Assembly: GCF_947487515.1 (NCBI RefSeq)
Contig: NZ_CANKWO010000001.1
Span: 124,001 to 188,000 of the forward strand
Direction: 5' to 3'
DNA from: an uncultured Litoreibacter sp.
Lineage (GTDB): Bacteria > Pseudomonadota > Alphaproteobacteria > Rhodobacterales > Rhodobacteraceae
Length of the DNA: 64,000 nt
The notes below the pieces were generated by a model. It worked only from the letters and a program-made list of their open reading frames with translations. It had not been told where the DNA came from and searched no databases. This document shows positions 1-64,000 of the stretch, piece by piece (the stretch's first letter is position 1; every line of letters starts with the position of its first letter). The position numbers were made by a program, and so were the translations under genes.

Positions 1-2
1 AT

Positions 3-317
3 GCAATTCGAATTTTACAACGTCTTTTCAACGACATGGGGCAGGATGTCACGGTCGATGGTACAATCGGCCCGCATACGATCCGCGCCGCATATGCGGC
101 CTTTCGTGATGCGCCTGACTATCTTGCGGATGCCTATGCAATCGCGCGTCGTGATTACTACTATGCCTTGGCCGACCGACGTCCAGCATCACGCAAATAT
201 GCTCGTCGTCGGGACGGATCAAAAGGCGGCTGGATCAAGCGCGCAGAGGAGTTCTTGTCCAAGCACTACCATTTATCGTCATCGGATCACCGAAAGCGGG
301 TGGCATCATGGGGTTGA
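3..317 (+). CDS. C-terminal part of GH108-type endolysin (GTA release lysozyme-like), cut by window start
   Basis: Frame 3 is open from the window edge to a TGA at 315-317 and encodes the C-terminal ~104 residues of a peptidoglycan hydrolase. The fragment has the peptidoglycan-binding signature of the GH108/PG_binding_3 family (LQRLFNDMG, then VDGTIGPHT) and a basic C-terminus; the catalytic N-terminal domain lies upstream of the window. It overlaps the holin gene by 10 nt, so the two are probably translated together. In Rhodobacter capsulatus such a pair lyses cells to release gene transfer agent particles. A prophage lysis cassette is the alternative, but no other phage gene is visible here. 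Confidence 0.8.
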   Translation, partial: AIRILQRLFNDMGQDVTVDGTIGPHTIRAAYAAFRDAPDYLADAYAIARRDYYYALADRRPASRKYARRRDGSKGGWIKRAEEFLSKHYHLSSSDHRKRVASWG

Positions 318-778
318 TTTCTAGGGTTTTGACGGGGGGCGTAAAGGAAGCCGCAGATGCCGCCGTGGATGTGGCGGAAGTTTTCCGCCCGAATGCAACA
401 CGCCAAATGGAGCTGAACCACGACGCATACACAGCAGCCCTGACGCAACACGGAGCAGAGTTTCAATACGCCAAAGAAGGGGTATTTGATCAAGTGCTGA
501 ACGGGTTTAACCGCTTGCCGCGCCCGTTGCTGGCATTAGGTACATTGGGCCTTTTTGTGTTTGCGATGGTTGATCCCATCGCTTTTTCCGAGCGTATGCA
601 GGGGCTTACCTATGTTCCAGAACCCTTGTGGTGGTTGTTGGGGGCAATCGTGAGCTTTTATTTCGGCGCACGGGAATTGCATTACAAACGAGTAACCCCA
701 AGAAAGCCCAGACGAAGTCCCACTGGCCGTAGCAGCAATCGCGCCTTGGACGCGTGGCGCGCTGAAAGAGGTGGATAA
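308..778 (+). CDS. Holin of the 3-TM 'gene transfer agent release' family
   Basis: A 156-residue membrane protein. Two clear hydrophobic segments lie at about residues 73-92 and 105-121, after an amphipathic, Ala-rich N-terminal third. The C-terminus is very basic and Ser/Arg-rich, as in many holins. The start ATG lies inside the end of the endolysin gene. The family (Holin_3TM, named for gene-transfer release) makes inner-membrane holes that let the endolysin reach the wall. The pairing with a GH108-type enzyme is the strongest support. The right neighbour is a metabolic gene, so the cassette ends here. Confidence 0.8.
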   Translation: MGLISRVLTGGVKEAADAAVDVAEVFRPNATRQMELNHDAYTAALTQHGAEFQYAKEGVFDQVLNGFNRLPRPLLALGTLGLFVFAMVDPIAFSERMQGLTYVPEPLWWLLGAIVSFYFGARELHYKRVTPRKPRRSPTGRSSNRALDAWRAERGG

Positions 779-861
779 AATTTGAAATGACGGTGCGTTT
801 CGCTTTTCTAAACTGATTGGTTCGTTATCCTACGCGCAGCAATCGATTTGGAGAATTCCGC

Positions 862-1638
862 ATGCAATATGAAACCCTTCGCCTGAGTGTCAGCAACAAC
901 GTCGCAATCATTGAATTTACCCGTGATGAGGTGATGAACGCGCTGAACACTCAGATGCGCGCAGAAATATTGCACGCGGTTAAGGACGCCGAGAACCGTG
1001 CGCGCGTTTTGGTTTTGACGGGCAAGGGGCGGGCGTTTTGCTCTGGTCAGGATCTAGGGGACCGCACGACCGTGGCCTCGACCGATCTGGAGCGGACGTT
1101 GCGCGAAGAATACGTGCCGATGTTGATGGCCATTTACAACTGCCGAATCCCCACGATTTCTGCGGTGAATGGACCTGCGGCGGGGGCGGGGGCTAATCTG
1201 GCGCTGGCCGCGGATGTCGTGGTGGCCAAGAAGTCCGCCGTGTTTTTGCAGGCGTTTACGCGTATTGGCTTAATACCCGACGCGGGCGGCAGTTACTTCC
1301 TGCCGCGTCAAATGGGGATGGCCAAGGCAATGGGGGCGGCGTTGTTCGCTGAGCCAATGACCGCGGATCAAGCAAGCTCCGCTGGTATGATCTGGGAAGC
1401 CATACCAGATGACGAATTCGACCAGCATTGGAAGGATCGCGCGGCCTATCTGGCCAATGGCCCGACAGAGGCCTATGCGCGGGTCAAGAAAATCATCCGC
1501 GCCAGTTTTGACAATGACCTTGAGAAGCAGCTTTTGTTGGAAGCCAAGCTGCAAGGCGAATGCGGCAAAACCCATGATTTCCGTGAAGGGGTGATGGCCT
1601 TTTTGGACAAGCGCGCTGCAAACTACGAGGGGCGCTAA
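862..1638 (+). CDS. paaG: Enoyl-CoA hydratase/isomerase family, PaaG-like
   Basis: A 258-residue crotonase-fold protein. The start ATG at 862 follows GGAG. The oxyanion-hole segment GRAFCSGQDLGDR and the later GPAAGAGANLALAADVV closely match PaaG, the 1,2-epoxyphenylacetyl-CoA isomerase of aerobic phenylacetate degradation, and the C-terminal FREGVMAFLDKR also fits. The length is typical. No other paa gene is in the window, so the role could also be a general enoyl-CoA hydratase/isomerase. It stands alone: the holin gene precedes it in the same direction and gltA converges on it from the right across a bidirectional terminator. Confidence 0.75.
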   Translation: MQYETLRLSVSNNVAIIEFTRDEVMNALNTQMRAEILHAVKDAENRARVLVLTGKGRAFCSGQDLGDRTTVASTDLERTLREEYVPMLMAIYNCRIPTISAVNGPAAGAGANLALAADVVVAKKSAVFLQAFTRIGLIPDAGGSYFLPRQMGMAKAMGAALFAEPMTADQASSAGMIWEAIPDDEFDQHWKDRAAYLANGPTEAYARVKKIIRASFDNDLEKQLLLEAKLQGECGKTHDFREGVMAFLDKRAANYEGR

Positions 1639-1667
1639 GGCGGGGTGCGCAGCTGTCCTGAAAAGAA

Positions 1668-1695
1668 AAAGGCCACCCGCTTTGGGGTGGCCTTT
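1668..1695. terminator. Bidirectional intrinsic terminator between paaG-like gene and gltA
   Basis: Perfect stem AAAGGCCACCC (1668-1678) with GGGTGGCCTTT (1685-1695) and a 6-nt loop. T-rich tracts follow on the right and, read on the minus strand, on the left. It lies between two convergent stop codons, so it serves both genes. Confidence 0.85.
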
Positions 1696-1700
1696 CTTTG

Positions 1701-2990
1701 TTAGCGCTTTTCGATGTCCACATAGTCGCGGGCGGTTTCGCCTTTGTAGAGTTGGCGAGGGCGGCCGATCTTCAGCTTGGGGTCTGAAATCTGCTCTTTC
1801 CACTGCGAAATCCACCCAACCGTCCGTGCCAACGCAAAGATTGGCGTGAACATAGATGTTGGGAAGCCCATCGCTTCCAAGATGATGCCGGAATAGAAAT
1901 CGACATTCGGGAACAGCTTCTTTTCCGCGAAATACGGGTCAGCCAAGGCCTGTTTTTCCAGCTCCATTGCAACTTGCAACAGCGGATTGTCTTCAACGCC
2001 CAGCAGCTCCAGAACTTCATCGGCGGATTGCTTCATCACAGTCGCGCGCGGGTCAAAGTTTTTGTAGACGCGGTGCCCAAAGCCCATCAGGCGGTAGCTG
2101 TCATTCTTGTCTTTCGCACGCGCGATGAACTCGGGAATGCGGTCGACCGTGCCAATTTCCTTGAGCATTTCCAAGCAAGCTTGGTTCGCCCCGCCATGAG
2201 CAGGGCCCCAAAGACAGGCAATGCCAGCGGCGATACACGCGAAGGGGTTCGCACCCGACGACGATGCAAGACGAACCGTTGAAGTAGATGCGTTTTGCTC
2301 GTGATCAGCATGCAGGGTGAAAATACGGTCCATTGCACGTGCAAGGATCGGGTTCACCTCATAGTTTTCCGCCGGAACGGAGAAGCACATGTGCAAGAAG
2401 TTCGACGCGTAGTCTAGATCATTGCGCGGGTACACAAAAGGCTGACCGATAGAGTATTTGAACGCCATAGCCGCAATCGTTGGCAGCTTGGCAATGAGGC
2501 GAATGGCGGCGACTTCGCGCTGCCACTCATCATTGATGTCGGTGCTGTCATGGTAGAATGCGGACATCGCGCCAACCACGCCCACCAAGGTGGCCATTGG
2601 GTGTGCGTCGCGGCGGAACCCGCGGAAGAAGTTGTGCATCTGCTCGTGGACCATCGTGTGGTTGGTCACGCGGGTTTCGAAGTCTTCCAACTCGGTGGCG
2701 GATGGCAACTCACCATAGAGCAACAGGTAGCACACTTCGAGGAAATGGGATTTCTCGGCCAATTGGTCGATTGGATAGCCGCGATGCAGCAATTCGCCCT
2801 TGTCACCATCGATAAAGGTGATGGTGCTGTCGCAGGCAGCCGTCGAAGTGAAGCCCGGATCATATGTGAACACATCGCCTTGGGCATATAGCTTGGTGAT
2901 GTCGAGAACATCAGGTCCGGCAGTTGGGGTATAGATTGGCAACTCGATCTCTTTATCGCCAATGGTCAGCTTCGCGGATTTGTTGGACAT
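1701..2990 (-). CDS. gltA: Citrate synthase
   Basis: A 429-residue type II (hexameric, Gram-negative type) citrate synthase, condensing acetyl-CoA and oxaloacetate at TCA entry. Active-site segments are visible: [21 protein letters not shown] and PNVDFYSG. I chose the ATG at 2990 (MSNKSAKL) because AAAGGTG lies 8 nt upstream; five extra codons are open before it but have no better ribosome site. It is transcribed leftward, downstream of gltX in the same direction. The 115-nt gap holds a 20-bp palindrome that may be an operator. Confidence 0.97.
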
Positions 2991-3042
2991 ACATTCACCT
3001 TTCATGTGTCTGGAGGCCTGCGCGGTCGCAACCCCCTGTTAA

Positions 3043-3062
3043 ATATGAAAATTATTTCATAT
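3043..3062. promoter_or_regulatory. 20-bp perfect palindrome upstream of gltA
   Basis: ATATGAAA-ATTA-TTTCATAT is a perfect inverted repeat 53-72 nt upstream of the gltA start, in the promoter zone. It could bind a dimeric regulator; no T-tract supports a terminator. The regulator is unknown. Confidence 0.5.
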
Positions 3063-3105
3063 CATTCGTAACTTCGATGGTCCTGCAGATCGTAAGCAGG
3101 AGTGA

Positions 3106-4509
3106 TTAAGCGGCAACAGCCGCAAGTCTGTTGAGTGTTTCATCACGCCCAATGACCATCATCATGTCAAAGACGCTTGGGGATGTTGCACGGCCCGAAA
3201 GCACGACCCGCATGGGGCCAGCAAGTTTCCCAAATTTAAGATCCTGCGCCTCGGCGAACTCCATTACGGTTTGCTCCAGCGCCTCGCGGTTCCAGCTAAC
3301 AGTTTGCAGCTGCGGCGTCAATTGGTTCAGTATACTACGGGATACCGGATCAAGAAGTTTTTCAGCCTTCTCATCATGCGTGAATGGCGGCTCATCCAGA
3401 ACAAAGGCAAATTTATCCAGCAATGCGCCAACAGTTTTATCGGCTACGTCCATTTGACCGAATGCATCCGCAAATGCCTTCCCCTTGTCTGACGTCAGCG
3501 CAGGTTCACCTGTGGCCCGTAAATAGTTTTGAACATCCTCCAGCATGGTTTCAGAATCGCTCATCCCTATCTGATGACGATTAATGTTTTCCATCTTCTT
3601 AAAATCCAGGCGGGCAGGGGCTTTTCCTATGCCATCAAAGTCGAACCAGTCTAGCGCTTGTGCGGTCGTGAAGACTTCATCGTCACCGTGGCTCCAGCCC
3701 AAACGCGCCAGATAGTTTCGCATCCCGGCTGGCGTGTAGCCCATGCCCGCATATTCCATTACCCCCAGAGCGCCGTGGCGTTTCGACAGTTTCTTACCAT
3801 CTGGCCCGTGGATCAGCGGGATATGCGCAAACGTAGGAAGCTCCCAACCCATTGCCCTGTAGATCATCGACTGACGTGCCGCATTGGCTAGGTGATCATC
3901 CCCACGGATCACATGGGTCACCCCCATATCATGATCATCTACGACAACGGCCAACATATACACAGGGCTACCGTCCGAGCGTAACAGAACCATGTCATCC
4001 AGCGCCTCGGCTTGCCATGTTACATTGCCTTGGACTTGGTCGTTAATGCTGATCTCGCCCTCTTGCGGGGCTTTCAGGCGAACCACATAGGGCAGGTCGG
4101 GGTGGTCTGACTCCGCCACATCCCGCCACGGGGAACGGAACAGGGTCGACGTGTTCTTGGCGCGGGCGTCTTCGCGAAAGGATTCAATTTCTTCTTGGGT
4201 CGAATAGCATTTATACGCCGCACCAGAGGCAAGCATTTCATGGGCAACAGCCGCATGTCGATCTGCGCTTTCAAATTGGCTGACTGCGTCGCCGTCCCAG
4301 TCCAGACCTAACCATGTGAGGCCATCCAAGATCGCTTGGGTGGCTTCCGAGGTGTAGCGCGCGCGGTCGGTGTCTTCGATCCGCAACACGAATTTTCCAC
4401 CGCGGGCACGGGCGTAAAGCCAGTTGAACAGGGCGGTGCGCGCACCACCGATATGAAGATATCCAGTGGGCGAAGGGGCGAAACGGGTGACTACGGGGGC
4501 ATCAGACAT
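3106..4509 (-). CDS. gltX: Glutamyl-tRNA synthetase
   Basis: A 467-residue class Ib aminoacyl-tRNA synthetase. The HIGH-type motif is in [18 protein letters not shown] near the N-terminus and the KMSKS-type motif is KKLSKRHG in the middle. The start ATG at 4509 ([10 protein letters not shown]) agrees with family N-termini; the 13 codons open upstream lack a ribosome site. Its start is divergent from comEC, and gltA follows it on the same strand. Alphaproteobacteria often carry two gltX copies, one of which may be non-discriminating; which this is cannot be told here. Confidence 0.95.
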
Positions 4510-4612
4510 AGAATATTTAACCTTTTGGAAAGCATGTTCGGGCAGCATCTACCCTTTAAGGCTAGGCCAGACAGGCTGACCCATTTGCGCTCAGGTTTAG
4601 GCAATCACGGTG

Positions 4613-6727
4613 ATGGAGACAAGGGCAGGTGACGTGGGGCAACGGCCTCTCTACTTCAAGGTGCTGCACGGCCTTGGTCATGCCATCGACCAGCAAAACA
4701 CACATCTCTTTCCGTGGGCACCGGTCTTTTTCGGCATCGGCGTTGGTCTGTATTTTGCAATGTTGTTTGATCCCGATTGGGCGCAAGTTGCGGCGGTTAT
4801 CCTTGCCGTGGGCATGAGCGGTGGCGCGGTTAAGCTGTTCATGCAGCAAAAACCGCAGTGGGTTGTGTTACTGTTGTGGGGGATCAGCCTGTCGCTGGCG
4901 GGGTATTGTGCGGCCAATCTGCGGGCGCACTATGTTGCGGCGCCGGTTTTGGGGTTTCGCTACTACGGCCCGATAGAAGGACGTATCGTCGCGATAGACA
5001 CATCGTCTTCGCAAAAGATGCGATTGACCTTGGATCAAGTGCAGTTGATCAAAATCCCGCCCGCCAGAACGCCGAGAAAGCTGCGGGTGTCGCTCCATGG
5101 TCCGCACATTGATATTCCGTATAATCCAGGTGATATCGTGATGACGACCGGACATTTGGGCCCGCCCTCTGGACCGGTTGAGCCGGGGGGATTCGATTTC
5201 CAGCGTCACCTTTGGTTTCAGCAGTTGGGAGCCTTGGGCTATACGCGAAACCCGATGGTTCGGCTGGCACCGCGGTCGGATATGGGATGGCGGCTTTGGC
5301 TCTATGATCAAAGAATATCGCTGTCCAAGTCGATAAAGTCTCGGATGCCCCCGACAGAGGGTCCTTTTGCTTCGGCTATTGTGACGGGGGATCGATCTGA
5401 TCTGGATCCGGAGTTGGTCAAAACGCTGCGGGCTTCAAATCTGGCTCATCTGCTGGCAATTTCTGGTCTGCATATGGGGCTGTTGACAGGGGCGGTCTTC
5501 GCGATCATGCGCTTGGGGTTGGCCGCACTTCCTGCGGTGTCGTCTCGGTGGTCCATCCGGAAAATCGCGGCAATCGTGTCACTTGGTGCAGCACTTGTGT
5601 ATCTTGGTGTCTCCGGTGCGAATGTCGCCACGCAGCGGGCTTTCATCATGGTCGGCGTCATGTTGCTGGCAATCTGTGTGGAACGACCGGCTGTGTCTTT
5701 GCGCGCCGTTGCAATTGCGGCATTGGTGATTTTGGCCATCTCACCTGAATCCCTTATTGGGCCGGGGTTCCAGATGTCCTTTGCGGCCACTACTGCGCTG
5801 GTGGCGACATTCTCGGTGGTCCGCGATCGCGGTCTGTTCCTGTCGCTTCCGAGGTGGATGTCAGGGCCTGTGACCTTGTTGCTTTCTTCCTTCATTGCAG
5901 GGGTTGCGACGGCACCGTTCGGGGCTGCGCATTTCAATCAGGTCGCACAATACGGGTTGCTGGCAAATCTGTTGTCGGTTCCGGTGATGGGTTTCTTCGT
6001 CATGCCAGGGGCGTTGCTGGCAGCCGCCTTGGCCCCGTTTGGATTGGAAGGCGTGGGGCTGTGGATTATGGAGCAAGGACTGGCGTGGATATTGGGCGTG
6101 GCCAGATTTGTCGCGGGTTTGGAGGGCAGTACGCGGGCGATTGCGGCACCGGATCCATTGGTGCTGCCGTTGATCTCTTTGGGTGGATTGATGGTTTGCT
6201 TGTGGCAGGGCAAGGGGCGGATCACTGGGGTCATCCCGATCTGCATCGCATTGGCCCTTTGGTCGGGCTCGCAACGTCCTACGGTTCTAATGTCGGAATC
6301 CGGTCGGTTGATCGGCATCCTGCAAGGGGACAAACGTGCCTTGAACAAGCCCAAAGGCGACGGGTTCTCTGCGCGGGTCTGGCTGGAAAATGACGGCGAT
6401 CCAGCGGATCAGAAATTTGCTGCAGCTCGCGGTGGGTTTTCGGCCAATCAGCTTCGCTTTTCGGTTAGGGAAACATCCTTCGCCTTTAACGCCGCACATC
6501 CTGACAAGATCGATCTGTCCAAAGCATGCGGTCAGGCAGACTTCGTCATCTTGCCGCGTTTGGAGGCGCCATTGCCAAAAGGATGTTTGGGCTGGAGCGG
6601 GCAAGACTTCAAAGCCAAAGGGTCGGTGGCAATCTATGAGGAGGAGGATGGCGTGCGAATTGAAAACAGCCGGTCACGACAAGGCGACCGGCTGTGGAAT
6701 TCAATATCGCGGAAACCGGCTTGGTGA
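4613..6727 (+). CDS. comEC: ComEC/Rec2-type DNA uptake channel
   Basis: About 704 residues from the ATG at 4613; a GTG directly before it is also possible. Layout: N-terminal membrane segments, an exposed DUF4131-like region at about 100-230, then the multi-pass Competence domain with the conserved LAHLLAISGLHMGLLTG stretch. The C-terminal ~150 residues are soluble. No classic metallo-beta-lactamase HxHxDH motif is visible, so that domain is absent or degenerate. ComEC moves single-stranded DNA across the inner membrane and in Rhodobacter is needed by recipients of GTA-borne DNA. It converges on lexA with a 7-nt gap. Confidence 0.93.
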   Translation: METRAGDVGQRPLYFKVLHGLGHAIDQQNTHLFPWAPVFFGIGVGLYFAMLFDPDWAQVAAVILAVGMSGGAVKLFMQQKPQWVVLLLWGISLSLAGYCAANLRAHYVAAPVLGFRYYGPIEGRIVAIDTSSSQKMRLTLDQVQLIKIPPARTPRKLRVSLHGPHIDIPYNPGDIVMTTGHLGPPSGPVEPGGFDFQRHLWFQQLGALGYTRNPMVRLAPRSDMGWRLWLYDQRISLSKSIKSRMPPTEGPFASAIVTGDRSDLDPELVKTLRASNLAHLLAISGLHMGLLTGAVFAIMRLGLAALPAVSSRWSIRKIAAIVSLGAALVYLGVSGANVATQRAFIMVGVMLLAICVERPAVSLRAVAIAALVILAISPESLIGPGFQMSFAATTALVATFSVVRDRGLFLSLPRWMSGPVTLLLSSFIAGVATAPFGAAHFNQVAQYGLLANLLSVPVMGFFVMPGALLAAALAPFGLEGVGLWIMEQGLAWILGVARFVAGLEGSTRAIAAPDPLVLPLISLGGLMVCLWQGKGRITGVIPICIALALWSGSQRPTVLMSESGRLIGILQGDKRALNKPKGDGFSARVWLENDGDPADQKFAAARGGFSANQLRFSVRETSFAFNAAHPDKIDLSKACGQADFVILPRLEAPLPKGCLGWSGQDFKAKGSVAIYEEEDGVRIENSRSRQGDRLWNSISRKPAW

Positions 6728-6734
6728 AACCGAA

Positions 6735-7421
6735 TCAATAGGATCGGATCAGGCCCACCAAACGTCCCTGCACCTTGACCAAATTGTCGGGCAAGACACG
6801 GGTTTCATAGGCGGAGTTCGCAGGCTCCAGCGCAATGGACGATCCATGCCTGCGGAACCGTTTGAGGGTGGCCTCTTGATCTTCGACCAATGCGACAACG
6901 ATATCGCCGTTATTGGCGGTGATCTGTTCTCGGATCACGACGACATCCCCGTCGTTGATGCCCGCCTCAATCATCGAGTCGCCCTTAACTTCAAGCGCGT
7001 AGTGATGGCCGTTCCCAGCCATCATCGAGCCCGGCACTGCAACGTGATGAGACACATCGCTGATGGCTTCGATCGGGGTGCCAGCGGCGATCCGGCCCAT
7101 GACCGGAATTTCCAACGCATGAACGCCTTCCAATGGCATTGCTTTGGGGTTCGCGGCGGGGCGGTCACCTTGAATAACGCGTGGCTTGAAGCCGCCAGCG
7201 TCAATCGCGTCGGGCAGTTTCACAATTTCAAGTGCCCGCGCCTTATGCGCCAAACGCTGGATAAACCCGCGTTCCTCCAGCGCCGTAATTAGCCGGTGAA
7301 TGCCGGATTTGGATCGCAGGTCCAGCGCGTCTTTCATTTCGTCAAAGGAAGGCGGGACGCCGTCACGTTGGATACGCGTGTGAATGAATTTCAACAGGTC
7401 CAGCTGTTTTTTGGTCAGCAT
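6735..7421 (-). CDS. lexA: LexA repressor, self-cleaving SOS regulator
   Basis: A 228-residue LexA. The winged-helix DNA-binding domain occupies about residues 1-70. The cleavage site is Ala113-Gly114 in RIAAGTP. The catalytic dyad is Ser149 (KGDSM) and Lys187 (ATLKRF). The ATG at 7421 starts the normal MLTKKQ N-terminus. It is last in the leftward trp-moa-moe run but has its own promoter with an SOS box in the 83-nt gap after moeA, so autoregulation is very likely. Confidence 0.97.
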
Positions 7422-7472
7422 AGCGAAAAAACTCCGTGATGGCGGCGCCTTCTCTGCGCCATGTTCTCGAAT

Positions 7473-7501
7473 GTTCTACTGCTGTTCTTGCTTTGTGTCA
7501 A
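7473..7501 (-). promoter_or_regulatory. lexA promoter with alphaproteobacterial SOS box in its spacer
   Basis: On the minus strand a perfect -35 TTGACA (7496-7501) is followed after 17 nt by a -10-like TAGAAC (7473-7478). GTTC-N7-GTTC (7473-7487, plus-strand reading), the known LexA operator of alphaproteobacteria, sits in the spacer and covers the -10. It lies 52-66 nt upstream of the lexA ATG, so bound LexA would block RNA polymerase. Confidence 0.88.
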
Positions 7502-7504
7502 TGC

Positions 7505-8677
7505 CTATAGGGCGATCACCTCGACCAATGCGCCAATCTTGCGATTGGGGTCATTTGGCGGGCGCACAATTAGGGCGTTGGCGTGTGACAAAACACTCAA
7601 AAGCGAGCTGTCTTGGCGGTCAAACACCGTGACTTTGCCGTGCTCCAGACGCGCGCGCATGTAGTGCTCGCGCTCGGCGTTTGCCCCAAGAGGCGTGGCC
7701 AGCGGATAGGACTGACGCGCGCGGGGGCCTGCCTCCAATCCAAGATAGCGGTCCAAGAGCGGGCGGATAAACACCTCGCCGCAGACCATGGATGACACAG
7801 GGTTGCCCGGCAGGCCAACCATTGCCATGTCGCCGATCCTGCCTGCCATCAACGGCTTTCCCGGGCGCATGGCGACTTTGTAGAACTCGCGTTCCAATCC
7901 CATTGATCCGGCAACCTGCGCTACAATATCGTGGTCGCCCACGGAGGCGCCGCCGATGGTCACCAGCAAATCGGCCCCGTCGGACAGCTGCAGCGCCATT
8001 TCCAGCGATGACGGAGAATCTTTCGCGATGGGCAGCACCCGAACTGTGGCACCAGCGTTGCGAAACATCGCCGCCAGCCCAAGCGCGTTGGAGGCGATGA
8101 TCTGGTCGTCGCGCGGGGTCTCGCCAGCGACAACCAATTCGTCGCCGGTTGCGATGATGGCGACAATAGGTTTGCGCCGAACTGGAACATTCGCGATGTT
8201 CATTGAGGCCAGCAAGGCGACGTCTGAAGGCGCTAACCTACGGGGTGCCTGCATCTCTGTGCCGATGGTGAAATCACCGCCAGAGGGGCGGATATGCAAC
8301 CCCGCATCCAAGGAGCCTTGTAAAATGATCTCATCGCCTTTGCGTGTGACATCCTCTTGAATGATGACCCGAGCTGCCCCTTTGGGCAAAGGCGCGCCGG
8401 TGAAAATGCGCACCGCGTCTCCATCGGAGACTGACCCTTCAAACCGGTGCCCTGCGGCGGCTTCGCCAATCACCGTAAAGCGGTCACCTTCGGCGGCCTC
8501 GATGCTGGAAATGGCATAGCCGTCCATGGCGGAGGCCGAAAAGGGGGGCTGGTCACGGGTCGCGGCAACATTTTGGGCCAAAACGCGGCCATCGGCATCG
8601 GCAAGTGGCACCATCTCCATGTCCAGAGGCGCGCCCAGCTCAAGTACGGCGGCCAAGGCCTCGGAGACAGAAATCAT
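7505..8677 (-). CDS. moeA: Molybdopterin molybdenumtransferase MoeA
   Basis: A 390-residue MoeA that inserts molybdate into adenylylated molybdopterin. Visible motifs are [12 protein letters not shown] and [11 protein letters not shown] in the MoCF-binding domain and GLPGNPVSS after it. The ATG at 8677 overlaps the moaC stop by 4 nt (ATGA), indicating coupled translation; the 21 codons open upstream lie inside moaC. Its place with moaC makes a small molybdenum-cofactor pair at the end of the trpGDC group. Confidence 0.95.
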
Positions 8678-9156
8678 CCGCGCGGAGCCTCGAATAACCC
8701 CGATTTGCCACCTTCCTTGCGCACCAGTCGAATGTCGCAAATCTCCATGGTCTTTTCGGCGGCTTTCACCATGTCATAGACGGTCAGCGCGGCGGTCGAT
8801 ACGGCTGTAAGCGCTTCCATCTCGACGCCGGTTTGGCCGGTGGTCTTTACTGTCGCTTCGATCCGCACGCCGGGCAATGTTGCGTCCAGCGTCAGTTCAA
8901 CGGCCACTTTGGTGATCGGCAGCGGGTGGCATAGCGGGATCAAATCGGAACATTTCTTTGCCCCCATAATCCCCGCCAAACGGGCCACGCTTAGCACGTC
9001 ACCTTTCTTGGCGCGCCCTTCGGCGATCAAGTCATAAGTGTCTGGCTGCATCTTCACGCAGCCTTCTGCGATGGCGACGCGGGAGGTCACGGCCTTGCCG
9101 GAGACATCTACCATATGTGCATGGCCGGAATCGTCGAAATGGGTGAGGGCTGGCAT
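8674..9156 (-). CDS. moaC: Cyclic pyranopterin monophosphate synthase MoaC
   Basis: A 160-residue MoaC, the second enzyme of molybdopterin synthesis. It has the conserved [10 protein letters not shown] and the [19 protein letters not shown] segment that forms the active site. I chose the ATG at 9156 (MPALTHFD), 1 nt after the trpC stop, since this matches family N-termini; the longer reading would run into trpC. It is coupled to moeA by an ATGA overlap. Confidence 0.95.
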
Positions 9157-9157
9157 C

Positions 9158-9973
9158 TCAAAATCCGCCCGATTTTGGCTTGTCACTTAGAATATGGCGG
9201 GTGGCAGCGGCCACGTCTTCTTGGCGCATCAAGCTTTCCCCGATCAAAAATGACCGTGCGCCATAGCGCGCCAGATCGGACAGATCGCTCGGCTCGAACA
9301 AGCCGCTTTCGGCGACGATCAACTTGCCTTCCGGCACCAGTCGGGCCAATTCGCGGGTGGTGTCCAATGTGACGTCAAATGTGTGCAGGTTGCGGTTGTT
9401 GATCCCCAGTAGCGGGCTCTCGAGCAACAAAGCGCGCTCCAATTCTTCGGCATTATGGACCTCAACCAAAACATCCATGCCCAATTTGATCGCGGCGGCT
9501 TCCAACTCGGCGGCCAAACTGTCGTCCACCGATGCCATGATGATCAAGATGCAATCGGCCCCAAGTGCGCGTGCCTCATAGACCTGATAGGTATCATATA
9601 GAAAGTCCTTGCGCAGAACCGGTAGGGAACAGGCCTCGCGGGCCTCTACCAAAAAGGCGTCTGCGCCTTGAAAGGACGGCGTATCGGTCAGCACGCTCAG
9701 GCAAGTGGCGCCACCATCGGCATAGGCGCGGGCCAAGGCCGGAACGTCAAAATCGTCGCGGATCACGCCTTTGGAGGGGCTGGCTTTCTTGATCTCGGCG
9801 ATCAGGCCGTAGCCACTGATTGATGCATCGGTCAGGGCCTTGGCAAATCCGCGTGGGGCAGGGGCCGCCATGGCGTCGGATTCGACGCTTTCAAAGCTGC
9901 GTTCCGCTTTGCGTGCAGCGACTTCTTCCAGCTTGTAGGCTTTGATCTTTTCAAGAACGGTTGGGGTGCTCAT
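9158..9973 (-). CDS. trpC: Indole-3-glycerol phosphate synthase
   Basis: A 271-residue single-domain TrpC (not fused to TrpF), fourth step of tryptophan synthesis. The conserved [11 protein letters not shown], the VLRKDF segment and LLGINNRNL are all present. Its start overlaps the trpD stop by 4 nt. It lies within the tightly packed trpG-trpD-trpC-moaC-moeA run. Confidence 0.97.
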
Positions 9974-10989
9974 GCGGCCTCCGTGGTCAATTTGGCCAAG
10001 GCGTCAACCTTGGATTTTGCCGCACCACTGTCGATGCTGGCGCGGGCCATTTCTACCCCTTCGGGCAAACTCGAGGCCGTGTCAGCCACCACCAACGCGG
10101 CGGCGGAGTTCAAAAGCACGGCGTCGCGGTAGGCGGATTTTTCACCGGCCAGCAAGGCCCGAAAGGCCACCGCATTCTCTGCGGGGGTGCCGCCGATAAT
10201 TTCTTCAAAGGCCCGCGGCGCAAGGCCTGCGTCTTCGGGGGCCACTTCCATGTCCGTCACGGCCCCGTTTTCCAAAGCGGCAACCTTCGAGGGCGCGGAG
10301 ATAGATAACTCGTCGGTGCCGTCGCCACCATGCACCAGCCATGCCTTCTCCGAGCCCAAGGCCAGCAAGGTTTCGGCCATGGGGCGGATCAGCTCGGCAG
10401 AGAAGGCACCAGTGAGCTGACGCGTCACGCCTGCGGGGTTGGTCAGCGGGCCAAGAATGTTGAAAATCGTACGGGTTCCAAGTTCCGCGCGCGTTGGCAT
10501 AACATGGGCAATCGCGGGGTGATGCATTGGGGCCATCATGAAGCCGATGCCGATGTCCTTGATGGCCTGTGCCACGACCTCGGCGCCCACCATGACGTTG
10601 ATGCCCATCTCCCCAAGCGCGTCCGCCGCACCTGATTTGGACGACAGGTTCCGGTTGCCATGTTTGGCCACAACGACGCCAGCCCCAGCGACCACAAAGG
10701 CCGTGGCGGTCGAGATGTTCAACGTGCTTTTGCCATCGCCGCCCGTGCCCACAATATCCATAGCGCCGACCGGAGCCTCCACGGCGTTGCACTTCGAGCG
10801 CATTACCGCGGCGGCGGCGGCGTATTCATCAACCGTTTCCCCCCGCGTGCGCAGAGCCATCAAAAACCCGCCAATCTGGCTGGGGGTTGCCTCGCCATTG
10901 AAAAGGGCCTCGAAGGCCGTTTCCGCCTCGGAGCGGATCAACGGGCGGTCGGCTGCAGTACCGATGAGCGGTTTTAGGGCGTCACTCAT
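9970..10989 (-). CDS. trpD: Anthranilate phosphoribosyltransferase
   Basis: A 339-residue TrpD that joins anthranilate and PRPP. The phosphate-binding motif [13 protein letters not shown] and the [15 protein letters not shown] anthranilate-site segment are visible. The ATG overlaps the trpG stop by 4 nt and the gene overlaps trpC downstream, so all three are probably translationally coupled. Confidence 0.97.
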
Positions 10990-11582
10990 GCCGCGACCCC
11001 AGGTTGGGCAGGGAGCGTATCAAGGAAGTTTTTCAGCATCTGGTGCCCATGTTGCGAGGCAATGCTTTCAGGGTGAAACTGCACACCATGCATGGGCAAT
11101 TCACGGTGTTGCAGCCCCATAATGGTGCCGTCCTCCAGTTCTGCCGTGACTTCCAACTCACTTGGCAGGCTCGCGCGGTCCACCACAAGGGAGTGATAGC
11201 GCGTCGCTTCAAACGGGGAGGGAAGGCCCTTGAAAACACTTTTGCCCTCATGGATGTAGCTGCCCATCTTTCCGTGCACGATTTCTGTGTGGCGCACGAC
11301 CTTGCCGCCGAAGGCCTCGCCGATGGTTTGATGTCCAAGGCAGACCCCAAACAATGGCGTCTTGGTTTCTGCGGCGGCGGCCGTCAGGGCCAGACAAATG
11401 CCCGCATCGCTGGGAGTCTTGGGCCCAGGGCTAAGTACAATTCCACGGGCGTTCATCGCCATCGCTTCTTGCACGTTGATGGCGTCATTGCGCACAACCT
11501 TCACATCTGCACCCAACTCGCCAAAGAAGTGCACCAGATTATAGGTGAAACTGTCGTAATTATCGATCAATAGCAGCATCAT
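10986..11582 (-). CDS. trpG: Anthranilate synthase component II (glutamine amidotransferase)
   Basis: A 198-residue class I glutamine amidotransferase that feeds ammonia to TrpE. The nucleophile Cys lies in FGVCLGHQT and the His-Glu pair in FHPESI. Start: tandem ATGs at 11582 and 11579 after AAAGGG; either may be used. It is the first gene of the leftward trpGDC run. Its partner trpE is about 2 kb away behind a divergent gene. No Trp-rich leader peptide was seen upstream. Confidence 0.96.
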
Positions 11583-11764
11583 CTTACCCTTTGCTCCGAA
11601 AGGGCTTTCCAGTCCCTAACGTGTCGCGGTATAAATGCTCAGAGCTACGGGCTGGGGTCAAGGCCGCTTATATCGGTGACCTACAAACAATAAGGGCGAA
11701 AAGGCCCAAAGTTTCGCCTATGCTCTGAGGTGACGACACAAATGATCGGGCGAGGGTCAAGAGA

Positions 11765-13315
11765 ATGGCAAATGGAATTGGTGCAGGGGTGGTCTCTGGT
11801 GGATTTGTAGGCACTGTGGTGCTGGCAATGCTGTCGCTCTATGCGCCACTGCCGCAAGATCGCATTGATGCCGCGCCGAAACTTGAAGTGGAAACCGCAA
11901 CGCCTGATGCAGTGTCATCCGAAGACGCGACGAAAGCGGATACAGCCGCGCAAGTAAAAGATGACACCTCCGTTGCCGCGTCGTCCAGCGCGGCGACCGC
12001 CGCCAGCGTGGAGCAAAGCGAAACCGCCCCGACTGCGCCGACGTCGACAGCCCCAACATCTGCGGCCGCAGTTGTTCAGCCTGAGGCGCCGCAAGGAGAT
12101 GTGGCCAGCACAGCAAACACAGACAGCCCAGCAGCCGAAATCGCCAGTACTGACGACCGCGCGGCCAGTTTAGCCCCGCAGGACGCATCGGTCGCTCCGG
12201 CACAAACTACAGGCGAGATCGTCGTTGCCAGCGCCGATCCGTCCTCCACAGCTGTAACGCAAGTCGAGGCAGGCGAACAGGCCTTGGCAGCAGATGCCGC
12301 CCCGCAGGTTGAAACCGCAGCAGTTGAAACGACCTCTCCCACGGTGCAGCCCGATGAGGTTGCTTCGCCGGTTGTTACGGGAACCGAGAAAACCGAAGAC
12401 GACGCCCAAACACTGGCTACGGCAGAGCCCGCTACGTCGAAGCCGTCCAATTTGCCGGTCATAACCTCTGCACCGCAAGAGATCGAGCTGGCCTCCGCCG
12501 ACACGCCGATTACATTGCCGCAAGTTGACTCAGGCGTGATCACCAACCGGTTGCCAAGCGTGGGCGGAGCCGCAGAAGTGGACGCCGAGCCAGAGGCGCC
12601 AGCGGATGTGGCGCCCTCGTCAGCCGAAGATTTAGGAGCCTTACGCGCCTTTGCCGCTCCGGTTGAAGGGGTGGAAGATAAGGCGCTCTTTGGGGTTGTG
12701 CTGATCGATAGCGGAGAAGACGGAATTCCGCGCAGTGACTTGATGAAACTGGCCGTCCCCGTCACCATTGCGATCGATCCGACCGCCCCCAATGCCAAGC
12801 AGATCATGACAGATTACCGTGCCGCAGGTATCGAAGTTGTGGCGATTGCTAATGAGCTGCCCACAGCCTCCTCACCAAGTGATGTGGCGGTCGCGGTAGA
12901 GGCCTATTTTGCGCAACTCCCGCAAGCGGTGGGGATCATGGATCCGTTGGATGGCCGCATCCAGTCCAACCGGTCATTGCTACAACCGGTTTTGGGCGCC
13001 ATTCGAAATTCGGGACATGGGCTGATTACCTATGATCGCGGGTTGAACACCGCGCAACAAGCGGCCCGTCGTGAAGACATTCCAGCCGCCACTGTGTTCC
13101 GCGTGCTCGACGCTGATCTGGAGGAAAGCCCCAAGATCAAACGCTATCTGGACCGCGCGGCGTTCAATGCCAATCGCGACGGTGCGGTGGTGGTGGTTGG
13201 GCGCAGCTATCCCGAGACAGTCAAAGCCATTGTGGAATGGGTGTTGGAAAAGAAGGAAGCAGGGATCGCCATGGTTCCTGTGTCGGCGGTTATGCTTGCG
13301 GATGAGGCCTCCTGA
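11765..13315 (+). CDS. Divergent polysaccharide deacetylase family protein, membrane-anchored
   Basis: 516 residues. An N-terminal membrane anchor (about 5-28) is followed by a long Ala/Pro/Ser/Thr-rich low-complexity linker (about 40-260). The C-terminal ~220 residues match the YibQ / Polysacc_deac_2 family (FGVVLIDSG, then VTIAIDPTAPNA, VGIMDPLDGRIQSN). These proteins are periplasmic and thought to act in the envelope; the true substrate is unknown. Its ATG follows AAGAG. It converges on trpE, and a hairpin overlaps its stop codon. Confidence 0.82.
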   Translation: MANGIGAGVVSGGFVGTVVLAMLSLYAPLPQDRIDAAPKLEVETATPDAVSSEDATKADTAAQVKDDTSVAASSSAATAASVEQSETAPTAPTSTAPTSAAAVVQPEAPQGDVASTANTDSPAAEIASTDDRAASLAPQDASVAPAQTTGEIVVASADPSSTAVTQVEAGEQALAADAAPQVETAAVETTSPTVQPDEVASPVVTGTEKTEDDAQTLATAEPATSKPSNLPVITSAPQEIELASADTPITLPQVDSGVITNRLPSVGGAAEVDAEPEAPADVAPSSAEDLGALRAFAAPVEGVEDKALFGVVLIDSGEDGIPRSDLMKLAVPVTIAIDPTAPNAKQIMTDYRAAGIEVVAIANELPTASSPSDVAVAVEAYFAQLPQAVGIMDPLDGRIQSNRSLLQPVLGAIRNSGHGLITYDRGLNTAQQAARREDIPAATVFRVLDADLEESPKIKRYLDRAAFNANRDGAVVVVGRSYPETVKAIVEWVLEKKEAGIAMVPVSAVMLADEAS

Positions 13316-13332
13316 GCGACAGGGGCCTCATC
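13301..13332. terminator. Hairpin overlapping the deacetylase-like gene's stop codon, between convergent genes
   Basis: GATGAGGCC (13301-13309) pairs perfectly with GGCCTCATC (13324-13332), with the TGA stop in the loop. It sits between convergent genes and could end transcription from both sides. There is no long T-tract, so termination is inferred. Confidence 0.5.
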
Positions 13333-13336
13333 GAGT

Positions 13337-14851
13337 CTAGCTGTTGTTTCCGTCACGCAGGAACATTCCGGCCTCTTTAGCTGCCATGCGCAAGGCCTTG
13401 GATTTATTGACGGTTTCCTCAAATTCAGCTTCGGGATCGCTGTCATATACAACGCCGCCACCAGCTTGAACGTAAAGTTTGTCGTCCTTCACCACGCCCG
13501 TGCGCAATGCGATGCAGATATCCATGTCACCATTGGACGAAAAGTAGCCGCAGCCGCCGCCATAAACGCCGCGTTTCTCGGGCTCTAATTCGTCGATGAT
13601 CTCCATTGCGCGCACCTTTGGCGCACCGGATACGGTTCCCGCAGGCAGGCCCGACAAAAGCGCAGACAGCGCGTCTTGGTCTTCGGCCAACTCGCCCGTG
13701 ACATTGGAGACGATATGCATCACGTGGCTATAGCGCTCGATGATGAATTTTTCGGTTGGGCTAACCGTGCCGATCTTTGACACTTTGCCCGTGTCATTGC
13801 GACCGAGGTCAAGCAGCATCAAATGCTCTGCCAGCTCTTTCTTATCGGCCAGCAGGTCTTGCTCCAACGCGCGGTCTTCCTCAGGGGTGGCCCCGCGTTT
13901 GCGGGTGCCCGCGATTGGGCGGATTGTGACCTCTCGGCCAAAGACGCGCACCAGTATTTCTGGGCTGGCCCCAACGATCTGGAAACCCCCCATGTTAAAA
14001 AAGAACATGAACGGCGACGGGTTGGTGCGCCGCAACGCGCGGTAGAGCGAAAAGGGCGGCAAAGGGAAATCTTGCGTCCAGCGTTGTGAGGGCACTACCT
14101 GAAAGATGTCGCCCGCACGGATGTAGTCTTTGGCCTTTTCGACCGCGTCCAGGTAACCTTGATGGGTGAAGTTGGACACAGGTTCGGCCACTTCGGTTTC
14201 TTGGCCCAGATCGCGGGTGTCCGCAGGCATCGGGCGATCCAGATCGCGCACCGCATCCATGACCCGTTCGGCGGCCTGCGCATAAGCTGCACGCGCGGAT
14301 TGCCCTTCGGATGCCCAAGCAGGGCTGACCACGATGACTTCTCCTTTGACACCGTCCAGCACCACAACCACAGACGGCCGCTGCATAATGGCATCCGGCA
14401 CGCCCAAGGGATCTGGGTTCACATTGGGAAGATGTTCCACCAGACGGATCATGTCATAGCCAAGGTAGCCGAATAGCCCAGCCGAGGCCGCTGGCAACCC
14501 GTCAGGCAGGTCAATGCGGCTTTCGGCCAGAACTTCGCGTAAGGCCGTTAGCGGGTCACTTTTGCAAGGTTCGAAGGCGTCGCGGTCAAATCGGGCGGTG
14601 CGGTTCAACTCGCTGGTGTTGCCATGGCAGCGCCAGATCAAATCGGGCTTCATGCCGATGATCGAGTAGCGTCCACGCACCTCTCCGCCGGTCACCGATT
14701 CCAGCACAAAGCTGTCCGGTTGCGCAGCGGTGAGTTTCAGCATCAACGACACCGGAGTATCGAGATCCGCCGCCAGCCGTGTGTAGACCACCTGATTTTC
14801 GCCCGCATCGAAACGCTTGGCGAACTCGTCATATTCGGGAAACAAAGCCAT
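13337..14851 (-). CDS. trpE: Anthranilate synthase component I
   Basis: A 504-residue TrpE making anthranilate from chorismate. Chorismate-binding motifs GTVSGAPKVRAMEIIDELE and YGGGCGYF are present. The N-terminal FVLESVTGGEVRGRYSIIG matches the region of the tryptophan feedback site. It starts 3 nt after the ppiD-like stop, so it is probably co-transcribed with that gene rather than having a classic trp leader; none is seen in this gap or upstream of the ppiD-like gene. Confidence 0.97.
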   Translation of the reverse strand: MALFPEYDEFAKRFDAGENQVVYTRLAADLDTPVSLMLKLTAAQPDSFVLESVTGGEVRGRYSIIGMKPDLIWRCHGNTSELNRTARFDRDAFEPCKSDPLTALREVLAESRIDLPDGLPAASAGLFGYLGYDMIRLVEHLPNVNPDPLGVPDAIMQRPSVVVVLDGVKGEVIVVSPAWASEGQSARAAYAQAAERVMDAVRDLDRPMPADTRDLGQETEVAEPVSNFTHQGYLDAVEKAKDYIRAGDIFQVVPSQRWTQDFPLPPFSLYRALRRTNPSPFMFFFNMGGFQIVGASPEILVRVFGREVTIRPIAGTRKRGATPEEDRALEQDLLADKKELAEHLMLLDLGRNDTGKVSKIGTVSPTEKFIIERYSHVMHIVSNVTGELAEDQDALSALLSGLPAGTVSGAPKVRAMEIIDELEPEKRGVYGGGCGYFSSNGDMDICIALRTGVVKDDKLYVQAGGGVVYDSDPEAEFEETVNKSKALRMAAKEAGMFLRDGNNS

Positions 14852-14854
14852 GGG

Positions 14855-16711
14855 TTAATGAATGCTCGCGTTCACAGCGTTGATCGAGACTTGGTCAAGG
14901 CTTAAGCCGTGGCGCGACAGCACCGACTGACCGAAAAGCTCAAACACATCTGCGGCCAATCCGGCACTTCCTTGCTGGGACAGCTGGCTCAGGAACGCTT
15001 GCGCATCCTCTGCTTCCAGATCCGCGTCCGAGATATCGAGAAGCTTGACCAAAATGGCCCCTTCGTCAGATGGCACCAAGGCGGTTTCTCCCGCGGCTTC
15101 AAGATCAAACGCGGTAACCAGCAGGGCCACTGGCATGTTCTCGACAAAGTCCGTACGGCCACGATCTGTCTCTGTGCGGCCTTCGAGGCTGAGGGCCTCC
15201 ATGGTTTCGCCGGCGTCCAGCTTTGCCTTCAGCGCGTCACCCAACTCGGTCAGGCGGCGCTTTGTTTGCGCTGCGTCCCAAGCTGCGGCGACTTCTTCGC
15301 GAATGTCCTCCAACGGGGGCAGGGCGGGTGCTACGATCTCGTCCAAACGAGCCGCAAAGATACCGCCATCTGACAGTTCACGGGCCTCCGGAAAATCGCC
15401 TTCATTCATCAAGGCGGCTTCTTCGCGGAAGTTGTCATAGCCGGCGATACCGCTGCGTTCTTCATCAAAGAAGTCGATCTGGGCGAAGACAAGATCGGTA
15501 TCCTTGCCCAATTCTTCCAAGGAGGCACCGCCCGCAAGCAGGTCGTCTACATCGTTCATTTGATCCAGAACCGCACGGCGGGCTTGGTCAGCTGTGGCTT
15601 GTTCCACCAGCTCGTCGCGCACCTCTTCGAGGGTGATCTCTCGGGCTTCCAGAACCGCGTTGATACGGTAAAGCGCGGGTCCCAAAGATGTCTCAACAGG
15701 GGCCGAGATGCCTGGTTCGGTCAAGGCGAACACAGCCTCTGCAATCGGGCCATCCAGATCATCGCGTGCTACTTCGCCTTGATCCACGTCTTCCAGCGTC
15801 AGGCCGCGTTCCTCAACGAGGGCGTCAAATGTTGTCTCACCAGCGTCCAAGGCTGCTTTGGCAGCAGTGGCGGCTGCCGTGTCGATGAAGCTTAGGCGCT
15901 CCACCATCCGGCGATCCGGTTGGTTGAACTCGTCCGAGCGCTCGTCATATAGCGCGCGCAACTCATCTTCATTCGGCGTGATCTCGGCGGCCACCATGTC
16001 AGGTGTTAGCCAAGCATAGCTGATCTTGCGAATTTCAGGGGTTTCGAATTGCGCAGCATTTTCGCTGTGGAATTCTGCTAACTCGGCGTCTGTTGGGACG
16101 GCATTAGGCGTTGTGAGCAAATCGGCCCCCAAGGTGGCCCAGCGGAACGACCGGCGTTGGCCCAAAAACCCATAGAGCGTTTCGGCATAAGCGTCATTCA
16201 ACGTCAGCCCGCCGGTGACGGATTGCTCCAGAATTTGGCGCGCGGCGGTGCTGCGCAAGCTGTCTTCGAATTCGGCAGGGCGGATATTGCTGCGCTCCAG
16301 CGCGAACTCATAAGAGTCGCGATCAAAGGTGCCGGTCGGGCCTTGGAAGGCTTGAACCTGCTGCAATTGGTTCAGCACTTCGCCATCTCCCACCGACAGG
16401 CCGATGACGCGGGCTTCTTCGGTCAAGGCTGATACCGCTGCAATCCGTTCACGGACCCGCAGGTCGATGCCTTCACGCAGGGCGGTCTGCATCGACACGG
16501 GCTGTTGGCGGCGACGGCTCTCAAAGTTGAGCTCCTGCTGCAGACCGTTTTGATACTCTTGAGCCGTGATGGGGGTATCACCTACACTGCCGATAGTTGT
16601 GATGTTGCCGCCAAGCCCGCCGGCCCCAAAGCCCGCTAGACCGAGTACCAACAAGAGCAAAATAACCCACACCGCGAAGCGCGATGCGCTTGATTTGCCT
16701 GACTTGGCCAT
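14855..16711 (-). CDS. Peptidyl-prolyl cis-trans isomerase, PpiD/SurA type
   Basis: 618 residues with one N-terminal transmembrane anchor (about 11-32) and a large periplasmic part. A SurA_N-like chaperone region (about 35-200) is followed by a parvulin-like domain (about 240-360, containing VERLSFID and FALTEPGISAPVETSLGPALYRI). The architecture is that of PpiD, a chaperone for newly exported proteins at the inner membrane. The catalytic activity of such domains is often weak. It lies directly upstream of trpE with 3 nt between them. Confidence 0.88.
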   Translation of the reverse strand: MAKSGKSSASRFAVWVILLLLVLGLAGFGAGGLGGNITTIGSVGDTPITAQEYQNGLQQELNFESRRRQQPVSMQTALREGIDLRVRERIAAVSALTEEARVIGLSVGDGEVLNQLQQVQAFQGPTGTFDRDSYEFALERSNIRPAEFEDSLRSTAARQILEQSVTGGLTLNDAYAETLYGFLGQRRSFRWATLGADLLTTPNAVPTDAELAEFHSENAAQFETPEIRKISYAWLTPDMVAAEITPNEDELRALYDERSDEFNQPDRRMVERLSFIDTAAATAAKAALDAGETTFDALVEERGLTLEDVDQGEVARDDLDGPIAEAVFALTEPGISAPVETSLGPALYRINAVLEAREITLEEVRDELVEQATADQARRAVLDQMNDVDDLLAGGASLEELGKDTDLVFAQIDFFDEERSGIAGYDNFREEAALMNEGDFPEARELSDGGIFAARLDEIVAPALPPLEDIREEVAAAWDAAQTKRRLTELGDALKAKLDAGETMEALSLEGRTETDRGRTDFVENMPVALLVTAFDLEAAGETALVPSDEGAILVKLLDISDADLEAEDAQAFLSQLSQQGSAGLAADVFELFGQSVLSRHGLSLDQVSINAVNASIH

Positions 16712-16778
16712 GTCTCACCTTCCTAGAAGAATACCAGTTTCAAACTGTTAGACCGTTGCCCACACAGGGGCAAGGCGA

Positions 16779-17951
16779 TCAAAGGGTTTCCATACGTTCA
16801 AATAACTGTGCAATGCCATCTGCGTCGATATTTGCGAAAGCTATGCGCAGTGAATTTGCCCCAGATGCGTCGCCCTCAGGGACAAACATCGTGCCTGGAA
16901 GGCATAAAACACTGATCTCGCGCACCATGCGTTGGGCCAATTGATCTGACGGCTCGTCGAAAGGGTGTTTCAGATAGGCAAAATAAGCGCCATTGCCCTG
17001 CATCACCCAACCTTTGGCGGCGAGACGGGGGAAATGGGTTTCGATGGCCGCCCGTCGGGCCAGAATTTCGGCCCGCTGCTCACCGAGCCAAGCGCCCAAA
17101 TGTCGCATTCCCCAAAGGGCGGCGCGTTGACCCAACTGGTTGGGGCAAATCGTGACGGTATCAAGGAACTTCTCGGCTTGTGCCAAACGCGCGACGGAGG
17201 CGACCATAGCCCCCACACGGTGTCCGGTCAGCCGGTAGGCCTTGGAAAACGAATAGAGCTGGATCAGCGTTTGATCCCAGTCGGGGCGGGTGAACAGATC
17301 ATGTGGCGCACCGCTGCGGCTGTCGAAATCGCGGTAGGTTTCATCCACAATCAACGCGATACCGCGTGATTTGCACAGATCATAGAAGGCCCCCAGCAGG
17401 TCTGACGGATACTCAACGCCACCAGGATTATTCGGGGATACCAATGTGATGGCGCGTGTTTTTGAAGTAATCAAAGCCGCCGCATCGTCAACCGACGGCA
17501 AAAGCTGCGCATCTGTTTTCAAAGCGACCGATGTGATGCCCCCCATATCCAGCCACATCTTGTGGTTGAAATACCAAGGTGTCGGCAAAATCACTTCGTC
17601 GCCGGCCGCACAAAGCGTCGAAATCATTGATGCGAAAGCCTGATTGCATCCAGAGGTGATGGCGACATTCTGCGCGCCCAATGTGGCCGAATAGGCGTCA
17701 TTCCACTGAGTAGCGACCTCTGCACGCAGCTCTGGAAGCCCCAAAACCGGCCCGTAGAGATGGGTCTCATCCTCGTCCAACACGAATTGCGCCATGGCTT
17801 CACGCAACGCCGGTGGCGGCGGATCAACAGGCGCCGCTTGCGAGACGTTGATCAACGGGCGATCTTTGGGGAAATCCACCCCGTCGATCCAGCGCCTTGC
17901 CTCCATAACAGGGGGCGGAAAAGTGGCGGCCATATTTGGGTTCAGACGCAT
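16779..17951 (-). CDS. Class I/II PLP-dependent aminotransferase
   Basis: 390 residues of the aspartate-aminotransferase fold. The PLP lysine is in YSFSKAYRLTGHRVG, with the preceding conserved Asp in IALIVDETYRDF and NPN in LVSPNNPGG. Family members act on various amino acids; the substrate cannot be read from the sequence. It lies between gpt and the ppiD-like gene in a leftward run with short gaps. Confidence 0.88.
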   Translation of the reverse strand: MRLNPNMAATFPPPVMEARRWIDGVDFPKDRPLINVSQAAPVDPPPPALREAMAQFVLDEDETHLYGPVLGLPELRAEVATQWNDAYSATLGAQNVAITSGCNQAFASMISTLCAAGDEVILPTPWYFNHKMWLDMGGITSVALKTDAQLLPSVDDAAALITSKTRAITLVSPNNPGGVEYPSDLLGAFYDLCKSRGIALIVDETYRDFDSRSGAPHDLFTRPDWDQTLIQLYSFSKAYRLTGHRVGAMVASVARLAQAEKFLDTVTICPNQLGQRAALWGMRHLGAWLGEQRAEILARRAAIETHFPRLAAKGWVMQGNGAYFAYLKHPFDEPSDQLAQRMVREISVLCLPGTMFVPEGDASGANSLRIAFANIDADGIAQLFERMETL

Positions 17952-17978
17952 CTGGGTAATTCCTAACAGGATGGAAAA

Positions 17979-18479
17979 CTAGTCGCCGCGATAGGGCTTC
18001 ACATATTGCATCGCCATATCCCATGGGAAGAAAATCCACGTATCTTGAGACACTTCGGTGATGAATGTATCCACCTGAGCGCGCCCCTTGGGCTTGGCAT
18101 AGACCGTGGCGAAATGGGCCTTGGGATAGAGACCGCGCACGATCTCAAGAGTTTTGCCGCTGTCGACCAGATCGTCGATAATCAAGATGCCAGTGCCGTC
18201 GCCCATCAAAGTGTCGTCCGGCTTTTTCAGCACCGAGGCCTCGGATTGGGTCTGGTTGTCGTAGGATTTCACCGAAATCGTATCGACCGTGCGAATGTCC
18301 AGTTCACGCGCTGCAATCATCGCAGGTGCCATGCCCCCACGGGTGATCGCCACAACTGCGCGCCACGCGCCATCCTCAGGGCCATGTCCGTCCAAACGCC
18401 AAGCCAATGCCCGACTGTCACGATGGATTTGATCCCAGCTGATGTGAAATCCTTTTTCGTGCGGTAAGCGGTCGGTCAT
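17979..18479 (-). CDS. gpt: Xanthine phosphoribosyltransferase
   Basis: 166 residues of type I phosphoribosyltransferase. The PRPP loop is [13 protein letters not shown] and the TRGGMAPA loop precedes it, as in bacterial xanthine(-guanine) phosphoribosyltransferase. It salvages purine bases to nucleotides in the cytoplasm. It is followed 27 nt later by the aminotransferase gene on the same strand. Confidence 0.9.
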
Positions 18480-18509
18480 TTTTTGGGGCTCCGTATAGGT
18501 GGTCGCGAT

Positions 18510-19124
18510 TTAGGTGGCGGCGATTTTCACGCCCAGAAGGGCAAGTAACCCGCCAAAGCAGCGGTCGAGGTGGGATTTGAGGCCAAGATAGGCCCGACGA
18601 CTGCGATCAAAAGAGAACAGCCGTGCAACAAAGACATTCCACAATGTGTCATTGAGGAAGACCAACGTCAGGATCACCACATAGACCCAAACAGGGGCCG
18701 ATGGTGGTACAGTCCCAAGAAAAATGGCGCTGAACATGATCGCCGGCTTGGGGTTGGCCAATTGTGTGATCATCCCAAGGCGCAGGGCTGACCAGTCGCT
18801 TCGGGGCAGGGCGCCGTCTTGGGCTTGCTCTAGCGGGGTGTCCGCGCTTTTCCACATTTTCCACCCGAGCCAGACAAGATAGATGCCCCCCAATATCTTC
18901 AAGGACCAAAGCAGCGCTGGTGCGGCCTCAAAGATGATCGCCAGTCCAAACAAGGCCGCCGCCGCCCAGATGACCGCGCTGATCCCTATGCCGATTGAGA
19001 CAAATGTGCCCGCTCTCATACCCTGCATGACGCCAATTCGGGCTGACATCAAAACAGAAGGGCCAGGGCTGATTGCCGCAAAGAGATGCAGCAGCCAAAT
19101 CGCAAATAGGGCGGTGAAGCTCAT
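18510..19124 (-). CDS. LysE/RhtB family amino acid exporter
   Basis: A 204-residue polytopic membrane protein with about six hydrophobic segments. The N-terminal AISPGPSVLM is the family's signature for transport of amino acids or derivatives out of the cell. The substrate is unknown. It begins 6 nt after the fabI stop, so the two are likely in one transcript. Confidence 0.9.
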   Translation of the reverse strand: MSFTALFAIWLLHLFAAISPGPSVLMSARIGVMQGMRAGTFVSIGIGISAVIWAAAALFGLAIIFEAAPALLWSLKILGGIYLVWLGWKMWKSADTPLEQAQDGALPRSDWSALRLGMITQLANPKPAIMFSAIFLGTVPPSAPVWVYVVILTLVFLNDTLWNVFVARLFSFDRSRRAYLGLKSHLDRCFGGLLALLGVKIAAT

Positions 19125-19130
19125 ATGTGG

Positions 19131-19934
19131 CTACTTTTCGATGTCGGGGGCGTCGACGGCCTTCATCCCGACTACATGGTAGCCCGCGTCAACGTGCAAA
19201 ACTTCACCCGTCACGGCAGAGCCGAGGTCAGACAACAAGTAGAGCGCCGACTTGCCGACTTCTTCTTGTGTCACGGTGCGGCGCAGCGGCGCGTTATACT
19301 CGTTCCATTTCATAATGTAGCGGAAATCGCCAATGCCCGAAGCCGCAAGCGTTTTGATTGTGCCAGCTGAAATGGCGTTGACGCGAATGTTGTCCTTGCC
19401 CAAATCCTCGGCCAGATATTTGACCGACGCCTCAAGGGCCGCCTTGGCAACCCCCATGACGTTGTAATGTGGCATGACTTTTTCCGCGCCGTAATAGGTG
19501 AGGGTCAGCATTGAGCCGCCATCGGTCATCATCTTCTCGGCGCGTTGCGCCACGGCTGTAAAGGAATAGACGGAAATATCCATCGACATCCGGAAGTTTT
19601 CGGCGCTGGTGTCGACATAGCGACCGCGCAACTCGTTTTTGTCAGAAAAACCAATGGCATGAACTACAAAGTCCAAGGAACCCCAGTCTTCTTTCAACGT
19701 GTCAAACAAAGCGTCAATCGACGCGCCGTCACCAACATCACACGGAAGCACATGTTTGGCCCCGATGCTGTCGGCCAAGGGACGCACCCGTTTGAGCAGC
19801 GCATCACCCTGATAGGAAAACGCAATTTCCGCACCTTGATCAGCGCAGGCTTTCGCAATTCCCCAAGCGATGGACTTGTCGTTCGCCACCCCCATGATCA
19901 GGCCACGTTTGCCCGCCATCAATCCATTTGACAT
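19131..19934 (-). CDS. fabI: Enoyl-[acyl-carrier-protein] reductase (NADH)
   Basis: A 267-residue short-chain dehydrogenase-like FabI, last step of the fatty-acid elongation cycle. The family GVANDKSIAWGIA nucleotide site and the YNVMGVAK (Tyr-x6-Lys) catalytic pair are present. I take the ATG at 19934, preceded by GGGGGAC; a TTG four codons upstream is open but lacks a site. The gene is first in a leftward run of six and is divergent from pdxH across about 240 nt. Confidence 0.95.
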   Translation of the reverse strand: MSNGLMAGKRGLIMGVANDKSIAWGIAKACADQGAEIAFSYQGDALLKRVRPLADSIGAKHVLPCDVGDGASIDALFDTLKEDWGSLDFVVHAIGFSDKNELRGRYVDTSAENFRMSMDISVYSFTAVAQRAEKMMTDGGSMLTLTYYGAEKVMPHYNVMGVAKAALEASVKYLAEDLGKDNIRVNAISAGTIKTLAASGIGDFRYIMKWNEYNAPLRRTVTQEEVGKSALYLLSDLGSAVTGEVLHVDAGYHVVGMKAVDAPDIEK

Positions 19935-20177
19935 ATAGTCCCCCAACGCGACTTCTTATTTGTGTTTAGGCTGGTGTATGCCAAAGCATTCCCTGCTTCA
20001 AGCCACGGCTAAACAATGTGTTAACTCGCAAAGCGGTCCAACAATCTGCTAACATGCAAAACGCGCGATGATGCGCGGCCCTAAATCAGGGGCAATCATA
20101 CGTGGCGTAACTTCGAAACCCGCCTAACACTGTATTGAGCAGGCAGAAAATGAACGATACAGTTTTCCTCGTAATAC

Positions 20178-20798
20178 ATGGGAAAGCAGACGATGGCAGA
20201 CAGGACAGGGAAGTTCGCGGGTGAAGATCCGTTCGAGATTTCCAGACAATGGCTACAAGAAGCCGAACACAGCGAGATAAACGATCCCAATGCCGTAGCT
20301 TTGGCCACTGTTGACAGCAACAACATGCCGAATGTGCGAATGGTTCTCCTTAAAGATATCGAAGCAGATGCTTTCGTCTTCTATACAAATTACGAAAGTA
20401 CAAAGGCGCAGGAACTCGACAGCATCCAGAATGCGGCCTTCGTGATGCATTGGAAATCGCTCCGCCGGCAGATTCGCGTTCGTGGCCATGTGAGCCGTGA
20501 GGATGGCCCGAAGGCGGATGAATATTATAAATCTCGGTCGCTCAAGAGCCGTTTGGGGGCTTGGGCGTCAAAACAATCGGCCCCGTTGGCGTCCCGAAGT
20601 GCTTTGGTCGCCGAAGTCGCAAAAGTGACTGCAAGCAAAGGCTTGAACCCTGCGCGCCCCAGTTTTTGGGGTGGTTTTCGAATAGAACCGCTTGAGTTTG
20701 AGTTCTGGGCGGATGGTCCAGCCCGTTTACATGACCGATTCCGTTGGGTAAGAGCAGGAATTGATACACCATGGAAGATCGAGAGATTAAATCCATAA
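20178..20798 (+). CDS. pdxH: Pyridoxamine 5'-phosphate oxidase
   Basis: 206 residues. PdxH oxidises pyridoxine/pyridoxamine phosphate to PLP using FMN. The [12 protein letters not shown] segment, the [14 protein letters not shown]-site stretch and the C-terminal [18 protein letters not shown] are all typical. Start is either 20178 or the ATG at 20193 (MADRTGKF), which has GGGAAAG upstream. It is divergent from fabI. Confidence 0.93.
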
Positions 20799-20917
20799 CT
20801 ATGTCAAAAACAACGATAATTGACGTACACGGAAACTAGTAGGGGGCAGGAAACCCTTACCTATCTTGAATCCTCTCTTTATGAGAACGTGGGGCCAACA
20901 CAAGTTGGGAGTACTCC

Positions 20918-21487
20918 ATGGGAAGTCTTGGAGGCGTCGAAACATTCGATGCAATTTTGATGACACAGAATGACGAAGCAATCGTAGCTGACGACACGAA
21001 ACAAATTGTCGGTCAGGTTAAATGGTTCGATGCGGTAAAGGGCTTTGGCTTTGTCGTCTCCAACGAAGGTGGGCCTGACATTTTGCTCCATGCAAATGTT
21101 CTGCGGAACTTCGGGCAGGGGTCCGTTGCGGACGCCAGTGTCGTTGAGTTGCGCGTTCAGCAAACAGAGCGCGGGCTTCAAGCGGTTGAGGTTGTCTCGA
21201 TTGTGCCACCGGCCAGTGACCCCGAAAACGGCCAGATCGATGCGTCTTTGCAAGACGTAGCGTTGATCCCTGCGCGGGTGAAATGGTTTGACAAAGGCAA
21301 GGGCTTCGGCTTTGCAAATGCCTATGGATCAGACGAAGACATCTTCCTTCACATCGAGGTTCTACAGCGATGTGGGCTTGCGGACGTTCTTGCGGGCGAG
21401 GCTGTCTGTCTGCGTGTCGTGGATGGGGAACGCGGCAAAATGGCTGCTGAAATCCACGCATGGGATCATGCAATCGACCGCGTTTAG
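20918..21487 (+). CDS. Tandem cold-shock-domain protein
   Basis: 189 residues carrying two cold-shock domains, at about 28-95 and 122-185, each with the RNA-binding core (GQVKWFDAVKGFGFV and ARVKWFDKGKGFGFA) joined by a linker. The double-domain form is common in alphaproteobacteria, whereas CspA has one domain. It probably binds single-stranded nucleic acid as an RNA chaperone. GGGAG precedes the ATG. The last 20 nt overlap the start of the DUF192 gene. Confidence 0.92.
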   Translation: MGSLGGVETFDAILMTQNDEAIVADDTKQIVGQVKWFDAVKGFGFVVSNEGGPDILLHANVLRNFGQGSVADASVVELRVQQTERGLQAVEVVSIVPPASDPENGQIDASLQDVALIPARVKWFDKGKGFGFANAYGSDEDIFLHIEVLQRCGLADVLAGEAVCLRVVDGERGKMAAEIHAWDHAIDRV

Positions 21488-21953
21488 TCGCAGTCTCGCG
21501 GGGCTTTGCGCCGCAACATTGCTATGCACGGCCAGTTTTGCTGATGATTGCTCTTTCGATCAGGTCAGCATCAAAGGAGACTTCGGCGAGATGAATTTCC
21601 GCGTCGAAATCGCGGATGATCCTCAGGAACGCGCCACCGGATTGATGAACCGCGAGAGCATGCCGACGCTTTCTGGGATGCTATTCGTCTACGAGACACC
21701 GCAGTCTTTGGCCTTTTGGATGCGGAACACGCTGATTCCCTTGGATATGATCTTCGTCGATGAGCGCGGCAAAATAGCCAAGATTCACCCAAATGCGATT
21801 CCACTGGACGAATCTCCGATCCATGGCGGCGATGATTTGACCCATGTGCTAGAGATTGGTGGCGGTTTGGCCGCTAAATTTGGCATCAAAAAGGGCGATA
21901 TACTCAGACATTCCAGCTTTATTCAAAATGAAGCGCATTGGCCCTGCGGTTAG
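21468..21953 (+). CDS. DUF192 family secreted protein
   Basis: 161 residues. A signal peptide (about 1-24, ending near TASFA) is followed by the DUF192 fold (GEMNFRVEIADDPQERATGLMNRESM, then FWMRNTLIPLDMIFVDE). Function of the family is unknown; members are periplasmic. I chose the ATG at 21468 because it begins the signal peptide; an in-frame opening goes further back but lies within the cold-shock gene. The two genes overlap by 20 nt. Confidence 0.85.
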   Translation: MQSTAFSRSLAGLCAATLLCTASFADDCSFDQVSIKGDFGEMNFRVEIADDPQERATGLMNRESMPTLSGMLFVYETPQSLAFWMRNTLIPLDMIFVDERGKIAKIHPNAIPLDESPIHGGDDLTHVLEIGGGLAAKFGIKKGDILRHSSFIQNEAHWPCG

Positions 21954-21999
21954 GGGTTTTCAATTCCGAAAACTGGGGTTAGGAAGCGCACAAGATAGT

Positions 22000-22076
<77 letters not shown>

Positions 22077-22338
22077 TCTTAAACCAGTCACAGATTGGTT
22101 CCTTTCCCTTCGAATTTGTCGTCACAGAGTCATGCCGCTGCAAGGGCATCTGGCCCGTGTGAAATCTGCAAACCACATATAGTATTTCGCCTCGCCGAGC
22201 GATTCTGCGCAGGGGGGCGTGGTCCGCGGTATTCTGAGGCATTTTGAGGCAACAGGTCTCAATTATCTAGATTTAGACGGTAAGAGTGAAAAAAATCGCT
22301 ACATGTTGCGTTTTGACTTGGAACTCTCTGGATAAACC

Positions 22339-22347
22339 TGTGGATAA
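22339..22347 (-). promoter_or_regulatory. Perfect DnaA box
   Basis: TGTGGATAA, the complement of the strong DnaA box TTATCCACA, about 430 nt upstream of nrdJ. DnaA is known to regulate nrdAB in E. coli. A single box is weak evidence and could be chance. Confidence 0.4.
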
Positions 22348-22482
22348 CCTGTGTGCGGTTCACCTGAAGCCGTAGCTTTTCAAGGTAAGCCAGCCGTTTA
22401 GTTTAATTTTTCACGATCCGCTGTGCTGTGAATGGATTTGGACTGCTTGGGCCAAAGGAATCGCGCAAGAGTGAGTTGCAGC

Positions 22483-22532
22483 TTGGTCAACCAATTTTTG
22501 ATCAATTATGTGGTAAAAAATTCGTTGACCAA
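22483..22532. repeat. 50-bp imperfect inverted repeat upstream of nrdJ
   Basis: Arms of 17 nt (22483-22499 and 22516-22532) are complementary at 16 of 17 positions around a 16-nt spacer; the outer arms are TTGGTCAAC and GTTGACCAA. It may be an operator, a terminator for an upstream transcript, or a small-RNA stem. Confidence 0.6.
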
Positions 22533-22545
22533 ACGGGGTTTGATA

Positions 22546-22589
22546 CGTCACTTAGTACAGGCCGACAGACAAGCCACCACATATAGTGG
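22546..22589. promoter_or_regulatory. Candidate NrdR box pair
   Basis: CCACATATAGTGG (22577-22589) is palindromic around ATATA and resembles the NrdR consensus, which has ACAC/GTGT flanks around TATATA. A weaker partner, GTCACTTAGTACA, is centred about 30 nt upstream. Paired boxes about three helical turns apart are usual for NrdR, the dATP/ATP-sensing repressor of ribonucleotide reductase genes. Confidence 0.6.
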
Positions 22590-22775
22590 CAGCGAGCGGC
22601 GACGGGACTGGGACACACTCCAAAAAGGAAGTGGCGCTATTTGCGCTCACTCATGCCGCAGCGTGAGACCGATATCTTTGTCTTTAAACGACTTTCACGA
22701 CCCGCATGAGGCAGGTCAAACTTAAATTTGTGGCGCATTCTTTGTTGCGCGCCAGGGTAATCGGGGAACACACGA

Positions 22776-25700
22776 ATGAAGATCGACCGTAAACTGACGA
22801 AAGCCGGACAAGACGCCTATGCAGCGTTGGAATTTACTTCTACCGCGTCCGAAATTCGCAACCCTGACGGCACGATCGTGTTCAAACTTGATAGCGTCGA
22901 AGTTCCCGCAGGTTGGAGCCAAGTGGCCTCTGACGTGATTGCGCAGAAATACTTCCGCAAAGCTGGCGTGCCAGCCGCGACCAAACCGGTGAAAGAGAAG
23001 GGCGTTCCAGAATTCTTGTGGCGCTCTGTACCCGATGAAGCCGCCTTGAAGAAACTGCCCGAAGATCAACGCTTTACTGGCGAGACCTCGTCTAAGCAGG
23101 TGTTCGATCGCCTCGCCGGCGCTTGGTGCTACTGGGGCTGGAAAGGCGGCTACTTCACCACCGAGGCCGACGCATTGGCATACTATGACGAAATGCGCGT
23201 GATGCTGGCCAAGCAAATGGCCGCTCCGAATTCACCTCAGTGGTTCAACACTGGTCTGCATTGGGCTTATGGCATTGATGGTCCGGCCCAAGGTCACCAC
23301 TATGTCGACTTTGAGACCGGCAAATTGACCAAATCCAAATCTTCCTATGAGCACCCGCAGCCACATGCGTGCTTTATTCAATCAGTCTCTGACGATCTGG
23401 TGAACGACGGCGGGATCATGGACCTTTGGGTTCGCGAAGCACGCCTGTTCAAATACGGCTCCGGCACGGGCACGAACTTCTCCTCCCTGCGTGCTGCCGG
23501 CGAGAGCCTGTCAGGCGGGGGGAAGTCCTCCGGCCTGATGGGTTTCCTAAAGATCGGTGACCGTGCTGCAGGGGCGATTAAATCGGGCGGCACAACCCGC
23601 CGCGCCGCGAAAATGGTGATTGTTGACGCGGATCACCCTGACATCGAAGAATTCATCAACTGGAAGGTTCTGGAAGAGCAAAAAGTGGCGTCCATCGTCG
23701 CGGGCTCCAAGATGCACGAACAGAAGCTCAACACAATCTTCCAAGCCATCAAAGCTTGGGACGGCAAGATCGAAGACGCGGTTGATCCGAAGTCCAACGA
23801 GCAGCTTAAAGACGCCATCCGCGAGGCAAAGAAAGTTGCGATCCCAGAGACTTACGTCAAACGGGTGTTGGATTACGCAAAGCAGGGCTACACCTCCATT
23901 GAGTTCCCGACCTACGACACCGATTGGGACTCTGAGGCTTACAACTCTGTCTCGGGCCAGAACTCCAACAACTCCATCCGCGTCACCGACGCCTTTTTGA
24001 AAGCCGTAGAGGCTGACGCCGATTGGGATTTGGTGAACCGCAAGGACAATAAAGTCTGCAAAACCATCAAGGCCCGTGATCTGTGGGAACAAGTGGGCCA
24101 CGCTGCATGGGCCTGTGCCGATCCCGGCATCCAGTACCACGACACCGTCAACGCTTGGCACACGTGCCCAGAAGACGGCGAAATCCGCGGCTCCAACCCG
24201 TGTTCCGAATACATGTTCTTGGATGACACGGCTTGTAACCTCGCCTCGATGAACCTGCTGACCTACCAAAAGGATCAGAAGTTTGACGCGGAACTCTACA
24301 TGCACGCCAGCCGTCTGTGGACGCTGACGCTGGAGATCTCGGTCACTATGGCGCAATTCCCGTCCAAGGAGATCGCGCAGCGCTCCTACGACTTCCGCAC
24401 CTTGGGGCTGGGCTACGCCAACATCGGCGGTCTGCTGATGAACATGGGTCTGGGCTACGACAGTAAGGAAGGCCGCGCGATGTGTGGCGCCCTGACTGCG
24501 CTGATGACCGGTGTGTCTTACGCCACATCCGCCGAGATCGCCAAAGAGCTGGGCCCATTCCCGGGCTACGCCAAGAACTCCGAGCATATGCTCAAGGTTA
24601 TCCGCAACCACCGCAACGCGGCCCACGGCAATGACGACGGCTATGAGAAGCTGGACATCAAGCCACTGGCGCTCGACCACGCCAATTGCCCAGACCAAGA
24701 TCTCGTAAGCCTCGCGATGGCTGCTTGGGACGAAGCCTTGGCATTGGGTGAAAAGCACGGCTACCGCAACGCCCAATCCACCGTGATCGCACCAACAGGC
24801 ACAATCGGTCTGGTTATGGACTGTGACACAACCGGCATTGAGCCCGACTTCGCACTTGTGAAATTCAAGAAGCTTGCGGGCGGGGGCTACTTCAAAATCA
24901 TCAACCGCGGCGTTCCAGGTGCATTGGAAAACCTCGGCTATGCCAGCAACCAGATCGAAGAGATCGTCTCCTACGCAGTGGGTCACGGCACGATCGGCAA
25001 TGCGCCTGGCATCAATCACACCGCACTTGTGGGCCACGGCTTCGGCGAAGCTGAACTGGCCAAGATCGAAGCCGCACTGCCAAGTGCCTTCGACATCCGC
25101 TTCGTGTTCAACCAATGGACTTTGGGCGAAGAGTTCTGCACCGGCACGCTGGGCATCCCAGCGGCTGAGCTGAACAACCCAAGCTTCGACATGTTGCGCC
25201 ATCTCGGCTTCTCTAAGGAGCAGATCGAGACCGCCAACGACCACGTCTGCGGCACCATGACCTTGGAGGGTGCACCGCACCTGAAAGAAGAGCACTACTC
25301 TGTGTTCGATTGCGCCAACCCATGCGGCAAGAAAGGCAAACGCTTCTTGTCAGTGGACAGCCATATTTACATGATGGCGGCGGCGCAGTCCTTCATCTCT
25401 GGCGCAATCTCCAAGACGATCAACATGCCAAATGATGCGGACATCCAAGACTGCCAGAAAGCCTATGAGCTGTCTTGGTCCTTGGGCATCAAGGCCAATG
25501 CTTTGTACCGTGACGGCTCGAAACTGTCGCAACCTCTGGCCGCGGCTTTGGTCGAGGATGACGATGAGGCGGCAGAAATTCTGGAAAGCGGCTCTAACGA
25601 GCAAAAGGCAGCCGTCTTGGCCGAGAAGGTGATCGAGAAGATCATCATCAAAGAGGTCGAGAAAGCCACCGCACGCACAAAAATGCCAGAACGCCGCAAA

Positions 25701-26462
25701 GGCTATACCCAAAAGGCTGTCGTGGGCGGGCACAAAGTGTACCTGCGCACGGGCGAATACCAAGACGGCCAATTGGGTGAAATCTTCATCGACATGCACA
25801 AAGAGGGCGCAGGCTTCCGCGCCATGATGAACAACTTCGCCATCGCGGTGTCGGTTGGTCTGCAATACGGCGTGCCGTTGGAAGAATTCGTCGACGCGTT
25901 TACATTTACCAAGTTCGAGCCTGCGGGCATGGTTCAAGGCAACGACAGCATCAAAAACGCCACGTCGATCTTGGATTACATCTTCCGCGAGCTGGCCGTG
26001 TCCTACTTGGACCGCACCGATCTGGCCCATGTGAAACCAACAGGCGCCACCTTCGACGATCTTGGTCGCGGCGAGGAAGAGAACCTGCAAAACATCGACG
26101 ATCTGTCGGAAACTGCGGCCTCTAAGTCATTGGAAGTGCTGAAGCAAATCAGCTCCACCGGCTACCTGCGCAAGCGCGTTCCCCAAGAATTGAAAGTGCT
26201 TCAAGGAGGCATGGCCTCCATGGGTGCGACGGCATTGGATGGTGCGGCTGATCCGGTTGTGGCGCTGCAAACCTTGGTGCCAGAAACAACATCGTCCAGC
26301 ACTGCACTTAGCTCCGGCTCGGTGGCCATGGACGCACGCACCAAGGCCAAGATGCAAGGCTACGAGGGTGAGGCCTGCAATGAATGCGGCAACTACACGC
26401 TCGTGCGCAACGGAACGTGCATGAAGTGCAACACCTGCGGCGGGACATCCGGCTGTAGCTAA
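22776..26462 (+). CDS. nrdJ: Class II (adenosylcobalamin-dependent) ribonucleotide reductase
   Basis: 1228 residues, the usual length for alphaproteobacterial NrdJ. It reduces ribonucleotides to deoxyribonucleotides with a B12-generated thiyl radical and needs no oxygen. Seen: [14 protein letters not shown] near the N-terminus, the [21 protein letters not shown] active-site stretch, VIAPTGTIG, and a C-terminal Cys cluster ([20 protein letters not shown]) like a zinc ribbon near the redox-active tail. No nrdAB or nrdDG is seen in the window. A long antisense open frame inside it is a coding shadow. Confidence 0.97.
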
Positions 26463-26475
26463 ACAAGATACCGAT

Positions 26476-26494
26476 GGTGCTCCTGCGGAGCACC
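26476..26494 (+). terminator. Hairpin after nrdJ
   Basis: GGTGCTCC (26476-26483) and GGAGCACC (26487-26494) form a perfect 8-bp stem with a 3-nt loop, 13 nt after the nrdJ stop. No T-run follows, so it may protect the 3' end rather than terminate alone. Confidence 0.5.
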
Positions 26495-26592
26495 GTTCGG
26501 GTTCCGGGGTGGGTGCGCTCGCCCTTGACGCAGATCAGGCCGCAGGCAAAAAAACTTGAGCGGTATAATTACGAGCCTGATCAGTGAAACTC

Positions 26593-26619
26593 GGCCCCTT
26601 CAGTAGAAGGGGCCTTTTT
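26593..26619 (+). terminator. Strong intrinsic terminator
   Basis: GGCCCCTT (26593-26600) pairs perfectly with AAGGGGCC (26607-26614) over a 6-nt loop, followed by TTTTT. It ends either nrdJ read-through or a short transcript from the TATAAT at 26564-26569. Confidence 0.88.
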
Positions 26620-26867
26620 CTTGTCTCGGTGTGAAAGAGGGCTGCAACCTGTATTGGGGTCCGCTGGCGCATTTTGCGCGCATACCCATAGCGCAGGCAT
26701 TCCACCTCTAGACCGCAACTTCACCATCAAGATTCGACGAGTTCATCCAATGGGCGATGGGCCAGTTCTATGAGATGTGCGGTGGGAGAAGGCCTAAACC
26801 GCTGTAATTTATCTATAATATAGATGCATTGAAAACGGGTGGACAGATACTCTTTGTCTCGTCATGT

Positions 26868-26887
26868 TGTATGCAAACTGTATGCAA
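26868..26887 (+). promoter_or_regulatory. Direct-repeat operator candidate for the GntR regulator
   Basis: TGTATGCAA occurs at 26868-26876 and again at 26879-26887, exactly 11 nt apart, so both face the same side of the helix. TGTAT-type half sites are typical of FCD-subfamily GntR regulators. It lies 45-64 nt upstream of the gntR ATG. Confidence 0.6.
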
Positions 26888-26931
26888 TGAGTCTAATGCG
26901 TGTTTGCTTTTACCTTGGGGGTGGAAAACAC

Positions 26932-27660
26932 ATGACTGAAACCAAGTCTTATCAACGTGGCTCGGCTGCGACTGAGATTTGCAATGAGCTGCGTCGTGAG
27001 ATTCTAACGCTCGCGTTGGAGCCAGGTACGCCACTGGATGAAACGGGGCTTTCCAAGCGTTTCAACGTTTCTCGCTCCCCCATTCGCGAAGTTCTAAATC
27101 GGCTATTGGCGGAACGTTTGGTGGAAGCTTTGCCAAACCGTACGACCATCGTAGCCCCAGTTGATCTGATGAATTTCTCAAATTTCATTGAGGCGCTGGA
27201 TTTGCAGCAGCGCTATGCAACCCGCCTTGCAGCGCGCAATCGCAGCGCTGAGGACTTGATCAACCTGCGCAAGTTGTCGGACCAATATCGCGACGCCGTT
27301 CATTCTGCAAAGGCGTTTGAAACGCTTCAGGCCAACTTCGAGTTCCACAACGCCGTCGCTCTGGCGGGGAAGAACCCCTATGTCGTGCGCCAATATGGCG
27401 AGCTTTTGTCAGAAGCGCGTCGGTTGCTGCACATCCACATTAACTTTTTGGATGCACAGGGGCGTTGGGATGTCTTGGACGATCAACACGACGACTTTGT
27501 CGATGCCATCGAAGCGCAAGACGTTGCTTTGGCGGACCGCCTTGCGCATGACCACACGGTTCAGTTCCACGACCGGTTCCTGAAGGCGTTGCAATATAGA
27601 ACTGACGATGACTTTCAGTTCGAAACGACAGATTTCCTTGGCGCAGGGGCGCGCGCGTGA
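26932..27660 (+). CDS. GntR family regulator, FadR/FCD subfamily
   Basis: 242 residues. An N-terminal winged helix (about 10-75, with FNVSRSPIREVLNRLLAERLV) is followed by an all-helical FCD ligand domain with His/Asn metal-site candidates in FEFHNAVA. I start at the ATG at 26932 (MTETKSYQRG), which follows GGGGTGG; an upstream opening would add 31 residues of no family character. It overlaps the next gene by 4 nt (GTGA) and heads an operon running to 35547, so it probably senses the transported compound or a breakdown product. Confidence 0.9.
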   Translation: MTETKSYQRGSAATEICNELRREILTLALEPGTPLDETGLSKRFNVSRSPIREVLNRLLAERLVEALPNRTTIVAPVDLMNFSNFIEALDLQQRYATRLAARNRSAEDLINLRKLSDQYRDAVHSAKAFETLQANFEFHNAVALAGKNPYVVRQYGELLSEARRLLHIHINFLDAQGRWDVLDDQHDDFVDAIEAQDVALADRLAHDHTVQFHDRFLKALQYRTDDDFQFETTDFLGAGARA

Positions 27661-28781
27661 CCACGATCCGCCAAATACGTGTTTTGTCTCATTGCAATGA
27701 TCTGGGTGGAAAAATCTGGAATCCTGCGATCCGCTGGACCCAAAAATATGCGGTCTTTGTCGAGATCGTTGATAGCAAAGGGCAGGTGGGCTTGGGGGAG
27801 TGTTGGTGCTTTGACACTGCCCCCGACGCGCTGATGGCCTTCTTGCGCACAGAGGTTATCCCTCACTTCATTGGCATTCCGGTTGAAGACGCATTTGATG
27901 TGGCACAGCGCCAAATTGTCCGCGCCACTTTGACAGCGCGGCATGGCATATTGATGTCTGCATTGTCGGGCATAGATATCGCGGTCTGGGACCTGAAAGC
28001 GCAAAGCTCTGACGTTCCCCTTTGGCAAGCCATTGACCCGAGTGCTGCTGGAAAGTTCCAGCTGTATGGGAGTGGCGGCCTCTATGGGCAGCAGAAAACC
28101 TTGCAGGATCTACAGGCCGAAATGCTGTCTATGGCGGATGCAGGCTTTCAGATTTTGAAGATGAAGGTTGGCGCACTTTCTATCGAGGATGACGTGCAAC
28201 GGGTGATGGCTGCGCTGGCGGCGCTGCCGGAGCCTTACAAGCTGATTGTCGATGGGGTTTACAAATACTCTGCTGACCAAGCTTTGCAGCTCTTTGATGC
28301 GTTGCCACGTGATCGCATCGAGGCATTCCAGTCGCCTGTTGCGGCACATGACTACGCGGGCATGGCAAGGCTGGTGAAACATGGTGTGCCGGTTATGGCC
28401 ACCGAGGCTGAATACCGTGATGAACTACACCAAAAACTGGTAGAGGACGTGCGGGTTCCGTTTCTTCAAACCGCACCGGTTGCTGCCGGTGGAATTTCCC
28501 GTGTTCTGGAGCTTCAGCGCCTCATCGCAACGAGCGAAACCCGCTTAACGCTTGAAGTTTCGTCAACCTCAATCGCGCTGGTCGCGGCCTGTCACTTGGC
28601 CGCGGCGAGCACAAGCATTGCGCATGTTGAACGTCACTACGTTCACCAAGTGTTTTTCGAGCAGCTCAACTTTGTATCGTCCCCTGATACGCCTGGTCAG
28701 TTTTCTCTCCCGAAAGTTTCAGGGCTTGGGTGCTTCTTGCCCAAGGATCAGGTGACGATGCATTTCGAATCCACCCAATGA
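27657..28781 (+). CDS. Enolase-superfamily protein (mandelate racemase/muconate-lactonizing type), altered metal site
   Basis: 374 residues with a capping domain then a barrel domain. The acid/base KxK motif is Lys168-Met-Lys170. The metal-ligand positions, spaced 26 and 25 apart, are Asp199 (LIVDGVY), Gln225 (AFQSPV) and Glu250 (MATEAEY). The middle one is normally Glu (EEP). The usual Asp of the later QxD..GGI element also appears as Ala (LQTAPVAAGGIS). The protein may be a divergent racemase, epimerase or dehydratase, or catalytically altered. GTG start overlapping the gntR stop. Substrate unknown. Confidence 0.82.
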   Translation: MTTIRQIRVLSHCNDLGGKIWNPAIRWTQKYAVFVEIVDSKGQVGLGECWCFDTAPDALMAFLRTEVIPHFIGIPVEDAFDVAQRQIVRATLTARHGILMSALSGIDIAVWDLKAQSSDVPLWQAIDPSAAGKFQLYGSGGLYGQQKTLQDLQAEMLSMADAGFQILKMKVGALSIEDDVQRVMAALAALPEPYKLIVDGVYKYSADQALQLFDALPRDRIEAFQSPVAAHDYAGMARLVKHGVPVMATEAEYRDELHQKLVEDVRVPFLQTAPVAAGGISRVLELQRLIATSETRLTLEVSSTSIALVAACHLAAASTSIAHVERHYVHQVFFEQLNFVSSPDTPGQFSLPKVSGLGCFLPKDQVTMHFESTQ

Positions 28782-28840
28782 CAATTTGTCCAAGAGCCAA
28801 CAAGGCCATCCCTAAATTCAAAGTACCAACGGAGAGTTAC

Positions 28841-29875
28841 ATGCTTACTAAACTAATGAAACTTGCAACGGTTGCATCGCTGGCATTTGCCACTGCGACC
28901 TCTGCTCAGGCACAAGATGAAGGTGTGTTGGGCGAGATCAAAGCACGCGACAGCCTGCTTTGCACGGGCCACAACGGCAGCTATCTTGGCTTTGCCGAAG
29001 TTGACGCGCAGGGCGAATGGCAGGGCTTTGACATCGAAATGTGTCGCGCATTGGCAACCGCCATCTTGGGCAGCCCTGACAAAGCACAGATCATTCCAAT
29101 CAGCTGGGCACAGCGTTTCCCCGCGATCCAGTCCGGCGATATTGATGTCATCATCAAGGTGACCGGTTGGACAATGACCCGCGATACCGAGCTGGGCTTG
29201 CAATACTCGCGCCCATATTTCATCGGCCCATTCTATGTGATGTCCCGGTCTGATCTGGGGGCGCAAAGCATCTCTGATCTCGATGGGGGCGTATTCTGCG
29301 TCAACGCGGGCACAACGGTCGAGCGCGTTCTGGCAGACTACATGGAAACCAACGGCATCGAGTATCAGCCACTGGCGTTCGAGAAAGGCGAAGAGCTGCG
29401 CGCGGCACTTTACGCTGGACGGTGTGACGCGATTGCAGGCTTTGGCCCGTTTCTGTCCTCCACCCGCGTCAACGCGCCAAACCCAGATGATTTCACCATT
29501 ATCGGCGATGTGATCAAGCTTGAGCCAGAAGGCATTGTTGTGCGTCAGGGCGAAGATGACTTCCTTGATGTCATCAACTGGATGGTCACAGCCCTGTTGC
29601 TAGCAGAAGAGAACGGGATCACTTCTGAAAACGTTGATGAAATCAAAGCCAACCCACCATCCGCAACGGTTGAGCGTCTGCTGGGTGTAACACCTGGTGT
29701 GGGCACACGCCTTGGTCTGCAAGATGACTGGGCCTACAACGTGATCAAAACCGTCGGAAACTATGGTCAAATCTACGACCGTACGATCGGTGACGGTTCC
29801 CGCTACAAGCTGCCACGTGGCTTGAACAACCTATGGAACAATGGCGGCCTGCTATATCCGCTGGTTCTTGACTAA
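28841..29875 (+). CDS. Amino-acid ABC transporter, periplasmic substrate-binding protein (AapJ-like)
   Basis: 344 residues. A signal peptide (about 1-24, ending SAQA) is followed by a type II periplasmic binding fold: VLGEIKARDSLLCTGHNGSYLGF, GFDIEMCRALA, DVIIKVTGWTMTRDTELGL. The pattern is that of AapJ in general L-amino-acid permeases. GGAGAG precedes the ATG at 28841. A terminator-like hairpin follows the stop, which would make this subunit more abundant than the membrane parts. Ligand unknown; the neighbourhood suggests a modified amino acid or betaine. Confidence 0.9.
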   Translation: MLTKLMKLATVASLAFATATSAQAQDEGVLGEIKARDSLLCTGHNGSYLGFAEVDAQGEWQGFDIEMCRALATAILGSPDKAQIIPISWAQRFPAIQSGDIDVIIKVTGWTMTRDTELGLQYSRPYFIGPFYVMSRSDLGAQSISDLDGGVFCVNAGTTVERVLADYMETNGIEYQPLAFEKGEELRAALYAGRCDAIAGFGPFLSSTRVNAPNPDDFTIIGDVIKLEPEGIVVRQGEDDFLDVINWMVTALLLAEENGITSENVDEIKANPPSATVERLLGVTPGVGTRLGLQDDWAYNVIKTVGNYGQIYDRTIGDGSRYKLPRGLNNLWNNGGLLYPLVLD

Positions 29876-29885
29876 ATCCCCGATA

Positions 29886-29910
29886 GGGCGCGCATTCTGC
29901 GCGCCCTTTT
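29886..29910 (+). terminator. Attenuating terminator between binding protein and permease genes
   Basis: GGGCGCGCA (29886-29894) and TGCGCGCCC (29898-29906) form a perfect 9-bp stem with a 3-nt loop, followed by TTTT. Partial termination here is a usual way to keep the binding protein in excess. Confidence 0.8.
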
Positions 29911-29929
29911 GTCCAAACAAGGGGGCATC

Positions 29930-31063
29930 ATGACCAAGCTCTTTACGTCACAGAAATTCAGAAGAACTGCAGTGCAGGTTCTATTCGTTGCAGTTGTGGC
30001 AATGTTTATCCTCGCAACGATCATCGTTGGGCGCACCAATATTGCCGATCAAGGCATAGCAACTGGTTTTGGGTTTCTAAACCAAACCACAGGTTGGCCC
30101 GTTAGCTTTTCCCTCACTGATGTCGGACCTAGGTCCACCTACACGCAGGTGCTTTTTGCGGGTCTGCTGAATACGATGCTGGTGGGGTTCATGACCCTTA
30201 TCTTTGCAACGGTTCTTGGCTTGTTGCTGGCGTTGATGCGCATCTCGAGCAACAGCTTGATGAAACTGGTTGGCACCACCTACGTTGAGGTGTTCCGCAA
30301 TGTGCCCGTTATTCTGCAAGTCTTTTTCTGGTATGCGATCCTCACGCATTTTCCGGGGCCACGTCAGGCATATTCCCTTGCCGACATGGCCTTCTTTTCC
30401 AACCGCGGTTTGATGTTGCCCGCCCCAAGCCTGTCCGGTTTGGATGTCGCGATATTCTTGATCGGCTGCGTGGCCATCGGATTTGGTCTGAAGTCATTTA
30501 AACCCAAGAAATCGGGATTGCGCCTGCCGCTTGCGATATTGGCCGCTGTCGCGCTGTTTGGGGTTTTGCTGCTGACCGGACGAGAGGCAGATGTGCCTTT
30601 GTGGTCTGTACCAGAACTCAAGGGCCTGCGGTTTGTAGGGGGCGTGTCCCTGAAGCCCGAGTTCTCCGCGCTATTGATTGGGCTGACTTTGTTTGGTGCA
30701 TCCTACATTGGAGAAATCATCCGAGGCGGGCTTATCTCTGTCGATAAAGGAAAGTTGGAAGCCGGATCGGCGCTTGGGATGTCTCCTTTCCAGATCAACC
30801 GCTACATTCGAATTCCGCTGGCCTTCCGAGCAATGCTGCCGTCGCTTTCCAACCAGTACATTTGGCTGATGAAGGGGACGACCGTTGGCATCGCCATCGG
30901 GTATCCAGACTATTTTGCTATCGTGTCTACGTCGATCAACCAGTCCGGCCAAACAATGGAACTTTTGGCGCTGTTGATGGGGGGCTTCATTGTCGTGAAC
31001 TACTCCATCGGGTTTGCAATGAACTTGTTGAATACGCGCTTAAAACTCAAAGGGAGAAGCTAG
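29930..31063 (+). CDS. Amino-acid ABC transporter permease (AapQ-like)
   Basis: 377 residues, larger than the minimal His/Glu-type permease because of an extra periplasmic/TM region in the middle, as in AapQ. The C-terminal half carries the coupling region YIGEIIRGGLISVDKGKLEAGSALGMS (EAA loop). I chose the ATG at 29930, preceded by AAGGGGG. Its stop is 1 nt before the next gene's ATG, so the two permeases are likely a coupled heterodimer. Confidence 0.9.
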   Translation: MTKLFTSQKFRRTAVQVLFVAVVAMFILATIIVGRTNIADQGIATGFGFLNQTTGWPVSFSLTDVGPRSTYTQVLFAGLLNTMLVGFMTLIFATVLGLLLALMRISSNSLMKLVGTTYVEVFRNVPVILQVFFWYAILTHFPGPRQAYSLADMAFFSNRGLMLPAPSLSGLDVAIFLIGCVAIGFGLKSFKPKKSGLRLPLAILAAVALFGVLLLTGREADVPLWSVPELKGLRFVGGVSLKPEFSALLIGLTLFGASYIGEIIRGGLISVDKGKLEAGSALGMSPFQINRYIRIPLAFRAMLPSLSNQYIWLMKGTTVGIAIGYPDYFAIVSTSINQSGQTMELLALLMGGFIVVNYSIGFAMNLLNTRLKLKGRS

Positions 31064-31064
31064 T

Positions 31065-32144
31065 ATGACGACTTCAGTTGTCCCGCCGGTCCCAAAACGG
31101 GGTTTTGGTTACTGGTTGAAGAAACACTTCTTCTCCACTTGGCTCAACTCGGTGATCACCGTTCTTTTTGGCGCTTTGCTGATATGGATGTGTGTCAAGC
31201 TTTCCAATTGGGCGATTTTCGATGCCATTTGGACTGTCGATAACAAAGAGCATTGCGGCCATGGCGCTGGCGCCTGCTGGGCGGTGATCCAAGACCGTGG
31301 CCGTCTGATCTTGTTTGGCCTCTACCCATACGAAGAACAGTGGCGTTCAACATTGGCCTGCCTGATCGTTATCCTGACCATTGGCCTGTCGTGCTTGCCG
31401 TCTTTGTGGTCGATCAAAAAGCTGCCAACCCTTTGGGTGATCGGTTTTGGTGCGTTTGTATTGCTGATGCGTGGCGGGTTTGCGGGCTTGCCATTGGTAA
31501 CCTCAGAACAGTGGGGGGGATTGTCACTCACGATCTTCATCTTCTCTGCGGTGTTCGTCCTCGGCATGCCCCTTGCGGTTGTCTTTGCATTGGCGCGGCG
31601 TTCTAGCCTGCCTGTGATCGCAAAGGGAACTGGGTTGTTCATCGATTTGGTGCGCTCGCTGCCGCTTTTGACCATTCTGTTTGCAGCGGCGGTCGTTGTG
31701 CCGTTGCTCGTGCCAGACTGGCTTGAGGGCAATAAACTGGGGCGCGTTGTCGTGGCCTTTGCGGTGTTCTTTGCAGTCTACCAAGCCGAGATCATTCGCG
31801 CCGGTTTGCAGTCAACCTCGCAGGGGCAAAATGAGGCCGCAGCTGCCTTGGGCATGCCCTATTGGTCGTTGGTTGTGGACATCCTCCTGCCGCAAGCCTT
31901 TCGCAACACGCTGCCATCAACCATCAATCAGGCAGTGATCACCTTCAAAGAAACGTCGATCGTCACAATCATCGGGTTCTTTGAGGTTATGGCATCGGGC
32001 AACGCCGCTATTGGGGGCGGGGAATGGACCGAGCAATTTGTCGAGGTCTATGTCTTCTTGGCCTTGGTGTATTTCGTCTTTGTCTTTGGCCTGTCGCGCT
32101 ATGGCGCATGGTTGGAAAACAGAATGAGGGTTGGTCATGCGTGA
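31065..32144 (+). CDS. Amino-acid ABC transporter permease (AapM-like)
   Basis: A 359-residue inner-membrane permease of the same subfamily. It carries the EAA-type loop in YQAEIIRAGLQSTSQGQNEAAAALGM and about eight hydrophobic segments. It is partner of the preceding permease and overlaps the ATPase gene by 8 nt. Confidence 0.9.
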   Translation: MTTSVVPPVPKRGFGYWLKKHFFSTWLNSVITVLFGALLIWMCVKLSNWAIFDAIWTVDNKEHCGHGAGACWAVIQDRGRLILFGLYPYEEQWRSTLACLIVILTIGLSCLPSLWSIKKLPTLWVIGFGAFVLLMRGGFAGLPLVTSEQWGGLSLTIFIFSAVFVLGMPLAVVFALARRSSLPVIAKGTGLFIDLVRSLPLLTILFAAAVVVPLLVPDWLEGNKLGRVVVAFAVFFAVYQAEIIRAGLQSTSQGQNEAAAALGMPYWSLVVDILLPQAFRNTLPSTINQAVITFKETSIVTIIGFFEVMASGNAAIGGGEWTEQFVEVYVFLALVYFVFVFGLSRYGAWLENRMRVGHA

Positions 32145-32874
32145 GACAGCAATTTCGGTTAAATCCGTTGATAAATACTATGGCGCATATCATGCCTTGA
32201 AGGGGATCAACCTAGAGGTTCCAACAGGTCAAACTCTGGTGATTTGCGGGCCTTCTGGGTCCGGAAAATCCACCCTGATCCGGACGATGAACGGCTTGGA
32301 GAGCATCGCGTCGGGCCAGCTTGAAGTGCTGGGCTTGGACATCTCTGACGATACCAGAAACCTTGATGCGGTGCGCAAAAGGGTCGGCATGGTGTTTCAG
32401 AACTTCAATCTGTTCCCGCATATGACAATTCTGGAGAACTGCACGCTTCCTCAAATCCGGTCAGTGGGGCGCGACAGGGCAGCCGCCACAGTTGAGGCGA
32501 TGGATCAGCTGAAAAAGATGCATGTCGATATTCATGCTGAAAAATACCCCGATCAATTGTCGGGTGGGCAAAAGCAACGCGTGGCTTTGGCGCGCGCACT
32601 TTGCCTGAAGCCAGAAGTGATGCTGTTTGACGAGCCAACCTCGGCGCTTGATCCCGAAATGATTTCCGAAGTTCTGGATGTCATGCAAGAGTTGGCCAAA
32701 GAAAACATGACCATTGTTTGCGTGACCCATGAAATGGGGTTTGCCCAAGCCGTTGCAGATTCCGTTTTGCTAATGGCCGATGGTGAAATCGTAGAACAGG
32801 GCACGCCGGACCAAATGTTCAACAACCCCCAAAGCGCGATCACGCGTCAGTTCATGGATGTGGTGAAGAAATGA
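32137..32874 (+). CDS. Amino-acid ABC transporter ATPase, first copy
   Basis: 245 residues. Walker [11 protein letters not shown]-loop VFQNFNLFPHM, signature LSGGQKQRVALARAL, Walker [15 protein letters not shown], and the switch His in CVTHEMGF are all intact. It powers the permease pair. I take the ATG at 32137 rather than a TTG two codons upstream. It overlaps the next gene's start (ATGA). A second very similar ATPase follows one gene later. Confidence 0.93.
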   Translation: MRETAISVKSVDKYYGAYHALKGINLEVPTGQTLVICGPSGSGKSTLIRTMNGLESIASGQLEVLGLDISDDTRNLDAVRKRVGMVFQNFNLFPHMTILENCTLPQIRSVGRDRAAATVEAMDQLKKMHVDIHAEKYPDQLSGGQKQRVALARALCLKPEVMLFDEPTSALDPEMISEVLDVMQELAKENMTIVCVTHEMGFAQAVADSVLLMADGEIVEQGTPDQMFNNPQSAITRQFMDVVKK

Positions 32875-33809
32875 CCAAGCTCGACCAACCCCGCTTTATC
32901 TCACGTGCAGATTTTGGCGCGCCTGTAAATTGGTTGAATTTGACCGAGGCGCTGAAGGCAGGGCACCATTTGCCCAAAGCGCAGGTCGAGGATGTGTTCA
33001 TGGGCCCGCATGGCAGCTCGCTGCTCAGCCGATCAGCGTGGATCGAGGGCCTTGGCTACGGCGTGAAAAGTGTGACGATTTTTGCCGAGAACCCCGCGCA
33101 GGGCTTGCCGTCGGTCCAAGGGGCCATGCTGTTGTTTGATCACGCCAACGGCAGCCTTCGCGCCGTGATCGATAGCGCTCTGGTCACCGATTTGAAAACT
33201 GCTGCCGATAGCGCACTTGGCGCACGGTATTTGGCGCGCCCAGACAGTGAGACGTTACTGGTGCTTGGCGCAGGTGCTGTGGCGGGCAATGTGATCTCGG
33301 CCTATTCACAGCTGTTTCCGTCCTTGCGGCAGGTATTTATTTGGAACCGCACCTTCACCAAAGCCGAGGCGCTGGCGCAGTCTTTTGAAACGGATCAGGT
33401 GAACGTGAAGGCGGTCAAGGATCTGCCCGAAGCGGCGGCGCAGGCTGACATCATTGTCACTGCGACCATGTCCAGCACGCCTGTTTTGAACGGGGAGTGG
33501 GTGCAGCCCGGAACACATGTTGATCTGATTGGTGCCTTTCGCGCCGAGATGCGCGAGGCCGATGATGAATTGCTCCAGAAGGGGCGCATATTTGTGGACA
33601 GCCGCGAGACAACTCTTCACCACATCGGCGAATTGATGATCCCGATTGCAGCGGGTGTCATCTCGGAAGCAGATGTTCTCGCGGACTTTTACGACTTTGC
33701 AGCGGGTCATGCCGGACGAACCTCTGATCATGAAATTACCGTCTTCAAGAACGGGGGCGGCGCGCATCTTGATGTCATGACAGCCGACGCCATCCTCAAC
33801 GCGATCTGA
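32871..33809 (+). CDS. Ornithine cyclodeaminase / mu-crystallin family protein
   Basis: 312 residues with a Rossmann NAD(P) site, [13 protein letters not shown], at about 124-136. The family includes ornithine cyclodeaminase, alanine dehydrogenase and pyrroline-2-carboxylate reductase; the sequence alone does not decide between them. In this operon a role in oxidising, reducing or cyclising an imported amino acid is likely. It is translationally coupled to the upstream ATPase gene and lies 11 nt before the second. Confidence 0.88.
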
Positions 33810-33820
33810 AGGAAGCAATT

Positions 33821-34576
33821 ATGTCCGAAAATTCTCAACAAGAACTCGCCGTGAAGATTGCTGGAATGCACAAGTTCTACGGCACATTTCACGCGCTCAA
33901 AGATATCAACCTTAATGTCGCCAAAGGCGAACGTTTGGTGATCTGCGGGCCGTCAGGCTCGGGTAAATCCACGCTCATCCGCTGTATCAATGCACTCGAA
34001 GAGTTTCAGGTTGGCTCCGTCAACGTGCTGGGCACAGAACTTGACGACGATCTGGAAAACATCGAAGCGATCCGGCGCGAAGCGGGGATGGTCTTTCAGC
34101 ATTTTAACCTGTTTCCCCATATGTCGATCTTGGAAAACTGCGTACTTGCCCCAATGATCGTGCGCGACATTCCACGTGCCGAGGCCGAGGCGACCGCGCT
34201 TAAGCATCTGGAAAAAGTGCGCATTCTGGACCAAGCCCAAAAATATCCGGGCGAGCTGTCGGGCGGTCAGCAGCAACGTGTTGCCATCGCCCGTGCGCTT
34301 TGCATGGATCCAGAAATCCTGTTGTTTGACGAGCCGACATCGGCCCTTGATCCCGAGATGATCGCAGAAGTTCTTGACGTGATGGTGAGCCTTGCCGAGG
34401 AAGGGATCACAATGCTTTGCGTGACCCATGAAATGGGCTTCGCCCGAGAAGTCGCAGACCGCGTCATCTTTATGGCTGACGGGGAAATCCTCGAAGAGGC
34501 AAAACCCGACATCTTTTTTGACACCCCCCAGCATGACCGCGCCAAGACATTCCTTGAGCAAGTCATCGGGCACTAG
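33821..34576 (+). CDS. Amino-acid ABC transporter ATPase, second copy
   Basis: 251 residues with all motifs intact ([56 protein letters not shown]). It is close to the ATPase at 32137 through the whole length. Only two permeases are visible here, so the two ATPases either form a heterodimer, serve alternative conditions, or one serves a transporter elsewhere. Confidence 0.92.
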
Positions 34577-34593
34577 CTGAACGTGAGAACCGC

Positions 34594-35547
34594 ATGACTG
34601 AAGACCAAGCCCCGAGCCATTCGACACATGACGCCGAAGAAGACGCGCGCAATGACGCGATCAAAATCTACGTGAATGGGCAAATCGTGCCCAAGGCCGA
34701 AGCGGTTGTATCGGTGTATGACAGCGGCTTTATGCTGGGCGATGGCATGTGGGAAGGGATGCGGCTTTATAACGGGCAGTGGGCGTTCTTTGATGAACAT
34801 ATGGACCGCTTGTTTAACTCCCTGAAATCGGTGTCGATCCAATTGGACATGACGCCTGACGATATCAAAGATCTGCTGAACCGCACCGCCGCCGCGAATG
34901 ACATGACGTCAGATGCGCATTGCCGGTTGATGATCACCCGCGGCCGCAAAACCAAGCCTTTCCAACATCCAGGTCTTAGCAAATTTGGCCCAACCGTGGT
35001 GGCGATAATCGAACACTCAAAGCCTGCCGAAACGCTGCTGAACAGCGGCATTCGCTTGGCGTCTGTTCCGCAGGTGCGCGGTCTGCCGATGAGCCAAGAC
35101 GCCAAGTACAACAGCCACTCCAAGTTGAACTGCGTGATCGGGTGCCTTCAGGCCGAACAAGCCGGCGCGGATGAGGCGCTGATGTTGGACCCGCATGGTT
35201 TTGTGAATACCACGAATGCGTGCAATTTCTTCATCGTGCGTCGCGGCGAGGTTTGGACCTCGACGGGGGACTATTGCATGAACGGAGTAACCCGCCAAAA
35301 GGTCATCGATCTGTGTCTAGCAAACGGTATTCCCGTCAAAGAAAAGAACTATTCCCTCTATGAAGCCTATGGCGCGGATGAGGCGTTTTTGACCGGAACC
35401 TTCGGCGCGCAAACGCCTGTGGCAGAGATCGATGGCAAGCCCATCGGCGCCAAGGTTGGGGCAGGGCCGGTGACGCTGAAAATTCGCGCACTTTACAAAA
35501 AGCTGGTCGCTGAAAACGTAGCTGCGCAAAAGGCAGCAGGGGCGTAA
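34594..35547 (+). CDS. Class IV PLP aminotransferase (BCAT / D-amino-acid aminotransferase fold)
   Basis: 317 residues. The fold-type IV core is visible: YVNGQIVPKAEAVVSVYDSGFMLGDGMWEGMR, the PLP lysine candidate in DAKYNSHSKLNCVIG, and TNACNFFIVRRGEVWT. An acidic ~25-residue N-terminal extension precedes it. The fold covers branched-chain aminotransferases, D-amino-acid aminotransferase and aminodeoxychorismate lyase. Being last in the operon behind the OCD-family gene suggests catabolic transamination, possibly of a D-amino acid made by the enolase-superfamily protein (inference). Confidence 0.88.
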   Translation: MTEDQAPSHSTHDAEEDARNDAIKIYVNGQIVPKAEAVVSVYDSGFMLGDGMWEGMRLYNGQWAFFDEHMDRLFNSLKSVSIQLDMTPDDIKDLLNRTAAANDMTSDAHCRLMITRGRKTKPFQHPGLSKFGPTVVAIIEHSKPAETLLNSGIRLASVPQVRGLPMSQDAKYNSHSKLNCVIGCLQAEQAGADEALMLDPHGFVNTTNACNFFIVRRGEVWTSTGDYCMNGVTRQKVIDLCLANGIPVKEKNYSLYEAYGADEAFLTGTFGAQTPVAEIDGKPIGAKVGAGPVTLKIRALYKKLVAENVAAQKAAGA

Positions 35548-35581
35548 ATCTACGCCGCGGGGGCGCCTGACTTTTGAGGGG

Positions 35582-35608
35582 GGCAGGCCAAATCAGTCAA
35601 AGCCTGCC
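35582..35608. terminator. Hairpin between convergent genes
   Basis: GGCAGGC (35582-35588) and GCCTGCC (35602-35608) form a 7-bp stem between the aminotransferase stop and the small convergent gene, whose last codons lie in it. There is no clear T-run. Confidence 0.4.
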
Positions 35609-35803
35609 TTGCGCATGTAGTTCTTGCGCCAACCGCTGGGCTCTGGGGTCTCCGGCTTCCAAGGCAAAGACGTAGGCATGTGTCAGGTAGAACCCTTTGG
35701 CGACCTCCGTCTCCGCTTCCTCAGAGGCCAGAGTGTACAACCCGATCAACGCCGAGATGTCCCCCGCCGCATGGGCCGCAAGCAGCTCTGCATCGAGGCT
35801 CAT
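35597..35803 (-). CDS. Small 68-residue protein coupled to the Rieske oxygenase gene
   Basis: Reads MSLDAELLAAHAAGD then a helical, Ala/Glu/Leu-rich chain. Not recognised as a named family. The ATG at 35803 overlaps the Rieske stop by 4 nt (ATGA), which supports it being real and co-translated. No cysteine cluster or membrane segment. The two-helix-repeat feel (FYLTHAYVFALEAGDPRAQRLAQELHAQGRL) resembles a short TPR/Sel1-like unit, so it may be a small protein partner; that is speculation. Confidence 0.65.
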   Translation of the reverse strand: MSLDAELLAAHAAGDISALIGLYTLASEEAETEVAKGFYLTHAYVFALEAGDPRAQRLAQELHAQGRL

Positions 35804-36954
35804 TCCGCCGCCGCCACCTGCGATCCAAAGTGATCTAGAATCCGTTGTGCCACCCACGCATGGAAGCAATGCGTCGGGCCGTCCATCGCTGGGCTAAAGC
35901 GCCCCCCGTCAAAGCCCGGCCCGTAGCGCCCGCGTTGCATGCCCTCAACCACAAAGATGTCTTCCTCAAACACCTCTTTCCACAGCGCAGTGTTCTTTGC
36001 GCGCATGGCATCATCAACCGTCTCTGCCGCGTAGTAGATATGGACGTGCTCCAGCGTTTCATTGATCGATTTGGGCTCGAGGATGATGGCATAAGCATGG
36101 TCTCGCTGGGCTGCCAGCAGGACATTTGGATAGACCGCAATATATTCCGCACCTTCGTCCCACTTGTCGCTGAGGCCCTGAAAATCCGGAAATCGTGCTC
36201 CATCAGCGCCCTCAAACTGGCGATACACCAAGGTGCCTTGACCAGAATATTTGTCTGGCTCGATAATGTTGTAGTGGTCTTCCAGCCGCGAGTAGCTGTT
36301 CAACCCTGGATGCACCCAAGGAAGGTGGTAGCTTTCGCAGTAGTTTTCCACGGCCAGTTTATAGTTGGTCTTTGCCGATAGCTGAAAGCAGCTGTCAGCC
36401 CCTCCGTGGTACATGGGTTGGTCGAATTCGGACCAACGGGCCATCAGCTCTGCGTGAACCTGCTCAAAGGGGGCGGCATTGCCAAGAATGTTCACAAAGA
36501 CCACATCGCGCCAGATGTAGGAGGGCACCTCGATCAACCCCATGGTGGTGTTTTCCAATGCGGCGTGATGGTTCATTCCCGGCCCCCCGACATGAGGCGT
36601 GGCCACCAGTTTGCCTTTGGTGGAGTAACACCAAGAATGATAGGGGCAGCGGATCGCGCCTTCGATCTTGCGAGGGGCGTCGACCAAAATCATCCCGCGG
36701 TGACGGCAGGTGTTTTGAAAGACCCGCAGGATGCCGTCCGTGCCACGGATCAGCAGCAAAGGCAGGCCCAGAAACTCAACTGGTTTGGCATCGCCATTTT
36801 CTGGAACATCCGCGCTGACTGCCAATCCTGCCCATGTGCCAAACAGAACGGCTTTGTTTTCTTCCGCAAAGCGCGCCTCATCCGTGTAATGCGCATTTGG
36901 AAGGCCTTTGGCTTGCTCAATCGGTGCTGTAACGACGTTCAGGTCTGAAAACAT
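35800..36954 (-). CDS. Rieske non-heme iron oxygenase, alpha subunit
   Basis: 384 residues. The Rieske [2Fe-2S] motif is CRHRG then CPYHSWCY (C-x-H ~ C-x2-H). The catalytic-domain iron ligands are visible around NYCESYHLPWVHPGL (two His) with a downstream Asp. It resembles choline- and betaine-demethylating oxygenases such as stachydrine or carnitine monooxygenase. GGAGG lies 7 nt before the ATG at 36954, which decides the start. The gene faces the ABC operon and is coupled to the 68-residue gene. A reductase partner is not in the window. Confidence 0.88.
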   Translation of the reverse strand: MFSDLNVVTAPIEQAKGLPNAHYTDEARFAEENKAVLFGTWAGLAVSADVPENGDAKPVEFLGLPLLLIRGTDGILRVFQNTCRHRGMILVDAPRKIEGAIRCPYHSWCYSTKGKLVATPHVGGPGMNHHAALENTTMGLIEVPSYIWRDVVFVNILGNAAPFEQVHAELMARWSEFDQPMYHGGADSCFQLSAKTNYKLAVENYCESYHLPWVHPGLNSYSRLEDHYNIIEPDKYSGQGTLVYRQFEGADGARFPDFQGLSDKWDEGAEYIAVYPNVLLAAQRDHAYAIILEPKSINETLEHVHIYYAAETVDDAMRAKNTALWKEVFEEDIFVVEGMQRGRYGPGFDGGRFSPAMDGPTHCFHAWVAQRILDHFGSQVAAAE

Positions 36955-37303
36955 GTGGTCCTCCATCGGTTAGAATTTCCAACAGGGTTCCACATTCGGG
37001 GCCTCGCCACTTGTATCACCGCGACACAGAATGCCTTACCGCGACGAAGCCGCGGAATGGTGCCGAATGCGCCAATAACGATAGGAGGGATCTTGCCATT
37101 CCCAATATCAGGGGCTTTTTCGGCGGAGGCGTGCTGGTGATTTATTCAGCAACCGGCAGTGTTTAGCCCGAAGTGAGCGTTCCTCAACAACATGCTGCAT
37201 CCGGTAAGCCGGTCGTTCATCACAGGCTCAAGGTCCGCAAATAGGCGACCTTGGCTTCAATAAATGAAGTCAAATTTTGAAACGACCAAATGGAGAGACT
37301 TCA
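36955..37303. other. Intergenic region Rieske gene to EF-hand gene
   Basis: About 350 nt with divergent flanking genes and presumed promoters for both. Short inverted repeats (AAGGTC/GACCTT near 37231-37252) are visible, but no gene or known motif is supported. Confidence 0.4.
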
Positions 37304-37543
37304 ATGAAAACTGCTCTTATTGCACTGGCAACTGCTGCGACCGTAACCGGAACACTGGCATCCGCAGCGGTGGCGGATCTGGACAGCGACGGCGATGGTG
37401 TTGTGTCCTTCACCGAGATGCTAGCGGTCTATCCAACCTTGACCGAAGAAGGCTTCAGCGCAGTAGACACCAACGGTGACGGTGTTGTTGACGCGGAAGA
37501 ATTCACCGCAGCTACAGAAGGCGGCCTAATCCCCGAGGCCTAA
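37304..37543 (+). CDS. Small secreted EF-hand protein
   Basis: 79 residues. A signal peptide (about 1-23, ending AAVA) is followed by two EF-hand calcium loops, DLDSDGDGVVSFTE and DTNGDGVVDAEE. GGAGAG precedes the ATG. Probably a small periplasmic calcium binder; function unknown. It is monocistronic and converges on ilvH. Confidence 0.85.
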   Translation: MKTALIALATAATVTGTLASAAVADLDSDGDGVVSFTEMLAVYPTLTEEGFSAVDTNGDGVVDAEEFTAATEGGLIPEA

Positions 37544-37596
37544 GCACGCCGCAAACATTCATCCGCCGCAAAATCCCAACCCACGCGGTAGATGAA

Positions 37597-37643
37597 GCGC
37601 GCCCCTGTGACATGTCGATCTGCCTTGATGCACAGGGGCGCGC
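37597..37643. terminator. Long hairpin between EF-hand gene and ilvH
   Basis: GCGCGCCCCTGTG (37597-37609) pairs perfectly with CACAGGGGCGCGC (37631-37643): 13 bp with a 21-nt loop. It lies between convergent stop codons and may act in both directions; GTTT follows on the plus strand. Confidence 0.65.
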
Positions 37644-37655
37644 GTTTCTGGTGGG

Positions 37656-38219
37656 TTATTCTTTGCCGCGCGACAAGGCCGCAACGCCTGTGCGGGCTTG
37701 CTCGATCAAACCAAGTGGGCGCATCAGATCGGCGAAGGCGTCGATCTTTTCGGAATGTCCGGTCATCTCAAACACAAAGCTTTCCAAAGTGCTGTCCACG
37801 ACATTTGCACGGAAAATTTCAGCAAGTCGCAGGGCTTCGATACGGTCATTTCCGGTACCTGCAACTTTGAACAAGGCCAATTCGCGCTCCACGCTGGCGC
37901 CTTCCTCGGTCAGGTCATGGACGCGGTAAACAGGAACCATCCGCTCCAACTGCGACTTGATCTGCGCGATGACAGCGGGGGTGCCCGTCGTTACCACCGT
38001 TATGCGAGAGCGGTGGCCTTCATGATCAACCTCCGCCACGGTCAAGCTTTCAATGTTGTACCCGCGTCCCGAGAACAGCCCAATAACGCGCGCCAGAACA
38101 CCGGCCTCATTGTCGACAACACAGGCCAGTGTATGGCGCTCGATGTAATCGCCGTTCGGGTCTTTGAGGTCATAGGCAGAGTGCTTCGATGTGCCTTTTT
38201 TGATCTTCAGCGGGGACAT
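37656..38219 (-). CDS. ilvH: Acetolactate synthase small (regulatory) subunit
   Basis: 187 residues with the N-terminal ACT domain (HTLACVVDNEAGVLARVIGLFSGRGYNIESLTV) that binds valine and controls the large subunit. It is the third gene of the leftward ilvB run, separated from ilvB by a 115-residue unknown gene, and is presumably under the same attenuator. Confidence 0.95.
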   Translation of the reverse strand: MSPLKIKKGTSKHSAYDLKDPNGDYIERHTLACVVDNEAGVLARVIGLFSGRGYNIESLTVAEVDHEGHRSRITVVTTGTPAVIAQIKSQLERMVPVYRVHDLTEEGASVERELALFKVAGTGNDRIEALRLAEIFRANVVDSTLESFVFEMTGHSEKIDAFADLMRPLGLIEQARTGVAALSRGKE

Positions 38220-38239
38220 GGCGGTCTCTCTTTCTACTT

Positions 38240-38587
38240 CTATCGTATGTCGATCACAGGAGTGCCGGAGCTGGCCGGATACCCTGCGGATGTTAGCAAT
38301 GTAAGGCGCGTCGGGTCTTGCGCCTGTTTGGTGAGGCAGGTGCGGGACGGCTTGATCGTCACCGGTGCACCTTCAATTCGGGTTTCTTGGGCGAAATGAA
38401 GAACCAATGCGTGCCCATCGGCATTTGTGGCTGTCACGGTGTAACTTTCGTCCAAAGGTTCCACACAAACCTCAGCGGCCTGTGTGAAACGCAATTCTTG
38501 TTGCCAGACGTCCTTGTTCAGATCGAAGTCCGGCACCATAGCAGGGGGCAAACTGGCCGCGAAAAGTGAGGTGACCCACTCCCACAT
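38240..38587 (-). CDS. Hypothetical protein between ilvB and ilvH
   Basis: 115 residues, starting MWEWVTSLFAASLPP. It begins 3 nt after the ilvB stop and ends about 20 nt before ilvH, so it is in the operon. I recognise no family. Two Cys (about 41 and 85) and a beta-rich character suggest a small folded, possibly exported domain with a hydrophobic N-terminus that is not a clear signal peptide. The tight packing argues it is a real gene. Confidence 0.65.
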   Translation of the reverse strand: MWEWVTSLFAASLPPAMVPDFDLNKDVWQQELRFTQAAEVCVEPLDESYTVTATNADGHALVLHFAQETRIEGAPVTIKPSRTCLTKQAQDPTRLTLLTSAGYPASSGTPVIDIR

Positions 38588-38590
38588 GGG

Positions 38591-40351
38591 TTACACCATG
38601 ACCGCACCAGAGGACCCAATGGCGTCTTCGCCGGTGTCCTCGCCCATCAACATCTCATTATGCGGGGCGCCTGAGGGGATCATCGGGTAGCAGTTTTCGT
38701 GCTTCTCAACGCCGCAATCAAAGACCACGGGGCCGTCAAACTTGATCATCTCCATGATCGCGTCATCCAGATCGGACGGGTCTGTGCATTTGATGCCTTT
38801 TGCTCCGAACGCCTGCGCCAAAACAACGAAGTCGGGCAGGGCTTCGGACCATGAATGGCTGTAGCGGTTGCCATGGAGCAGTTGCTGCCACTGGCGGACC
38901 ATGCCCAAGCGCTCGTTGTTCAAGATGAACTGCTTGATCGGCAGGTTATACTGACGTGCGGTGCCCATTTCTTGCATATTCATCAACCAAGAGGCCTCAC
39001 CAGCCACGTTGATCACCAAAGCATCGGGATGAGCCACTTGCACACCCACAGAGGCAGGCAGACCGTAGCCCATCGTGCCCAAGCCGCCAGAGGTCATCCA
39101 GTGGTTCGGCTCCTCAAAACCCAAATACTGAGCGGCCCACATTTGGTGCTGCCCGACCTCGGTGGTGATGAAACGGTCTTTGCGATCTTTGGTCAGGGCT
39201 TCCAACCGCTGCAACGCATATTGCGGCTTGATGATGGTTTCAGAGTTTTTGTAAGAAAGGCAACGCTTTGCGCGCCATTCTTCAATCTTCTTCGACCATT
39301 TGGCCAAGCCTTCTTTATCTGTCTTGCGACCACGGGATTTCCAGATGCGCAACAGGTCTTCCAACACATGGGCGACATCCCCGACAATCGGCACATCCAC
39401 ATGGATGATCTTATTGATCGACGAGGGGTCAATATCGATATGCGCCTTCTTCGAGTGGGGTGAAAACGCGTCAACGCGACCAGTGATCCGGTCATCAAAG
39501 CGTGCCCCGATGTTGATCATCAGGTCGCAATCATGCATCGCCATATTGGCTTCATATAGCCCGTGCATGCCCAACATACCCAGCCATTGCGGGCCGGACG
39601 CAGGGTAGGCACCCAATCCCATCAGCGTCGAGGTTACCGGAAATCCGGTTTCTTTGGCCAGCTCACGCAGCAAAGCCGTTGCACTGTCACCTGAGTTGAT
39701 CACCCCGCCGCCGGTATACAGGATCGGGCGCTCGGCCTTTTCCATCAGCTCGGCCAATTCGGTGATGCGCTCAATGTCGCCCTTTACCTTAGGGGAATAA
39801 TGCTTGGTGTGGGCTTCCTTCTTCGGGGTGTAGGTCCCTTTGGCGAATTGCACATCCTTTGGAATATCGATCAACACCGGACCCGGGCGGCCACTGGTGG
39901 CCACGTGGAACGCCTGATGGATCACGTCAGACAGCTGGTCGGTATCCTTTACCAGCCAGTTGTGCTTGGAACAGGGGCGCGTGATGCCAACTGTATCCGC
40001 CTCTTGGAAGGCGTCATTGCCGATCATGAATGTCGGAACCTGACCGGTCAAAACGATCATCGGGATGCTGTCCAAAAGGGCATCCGTCATACCCGTTACG
40101 GCATTCGTGGCCCCGGGGCCGGAGGTCACAAGAACAACACCGGGCTTGCCGGTGGAGCGTGCGTAGCCTTCGGCGGCATGTGTGGCGCCTTGCTCGTGGC
40201 GCACAAGGATGTGGTTGATCTTGGATTGCTGAAAAATCTCGTCGTAAATCGGTAGAACAGCGCCACCGGGGTATCCGAATACTGTGTCCACGCCTTGATC
40301 AATCAGGGCTTGAACCACCATCTCCGCGCCGGTCATTTGCTTGTTTGCCAT
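38591..40351 (-). CDS. ilvB: Acetolactate synthase large (catalytic) subunit
   Basis: 586 residues of a ThDP enzyme: VFGYPGGAVLPIYDEI, the catalytic Glu in VRHEQGATHAAEGYARS, and the ThDP/Mg motif around VINVAGEASWLMNMQEM. In typical enzymes this last stretch reads GDGSF; here it is GEASW. First committed step of branched-chain amino acid synthesis. The ATG at 40351 follows AAGGACAG; 13 codons open upstream are within the leader. Expression is probably set by the leader-peptide attenuator just upstream. Confidence 0.95.
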   Translation of the reverse strand: MANKQMTGAEMVVQALIDQGVDTVFGYPGGAVLPIYDEIFQQSKINHILVRHEQGATHAAEGYARSTGKPGVVLVTSGPGATNAVTGMTDALLDSIPMIVLTGQVPTFMIGNDAFQEADTVGITRPCSKHNWLVKDTDQLSDVIHQAFHVATSGRPGPVLIDIPKDVQFAKGTYTPKKEAHTKHYSPKVKGDIERITELAELMEKAERPILYTGGGVINSGDSATALLRELAKETGFPVTSTLMGLGAYPASGPQWLGMLGMHGLYEANMAMHDCDLMINIGARFDDRITGRVDAFSPHSKKAHIDIDPSSINKIIHVDVPIVGDVAHVLEDLLRIWKSRGRKTDKEGLAKWSKKIEEWRAKRCLSYKNSETIIKPQYALQRLEALTKDRKDRFITTEVGQHQMWAAQYLGFEEPNHWMTSGGLGTMGYGLPASVGVQVAHPDALVINVAGEASWLMNMQEMGTARQYNLPIKQFILNNERLGMVRQWQQLLHGNRYSHSWSEALPDFVVLAQAFGAKGIKCTDPSDLDDAIMEMIKFDGPVVFDCGVEKHENCYPMIPSGAPHNEMLMGEDTGEDAIGSSGAVMV

Positions 40352-40390
40352 CGTGCTGTCCTTAACTAATCCGTCTTTACATCTGCTCAC

Positions 40391-40417
40391 AAAAAAGCCC
40401 CCGATCTTGGCGGGGGC
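40391..40417 (-). terminator. Attenuator terminator of the ilvB operon
   Basis: Read on the minus strand, GCCCCC (40417-40412) pairs with GGGGGC (40402-40397), followed by six T. It lies 40 nt before the ilvB ATG and 25 nt after the leader-peptide stop, so it would end transcription before the structural genes unless the antiterminator forms. Confidence 0.88.
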
Positions 40418-40459
40418 GCATGGTTCCTATTATGGAGTGTCGCTATCGACCCATGCACC
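40415..40459 (-). promoter_or_regulatory. Antiterminator pairing of the ilvB leader
   Basis: Minus-strand GGTGCATGG (40459-40451, inside the leader peptide's last codons) can pair with CCATGCGCC (40423-40415) with eight Watson-Crick pairs and one G-U. The second arm uses three bases of the terminator's 5' arm, so the two structures exclude each other. Confidence 0.7.
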
Positions 40460-40490
40460 GTTTGACTAGAATGACGACTACATCGGCCAT
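40443..40490 (-). CDS. ilv leader peptide (attenuation control)
   Basis: A 15-residue frame MADVVVILVKRCMGR ending in TAG. Residues 4-9 (VVVILV) are all branched-chain, exactly the amino acids the operon makes. AAGGAG at 40498-40503 lies 7 nt before the ATG. A ribosome stalled on these codons for lack of charged tRNA would leave the GGTGCATGG segment free to form the antiterminator. The position between a promoter-like element and a T-tailed hairpin fits the classic ilv/leu leader design. Confidence 0.85.
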   Translation of the reverse strand: MADVVVILVKRCMGR

Positions 40491-40518
40491 GCCGCTGCTC
40501 CTTCGTGAGTATTTGGTG

Positions 40519-40546
40519 ACATTACCAGTCGATTCAGGGGGGTCAA
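40519..40546 (-). promoter_or_regulatory. Candidate promoter of the ilv leader
   Basis: Minus-strand TTGACC (40541-40546), a 16-nt spacer and TAATGT (40519-40524). Initiation about 7 nt downstream would give a short 5' end before the leader's ribosome site. Confidence 0.6.
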
Positions 40547-40647
40547 CAGGCAATCGGGTGAATTTTATGTCTCTGGACGTATTTATCTTGTATTTATGTT
40601 GCGCCAAACCGCAAAATGACGACATGAAGCAAAATTGGAGGGCTGAA

Positions 40648-41040
40648 ATGGCCGAAATGCCCCAAATCACACCCTTCGTTATGTGTGCCGACCTGAAGGA
40701 AGAGATCGCGTTCTTTGAAAACCGGCTGGGATTCACTACCGGATTTGTGGCGCAAGACGGGTTTGGATATGCGTTTCTTCGGCGTGATAACGTGGCTGTC
40801 CGACTGCTGACGAAACAAGCGAACCTACACGACGAGAGGCGCCAGCAGATGGTTTATATTGACGTCGACGACGTGGATGCGCTGTGGGCGGAGCTTGAGC
40901 CAAGGCTCGCCGATCTGCCAGAGGGACGGATGCGCGCGCCGTTTAACCAGACGTATAATCAACGCGAGTTTCACGTGATTGACGAAGGGGCTTGCCTTTT
41001 GATGTTTGGCATGGCCCATCCTTACCCAGATTACAACTAA
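40648..41040 (+). CDS. VOC (glyoxalase/bleomycin-resistance fold) family protein
   Basis: 130 residues, MAEMPQITPFVMCADLKEEIAFFENRLGF and two beta-alpha-beta modules as in VOC proteins. TTGGAGGG precedes the ATG at 40648, which decides the start; the frame is open further up but runs into the ilv leader region. Function is not predictable. It is followed 9 nt later by the two Lin0512 genes. Confidence 0.8.
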   Translation: MAEMPQITPFVMCADLKEEIAFFENRLGFTTGFVAQDGFGYAFLRRDNVAVRLLTKQANLHDERRQQMVYIDVDDVDALWAELEPRLADLPEGRMRAPFNQTYNQREFHVIDEGACLLMFGMAHPYPDYN

Positions 41041-41049
41041 GAGAGAACC

Positions 41050-41397
41050 ATGGCAAAAACACGCATGATTCACGAGTTCGGCATGGGGACATCGCTGCGC
41101 AGGCGCGACTATACCGAAGCCGCGTCGCGCGCCATTCGCGATGCGCTTTGGCATAATTCCGTAAGTCTGGCCGAGGCTTTCGGGTTCGAGAAATCCGACA
41201 TGATTATTGATGTGGAGATCGGCGCACAGATGCCGGACGCAGTTGATACTGATGCTCTTTTGGAGATTTTCCCATATGGCCAACCTTCCATTACAGTCAC
41301 CCATGGCGGCCTTGATATACCCAAGCCTGATGGCTCTGGGGTGACGGTGGTGGTCAATGCGGCGATTGTGGTCAGCTTCGATATGGAGGCCGCATGA
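41050..41397 (+). CDS. Lin0512 family protein, first copy
   Basis: 115 residues: HEFGMGTSLRRRDYTEAASRAIRDAL, then VEIGAQMPDAVD and THGGLDIPKP. The small family (Lin0512) has no known function. It overlaps the second copy by 4 nt. A separate short protein that may pair with it. Confidence 0.8.
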   Translation: MAKTRMIHEFGMGTSLRRRDYTEAASRAIRDALWHNSVSLAEAFGFEKSDMIIDVEIGAQMPDAVDTDALLEIFPYGQPSITVTHGGLDIPKPDGSGVTVVVNAAIVVSFDMEAA

Positions 41398-41765
41398 TGG
41401 AGCACCGCATTATTTTGGAAATGGGGACGGGCAATGACCTCTATGGTCAGGATTACACCAAAGCCGCCAAGCGGGCGATACAGGATGCTTTGCATCACTC
41501 CTCAATCGTGATGTTCAAATCGCTCAACATTCCACATGAAGACATGCGCGTTCAGGTCACGATCGCCGTACAAAAGCCCGAGCTTTTGGACATCGAAGCG
41601 CTCACTGCAGAATTGCCGCGGGGCAGGGCGCAGGTCACCGGAGTGTTGGGAGGACTGGATGTTCATGACAGCGACAACGACCAAACCCATGTGATCGCCA
41701 CGGCTGCAATTGAGGCTTTCGTGCCAATAGACGCCTCGAAGTGGACGTTATCAACGTCAAGCTAA
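41394..41765 (+). CDS. Lin0512 family protein, second copy
   Basis: 123 residues, MEHRIILEMGTGNDLYGQDYTKAAKRAIQDAL, paralogous to the gene directly upstream. The second ATG (41397) is an alternative start. The pair may form a heteromer, a common reason for coupled tandem paralogues. Confidence 0.8.
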   Translation: MMEHRIILEMGTGNDLYGQDYTKAAKRAIQDALHHSSIVMFKSLNIPHEDMRVQVTIAVQKPELLDIEALTAELPRGRAQVTGVLGGLDVHDSDNDQTHVIATAAIEAFVPIDASKWTLSTSS

Positions 41766-41815
41766 GGCTCGGCTTGATGTGATTTAGAAATTGAATAGCC
41801 AACAAAGAGGTCACC

Positions 41816-42334
41816 ATGCCCACCCCAAAACCCGAAGCCGGACACATTCTTGAACCCTTGACCTTTCCTAAACTTGGAGGCGGTGATCTGACAGTTGGCG
41901 GGCCAAGCGAACGCTGGACGCTGCTAGTTGTCTACCGCGGCAAACATTGCCCCAAGTGCAAGACCTATCTCAACATATTAGAGGGCATGCGCGACCAATG
42001 GGACGATGCGGGCTTTGAGATTGCAGTGGTTTCCGCCGATCCGCTTGAGAAAGCCTCCGCAGATGCCGCAGAATTTGGCTGGGGGTTCGATTTGGGCTAC
42101 GGCCTGACCGAAGACCAGATGGCCTCCCTTGGGCTATATGTCTCGGAGCCCCTGTCGGCAGCCGAGACATATAGCCGGTTTGCGGAGCCGGGGACATTCG
42201 TTCTTCGCCCCGATGGCAGCTTGCTGCTGGTTGCAATTTCAAACGGGCCAGCTGCGCGACCGGATCTTCCGGTTCTGCTGGACGGTATGATCTTCACCAA
42301 AGAGAACGACCGCCCCCCGCGAGGCACTGTTTAG
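41816..42334 (+). CDS. AhpC/TSA-like redoxin
   Basis: 172 residues with a thioredoxin-type fold and a CPKC motif in YRGKHCPKCKTY. Position and spacing suggest a thiol peroxidase- or peroxiredoxin-like role. It follows the Lin0512 pair by 50 nt and is closed by a 12-bp hairpin. Confidence 0.8.
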   Translation: MPTPKPEAGHILEPLTFPKLGGGDLTVGGPSERWTLLVVYRGKHCPKCKTYLNILEGMRDQWDDAGFEIAVVSADPLEKASADAAEFGWGFDLGYGLTEDQMASLGLYVSEPLSAAETYSRFAEPGTFVLRPDGSLLLVAISNGPAARPDLPVLLDGMIFTKENDRPPRGTV

Positions 42335-42360
42335 AACGCCCCCCCAGCTGATCCACCAGA

Positions 42361-42391
42361 TGCGCACCGCCCGACGTTTGGGCGGTGCGCA
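42361..42391. terminator. Bidirectional terminator hairpin
   Basis: TGCGCACCGCCC (42361-42372) pairs perfectly with GGGCGGTGCGCA (42380-42391) over a 7-nt loop, between the redoxin stop and the broken PepSY gene, which converge. Confidence 0.72.
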
Positions 42392-42403
42392 ATTCATTTC
42401 AGC

Positions 42404-43790
42404 CTAGGTCAGGACGCGCCGAATTTTTGGCAAGCGCGACAAGATCAATACATCCAAGCTCAGCACTGCCAGAAGCGCCAGTCCAGCCAATGGAAACGCC
42501 ATTGAAACGGCCAGCCCAACCACAACCGCGCCTTGCCACAACGGAAGTTCTTTCGGCAGTGGCGGGGCCGACAGGCGGCCTGCGCGCGACGGGCGACGCT
42601 TCCACCAAAGCACCAGCGAGCTGACGCAAAGGAACAAGACCGAAAGGCAGACGATGGTGTTGCCAGCACGCTCCATAGCCCCAAGGTTCCCATATGCAAT
42701 GCAATGCCAACCGCCATTGCCTTGCCCGCCAGCGAGTAATCCGCATAGCGCACATCCGCGAGTATTTTGCCGCTATACTGATCGACGTGAACCGTGCGGT
42801 CGGACATCGGATCAGTGCTATCGGTATTCATGGAGTCGCGGCTGAGCGTCCAGACACCCGACTCGCCTTTCGGGACATTGAGCTGATATCGCCCGTCAAA
42901 ACCAATGGATCGCGCAAGGGCATCGATTGTGTCCATTGTCACCACTCCCGTCGTCACACCAGTGGACCCCGCATCGCTGCCCGAGGCAGGCATCGGTGTT
43001 TGCTCCAACGCCCATGGCACCTCGCGCTGGTCATGGTTCATGCTGGCATGTATGTCTTTGGACAAGGGAACGTCAGACCACTTTTGCGCGGGAAACTGGC
43101 TCCAAGCTTGCACAAACTTGCCGCCCCAAACGCCGGCCCACGCAAGACCAGAGATCAAGAACAGCACCAGAAAGAAGGACAACCAAATGCCGACAACCCC
43201 GTGAAGCGATTTCCACATCGCCCGACCTTGGCCGAAACGCGGGATCAACGCCATGCGCCAGCCGGATTGGCGAGGCCACCACATATACAATCCCGTGGCG
43301 ACAAGAACCAAAGACAAAGACGCCGCGACTTCGATCATCCGGTCACCGGTCACCCCGAGCATCAGGTCGCTATGGATAGCATCTGCAAAGTCGTACCAGC
43401 CGGTGCGGCGCGGGTAGGTTTCGATCACGGTTGCTGTGTAGGGGTCCACCGCGACCATTGTGGCTTCGCCGTCGTGATCAACACGAAACAAGGCGGCGAC
43501 ATCGGGCGTTCTGGGGGCGACTATTGCTTCAATGTGCCATCAGCTATGGCGGCCACTGCGGCGTCAGCCTGCATTGATACGGGTGTCAAACTCTCTTGGA
43601 GGGTGACTTCGGTGCGCTCTCCGTCGCGCCCGTCAATCCACGCGATCCATAGCATCAACATGCCGGTGATCGCCAAAATGGCCAAAAAGGGGATCACGAA
43701 TAATCCAGTGTAGAAATGCCACCGCCACGCGGCGAAATAGAGTTTATTGACGCTGCCCGCAGGCGGCGTGTTGCTGTCTTGAATTGTCAT
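42404..43790 (-). pseudogene. PepSY-associated TM (PiuB/iron-uptake type) gene broken by two frameshifts
   Basis: Three frames together make one PepSY-TM protein. Frame A: MTIQDSNTPP..WRWHFYTGLFVIPFLAIL to ADGTLKQ-stop (43790-43521). Frame B resumes at about 43540 (IEAIVAPRTPDVAALFRVDHDG) through LHMGTLGLWSVLA. Frame C continues NTIVCLSVLFLCVSSLVLWWKRRP to 42404. Each junction needs one extra base to repair, so two single-base losses. The full chain has the family's TM and PepSY segments. Either an inactivated gene or sequencing errors at short base repeats. Confidence 0.8.
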
Positions 43791-43863
43791 CTGATGGCTC
43801 CAAGCCGATGTGCCCCGCCTATAATTTAGGGGGGAGATAGAGGTTGATTTCGAAAGAGGGAGA

Positions 43864-44232
43864 TCAGGCTTGGAGAGGGGGCGCGCGTGACAGGCGGTTC
43901 GGATCAAGCGAGGTGGAGTTTCTGAGCAATTTGGCGACAAACGACAGTTTGCGCGTTTGACCAGTGACGACTTCGGGCAAACATGAAGAATGGCCCACAT
44001 CAATCATGGAAGCGTTTAGCCGGCAGGTCTCGCATTTGACGAGATGGGGTTGGTTTGGATCACCATTCGCCCCGCAAATGTCACTCAGAACACCCCCATT
44101 GGCCAGATAAAGCGCAAGCTCCGGTGACTGTGGGCTTTGGCCATTGTTATGCGTAAAGCCGGAGCTCGCGAAGGCAATGATCAGCGCAAGCGTCGTCAGC
44201 AGTCGGCCAAATATGGACAATTGGAATCGCAT
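43864..44232 (-). CDS. Small secreted protein, possibly DUF2946-like
   Basis: 122 residues from the ATG at 44232 (MRFQLSIFGRLL), with a hydrophobic signal segment (about 5-25) and a CETCRLNAS motif. The open frame goes to a GTG at 44259. Small secreted Cys proteins next to PepSY and metal-uptake genes are common and often DUF2946; similarity here is weak. It lies upstream of the broken PepSY gene in the same direction. Confidence 0.55.
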   Translation of the reverse strand: MRFQLSIFGRLLTTLALIIAFASSGFTHNNGQSPQSPELALYLANGGVLSDICGANGDPNQPHLVKCETCRLNASMIDVGHSSCLPEVVTGQTRKLSFVAKLLRNSTSLDPNRLSRAPPLQA

Positions 44233-44305
44233 AAGCCGATCGATAGGCGAAAACACCACGCAGGGCGAGAGGACAGATTGCGCCGGTCGACGGAAACCAG
44301 TTCAG

Positions 44306-44950
44306 CTAGAATTCGACGCCCGTTCCCTGCAAGACCCCATGCTCCATCGCATAGCGTGTCAGCCCAGCAGTGGAGCTAATACCCAGCTTTCGTTTGACGT
44401 TTTTGCGATGGGTTTCAACGGTATGGACCGAAATCTCCAGCTCCATCGCGACCTCTTTGTTGGACTTTCCTTGCGCCAGTTGCAGCAAGATCGTTTGCTC
44501 GCGGGCGGTCAGGGATTCGCGCCCGTCACGGCTTTTGGGATTAAGCGACGCGGAGGCCCCGTTGCACAAGAATGTCTCGCCGCGCATGACAGCTTGAATA
44601 GCGTCATATATCTTTTCTGTCGGGACATCCTTTAGCAAATACCCCCGCGCACCATGCGCCATCGCGGTCGAGACATATTCCGGTGCATCATGCATGGAGA
44701 GGATCAAGATGCGGATATCGGGGTTCTGCTCCAACAGTATCTCGGTCGCGGAGAGCCCGCCCAATGTGGGCATGTTTAGATCCAACAAGATCACATCAGG
44801 GGACAACTCGGCCACGCGGTCTACGATCTGCTGACCGTTGCACAGCTTGTCCAACACCTCGATGTCGTCATAGCTGCTGAGAATGGCGCAAATACCGTCG
44901 GCGACCATCGGGTGGTCATCGACAACGACCACTTTTACTACATCATTCAT
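44306..44950 (-). CDS. NarL/FixJ-type response regulator
   Basis: 214 residues. Receiver domain with acidic DD at 11-12 (VVVVDDHPMVADG), phospho-acceptor Asp in DVILLDLNMPTLGG, and Lys in YLLKDVP. The C-terminal LuxR-type helix-turn-helix is SLTAREQTILLQLAQGKSNKEVAMELEISVHTVETHRKNVKRKLG. Coupled to the kinase gene by an ATGA overlap. The likely target is the TRAP operon behind it. Confidence 0.93.
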   Translation of the reverse strand: MNDVVKVVVVDDHPMVADGICAILSSYDDIEVLDKLCNGQQIVDRVAELSPDVILLDLNMPTLGGLSATEILLEQNPDIRILILSMHDAPEYVSTAMAHGARGYLLKDVPTEKIYDAIQAVMRGETFLCNGASASLNPKSRDGRESLTAREQTILLQLAQGKSNKEVAMELEISVHTVETHRKNVKRKLGISSTAGLTRYAMEHGVLQGTGVEF

Positions 44951-46392
44951 GCGGATTTCCTCAAGTTACGGCCTTCGGTGGTGGAATTGCCCTTAATGGA
45001 CAGCAGGTGGTTGAGCGGCACAGATGCCTCAATGATGGTTCCACTGGCGTTGGACGTGATTTTCAGCGTCCCATTGAGTTGATCCAGCCGTTCTTGCATA
45101 TTGCGCAGCCCAAGCCCACCAATGGCTTCGTTGGATTTTTGGTCGGACAGGCCCACACCATTGTCTTGAACTCTCATTGTTGCGCCATTGCGGTGGCTGA
45201 AGACATCGATGGAGACATGCGTGGCCTTTGCGTGGCGCTCGGTGTTGGTGAGGGCCTCTTGCGCGATGCGGTACAGCGCGATCTTGGCATCCTCATCCAG
45301 CAGGTTTCGGAACACAATTGTCTTGAATTCTGTTTCGATCTTCGTGCGGCGGGAAAACTCGTCGATAAGCGACTTGAGGGCGGCTCCCAGTCCCAAATCA
45401 TCCAAAATGCCCGGTCTTAGATCTGCCGAGATGCGGCGCACCTCGTGAATCGTATCATTGAGCCCCGCAATCCCCTTATCCAAACTGTCGGACGCCATGG
45501 TATCCCCTCCGACAACACGTTTGCGCGCAAGCTCCAACGTGTAGCGGATGCCAATGAGCAACTGGCTGACACTGTCGTGCAATTCACGGGCCACACGCCC
45601 GCGTTCTTCTTCTTGGGTATCGATAATGCGCTCGGTCAATGCGCGCAGTTTGACATCGGCCAAGCGCCGTTCGTGCAAGTTCAGCAAGACGCCCGCAACA
45701 AAGACCGCGGTCAATGCAAGGATGGCAATCAACACGATGTAGACAAAGGTCTTGTGTATGCGCGCTTGGGTTTCCGCCTCGGCGGCCGCAACGGTGCTGA
45801 GAACATCATCGATGAAAATCCCCGTGCCAAGCGCCCATTTCCAATCTTGCAAGCCGACCACATAGGTCACCATGCGCGCATTTGCATTGGTGGTGGGCTT
45901 TGCCCAATCATAGGTGTGATAGCCGCCGCCCGAGCGCGCAGTGTCGATGATCGTATCCACAACCGGAACACCGTTGACGTCCTGAAGGCCTTTCCAATTC
46001 TTGCCGATCAAAAAGGTCTGGCGAGGCGACACCAAGTTGTTCCCGTCATAGTCATACACAAAGAAGAACCCTTCTTGGCCATAGATCATGGCGCTTAGAA
46101 TTTGGGTCACTGCCAGTTTGGCCTCTTCGTCATCGGGGGCGGCATTGCCATAGATCGAGCCAATGGCGGTGCGGGCAAGCGAGAGGTAGTTTTTCAGCTC
46201 GGCGCGTTTGGCCTCGATAAGCTGGAACTTCAAGGCGCGGATTTCACCTTCGGCCAGCTGCCTGGACTGGATCGTCACCACGATCGATATCGCCGCCACG
46301 GCCAGCACAAGGGGCAGGGCCGTGAGCAAGAAAATCTTTTGGCGATAGGTCAACGCGATACGCGACCAGATGTTTTGCCAGCGGTTCGACAT
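44947..46392 (-). CDS. Histidine kinase with extracellular cache domain
   Basis: 481 residues. TM1 at about 13-33, a periplasmic cache-type sensor (about 40-200, with YGQEGFFFVYDYDGNNLVSPRQ and GYHTYDWAKP), TM2 near 220-240, then HisKA_3 (RELHDSVSQLL) and an ATPase domain (DNGVGL, GGLGLRNMQERL). The ATG at 46392 follows AGGAG; the frame is open upstream but lacks a site. Sensor is of the small-organic-acid type, which fits a neighbouring TRAP transporter. Confidence 0.92.
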   Translation of the reverse strand: MSNRWQNIWSRIALTYRQKIFLLTALPLVLAVAAISIVVTIQSRQLAEGEIRALKFQLIEAKRAELKNYLSLARTAIGSIYGNAAPDDEEAKLAVTQILSAMIYGQEGFFFVYDYDGNNLVSPRQTFLIGKNWKGLQDVNGVPVVDTIIDTARSGGGYHTYDWAKPTTNANARMVTYVVGLQDWKWALGTGIFIDDVLSTVAAAEAETQARIHKTFVYIVLIAILALTAVFVAGVLLNLHERRLADVKLRALTERIIDTQEEERGRVARELHDSVSQLLIGIRYTLELARKRVVGGDTMASDSLDKGIAGLNDTIHEVRRISADLRPGILDDLGLGAALKSLIDEFSRRTKIETEFKTIVFRNLLDEDAKIALYRIAQEALTNTERHAKATHVSIDVFSHRNGATMRVQDNGVGLSDQKSNEAIGGLGLRNMQERLDQLNGTLKITSNASGTIIEASVPLNHLLSIKGNSTTEGRNLRKSA

Positions 46393-46489
46393 GAGTTTAC
46401 CGCTCCTCCCTGCGGCGGCGACCATAGGATGCGTCAGCATTTTTGGGGCGTCAATGCGACGTCGCGGCCCGATTTGGTTAAAGTTTTTC

Positions 46490-46519
46490 ACCAATCTACC
46501 CAGCGGTGGGTATTTTGGT
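46490..46519. promoter_or_regulatory. Inverted repeat with NarL-type 7-2-7 core upstream of the TRAP operon
   Basis: TACCCAG (46497-46503), CG, GTGGGTA (46506-46512) is a 7-2-7 near-palindrome like NarL heptamer sites (TACYNMT). Outer ACCAA (46490) and TTGGT (46515) extend it. It lies 96-125 nt upstream of the TRAP binding-protein ATG and is also upstream of the kinase gene. Confidence 0.65.
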
Positions 46520-46614
46520 TCTCAATTTCCATGCGTAAAGTCCCCACACTTGAAACGATCTATCGAGTCGCGGGGAGAACTCCGCCTTGATGATACCTTT
46601 GGGAGGAGACACAA

Positions 46615-47700
46615 ATGGATCGTCGTTCTTTTTTGAAAACATCCGCACTTGGCGGCACCGCCGCTGCAGCCACAACAACGCTCGCAGCACCAGCTTACGC
46701 GCAGGGCAAACGCACCCTGACGATGGTAACAACTTGGGGCCGCGGCCTTGCGGGCGTGTTTGATGCGGCTCAGCACGCAGCAGACAACATCACAGCAATG
46801 TCCGACGGCAGCCTGACCGTAGACATCAAAGCTGCTGGCGAATTGGTTGGTGCATTCGAAGTGTTCGACGCTGTGACCTCCGGTCAAGCTGACATGTACC
46901 ACGGCGCAGACTATTACTTTGTAGGCCAGCACCCTGGGTATGCCTTCTTCACATCGGTCCCATTCGGTATGACCGCGCAAGAGCTGGCAAACTGGTACTA
47001 CCATGGCAATGGCGCAGCAATGCACGACGAGTTGGGCGAAATCTTCGGCCTGAAATCCTTCCTCGCAGGTAACACTGGCGCACAAGCTGGCGGTTGGTTC
47101 CGTAAAGAAATCAACGGTCCAGAAGACTTCAACGGTCTGAAGTTCCGTATGCCAGGTCTGGGCGGCAAAGCCCTTGGTAAACTCGGCGCATCCGTGCAGA
47201 ACTTGCCAGGTTCCGAAGTGTACCAAGCCTTGGCATCCGGCGCGATTGACGGCACCGAGTGGATCGGCCCATGGGCGGATGAGAAAGCTGGTTTCCAAGA
47301 GATCACAAAGACTTACTACACGTCCGGCTTCCACGAGCCAGGTGCGGGCTTGTCGATTGCGACAAACCGCGAGGTCTTCGACTCGCTGTCTCCTGCGCAT
47401 CAGAAGATCATCGAAGTGGCGTCTGCTGAAACCCACCAGTGGAACCTTGCACAATACCTGAACAACAACGGTTCTGCGTTGCAACGTCTGCAATCTGCTG
47501 GTGTGAAAACGCTGGAATTCCCAGACAGCGTTTGGGATGCCTTCGGTAAAGCGTCGAATGAAGTTCACGCTGAAAACATGGGCGACGAGCTGTATAAGAA
47601 GATCTTCGATGACTATACCGCATCGATGAAAGCGTCTTCTGCTTGGATCCAAAAATCCGAAAGCACCTACCGTGGTCAGCGCGATCGCGTGAACGGGTAA
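46615..47700 (+). CDS. TRAP transporter periplasmic binding protein (TakP/DctP type), Tat signal
   Basis: 361 residues. A twin-arginine signal (DRRSFLK) is followed by a DctP-like fold. Segments TLTMVTTWGRGL, FHEPGAGLSIATNREVFDSL and the QALASGAIDGTEWIGPW specificity-helix region resemble TakP, the alpha-keto-acid binder of Rhodobacter sphaeroides. It probably binds a carboxylate. GGGAGG precedes the ATG. Two hairpins follow the stop, before the membrane subunits. Confidence 0.93.
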   Translation: MDRRSFLKTSALGGTAAAATTTLAAPAYAQGKRTLTMVTTWGRGLAGVFDAAQHAADNITAMSDGSLTVDIKAAGELVGAFEVFDAVTSGQADMYHGADYYFVGQHPGYAFFTSVPFGMTAQELANWYYHGNGAAMHDELGEIFGLKSFLAGNTGAQAGGWFRKEINGPEDFNGLKFRMPGLGGKALGKLGASVQNLPGSEVYQALASGAIDGTEWIGPWADEKAGFQEITKTYYTSGFHEPGAGLSIATNREVFDSLSPAHQKIIEVASAETHQWNLAQYLNNNGSALQRLQSAGVKTLEFPDSVWDAFGKASNEVHAENMGDELYKKIFDDYTASMKASSAWIQKSESTYRGQRDRVNG

Positions 47701-47701
47701 C

Positions 47702-47728
47702 ATCAGCTTCACCCTGTAGGGTGCTGAT
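47702..47728 (+). other. Hairpin after TRAP binding-protein gene (first)
   Basis: ATCAGC (47702-47707) with GCTGAT (47723-47728) and inner ACCC/GGGT, a T-rich run partly following. Likely to act as 3' end protection or partial terminator. Confidence 0.5.
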
Positions 47729-47737
47729 TTAAATACA

Positions 47738-47772
47738 GTTTCGCCACCTTCGACATTGAATGGTGGCGAAAC
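47738..47772 (+). other. Hairpin after TRAP binding-protein gene (second)
   Basis: GTTTCGCCACC (47738-47748) pairs perfectly with GGTGGCGAAAC (47762-47772), 11 bp around a 13-nt loop. With the first hairpin it would uncouple the binding-protein mRNA from the membrane-subunit genes. Confidence 0.6.
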
Positions 47773-47830
47773 ACCCAATCTGGTCGCCTCGGGGATGTTG
47801 GCGGCAATCGACACTTTCGGGGGGCACATC

Positions 47831-48757
47831 ATGCTAGACGCCATCGTCTGGTTCTTCACCAATATAGCAATGTCATTTTACAACCTCGCCTATGCGATCA
47901 CGCATCCGGCGCAGTGGTTGTCATGGGTTCCTCACATTAACCAATCCTTGCCGACCGTCGAGCACAAGCAGTCGTTGATGTATTTCATCTACTATGGTGC
48001 TTCGGTCGAGTTCTTCTTCGTGGTCTTCACCACGTTTCTGGTTCTTTTTGCCATAGGCTTATGGCGCAATTCTTTCATGTGGGGCTGCGTACGCACCTTC
48101 GAGGGGATTGCAAATTTCACCGGACGCCTTGCCGCATGGGCGGGCTTGCTGATGGTGTTGCAACAGATCATTATCATCTTCATGCAGCGAATTTTCGCGC
48201 GGGCCGAAATCTCTATGGGGTTTGGGATCAGTTTTTCCAAAGACGTAAGCTGGTGGGCCGAGGAGCTGAAGCTCTATAATGCCCTCGTCGTGACGTTATG
48301 CGTGACATATACATTCGTGCAGGGCGGACATGTCCGCGTTGATCTTGTCTATTCTGCGGTAAGCTACCGCACCAAAAAGATGATCGACATGGTGGGCAGC
48401 TTGATATTCATGATGCCAATCGCGGTGCTGACATGGCTTTACGGCTGGTTCTTCATGTGGCGTCATCTGGTGGTGCCGAACCCTTCGGCCTCCGACAAGC
48501 TGGACAAGCTTCTGCTCAAGGCGCGCGCATTGCGCTGGAACATCGAAACCATCGGGTTTTCGCCAAACGGCTTCAATGCCTATTTCCTCTTCAAAATCTT
48601 GCTGTGCACCTTCACTGCCTTGGTGTTCTTGCACGCGGTATCCTTCTTCATGCGCTCCTTCCTAGAGCGCAAAGAAGGGCCTGAGAGCGAAGGCAAATAC
48701 CTTGATAAAGACAAGCTGGGCGACGAAGACGCCGAGCTGGTCGCAAACATACACTAA
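47831..48757 (+). CDS. TRAP transporter small membrane subunit (DctQ type), enlarged
   Basis: 308 residues, against 160-200 for usual DctQ. Hydrophobic segments include one at the N-terminus and at least three more, with a large extension after the family core (VRVDLVYSAVSYRTKKMIDMVG). The ATG at 47831 follows GGGGG. It pairs with the large subunit, 11 nt downstream. Confidence 0.85.
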   Translation: MLDAIVWFFTNIAMSFYNLAYAITHPAQWLSWVPHINQSLPTVEHKQSLMYFIYYGASVEFFFVVFTTFLVLFAIGLWRNSFMWGCVRTFEGIANFTGRLAAWAGLLMVLQQIIIIFMQRIFARAEISMGFGISFSKDVSWWAEELKLYNALVVTLCVTYTFVQGGHVRVDLVYSAVSYRTKKMIDMVGSLIFMMPIAVLTWLYGWFFMWRHLVVPNPSASDKLDKLLLKARALRWNIETIGFSPNGFNAYFLFKILLCTFTALVFLHAVSFFMRSFLERKEGPESEGKYLDKDKLGDEDAELVANIH

Positions 48758-48768
48758 GGGGCGCACTC

Positions 48769-51123
48769 ATGCTTTTCGGATTAGATGGCGTCGAAATCGG
48801 CCTTATCATCGTTTTTCTCTGCCTGTTCGGCGGGATCTTGTCGGGGTTTCCGGTGGCCTTTGCCATCGGGGGTGCCGGTGTAATTTCTTTCTCGATCATC
48901 GCGGCGTTGGACACGGGCGGCTTACTGATACACCAAGCCATTGATGCAAGCTCTGCGGAATATGCCGCATTGATTGCCGAAGGGGTGAAGGCCGAAACCA
49001 TATCATCCTTTAGATATCCCGATCTGCCCAAACTGGCAGAGCCGGTCTTTGTCAACGGTTGGGAAACCGCGCTCAATCGTAATGTTTCCTTCATTGTGAA
49101 CCGGATCAACGAACGTGTGCTCGCCGGAGCCTCCATCGAGACCCTGCTGGCAGTGTTGATGTTCGTACTGATGGGCATCACCTTGGAGCGCTCGAAGATC
49201 GCCAATGACTTGCTGACAACGATGGCGCGCGTTTTCGGGCCATTGCCAGGCGGTTTGGCTGTATCAGTGGTTCTTGTGGGGGCGTTCCTTGCGGCATCCA
49301 CCGGTATCGTTGGGGCCACAGTGGTTACCATGGGGTTGCTGTCCTTGCCGACGATGCTTCGCAACGGCTATTCACCGGAGCTTGCAACAGGGGTCATTGC
49401 GGCTTCTGGAACCTTGGGGCAAATCATCCCACCTTCGATCGTGATCGTCCTGCTGGGCACTTTGGCGGGGGATTTATACTCTGCCGCGCAAGAAGCCCGC
49501 GCGCAGGAAGTTGGTTGTTCTGATGCCTTGACGTATCTGGGCGAGCCGGCTGTGGTTTCCGTCGGGACTTTGTTCCAAGCTGCCTTGGTTCCTGGCATTA
49601 TGCTGGCGCTGCTTTATGCGCTCTATGCCTTTGGCTATGCGATCTTGAACCCGACCAAGGCGCCCGCCGTTCAATTGGGTGAAACCAATGGCGAACCTAT
49701 TCGGAAATCCGAGGCGTTGACATGGTTCCTATTCGCCCCAATCGGGTTGGTTACAGGTCTGATCTTGATGATGCAGGTCAACATTATCGGGTCCCAAAAC
49801 TTCCATGTGGATAGCTTCTCTGACGCGGGGCAAACCGCCTCGCTCCGCACGAATGTGTCCGAGCAATGTGCCGGCGCCATGCTGGAGTTGCACGGCCAAG
49901 AGGCTTGGGACATCGCATTGGCAGAGCAAGCCACCATCGACGCCGCAGGCGGGGTGGAGCAATCTGTAAAACTCACCGAGGAAGAGCTGGCAACCGCCAT
50001 CGATGCCAAGGTTGCCGCAGCCGCACCGATCGGCACCGGCATTTCGGTTGGGCTGCTGTTGATGGCAATGATGATTGTCGTTGCTCGCGGAGTTTCAATG
50101 TCGTCGAACACGGTGCCGTTGATCGTGGGCGTTGGTGGCATCTTGCTGACAATGCTGATCGACACATTGTTTATTGCCCCCACCACTTCGCCGGGCATGA
50201 CCTTTGTTTTGTTGGCCGTGCCACTTGGCTTGATGCTTTATAGTGCGAAATATGCGGCGGGCATCCTTGGGCGCAATGATCTGATCCGCGTGGTGTTTCC
50301 ACCGCTGGTTCTGATCGTCGCTGTTTTGGGTTCCATCCTTGGCGGGATCACGAACCCGACACCGGCGGCGGCACTTGGGGCAGGGGGCGCTATCATGTTG
50401 GCTGCTTACCGCAGGTTGCAAGACGAAGGGCGCTCTGGCCGCATGGTGATTATGACCACTTTTGCGATCATCATCATGATCCTTGTGGGTGTGAACTTCG
50501 ATTTGCGTGTGAACATTGACGACATCACTTTCGAAAACAAAATCGCCTTCTTGGTGGCGCAGGCGGCGTATCTGTTTGCCATCTTTGGCCTGCTGTTCGC
50601 CTGTTATGTTTTGTGGAACTACGGAGTACTGAGCCCCGTGGTCCGCGAAACCGCCAAGGTGACGTCGATGGTTTTCACCATTTTGATCGGATCACAGCTG
50701 TTGAACCTTGTGGTGATTTCATTCGGCGGGGAGCATTACATCCAGCAGTTCCTCAAGTCTTTCGACAGCGAGTTGCAGGTCTTTATAATCGTGATGCTGG
50801 TTCTGTTCGTCTTGGGTTTTGTGTTGGATTTCCTTGAGATCATCTACATCGTGATCCCAATCGTCGGTCCAGTTATTTATGGCGGCACGATGGATCCTAA
50901 ATGGGTGACGATCATGATCGCTGTGAACCTCCAAACCTCGTTCCTGACGCCTCCTTTCGGGTTCGCACTTTTCTATCTGCGCGGTGTGGCGCCAAAGGAA
51001 GTTACGACGGGGCACATTTATCGCGGTATCATTCCGTTTGTGCTTATTCAGGTTGCAGCTTTGGGCTTGTTGGCGCTGTTCCCATCCGTGGTAACAATTT
51101 TGCCGAACCTGATTGGAAATTGA
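48769..51123 (+). CDS. TRAP transporter large membrane subunit (DctM type), with insertions
   Basis: 784 residues, against about 430 for common DctM. The DctM core is recognisable (GGLAVSVVLVGAFLAASTGIVGATVVTMGLLSLPTML and IIPPSIVIVLLG) and again near the C-terminus (FLEIIYIVIPIVGP, FLTPPFGFALFYLRGV). Between them are soluble insertions, one at about residues 50-105 and one at about 345-415 rich in Ala/Glu. Sodium-driven import of a carboxylate is the likely role. Downstream is a hairpin and then the Crp/Fnr gene. Confidence 0.88.
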   Translation: MLFGLDGVEIGLIIVFLCLFGGILSGFPVAFAIGGAGVISFSIIAALDTGGLLIHQAIDASSAEYAALIAEGVKAETISSFRYPDLPKLAEPVFVNGWETALNRNVSFIVNRINERVLAGASIETLLAVLMFVLMGITLERSKIANDLLTTMARVFGPLPGGLAVSVVLVGAFLAASTGIVGATVVTMGLLSLPTMLRNGYSPELATGVIAASGTLGQIIPPSIVIVLLGTLAGDLYSAAQEARAQEVGCSDALTYLGEPAVVSVGTLFQAALVPGIMLALLYALYAFGYAILNPTKAPAVQLGETNGEPIRKSEALTWFLFAPIGLVTGLILMMQVNIIGSQNFHVDSFSDAGQTASLRTNVSEQCAGAMLELHGQEAWDIALAEQATIDAAGGVEQSVKLTEEELATAIDAKVAAAAPIGTGISVGLLLMAMMIVVARGVSMSSNTVPLIVGVGGILLTMLIDTLFIAPTTSPGMTFVLLAVPLGLMLYSAKYAAGILGRNDLIRVVFPPLVLIVAVLGSILGGITNPTPAAALGAGGAIMLAAYRRLQDEGRSGRMVIMTTFAIIIMILVGVNFDLRVNIDDITFENKIAFLVAQAAYLFAIFGLLFACYVLWNYGVLSPVVRETAKVTSMVFTILIGSQLLNLVVISFGGEHYIQQFLKSFDSELQVFIIVMLVLFVLGFVLDFLEIIYIVIPIVGPVIYGGTMDPKWVTIMIAVNLQTSFLTPPFGFALFYLRGVAPKEVTTGHIYRGIIPFVLIQVAALGLLALFPSVVTILPNLIGN

Positions 51124-51130
51124 TCAACCA

Positions 51131-51160
51131 CGCCTGCCAAGATGTTTATTTTGGCAGGCG
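51131..51160 (+). terminator. Hairpin after TRAP operon
   Basis: CGCCTGCCAA (51131-51140) pairs with TTGGCAGGCG (51151-51160), a perfect 10-bp stem. The following run is A-rich rather than T-rich, so termination on the plus strand is inferred. Confidence 0.6.
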
Positions 51161-51348
51161 TAACAAAGGGTTAAAAAAATACCCTATGATCTCAATTTAA
51201 TTGACCTGTAAGTAAACTAGGCGACACTATTCCCTAAAGCGATGTCTATAATTCGCGCCAGTATAGTAACGAGTTATTGTTTTCTTTCTTGCATTTTTTC
51301 TCCTTCATTTGCATTCTCCCGTTGGTATCCAATTGGTAGGATCAACAG

Positions 51349-52050
51349 TTGAATAATTCGGCACGTTTTCCAAATGCTTCACGAGCCAATATCCTTCGTG
51401 ATTTAAAACCGGAAGAGCAATCTCGTTTTATCGACAGCTGTCAGCTGCGCAGCTACAAGCGTGGCTCTGTCATTTTAAATCAGGGTGATCCAACATCATA
51501 TATGATGATGATTGCGGAAGGCCGCGTTGAGGTCAGCTACCTAAGTGAAACCGGCTATCAGTCCATCATTTATCACGCCTTTCCTGGTGGCGTTTTGGGG
51601 GCCGTCGAAACCCTGTCCGGACGCCCCTGCGCAGGCACCTGCAAGGCATTGGTCGACACGGCAATATTGATGTGCAAGCGCACCAACCTTTATGAAATGA
51701 TGCGCTCTCCGATCTTTGTGCGAAATCAGGCGACCGATCTACACGATGTTTTGGTGCACGATAATCGCTACAAGTCGATTGACCAGTTTTTCACCGCAGA
51801 GCAGAAAATTTGCGTCTACCTCGAAAAACTTTCTGCGGGCGACGCGACTGTGTTCATGGAAAGCCAAAGCTATCTGGCAGATGTCGTCGGCTGTTCACGG
51901 CAAACCGTGAACAAAGAACTTGGCCGACTGAGACAGCAAGGCGTCATCGAGACGACCAAAACCGGTGTGCGAATTCTTGATTATGCGGCTTTGTCACGCA
52001 GGCTGGCAGAGCTGGGTGGCGGGGCCGAGCTTAGAGCCGCGACTGGCTAG
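51349..52050 (+). CDS. Crp/Fnr family transcription regulator
   Basis: 233 residues. N-terminal cyclic-nucleotide-binding-type barrel (VILNQGDPTSYMMMIAEGRVEVSYL), a dimer helix, and a C-terminal winged helix (YLADVVGCSRQTVNKELGRLRQQGVIETTKTGVRILD). No FNR-type four-Cys cluster is seen, so it is not a classic oxygen-sensing FNR. A TTG start at 51351-region (51349) follows TAGGA; it has no nearer ATG. About 225 nt separate it from the TRAP operon. Confidence 0.82.
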   Translation: MNNSARFPNASRANILRDLKPEEQSRFIDSCQLRSYKRGSVILNQGDPTSYMMMIAEGRVEVSYLSETGYQSIIYHAFPGGVLGAVETLSGRPCAGTCKALVDTAILMCKRTNLYEMMRSPIFVRNQATDLHDVLVHDNRYKSIDQFFTAEQKICVYLEKLSAGDATVFMESQSYLADVVGCSRQTVNKELGRLRQQGVIETTKTGVRILDYAALSRRLAELGGGAELRAATG

Positions 52051-52442
52051 GACTTCTTAAGTTCAAGTAAATCCCAACGGTTGCCCCATGGGTCGCGCCA
52101 AATTGCGACCATTCCGTATGGCTCGTCTCGAGGCGCTTCTTCGAAGAACACGCCTGATTGTGTCATACGGTCAAAATCGGTGTAAAAATCGTCAGTGTGC
52201 AAGAAGAACCCAACGCGGCCACCCGTTTGATTGCCAATGGCCGCCGTCTGTTTCTTGCCATCCGCTTGCGCGATCAGAATAGGTGTTTGCGCGTCGGGGG
52301 ATGGCGCAATAAGCACCCAGCGTTTCCCATTCCCCATGTCGGTATCTTCGACCACATGAAATCCGGCACTACCGACGTAAAACGCAATCGCTTCGTCATA
52401 GTTCGGGACCACAATGGTGACTGCAGAAATTCTGCGGGTCAC
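52047..52442 (-). CDS. VOC family protein (second)
   Basis: 131 residues: [31 protein letters not shown] and a C-terminal [17 protein letters not shown]. The GTG start overlaps the bpt stop by 4 nt (GTGA), so it is co-translated with that gene. Function unknown. Confidence 0.8.
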
Positions 52443-53266
52443 TCTTTGGGGGCTCGGGTGTCGGGCAGGGAAATGCGCGCAACCTGTTCCGCAATGGGAT
52501 CCACAGAGAGCGGATGCGTGTCCGCCTCATAATCTTCCGTGTCGCTCATGTTTTGCCAACGACCTGCGCGGAAAATCTCCAAACCGCTAAAGCCGGCCTT
52601 ATACCCCATTTTCGGAGATCCAGGCACCCAGTAACCTAAGTACACATAGGGAAGACCGGATTCTTGAGCAATTCGCACGTGATCCAGAATGATGTAATTT
52701 CCAAGGGAATTCCGCGCCCAGTCAGGATCGTAGAACGAATAGACCATGGACAATCCGTCATCCAGAACATCGGTCAGACAAGTTGCGATCAACTGCGGGC
52801 GGTCCCCCGACTTGTCCCAATATTCGACAACGCGGCTTTTCACCGGCGTTTCTTCGATCATCGCGGCAAATTCAAAGATATCCATATCCGCCATACCGCC
52901 ATCTGCATGGCGCGAATCGAGGTAGCGGCGGAACAGGTCATATTGCTCCTCGGTGGCCCAAGGGGAGGTGGCGTTGCGTTCCAGCATTTTGTTGCGGCGC
53001 GTGCATTTGCGCTGACTACGGGTCGGAACAAAGTCCGCAACCCGAATTCGGGCAGAAAGGCACGCCGAACAATCCGCACAAGACGGGCGGTAGAGGACGT
53101 TCTGAGACCGCCTAAACCCTTGCTTGCTAAGAGTGTTATTCAATGTGCTGGCATGTTCCCCTTGAAGGGCCGTGAACAGCTTACGCTCGCGACGGTCATC
53201 CAGATATGGGCAGGCCTGCGGGGCCGTGACGTAAAACTGGGGAGCAATGGGTAGTGTATGACGCAT
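52439..53266 (-). CDS. bpt: Aspartate/glutamate leucyltransferase (bacterial N-end rule)
   Basis: 275 residues. Conserved CPYLDDR and a Cys-rich [15 protein letters not shown] are typical of the Bpt/ATE family that adds leucine from leucyl-tRNA to N-terminal Asp/Glu, marking proteins for ClpAP. The ATG at 53266 (MRHTLPIAP) was preferred over the 13-codon upstream opening. Downstream it is coupled to the VOC gene. Confidence 0.92.
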
Positions 53267-53396
53267 GGAACCTCTGAGCAGCGCAACTGCATCCAAACCT
53301 ACCAATGGCCCAGACGAGTCACAATTGCTTTTTGCCCAAGGTCTGCGAGCAGCATGAAGATCGACTTAACTGTGCCATAGTAACCACCCCGAAATT

Positions 53397-53858
53397 CTAC
53401 AGTTTTCCAGGAGAGTTAATCGCAACCACGCCGGTAAACATATCGTGCAAGCCTTGTCCTCGCTCGGACATCAGCATCAAAACAACCGATGCCACTTGCG
53501 GGATGAAAAACGCGCTCGCGATCATGAAGCCAATGGTATGCATCGCCGCCGTTGATCCATCGAGCTGTTGGCCGTGGTGGTCTCGTAGCTCAATGTTGAA
53601 GACGCGCATCCCGAGAGTGGCGGAAAATGCCCGAATTGTACCGATACGGTAGATCAATGAGATCACCAAAAACACCAATGGAAAGATGAACCACAACAAG
53701 AACAACGGAATGCTGGCGACAACCACAGCAATTGCGCCGATGATCACGGTATCCAGCACCCAAGCCAATAACCGTTTCACCCCCACGCCATCATAGAAAG
53801 CGGGTTGCATTTTCGGGTCGGGGAGGGCGTCGTAACTGTCATTCATGGTGAAGGACAT
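53397..53858 (-). CDS. RDD family membrane protein
   Basis: 153 residues with the RDD pattern (GVKRLLAWVLDTVIIG in TM1) and two or three further hydrophobic segments. AGGAGA precedes the ATG at 53858; MNDSYD at 53846 is a second option. Function unknown; some members are linked to transport. It follows DUF2852 on the same strand behind a hairpin. Confidence 0.85.
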   Translation of the reverse strand: MSFTMNDSYDALPDPKMQPAFYDGVGVKRLLAWVLDTVIIGAIAVVVASIPLFLLWFIFPLVFLVISLIYRIGTIRAFSATLGMRVFNIELRDHHGQQLDGSTAAMHTIGFMIASAFFIPQVASVVLMLMSERGQGLHDMFTGVVAINSPGKL

Positions 53859-53897
53859 AGCAATCTTGTCTCCTGAAATTCAAGAAAGTGAAAGGGG

Positions 53898-53923
53898 CCG
53901 CGCCTCGGCTTTGCAAGGCGCGG
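53898..53923 (-). terminator. Hairpin between DUF2852 and RDD genes
   Basis: CCGCGCC (53898-53904) and GGCGCGG (53917-53923) pair, and the minus-strand run CCCCTTTC follows. Possibly partial termination after the DUF2852 gene. Confidence 0.45.
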
Positions 53924-53930
53924 TGGAGTA

Positions 53931-54344
53931 TTAGGCGTCTTCGTCGGACTTTGCAGCCTTTGCGCGTTCGTCCATAAAGGTGTCGAACTCGGATTTATCC
54001 TTCGCTTCGCGCAGACGCTCCAGAAAGCTCTCAAAGGCGTGTTGCTCGTCCTCTAGGCGCTTCAGCATGTCAGCTTTATACGCATCAAAGGCGGTGTTTC
54101 CAGATGTTGCAAAGCTGTGCGTCCGGCGGCCCGTCAAAGCACCACTGCGACAAGATGAGTTAAACATACGTTTGCTCCATATCATATATGCAAGAAGGGC
54201 GAGGCCAACAGGCCACACAAAGATAAACCCGAACACCATAGCGGCGATCCAAGCCCCTTTGCCGCGCTCGTCTAGCCAGGCTTCAGCCCGGGCGAACCAG
54301 CCCATACGGGGGAATGTGTGGTTGGCTGTTTGGGTGGGGGTCAT
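53931..54344 (-). CDS. DUF2852 family protein
   Basis: 137 residues, with one hydrophobic segment (about 32-52, WIAAMVFGFIFVWPVGLALLAY) and a charged helical C-terminus (MLKRLEDEQHAFESFLERLREAKDKSEFD). AAAGGAG precedes the ATG. Function unknown. Confidence 0.85.
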   Translation of the reverse strand: MTPTQTANHTFPRMGWFARAEAWLDERGKGAWIAAMVFGFIFVWPVGLALLAYMIWSKRMFNSSCRSGALTGRRTHSFATSGNTAFDAYKADMLKRLEDEQHAFESFLERLREAKDKSEFDTFMDERAKAAKSDEDA

Positions 54345-54430
54345 CAGTCGCTCCTTTATGTGAATGTTATTTACATTTACATATTTGGGGATGCAGAACC
54401 CATATTCAAGAGAAATCGCCCCAAAAAAGC

Positions 54431-54461
54431 AAAAAGGGGCACGGATTCCCGCGCCCCTTTT
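54431..54461 (-). terminator. Intrinsic terminator of amt
   Basis: Read on the minus strand, AAAAGGGGC (54461-54453) pairs with GCCCCTTTT (54440-54432), then T. It lies just after the amt stop codon. Confidence 0.8.
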
Positions 54462-54483
54462 GAATTTATTGACTTAATTTTGA

Positions 54484-55665
54484 CTAGGAAGTCAGCTCAT
54501 AAGCCCGTTCACCATGGGATGTCAGATCCAAACCGGTGATTTCATCCTCTTCCGACACACGGATCGGGAAGACCATTTTGACCAAAACGACCAACCCGAT
54601 GGTCACAACAGTCGTCCAGATCCCAACCACGGCCAAGCCACCCAGTTGCGCCGTCCAGCTAGCGTGACCAAAGACCGCCAGCATGATGATGCCAAAGATG
54701 CCTCCGACGCCGTGCACCGCAAAGACGTCCAATGTATCGTCAATCTTAATCACGTTCTTCACTAGGCCACACAGCTCTTGGCACATGATGCCCGCAATGG
54801 CGCCGATGATCATCGCTTCCATTGGCCCCACAGAACCGGACGCTGGTGTAATCGAAGCCAGCCCCGCAATCGTCCCAGTCACCATGCCAACCAAGGAAGC
54901 TTTACCAAAGCGGAAGCGCTCCCAAGCGGCCCAAGTGATGGAAGCCATTGCGGCCGAGATATGCGTAACCGTGATGGCCATCGCTGCACCGCCGTCTGCT
55001 GCCAATTGCGAGCCACCGTTGAAGCCGAACCAACCAACCCACAGCATTGCCGCGCCGATCATGACCATCCCCGGATTGTGAGGAGGCGTTGTTGCTTTGC
55101 GGCGTGGGCCGAGGAAGAAGGCGATAATCAAGGCCGCGATGCCCGCTGTCTGGTGAACCACGATGCCACCGGCGAAATCATTGACCCCATCTTCAAACAA
55201 GGACCATTCCGCACCAGCCAATAGGCCGCCGCCCCAGATCCAATGCGCAACCGGCGCATAGCAGATCAACATCCACAGCGACGAGAACACCATGACAAAC
55301 GCATATCCGATGCGCTCAACATAGGCGCCAACAATCAGGGCAGGCGTGATGATCGCGAAGGTCATCTGGAAGGCAAAGAACAAAACTTCAGGGATAGTGC
55401 CTGATACGGTGTCCCGCGTAACGCCATTCAAGAAGGACTTATCCAAGCCGCCCCAGTAGGCGTTGCCGTCGCCAAACGCGATAGAATAGCCTGCAACCAG
55501 CCACAGGATGCTCATGACACATGCAATAGAGAAGCACTGCATGAAGACGCTGAGCACGTTTCGCGCTCGCACAAGCCCTCCATAAAACAATGCCAACCCT
55601 GGTAGGGTCATAAACAGCACCAAAGCCGTTGCGACAATTATCCAAGCGGTATCCGCTCCATTCAT
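54484..55665 (-). CDS. amt: Ammonium transporter (Amt/MEP family)
   Basis: 393 residues with about 11 hydrophobic segments. The family core is visible (DTAWIIVATALVLFMTLPGLALFYGGLVR and the twin-His region NDFAGGIVVHQTAG with a later DVFAVHGVGGIFG). Transports ammonium across the inner membrane. GGAGGG precedes the ATG. No glnK gene adjoins it, unlike the usual glnK-amtB pair; the dusB-ntrBC-ntrYX locus is 2.4 kb away. Confidence 0.93.
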   Translation of the reverse strand: MNGADTAWIIVATALVLFMTLPGLALFYGGLVRARNVLSVFMQCFSIACVMSILWLVAGYSIAFGDGNAYWGGLDKSFLNGVTRDTVSGTIPEVLFFAFQMTFAIITPALIVGAYVERIGYAFVMVFSSLWMLICYAPVAHWIWGGGLLAGAEWSLFEDGVNDFAGGIVVHQTAGIAALIIAFFLGPRRKATTPPHNPGMVMIGAAMLWVGWFGFNGGSQLAADGGAAMAITVTHISAAMASITWAAWERFRFGKASLVGMVTGTIAGLASITPASGSVGPMEAMIIGAIAGIMCQELCGLVKNVIKIDDTLDVFAVHGVGGIFGIIMLAVFGHASWTAQLGGLAVVGIWTTVVTIGLVVLVKMVFPIRVSEEDEITGLDLTSHGERAYELTS

Positions 55666-55760
55666 GGGGTAGCCCTCCGAATTTTAACCTTTCAAGGCAA
55701 AGACGCGGTGGCGGGCGCAACATAAAGAGGCAACAGCCCTGCAGGCCGCTCAAAACCTAT

Positions 55761-55776
55761 GCAATTTCGCAATTGC
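55761..55776. promoter_or_regulatory. Palindrome upstream of amt
   Basis: GCAATT-TCGC-AATTGC is a perfect 6+6 inverted repeat about 100 nt upstream of the amt ATG. It may be a nitrogen-control operator, but does not match a motif I know. Confidence 0.35.
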
Positions 55777-55822
55777 CTAAATAATGAGCAGATATACGCG
55801 GGGCCGCTAGAAAACTGCGCAA

Positions 55823-56293
55823 CTATGAAACAATAGCCCGCATCAGCAAATCCAAGGCATGATCCACAGCAGCCCGCCGGACAGCATCGCGCCCCAATGG
55901 GCCGAAGAGCTGGGTATCCGTCTGCGTTCCTTTGGGGGTGGCGATGCCAAAACACACCATGCCTTCGGGTTTGTGCTCAGACCCGCCCGGACCGGCGATA
56001 CCCGTTACTGACACGGCGATATCGACCTTTGACGCGGCCAACGCGCCAGTGGCCATTTCTTGCGCAACCTGTTCGGACACAGCGCCATGCGCCGCCAGAG
56101 CGCTGGCAGAGACGCCCAACAGATCCATCTTGGCTTGGTTGGAATATGTAATGAACCCGCGATCGAGCACATCGGATGATCCGGCGACCTCTGTTAATGC
56201 AGCGCCAATCAGGCCGCCGGTGCAGCTTTCTGCAACCGCAATGCGCCATCCGCGCGCCCGCGCAGCAGCTAGGACCTGAGCCGCATCACCCAT
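55823..56293 (-). CDS. pncC: CinA C-terminal domain protein (nicotinamide-nucleotide amidase)
   Basis: 156 residues, only the C-terminal amidase domain of CinA: the IAVAESCTGGLIGAALTEVAGSS and SVTGIAGPGG motifs are intact. It deamidates NMN in pyridine-nucleotide salvage. I start at the ATG at 56293; a TTG two codons earlier is also open. It overlaps pgpA by 8 nt. Confidence 0.9.
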   Translation of the reverse strand: MGDAAQVLAAARARGWRIAVAESCTGGLIGAALTEVAGSSDVLDRGFITYSNQAKMDLLGVSASALAAHGAVSEQVAQEMATGALAASKVDIAVSVTGIAGPGGSEHKPEGMVCFGIATPKGTQTDTQLFGPLGRDAVRRAAVDHALDLLMRAIVS

Positions 56294-56774
56294 GGGCAAC
56301 CCACGCGCCTATGATCACAACCAACGCCGCCAGTAGACCTGCAATCACATCATCCAGCATTACCCCAAGCGGGCCTTCTTTACGATCAGCCCAACCCACA
56401 GGCCCGGGTTTCAAGATGTCAAAGGCACGAAAGGCGACAAACGCGGTCAACACCCCGGGCCAAAGCGTCCAAAAGGAGCTGCCCGAATGGCTAAGTCCAA
56501 TGGCAACCGGAAGCAGGGCGATCCATTGGCCCACCACCTCGTCGATGACAATCTCGGATGGATCATGGTCGTCCTTGCCTTTGGTCTCAACGGCGGTGAC
56601 GTACCAGCCAAGAACGAACATGATAAAAGTCAGCGCCGCAAGTGCCACCACTCCGCGCCATTCCAGAATGCCCCACGCCGCGATGACTGCCGCCGCGGAG
56701 CCCCATGTGCCGGGGGCGGGACGCAGCATTCCCACATAGAAAAACGTCGCCCAAAACTTCGAGACTGAAAACAT
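56286..56774 (-). CDS. pgpA: Phosphatidylglycerophosphatase A
   Basis: 162 residues with about four hydrophobic segments. The family's GMLRPAPGTWGSAAAV and the DDHDPSEIVIDEVVGQW motif are present. It dephosphorylates PGP to phosphatidylglycerol in the inner membrane. It begins 4 nt after the ispDF stop. Confidence 0.9.
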   Translation of the reverse strand: MFSVSKFWATFFYVGMLRPAPGTWGSAAAVIAAWGILEWRGVVALAALTFIMFVLGWYVTAVETKGKDDHDPSEIVIDEVVGQWIALLPVAIGLSHSGSSFWTLWPGVLTAFVAFRAFDILKPGPVGWADRKEGPLGVMLDDVIAGLLAALVVIIGAWVAHG

Positions 56775-56778
56775 ACCG

Positions 56779-57918
56779 CTACCCCTTCATCAATGTCGCG
56801 GTGGCCATACAGGCGATACCTTCGCGCCGTCCGGTAAATCCAAGCTGCTCGGATGTGGTGGCCTTCACGCTGACGCGATCCAAGGAAATATTCAACAAAT
56901 TCGATAACTTCTCGCGCATAGCTAATGCGTGAGGGCCGATCTTGGGCTCCTCGCAAATCAATGTGCAATCCACATGCGAAATCTTGAACCCCATATCCGC
57001 GGCCATATCGCGCGCATGCTCCAAGAACACATGGCTGGCCATGCCCTTCCATTGCGGGTCGCTGGGTGGAAAATGCTGACCGATGTCCCCCTGCGCCAAG
57101 GCGCCGTAAATCGCATCGGTGATTGTGTGCAAGCCGACATCCGCATCCGAATGCCCTTGCAAACCGCGCGAATGAGGCACTTCAATGCCGCACAGAACGA
57201 CATGGGTGCCCTCGCCAAAACGATGCACGTCAAAACCGTTGCCAACCCGTATATCCACGGCGCTCTCCATATAGTTTTCAGCCCGAGCGAAGTCTTCAGG
57301 CGTGGTGATTTTCATGTTGCGCTCGGCACCGGTCACAATTGAGACGGATAGCCCAGCCGCACGTGCGATCTCGACGTCATCTGCCGCGCCGCCGCCATGC
57401 GCATGATGTGCCGCTAGAATTTTTGGCAGATGAAAGCCTTGCGGAGTTTGCGCGCGGTACAGTCCTTCGCGGTCTTGCGTACCCGCAACCAAGCCGTCCT
57501 CCCCGCGCCACAAGGCGTCTGTGACCTGCAAAGCAGGGGCGGCCCCCTCAGCATGGCTCAGCTCTTTTAGAACTGCATCAATGACCTGCGAGCTGACCAA
57601 GGGGCGCGCGCCATCATGGATCAAAACAACGTCAAAACGCCCTTCAATGGCCTTCAATCCGTTTAATACAGATTTGTCGCGACTATCCCCTCCGAAGACG
57701 CGCTGTACGCCAAGGGGCAGGGCGGCGTCACGGGTGTCTTGCGGCACCACCAGCACGACCTCATCGACCGCGCTGTGGGATGTGAAGGCTTCACAGGTCC
57801 AATCAATCACCCGCCGCCCAGCAAGTGGCTGCCATTGCTTGGCAATTTCGCCACCCGCGCGGGTGCCACGACCAGCTGCAACGATGACGGCAGCAACAGA
57901 GAGACGGTTTGAATTCAT
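56779..57918 (-). CDS. ispDF: Bifunctional IspD-IspF
   Basis: 379 residues, a fusion of two MEP-pathway enzymes. The cytidylyltransferase half (about 1-220) has [17 protein letters not shown] and IHDGARPLV. The IspF half (about 222-379) has [15 protein letters not shown] and [19 protein letters not shown]. They act on MEP and, one kinase later, on CDP-ME2P. The fusion is common in alphaproteobacteria. It is divergent from dusB across 170 nt and upstream of pgpA. Confidence 0.96.
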
Positions 57919-58088
57919 GCAATTGGTCTAAGATGTGCTTGCGCAGAGGACAATGCCCCCAATCGATGCGCCTAAAATTTAGGCAAACGCCAAAAAAGCG
58001 TCGTCGCGCCATAAAAATCCCACTGATTCAATTGCCACGGCCAACCGCAGCGCGCTAATTTGACCAAAAGCGCACAAGGATTAATCAC

Positions 58089-59066
58089 TTGGCCATTCTT
58101 CTGGCAAACCACACCATAGACCCTCCGGTTCTTCTTGCCCCATTGGCTGGCATCACAGACCTGCCTTTTCGCAACTTGGTGTCAAGTTTCGGCGCGGGCT
58201 TGGTGGTGTCTGAAATGGTAGCCAGCCAAGAAATGGTGCAAGCCAAACCCGGTGTCCGAGAGAAAGCTGAACTGGGCATAGAGGTCGCAAACACCTCTGT
58301 GCAGCTTGCGGGGCGTGAAGCCCATTGGATGGCCGAGGCCGCACGGGTGGTCGCGGCGAATGGCGCACGGGTGATCGATATAAACATGGGCTGCCCCGCC
58401 AAGAAAGTTACCAACGGGTATTCCGGCTCTGCGTTGCTGAAGGACTTGGATCACGCATTGACCTTGATCGAAGCGGTGGTGGCGGCTGTCGACATCCCCG
58501 TGACGTTGAAAACTCGTTTGGGCTGGGATGACGACCTGTTGAATGCGCCGACATTGGCCAAACGCGCCGAGGACGCCGGCATCCAGATGATCACCATTCA
58601 TGGCCGAACCCGCTGTCAGTTCTACAAAGGGCAGGCCGATTGGGCCGCTATTCGTGCCGTGAGAAACGCGGTCACTATTCCGGTGGTGGCCAATGGCGAC
58701 ATTGTCGACGCCGCCACCGCACGCAGCGCCCTCAACGACTCTGGCGCAGATGGTGTCATGATCGGGCGGGGCGCCCAAGGGAAGCCTTGGATATTGGCGC
58801 AAGTCGCACATGAGCTGCATGGCTCCGAAAAACCGGTCCAACCCAAAGGGAAGGCGTTCAGCAATATGGTCGCGACGCATTATGAAGACATGCTGGATTT
58901 CTACGGCTCCGATCTGGGGCCGCGCGTGTCACGCAAGCATCTGGGATGGTACATGGACACGGCGCATACGCCTTCTGCCTTGCGGCGCGAAATTCTAACC
59001 GAAAGATCACCGGCGAAGGTGCTTTCGCGCCTTCCCGAGGCACTGGAAGAAAGGGATGCGGCATGA
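58089..59066 (+). CDS. dusB: tRNA-dihydrouridine synthase, nifR3-type
   Basis: 325 residues with a TTG start after AAGGA. Catalytic Cys in INMGCPAKKVTNGYSG, FMN-site residues in TLKTRLGW, and TIHGRTRCQFYKGQADW are present. It reduces uridines in tRNA. The gene is traditionally named nifR3 as first gene of the ntr locus. It overlaps ntrB by 4 nt (ATGA). Confidence 0.94.
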   Translation: MAILLANHTIDPPVLLAPLAGITDLPFRNLVSSFGAGLVVSEMVASQEMVQAKPGVREKAELGIEVANTSVQLAGREAHWMAEAARVVAANGARVIDINMGCPAKKVTNGYSGSALLKDLDHALTLIEAVVAAVDIPVTLKTRLGWDDDLLNAPTLAKRAEDAGIQMITIHGRTRCQFYKGQADWAAIRAVRNAVTIPVVANGDIVDAATARSALNDSGADGVMIGRGAQGKPWILAQVAHELHGSEKPVQPKGKAFSNMVATHYEDMLDFYGSDLGPRVSRKHLGWYMDTAHTPSALRREILTERSPAKVLSRLPEALEERDAA

Positions 59067-60139
59067 CGGCCAGCTTCTTTGATACGCTGTGGAATTCCCT
59101 ACCGGTGCCTAGCTTCGTTATTGATGCGCAAAGCAACATCGTAGAGATCAATTCCGCCGGCGAGAACTTTATGAACGCTTCGGCCAAGTCTTTGCGCGGA
59201 GCACCCGTTTGGGACAAGCTGCACGTCAATGCGGCACTCGATGACGCAGTGACACGCGTGCGGCGCGACAGCTCGGCGCTATTTGTAAACACCGTAGATG
59301 TCGGGTCAGGCGAAAGGCCACCCGTTCAATGCAACGTGCAGCTGACCGCAATGGTAGATCGCCCCGGATATATCCTGATCCTGCTGGAGCCGCGTGAAAT
59401 CGCCCATAAAATGGGCCGCGACATGCAATCGAAAACCGCTGCGAAATCTGCCATTGGCATGGCCGAAATGCTGGCCCATGAGATTAAGAACCCTCTCGCG
59501 GGCATCACTGGTGCGGCGCAATTGCTGAGCATGGGGCTATCAGGCGATGACATCGAGCTGACCGATTTGATAGTCGAGGAATCCCGCCGCGTGGTCAAAC
59601 TGCTGGAGCAGGTCGAGCAATTCGGCAACCTTCGCCCGCCTCAACGCAAGGCCGTCAATATCCACGATGCCCTTGATCGCGCACAAAAAAGTGCGGCCGT
59701 AGGCTTTGCGGCCCAGATGAAGATCAAGGAATACTACGACCCGTCACTGCCCCCTGCATTTGCCGATGCAGATCAGTTGCTACAGGTCTTCTTGAACCTG
59801 CTCAAGAACGCATCAGAAGCCGCAGACCGGTCCGGCGGATCCATTGAAATCCGAACCTTCTATGAGATGTCGCTGCGCGTAGAGCGCCCCGATGGCACGC
59901 GGGTGGCCGTCCCGCTGCAAGTGGAAATCATCGACGATGGCCCAGGTTTGCCGCCAGAACTCGCCAGCGAGGTATTCGAGCCCTTCGTCTCAGGCCGCGA
60001 GAATGGAACCGGTCTGGGGCTCGCGCTCGTTTCCAAAATTATTTCCGAACACGATGGCTGGATATCAGTGACCTCCTCTCCGGGGCGCACTGTATTTCGT
60101 ATATCCTTGCCAATTGCCCCGAAAGATATGCCCAAATGA
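59063..60139 (+). CDS. ntrB: Nitrogen regulation sensor kinase NtrB
   Basis: 358 residues. A PAS domain (about 1-110), phospho-acceptor His139 in LAHEIKNPLAGITGAA, and an ATPase domain with N-box LLKNASEAAD and GNGTGLGLALV-like ENGTGLGLALV. Cytoplasmic; it phosphorylates NtrC and is controlled by PII proteins. I take the ATG at 59063 overlapping the dusB stop. The gene is 26 nt before ntrC. Confidence 0.94.
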   Translation: MTASFFDTLWNSLPVPSFVIDAQSNIVEINSAGENFMNASAKSLRGAPVWDKLHVNAALDDAVTRVRRDSSALFVNTVDVGSGERPPVQCNVQLTAMVDRPGYILILLEPREIAHKMGRDMQSKTAAKSAIGMAEMLAHEIKNPLAGITGAAQLLSMGLSGDDIELTDLIVEESRRVVKLLEQVEQFGNLRPPQRKAVNIHDALDRAQKSAAVGFAAQMKIKEYYDPSLPPAFADADQLLQVFLNLLKNASEAADRSGGSIEIRTFYEMSLRVERPDGTRVAVPLQVEIIDDGPGLPPELASEVFEPFVSGRENGTGLGLALVSKIISEHDGWISVTSSPGRTVFRISLPIAPKDMPK

Positions 60140-60165
60140 TATTCCCGAAAGTGAGAAATTAAGCC

Positions 60166-61536
60166 ATGGACGGTACCGTACTCGTCGCAGATGACGACCG
60201 CACAATTCGAACAGTTTTGACGCAAGCCTTGACGCGGGCGGGCTGTAAGGTTCACGCCACGTCTTCGCTGACAACGCTGATGCGTTGGGTTGGTGAAGGC
60301 AAGGGTGATTTGGTGATTTCCGATGTGATGATGCCTGACGGAAATGGCTTGGAAATGCTGCCTGCCATTCGCGAACAGCGCCCCTCGTTGCCGGTCATTA
60401 TCATCTCGGCGCAAAACACCATTATGACGGCCATTCAAGCCACCGAGGCCGACGCCTACGACTATCTGCCCAAACCGTTTGACCTACCCGATCTAATGAA
60501 GCGCTCCGCGAGGGCATTGGGCCGCAAGCGCGTCGTCGCCAGATCGCGCCCAGAGGACGATACGGACCAAGACGGGGGCGATCTGCCACTGGTCGGGCGC
60601 ACACCGCTGATGCAAGAGTTGTACCGCTTGGTGGCCCGCGTGATGAACACCGATCTCTCCGTCATGATCACGGGCGAAAGCGGCACCGGAAAAAGCTTGA
60701 TCGCCAGCGCAATTCACGACTTCTCTGACCGGCGAAACCTGCCGTTTGTCACCGCGACACCCGCCGATTTATCGGCCATGGAGGGGCCTGCAACCATGCT
60801 CAGCCGTGCGCGCGGCGGGGCGATCTTGTTTGATGAGGTCTCTGATCTGGACGATGCGGCGCAGGCGCGGATCGTGCGGATGCTTGATAGTCTAACCGAT
60901 GATGCGCCACGCATTCTGGCAACGTCACAGCAGGATCTGATGGCGAAGATGGAGGCAGGGGAGTTTCGTCAGGATCTGTTCTACCGCCTTTGTGGCGTCA
61001 CCGTGAATGTCCCGTCACTGCGCGAACGGGTGGAAGACATCCCGCTTCTGACCCAGCACTTCCTTGGCAAGGCCGAACGCGACGGCGCACCTGCGCGACA
61101 ATTCACCAAAGAAGCCATGGAGATGGTGCGCGCCTATAGCTGGCCCGGGAATGTGCGGCAGCTGGAGAACTCTGTGCGCCGTTTGATCGTGACCGCGACG
61201 GAAGAAGAAATCGGGCGAAGTGACGTCGAAATGGTGCTGGGGAACCAGCCCGAGATTGAACCCCTTATGGGCGGCGGGGATACGGACAAACTGTCGTCAA
61301 GCATTGCGTTGCATTTACGCCGATACTTTGATTTGCACGGCGGCGTTTTGCCCCCTCCAGGGCTGTATCAACGCATTTTGCGTGAAATGGAGCTGCCATT
61401 ATTGGAGATTGCGCTAGAAGCAACAGGGGGAAATCAGGCTAAATGTGCTGATTTACTTGGGATCAATCGCAATACCTTGAGAAAAAAGGTGACAGACCTC
61501 GATATTCGCGTGACACGCCGCCGTAAGTTGATGTAA
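60166..61536 (+). CDS. ntrC: Nitrogen regulator NtrC, without the GAFTGA sigma-54 motif
   Basis: 456 residues. Receiver (Asp53 in ISDVMMPDG), AAA+ domain (Walker A GESGTGKS at 170-177, Walker B ILFDEVSD at 220-227), and a C-terminal Fis-type helix-turn-helix ([20 protein letters not shown]). Between Walker A and B the stretch that should hold ESELFGHEKGAFTGA is replaced by a short [15 protein letters not shown] segment. Such NtrC in Rhodobacter capsulatus activates with the main sigma factor, not sigma-54. The same is expected here. Confidence 0.94.
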
Positions 61537-61568
61537 AACCGCAACAGTCACCGTGACGATTGAGCCGC

Positions 61569-63881
61569 ATGGACGGTTTAACGATCACATCAACAAGACG
61601 TGGCAAGGCGGTAAGAAAGCAGATGAAAACCCAAAAAGGGACCCGTAGTCGATCGACGACTTGGGACAGGCTGAATCGGTTGCGCAAGCAACGCAGGGTG
61701 CAGAATTTCGCGACCCTCGGGCTCGTGGTGCTGGGGCCGGTGCTGGCTGTTTTGACCTATTTAGGATTGGGTCCGTTTGAGTTGGACCCTTCATCCAGCG
61801 GCATTCGTCTGATTATCCTTGCCGATTTGATCTATATTCTCGTCGTCGCCTCGCTGGTGGCACAGAAGGTCGGAAAGATCGTCGCGTCGCGTCGGGCCAA
61901 CTCGGCGGGGTCACAGCTACACCTGCGCCTGACCGGAGTTTTCGCCATCGTGGCGTTGATTCCTACGGTATTGGTTGCGGTCTTTGCTGTTGTAACGTTG
62001 AATTTCGGGCTGGAAGGCTGGTTTTCCGATCGCGTGCGCAATGTGGTCGGCACCTCGCTCTCGGCCGCGCAAGCCTATGAGAAGGAACAGCAAGACGATC
62101 TAAGCGAAGACGCATTGCGACTGGCAGGCTACATGAACATCGCCAAGCAAGCCACGAATTTCATTTCAGATTCCGACTTGAGGCAAGTGTTGACGCAAGC
62201 TCAGGATCAAGTGCAACGCGGCCTGAAGGAAGCCTTTATCGTCAACGGCGGCGGGGATCTATTGGCGCGGGGAAACAGATCCTATCGCTTCGATTTTGAA
62301 CCTGTCCCCGAAGTGGCGTTTAAAACTGCTCAGAACAATCAACCGGTGGTGATCGAAGATTGGTCCAACAATGAATTCCGCGCCTTATTGCGCCTAACGG
62401 CCTACGCCGACCGCTACCTGTATATCAGCCGCACCGTCGATGGCGAAATCCTAAGTCTTCTGGATCAAACCCAAGAAACCGTGCGCCTCTACGAGCAGTT
62501 GGAGAATGATCGCGGGCGACTGCTGTTTGAGTTTGGCCTGATCTACCTCGGCTTTGCGCTCATTCTGATCCTCGCTGCGATTTGGCTGGGGCTTTGGTTC
62601 GCTGAACGTCTGGCGCGCCCTGTGGGGCAGCTGGCCAGCGCCGCGCAACGTGTCGGGGCAGGGGATTTGGATGTGCAAGTTGTGGAAGCCAAAAGCGAAG
62701 ATGAGATCGCGCTTCTGGGACGGCTGTTCAACCAGATGACCCGCGAGCTAAAGGTCCAGCGCGAAACCCTTTTGTCCAACACCGACCAGATTGAGCGCCG
62801 CCGCCGCCTGTTCGACTCGGTCCTGTCATCTGTGACTGCGGGTGTCATCGGGCTGGATTCCAACCATGGGGTCACCTTCATGAACCGCTCTGCGTTGAGT
62901 TTGCTGGATATTTCGGAGGATGCGGACATCTCGCGGCCCCTGTCCGAGATTGTTCCGGAGTTCGGCGCGCTCCCGACCCAGTTAAACGACACTGGCACGA
63001 AAGCCGTGCAAGAAGAGATCAAAATCACCCGCCGCGGGCATCTGGAAAACCTGTTGGTGCGCATCGCTACCAGAACCTCGCAAGACGGCGACCTCGAAGG
63101 CTATGTGTTGGCCTTCGACGATGTCTCCGAACTGGTCAGCGCGCAAAAAATGGCGGCATGGGGGGATGTGGCGCGCCGTATCGCCCATGAAATCAAGAAC
63201 CCGCTCACACCGATACAACTCTCCGCCGAACGTCTAAAGCGCAAATTCACGCCGCTCGCAGGCGACCAGCTGGACAGCCTAGAGCAGTACACCGATGTCA
63301 TTATCCGCCAGACCAATGACTTGCGTCGCATCGTTGACGAATTCTCCAAGTTTGCGCGCATGCCGGAACCGGAGCTGCGCGAGATCGACCTGATGAAGCT
63401 GATCAGCGATGCAGTCTTGCTGCAGCAATCAGGTCAGCCGGACGTCAAGATCACCTTGAACAGCGACCGAGACACCATTGTAGCTGATCTGGACCAAACC
63501 ATGATCGGCCAAGCCATGACCAACCTGATTAAGAACGCAGGCGAAGCCATCGAAAGCCTGTATGAAAAAGGCGCTTATGACGGTCACTCACCACAGGTGA
63601 AGGTCGACATTGTGACTGCGGATAAGGATGTGACCATCTGCATTTCAGACAATGGAATAGGTCTTCCCGAAGACCGCACACGGCTGTTTGAGCCATATGT
63701 AACAACCCGCGCGAAGGGCACCGGACTTGGTCTGCCCATCGTGAAGAAGATTATCGAAGAGCATGGGGGCAGCCTTGTGCTGCGCGACGCCGATGCCTTC
63801 GACGAAACCGGCCATTTGGGCGCAAAGGCAGTCATAAAACTGCCACGCCTGACGGCTGCCAAACGCAGGAACGTGGCCTAA
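61569..63881 (+). CDS. ntrY: Nitrogen regulation sensor kinase NtrY
   Basis: About 770 residues. Three N-terminal TM segments, a periplasmic loop of about 200 residues, a further TM near 320, then HAMP, PAS (about 400-510), HisKA (RRIAHEIKNPLTPIQLSAERL) and ATPase (DNGIGLPED, GTGLGLPIVKKI). Start: ATG 61569 (MDGLTITS); a TTG upstream at 61560 and an ATG at 61623 are alternatives. Kinase for NtrX; broad roles in envelope and nitrogen control. Confidence 0.94.
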   Translation: MDGLTITSTRRGKAVRKQMKTQKGTRSRSTTWDRLNRLRKQRRVQNFATLGLVVLGPVLAVLTYLGLGPFELDPSSSGIRLIILADLIYILVVASLVAQKVGKIVASRRANSAGSQLHLRLTGVFAIVALIPTVLVAVFAVVTLNFGLEGWFSDRVRNVVGTSLSAAQAYEKEQQDDLSEDALRLAGYMNIAKQATNFISDSDLRQVLTQAQDQVQRGLKEAFIVNGGGDLLARGNRSYRFDFEPVPEVAFKTAQNNQPVVIEDWSNNEFRALLRLTAYADRYLYISRTVDGEILSLLDQTQETVRLYEQLENDRGRLLFEFGLIYLGFALILILAAIWLGLWFAERLARPVGQLASAAQRVGAGDLDVQVVEAKSEDEIALLGRLFNQMTRELKVQRETLLSNTDQIERRRRLFDSVLSSVTAGVIGLDSNHGVTFMNRSALSLLDISEDADISRPLSEIVPEFGALPTQLNDTGTKAVQEEIKITRRGHLENLLVRIATRTSQDGDLEGYVLAFDDVSELVSAQKMAAWGDVARRIAHEIKNPLTPIQLSAERLKRKFTPLAGDQLDSLEQYTDVIIRQTNDLRRIVDEFSKFARMPEPELREIDLMKLISDAVLLQQSGQPDVKITLNSDRDTIVADLDQTMIGQAMTNLIKNAGEAIESLYEKGAYDGHSPQVKVDIVTADKDVTICISDNGIGLPEDRTRLFEPYVTTRAKGTGLGLPIVKKIIEEHGGSLVLRDADAFDETGHLGAKAVIKLPRLTAAKRRNVA

Positions 63882-63905
63882 AGGGCCGCAAACAGGAGCA
63901 GAAAT

Positions 63906-64000
63906 ATGGGCGATATTCTGATCGTAGACGACGAACGAGACATCCGAGAGTTGATTTCGGACATTTTGAAGGACGAAGGGTTCACCACACGGCTGGCCGG
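63906..64000 (+). CDS. ntrX: Response regulator NtrX, start only
   Basis: The first 31 residues, MGDILIVDDERDIRELISDI, contain the acidic DD pair at 8-9 of a receiver domain. AGGAG precedes the ATG. The rest is beyond the window. Placed after ntrY it is NtrX. Confidence 0.9.
   Translation, partial: MGDILIVDDERDIRELISDILKDEGFTTRLA

Follow-up and report, generated by a model that had tools for sequence, protein, structure and literature searches.

The ilvBN (ilvIH) operon of Caulobacter crescentus is preceded by a leader with tandem Ile/Val codons and an intrinsic terminator, and follows a tRNA-charging logic (PMC4117421, citing Tarleton et al. 1994). The ilvB, ilvGMEDA and leu leaders of E. 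coli also place a peptide rich in branched-chain amino acids (BCAAs) and a terminator upstream of a BCAA operon, and their leader peptides are 28-32 aa long (PMC6123439). BCAA-codon-rich uORFs upstream of ilvB are likewise found in the ilvB-OMG, ilvB (Leptospira) and ilvB-II (Corynebacterium) motifs, for which attenuation has been proposed or shown (PMC10272879), and the uORFC-8-2 motif of Rhodobacterales cysS is a candidate leader-peptide attenuator (PMC8632094). The passages of PMC8632094 consulted make no mention of a Rhodobacterales ilvB motif. Among the literature matches listed, with most subscription papers outside reach, there was no report of a Bcr/CflA attenuator, of a Rhodobacterales ilvB leader or of Atu_C8 as an attenuator.

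The leader described here lies upstream of ilvB in a 64,000-nucleotide stretch of DNA, the whole of which was analysed and is called the window. It resembles the Caulobacter ilvBN attenuator in standing before the same operon in an alphaproteobacterium, a likeness drawn from the published description of that leader, and it shares with the E. coli leaders the BCAA-rich peptide and the terminator. CUA control codons are common to it and the Salmonella leu leader (PMC1183508). Its peptide has 15 aa, and unlike in the E. coli leaders the final codons of the ORF contain the 5' arm of its antiterminator, with no more than two to three terminator bases contested. The ilvB-OMG, Leptospira ilvB and Corynebacterium ilvB-II motifs belong to other lineages and have other structures, and uORFC-8-2, although from the same order, carries Cys codons and precedes cysS (PMC8632094).

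Organization of the leader and the ilvB locus

All parts of the leader element were found in order on the minus strand, from 40546 to 40391. A sigma-70-type promoter, TTGACC-N16-TAATGT, occupies 40519..40546 (TTGACC at 40546-40541, TAATGT ending at 40519), followed by the ribosome-binding site GAAGGAGCAGC (40494..40504, GAAGGAG from 40504) and a leader ORF of 15 codons, MADVVVILVKRCMGR plus stop (40443..40490). Within this ORF are the control codons GTA GTC GTC ATT CTA GTC, encoding VVVILV (40464..40481), and the antiterminator 5' arm GGTGCATGG (40451..40459). The 5' arm pairs with the 3' arm CCATGCGCC (40415..40423, read from 40423 to 40415) in 9 pairs, one of them G-U, and the last three bases of the 3' arm are the first three of the terminator stem. 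The minimum-energy fold has a small hairpin, GTCG-ATAG-CGAC, around the stop codon with UAG in its loop (40439..40450), and a terminator scan placed the intrinsic terminator GCCCCCG-N7-CGGGGGC plus six T at 40391..40417 (stem 40417-40397, T-tract to 40391). The initial annotation had proposed a promoter, ribosome site, 15-residue peptide with VVVILV, 9-bp antiterminator and terminator in this order, and all of them are present on the minus strand.

The next gene after the leader, with its ATG at 40351, encodes the acetolactate synthase large subunit (ilvB/ilvI, 38591..40351, minus strand; NCBIfam PRK09107, 1124.7 bits against a cut-off of 974) and is predicted to be under leader control; its product shares 95% identity with the L. 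ascidiaceicola protein, placing the host close to Litoreibacter. The small-subunit gene ilvN/ilvH follows at 37656..38219 (minus strand; PRK11895, 216.9 bits against a cut-off of 119). Both genes had been named as an ilvB-ilvH pair, a reading that holds for their identity but missed a 115-aa ORF between them (38240..38587, minus strand), which has no Pfam or NCBIfam match. This ORF occurs in 4 of 111 ilvB loci, namely the window itself, counted twice, and two Litoreibacter species. A divergent gene with a glyoxalase-type domain (PF00903; 40648-41040, plus strand) adjoins the ilvB promoter.

The -10 hexamer TAATGT is a poor fit to TATAAT, and a generic promoter scan of the window did not list TTGACC-N16-TAATGT. 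TTGAC is kept in 83 of 87 homologous leaders, as compared to 3.3 expected from shuffles, and a hexamer of the form xAxxxT follows it by 16-18 nt in 76 of the 87, with a spacer of 17 in 71 of these 76; TAATGT is the commonest such hexamer (n = 37).

We searched both strands of the 64 kb for ATG/GTG ORFs of 9-30 aa with at least five consecutive I/L/V and a strong terminator within 75 nt. The leader was the only qualifying combination, and 20 mononucleotide shuffles of the window gave a mean of 0.0 qualifying ORFs; a chance origin is ruled out by this control, the shuffles and the family conservation described below. The fold z-score of the leader alone is weak (-1.67, with 14 of 200 shuffles folding equally well), and single-sequence fold energy was therefore set aside as evidence. 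There is no Rfam match in the leader that would indicate a T-box or known riboswitch, the only match in 40340-40600 up to E = 10 being isrD (14.3 bits, gathering score 37, E = 2.2). Over the whole window, the Rfam scan returned no family at cut-off apart from one tRNA elsewhere, and tRNA-Pro (TGG) at 22000-22076 (plus strand) was the only tRNA found. A blastn comparison of the window's leader DNA with plasmids gave no match.

Conservation across the family

We gathered 111 ilvB loci (1 + 30 + 80), yielding 108 distinct upstream regions after three duplicates were dropped. A pattern of arms and T-tract that demanded CATGG and CCATG picked 87 of the 108, and 75 of these make up alignment A1, from which the covariance model R1 (17 pairs) was built. 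Among the 21 regions skipped by the pattern, 17 have an R1 match at E ≤ 1, ten of them at E ≤ 1.1e-7, and the other four (L046, L087, L090, L105) have no match upstream of ilvB at E ≤ 1. In A1, a purine-rich stretch is seen by eye at the position of the ribosome-binding site. The small stop-codon hairpin corresponds to helix 2 (84.7% of alignment cells paired, both-side changes in two of three pairs) and the terminator is helix 3, which is 99.4% paired over the 75 leaders and has three pairs changed on both sides.

R1 was run on 149 evenly drawn genomes of the window's family, each from its own genus and together the source of 23 of the 75 A1/R1 rows, and gave 132 strong matches (E ≤ 3e-5) in 129 genomes. 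Of these matches, 127 precede ilvB at a distance of 20-110 nt (median 41) and come from 126 of the 149 genomes; four of 18 weaker matches listed also adjoin ilvB, bringing the count to at least 130/149. Among the matches listed, 19 genomes lack one adjacent to ilvB. We read 18 of these 19 upstream regions, leaving out G017, where the match starts at the contig end, and three of the 18 (L007, L019, L148) gave R1 matches of 21.7-23.5 bits when the search was restricted to the locus. Other BCAA-rich peptides precede a terminator in L007, L148 and L155, despite no adjacent match among those listed.

The consensus leader peptide is MxxLVVIVGxxRMGR. Relatives of 15 aa were found in 79 of the 86 leaders read, 69 leaders having the RMGR ending, and V, I and L make up 37% of residues over the 86. 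In Sedimentitalea (L110:1841-1962) the leader ORF ends after MATLVVIVGT, before the 5' arm, and a ribosome would therefore finish upstream of the arm. A copy of part of the 3' arm, ATGCG, occurs within 12 nt past the T-tract in 23 of 87 ilvB leaders and in 1 of 87 in the next 12 nt.

A class-wide ilvB search covered 240 genomes, of which 168 matched; the best 30 loci were taken, 28 of them new. Among these 28, a BCAA leader with terminator was found only in the one locus from the same family. The other 27 upstream regions, one with only 80 nt upstream, gave none with a detector that needs five I/L/V in seven residues and misses weaker peptides, and R1 finds none either. By eye, L203/L242 (G336) may hold a weaker peptide of the kind that the detector misses.

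Rare codons are enriched in the leader peptides

CTA accounts for 49% of 114 Leu codons and GTA for 47.5% of 244 Val codons in the leaders, whereas 43 long ORFs taken from the window have 4.7% and 8.0%, a background from one genome set against leaders from many. The count covers 86 of the 87 leaders, L110 being omitted for its early stop, and includes L088 read from a wrong internal start. Changing CUA to CUG in the Salmonella leu attenuator lowered its sensitivity, and the same source calls the rare-codon explanation an oversimplification (PMC1183508).

Pairing of the arms and its overlap with the terminator

The pairs that join 3'-arm bases shared with the terminator stem to the 5' arm are formed in 74, 74 and 47 of the 75 A1 leaders. 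There is little covariation of the arms in A1 because they are nearly invariant, partly since the pattern that chose the rows required CATGG and CCATG. We list the pairs also for 27 leaders outside R1 (14 before ilvB and 13 before transporter genes), in an alignment that was fitted to R1, a model without the overlap pairs, and in which L003, L007 and L075 align poorly. Among these 27, the three overlap pairs persist in 25, 26 and 17 leaders. The two arm pairs beside the overlap hold in 26 leaders each, as compared to 14-22 for the pairs of the upper arm, and conservation along the stem is thus highest where it meets the terminator. One inner overlap pair takes C-G, U-G and U-A types among these leaders.

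A test at the codon level is offered by the codon before the [C/T]GC-ATG of the 5' arm, which varies between Thr, Arg, Lys, Gly, Leu, Val, Ala, Trp and Met. Among the 52 leaders with a codon other than Trp or Met here, 51 have G at its third position, as compared to 14.8 expected from the codon usage of the window. This wobble G is the second base of the 5' arm and its partner is the second base of the terminator stem, showing that selection acts on the overlapping pair.

In a partial transcript that still lacks the terminator's second half, the arm captures the contested three bases with P 0.99 in the window and with mean values of 0.99, 0.98 and 0.61 over 87 leaders. The full transcript was folded at equilibrium at 30 C, with ribosome masks at positions that we chose from an assumed footprint. 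When the ribosome is stalled upstream, the contested terminator pair has P 0.92 in the window, and over the 87 leaders its mean is 0.65 and its median 0.84; with a ribosome on the stop codon it is close to 1 in the window (mean 0.98). With no ribosome it falls to 0.41 in the window and a mean of 0.30, a lower value because in the fold the terminator's second half is taken up by the Shine-Dalgarno region. Such a pairing is not expected in a classical attenuator, and this fold was set aside. The alternative pairing that would exclude the terminator is conserved and wobble-selected in its overlap, yet involves only two to three contested bases, and the terminator is favoured at equilibrium in the window; on paper the switch would be weak unless kinetics decide.

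Related leaders precede MFS transporter genes

Five of the 132 strong R1 matches in the family are not at ilvB, and four of them (L157, L158, L159, L161) directly precede an MFS gene; the fifth, L160, does not. A search of 289 genomes of the class gave R1 matches at E ≤ 0.001 in 13, four of which belong to the window's family. Six of the 13, outside this family (L166-L171), precede the same kind of MFS gene; L172-L174 do not. The matches L160 and L172-L175, which are upstream of neither an MFS gene nor ilvB, are probably chance. Four of the ten leader-preceded MFS products were compared with NCBIfam, and each scores above the cut-off of TIGR00710, Bcr/CflA efflux (202.6-217.4 bits, cut-off 200.9).

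When the class was searched with one such MFS protein, 12 places were found at 48% identity or more, the query's own included, and seven of the 12 have an R1 match upstream. A Val-rich peptide is present in five of the seven (MNPKSVVVVVSRRCMVR, MHILIVVVGERRLDR, MTVTTVVVGAWRLDR, MKLQVDVVVEGCLGR, MQVSVVVGRRMGKAA), and L179 and L180 have the R1 match without one; L159, also a transporter leader, has no Val run. At six places of 39-43% identity, there was no R1 match at the gene (0/6). Order-wide searches for the transporter leader found it in 1 of 11 genomes around G332 and 1 of 1 around G149, and its distribution is therefore patchy, not clade-wide.

Thirty PLSDB records contain such an MFS protein at E ≤ 1e-60, of which eight were fetched. 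Leaders of 71-85 bits against R1 precede the MFS genes of three conjugative plasmids (L194-L196), from Leisingera caerulea, Phaeobacter piscinae (pP14_b) and Roseobacter denitrificans (pTB1), with peptides such as MTVKFVVVVSKRRMVR. A Rhizobium lusitanum plasmid has a weak R1 match (29 bits), and four of the eight have none at the MFS gene. Val-rich leaders before Bcr/CflA-type MFS genes, scattered over Alphaproteobacteria and on conjugative Roseobacter-group plasmids, seem to be new. On two of the four plasmids with no R1 match, Agrobacterium pAt2 and one from Mesorhizobium, a TPP riboswitch precedes the same MFS family (L197:1324-1440 and L198:1324-1440, the Mesorhizobium match being in four pieces), which suggests that at least some of these transporters carry metabolites.

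The Rhizobiales RNA Atu_C8 as a probable related leader

Two leaders, L200 (Rhizobium lusitanum) and L187 (G255), match the Rfam family RF02502, "Rhizobiales sRNA Atu_C8", with 111.5 and 98.8 bits (cut-off 50). Blastn matched the L200 leader to 17 plasmid records. Twelve of these are from Rhizobium and Phyllobacterium, and in every one the transporter match starts 52-130 nt downstream on the same strand, as judged by comparing coordinates by hand. The other five are from Sinorhizobium and Shinella; three were fetched, and in each the leader is followed by acetolactate synthase, which is annotated as such in the S. meliloti record, with ilvN behind it. The peptides before acetolactate synthase are MKNFAVILVVGRRMGRMV and MKNLTAIILVVGRRMGRVV (Sinorhizobium, Shinella) and that before the Phyllobacterium transporter is MKIAMVLVVVTKRMGRMV. 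In R. etli (L217) the short ORF has no stop at the usual place. Of 36 genomes in the family to which G255 belongs, six score above the Atu_C8 cut-off, each with the transporter following; in the class sample 1 of 289 genomes is above it and four more have matches below it. Atu_C8 sequences, mostly with a BCAA-rich leader peptide, were seen before acetolactate synthase or a Bcr/CflA MFS gene in L200, L202, L208-L212 and L214-L218.

Atu_C8 is like the window leader and its relatives in its arms GCGCATGGG and CCCATGCGC, a stop codon in the loop of the inner hairpin, a terminator and the two types of target gene, and its peptides are BCAA-rich with RRMGRMV-like endings akin to those of the window's family. 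Unlike in the window, the arms end short of the terminator: in 10 folded Atu_C8-type leaders the distance is 5-8 nt and none of the terminator is contested. The two models meet only weakly. The window gave no Atu_C8 match at the gathering score, nor one up to E = 10 in 40340-40600; the Atu_C8 model scores 32.2 bits, below its cut-off of 50, on the G399 ilvB leader from the window's family, and R1 scores 29.0 bits on L200 and 23.0 bits on L187. Atu_C8, filed as an sRNA, appears to be a BCAA attenuator leader of a related kind, a reading that seems to be new. Arms that do not compete with the terminator do not explain how Atu_C8 would antiterminate, and it may act in trans.

Probable attenuation and its alternatives

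The window leader carries a translatable short ORF rich in cognate codons and a terminator before a BCAA gene, and it is very probably a ribosome-mediated transcription attenuator of the acetolactate synthase operon, which is the best explanation of the data. The attenuator proposed for ilvB by the initial annotation is supported by the gene context, the peptide, the terminator, conservation in 126-130 of 149 genomes, the rare codons and the wobble G. Its further statement that the leader follows exactly the logic of ilv and leu leaders stands as to the type, a BCAA attenuator, and is too strong as to the switch, with two to three bases contested and the terminator at P 0.92 when the ribosome is stalled.

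We propose that transcription would start at the TTGAC promoter and a ribosome would translate the 15-codon leader. With charged Val, Ile and Leu tRNAs plentiful, the ribosome would reach the stop codon and cover the 5' arm inside codons 11-14; the 3' arm would then be free, the terminator would close and the transcript would end at a length of about 120 nt. Under a shortage of charged tRNA, the ribosome would wait on VVVI, leaving the 5' arm open to pair with the 3' arm while the terminator's second half is yet to be transcribed. This pairing would hold the bottom two to three terminator pairs next to the U-tract, and RNA polymerase would read into ilvB. Holding them during the pause may suffice because they adjoin the U-tract, whose closure drives release. 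We infer the transcription start, the ribosome footprint positions, the stalling, the dependence on tRNA charging and the sufficiency of the two to three bottom pairs for read-through.

If the terminated leader RNA or its peptide were the main product, acting in trans as an sRNA or regulatory peptide, control of ilvB would be secondary. Precedent exists in Sinorhizobium, where rnTrpL and peTrpL show an attenuator with trans functions (PMC10117765, PMC7143759). Rfam files the related Atu_C8 as a small RNA, and the arms, which vary unusually little, contest no terminator base in the Rhizobiales type. A free sRNA, however, needs neither a place directly upstream of ilvB, which the leader has in 126 of 149 genomes, nor a richness in cognate and rare codons, and we consider a mainly trans-acting product unlikely; a trans function would in any case not exclude attenuation. 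The invariance of the arms bears also on the possibility that the inverted repeat GCGCATGGG...CCCATGCGC is a DNA or RNA site for a protein that controls termination, the arms being near-identical in distant leaders, including Rhizobiales ones spaced differently from the terminator. We know of no protein that binds such a repeat. Outside the model, leaders pair with other letters (GTGC with GCGC or GCAC, and GCGCAC with GTGCGC in L058) and the upper arm varies; because the pairing letters vary there, pairing fits better than a fixed site. A repeat serving purely as a protein-binding site is for this reason less likely, and protein-controlled termination in general seems to us quite improbable.

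The folding values bear on a last possibility, that a constitutive terminator merely lowers ilvB expression while peptide and arms tune translation or processing with no sensing of amino acids. In its favour, the window terminator folds at equilibrium whether the ribosome is stalled or at the stop codon (0.92 as compared to 1.0). Such a terminator would not account for the run of BCAA codons, the rare-codon bias or a wobble G that has no apparent role other than to pair with the terminator, and we regard it as highly improbable. The switch to which attenuation of ilvB points is ordinary in kind; the instance is new and family-wide.

Significance for BCAA regulation in the Roseobacter group

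The leader is a family-wide regulatory element of BCAA synthesis in the marine Roseobacter group and relatives, for which no Rfam family matched at cut-off in the window search. Three things go beyond the routine: a transporter gene shares the leader, conjugative plasmids carry it too, and Atu_C8 is reinterpreted. Taken together, the data moderately favour a single Val/Ile/Leu-sensing attenuator family of Alphaproteobacteria that would drive both acetolactate synthase and a Bcr/CflA-type MFS transporter, in which the transporter unit would spread by horizontal transfer, including on conjugative plasmids from the marine Roseobacter group, and Atu_C8 would be the terminated leader in the Rhizobiales branch.

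With so short a stretch contested, the question arises of how few terminator pairs need to be held to block termination. If the joint reading is true, a public RNA family labelled as a small RNA would be relabelled as an attenuator, and an amino-acid attenuator that travels with a transporter on conjugative plasmids becomes testable. The MFS subfamily would gain a physiological cue, valine, and the regulon logic would put the transporter in BCAA physiology, as an importer of a BCAA-related compound or an exporter of something that starves the cell of BCAAs.
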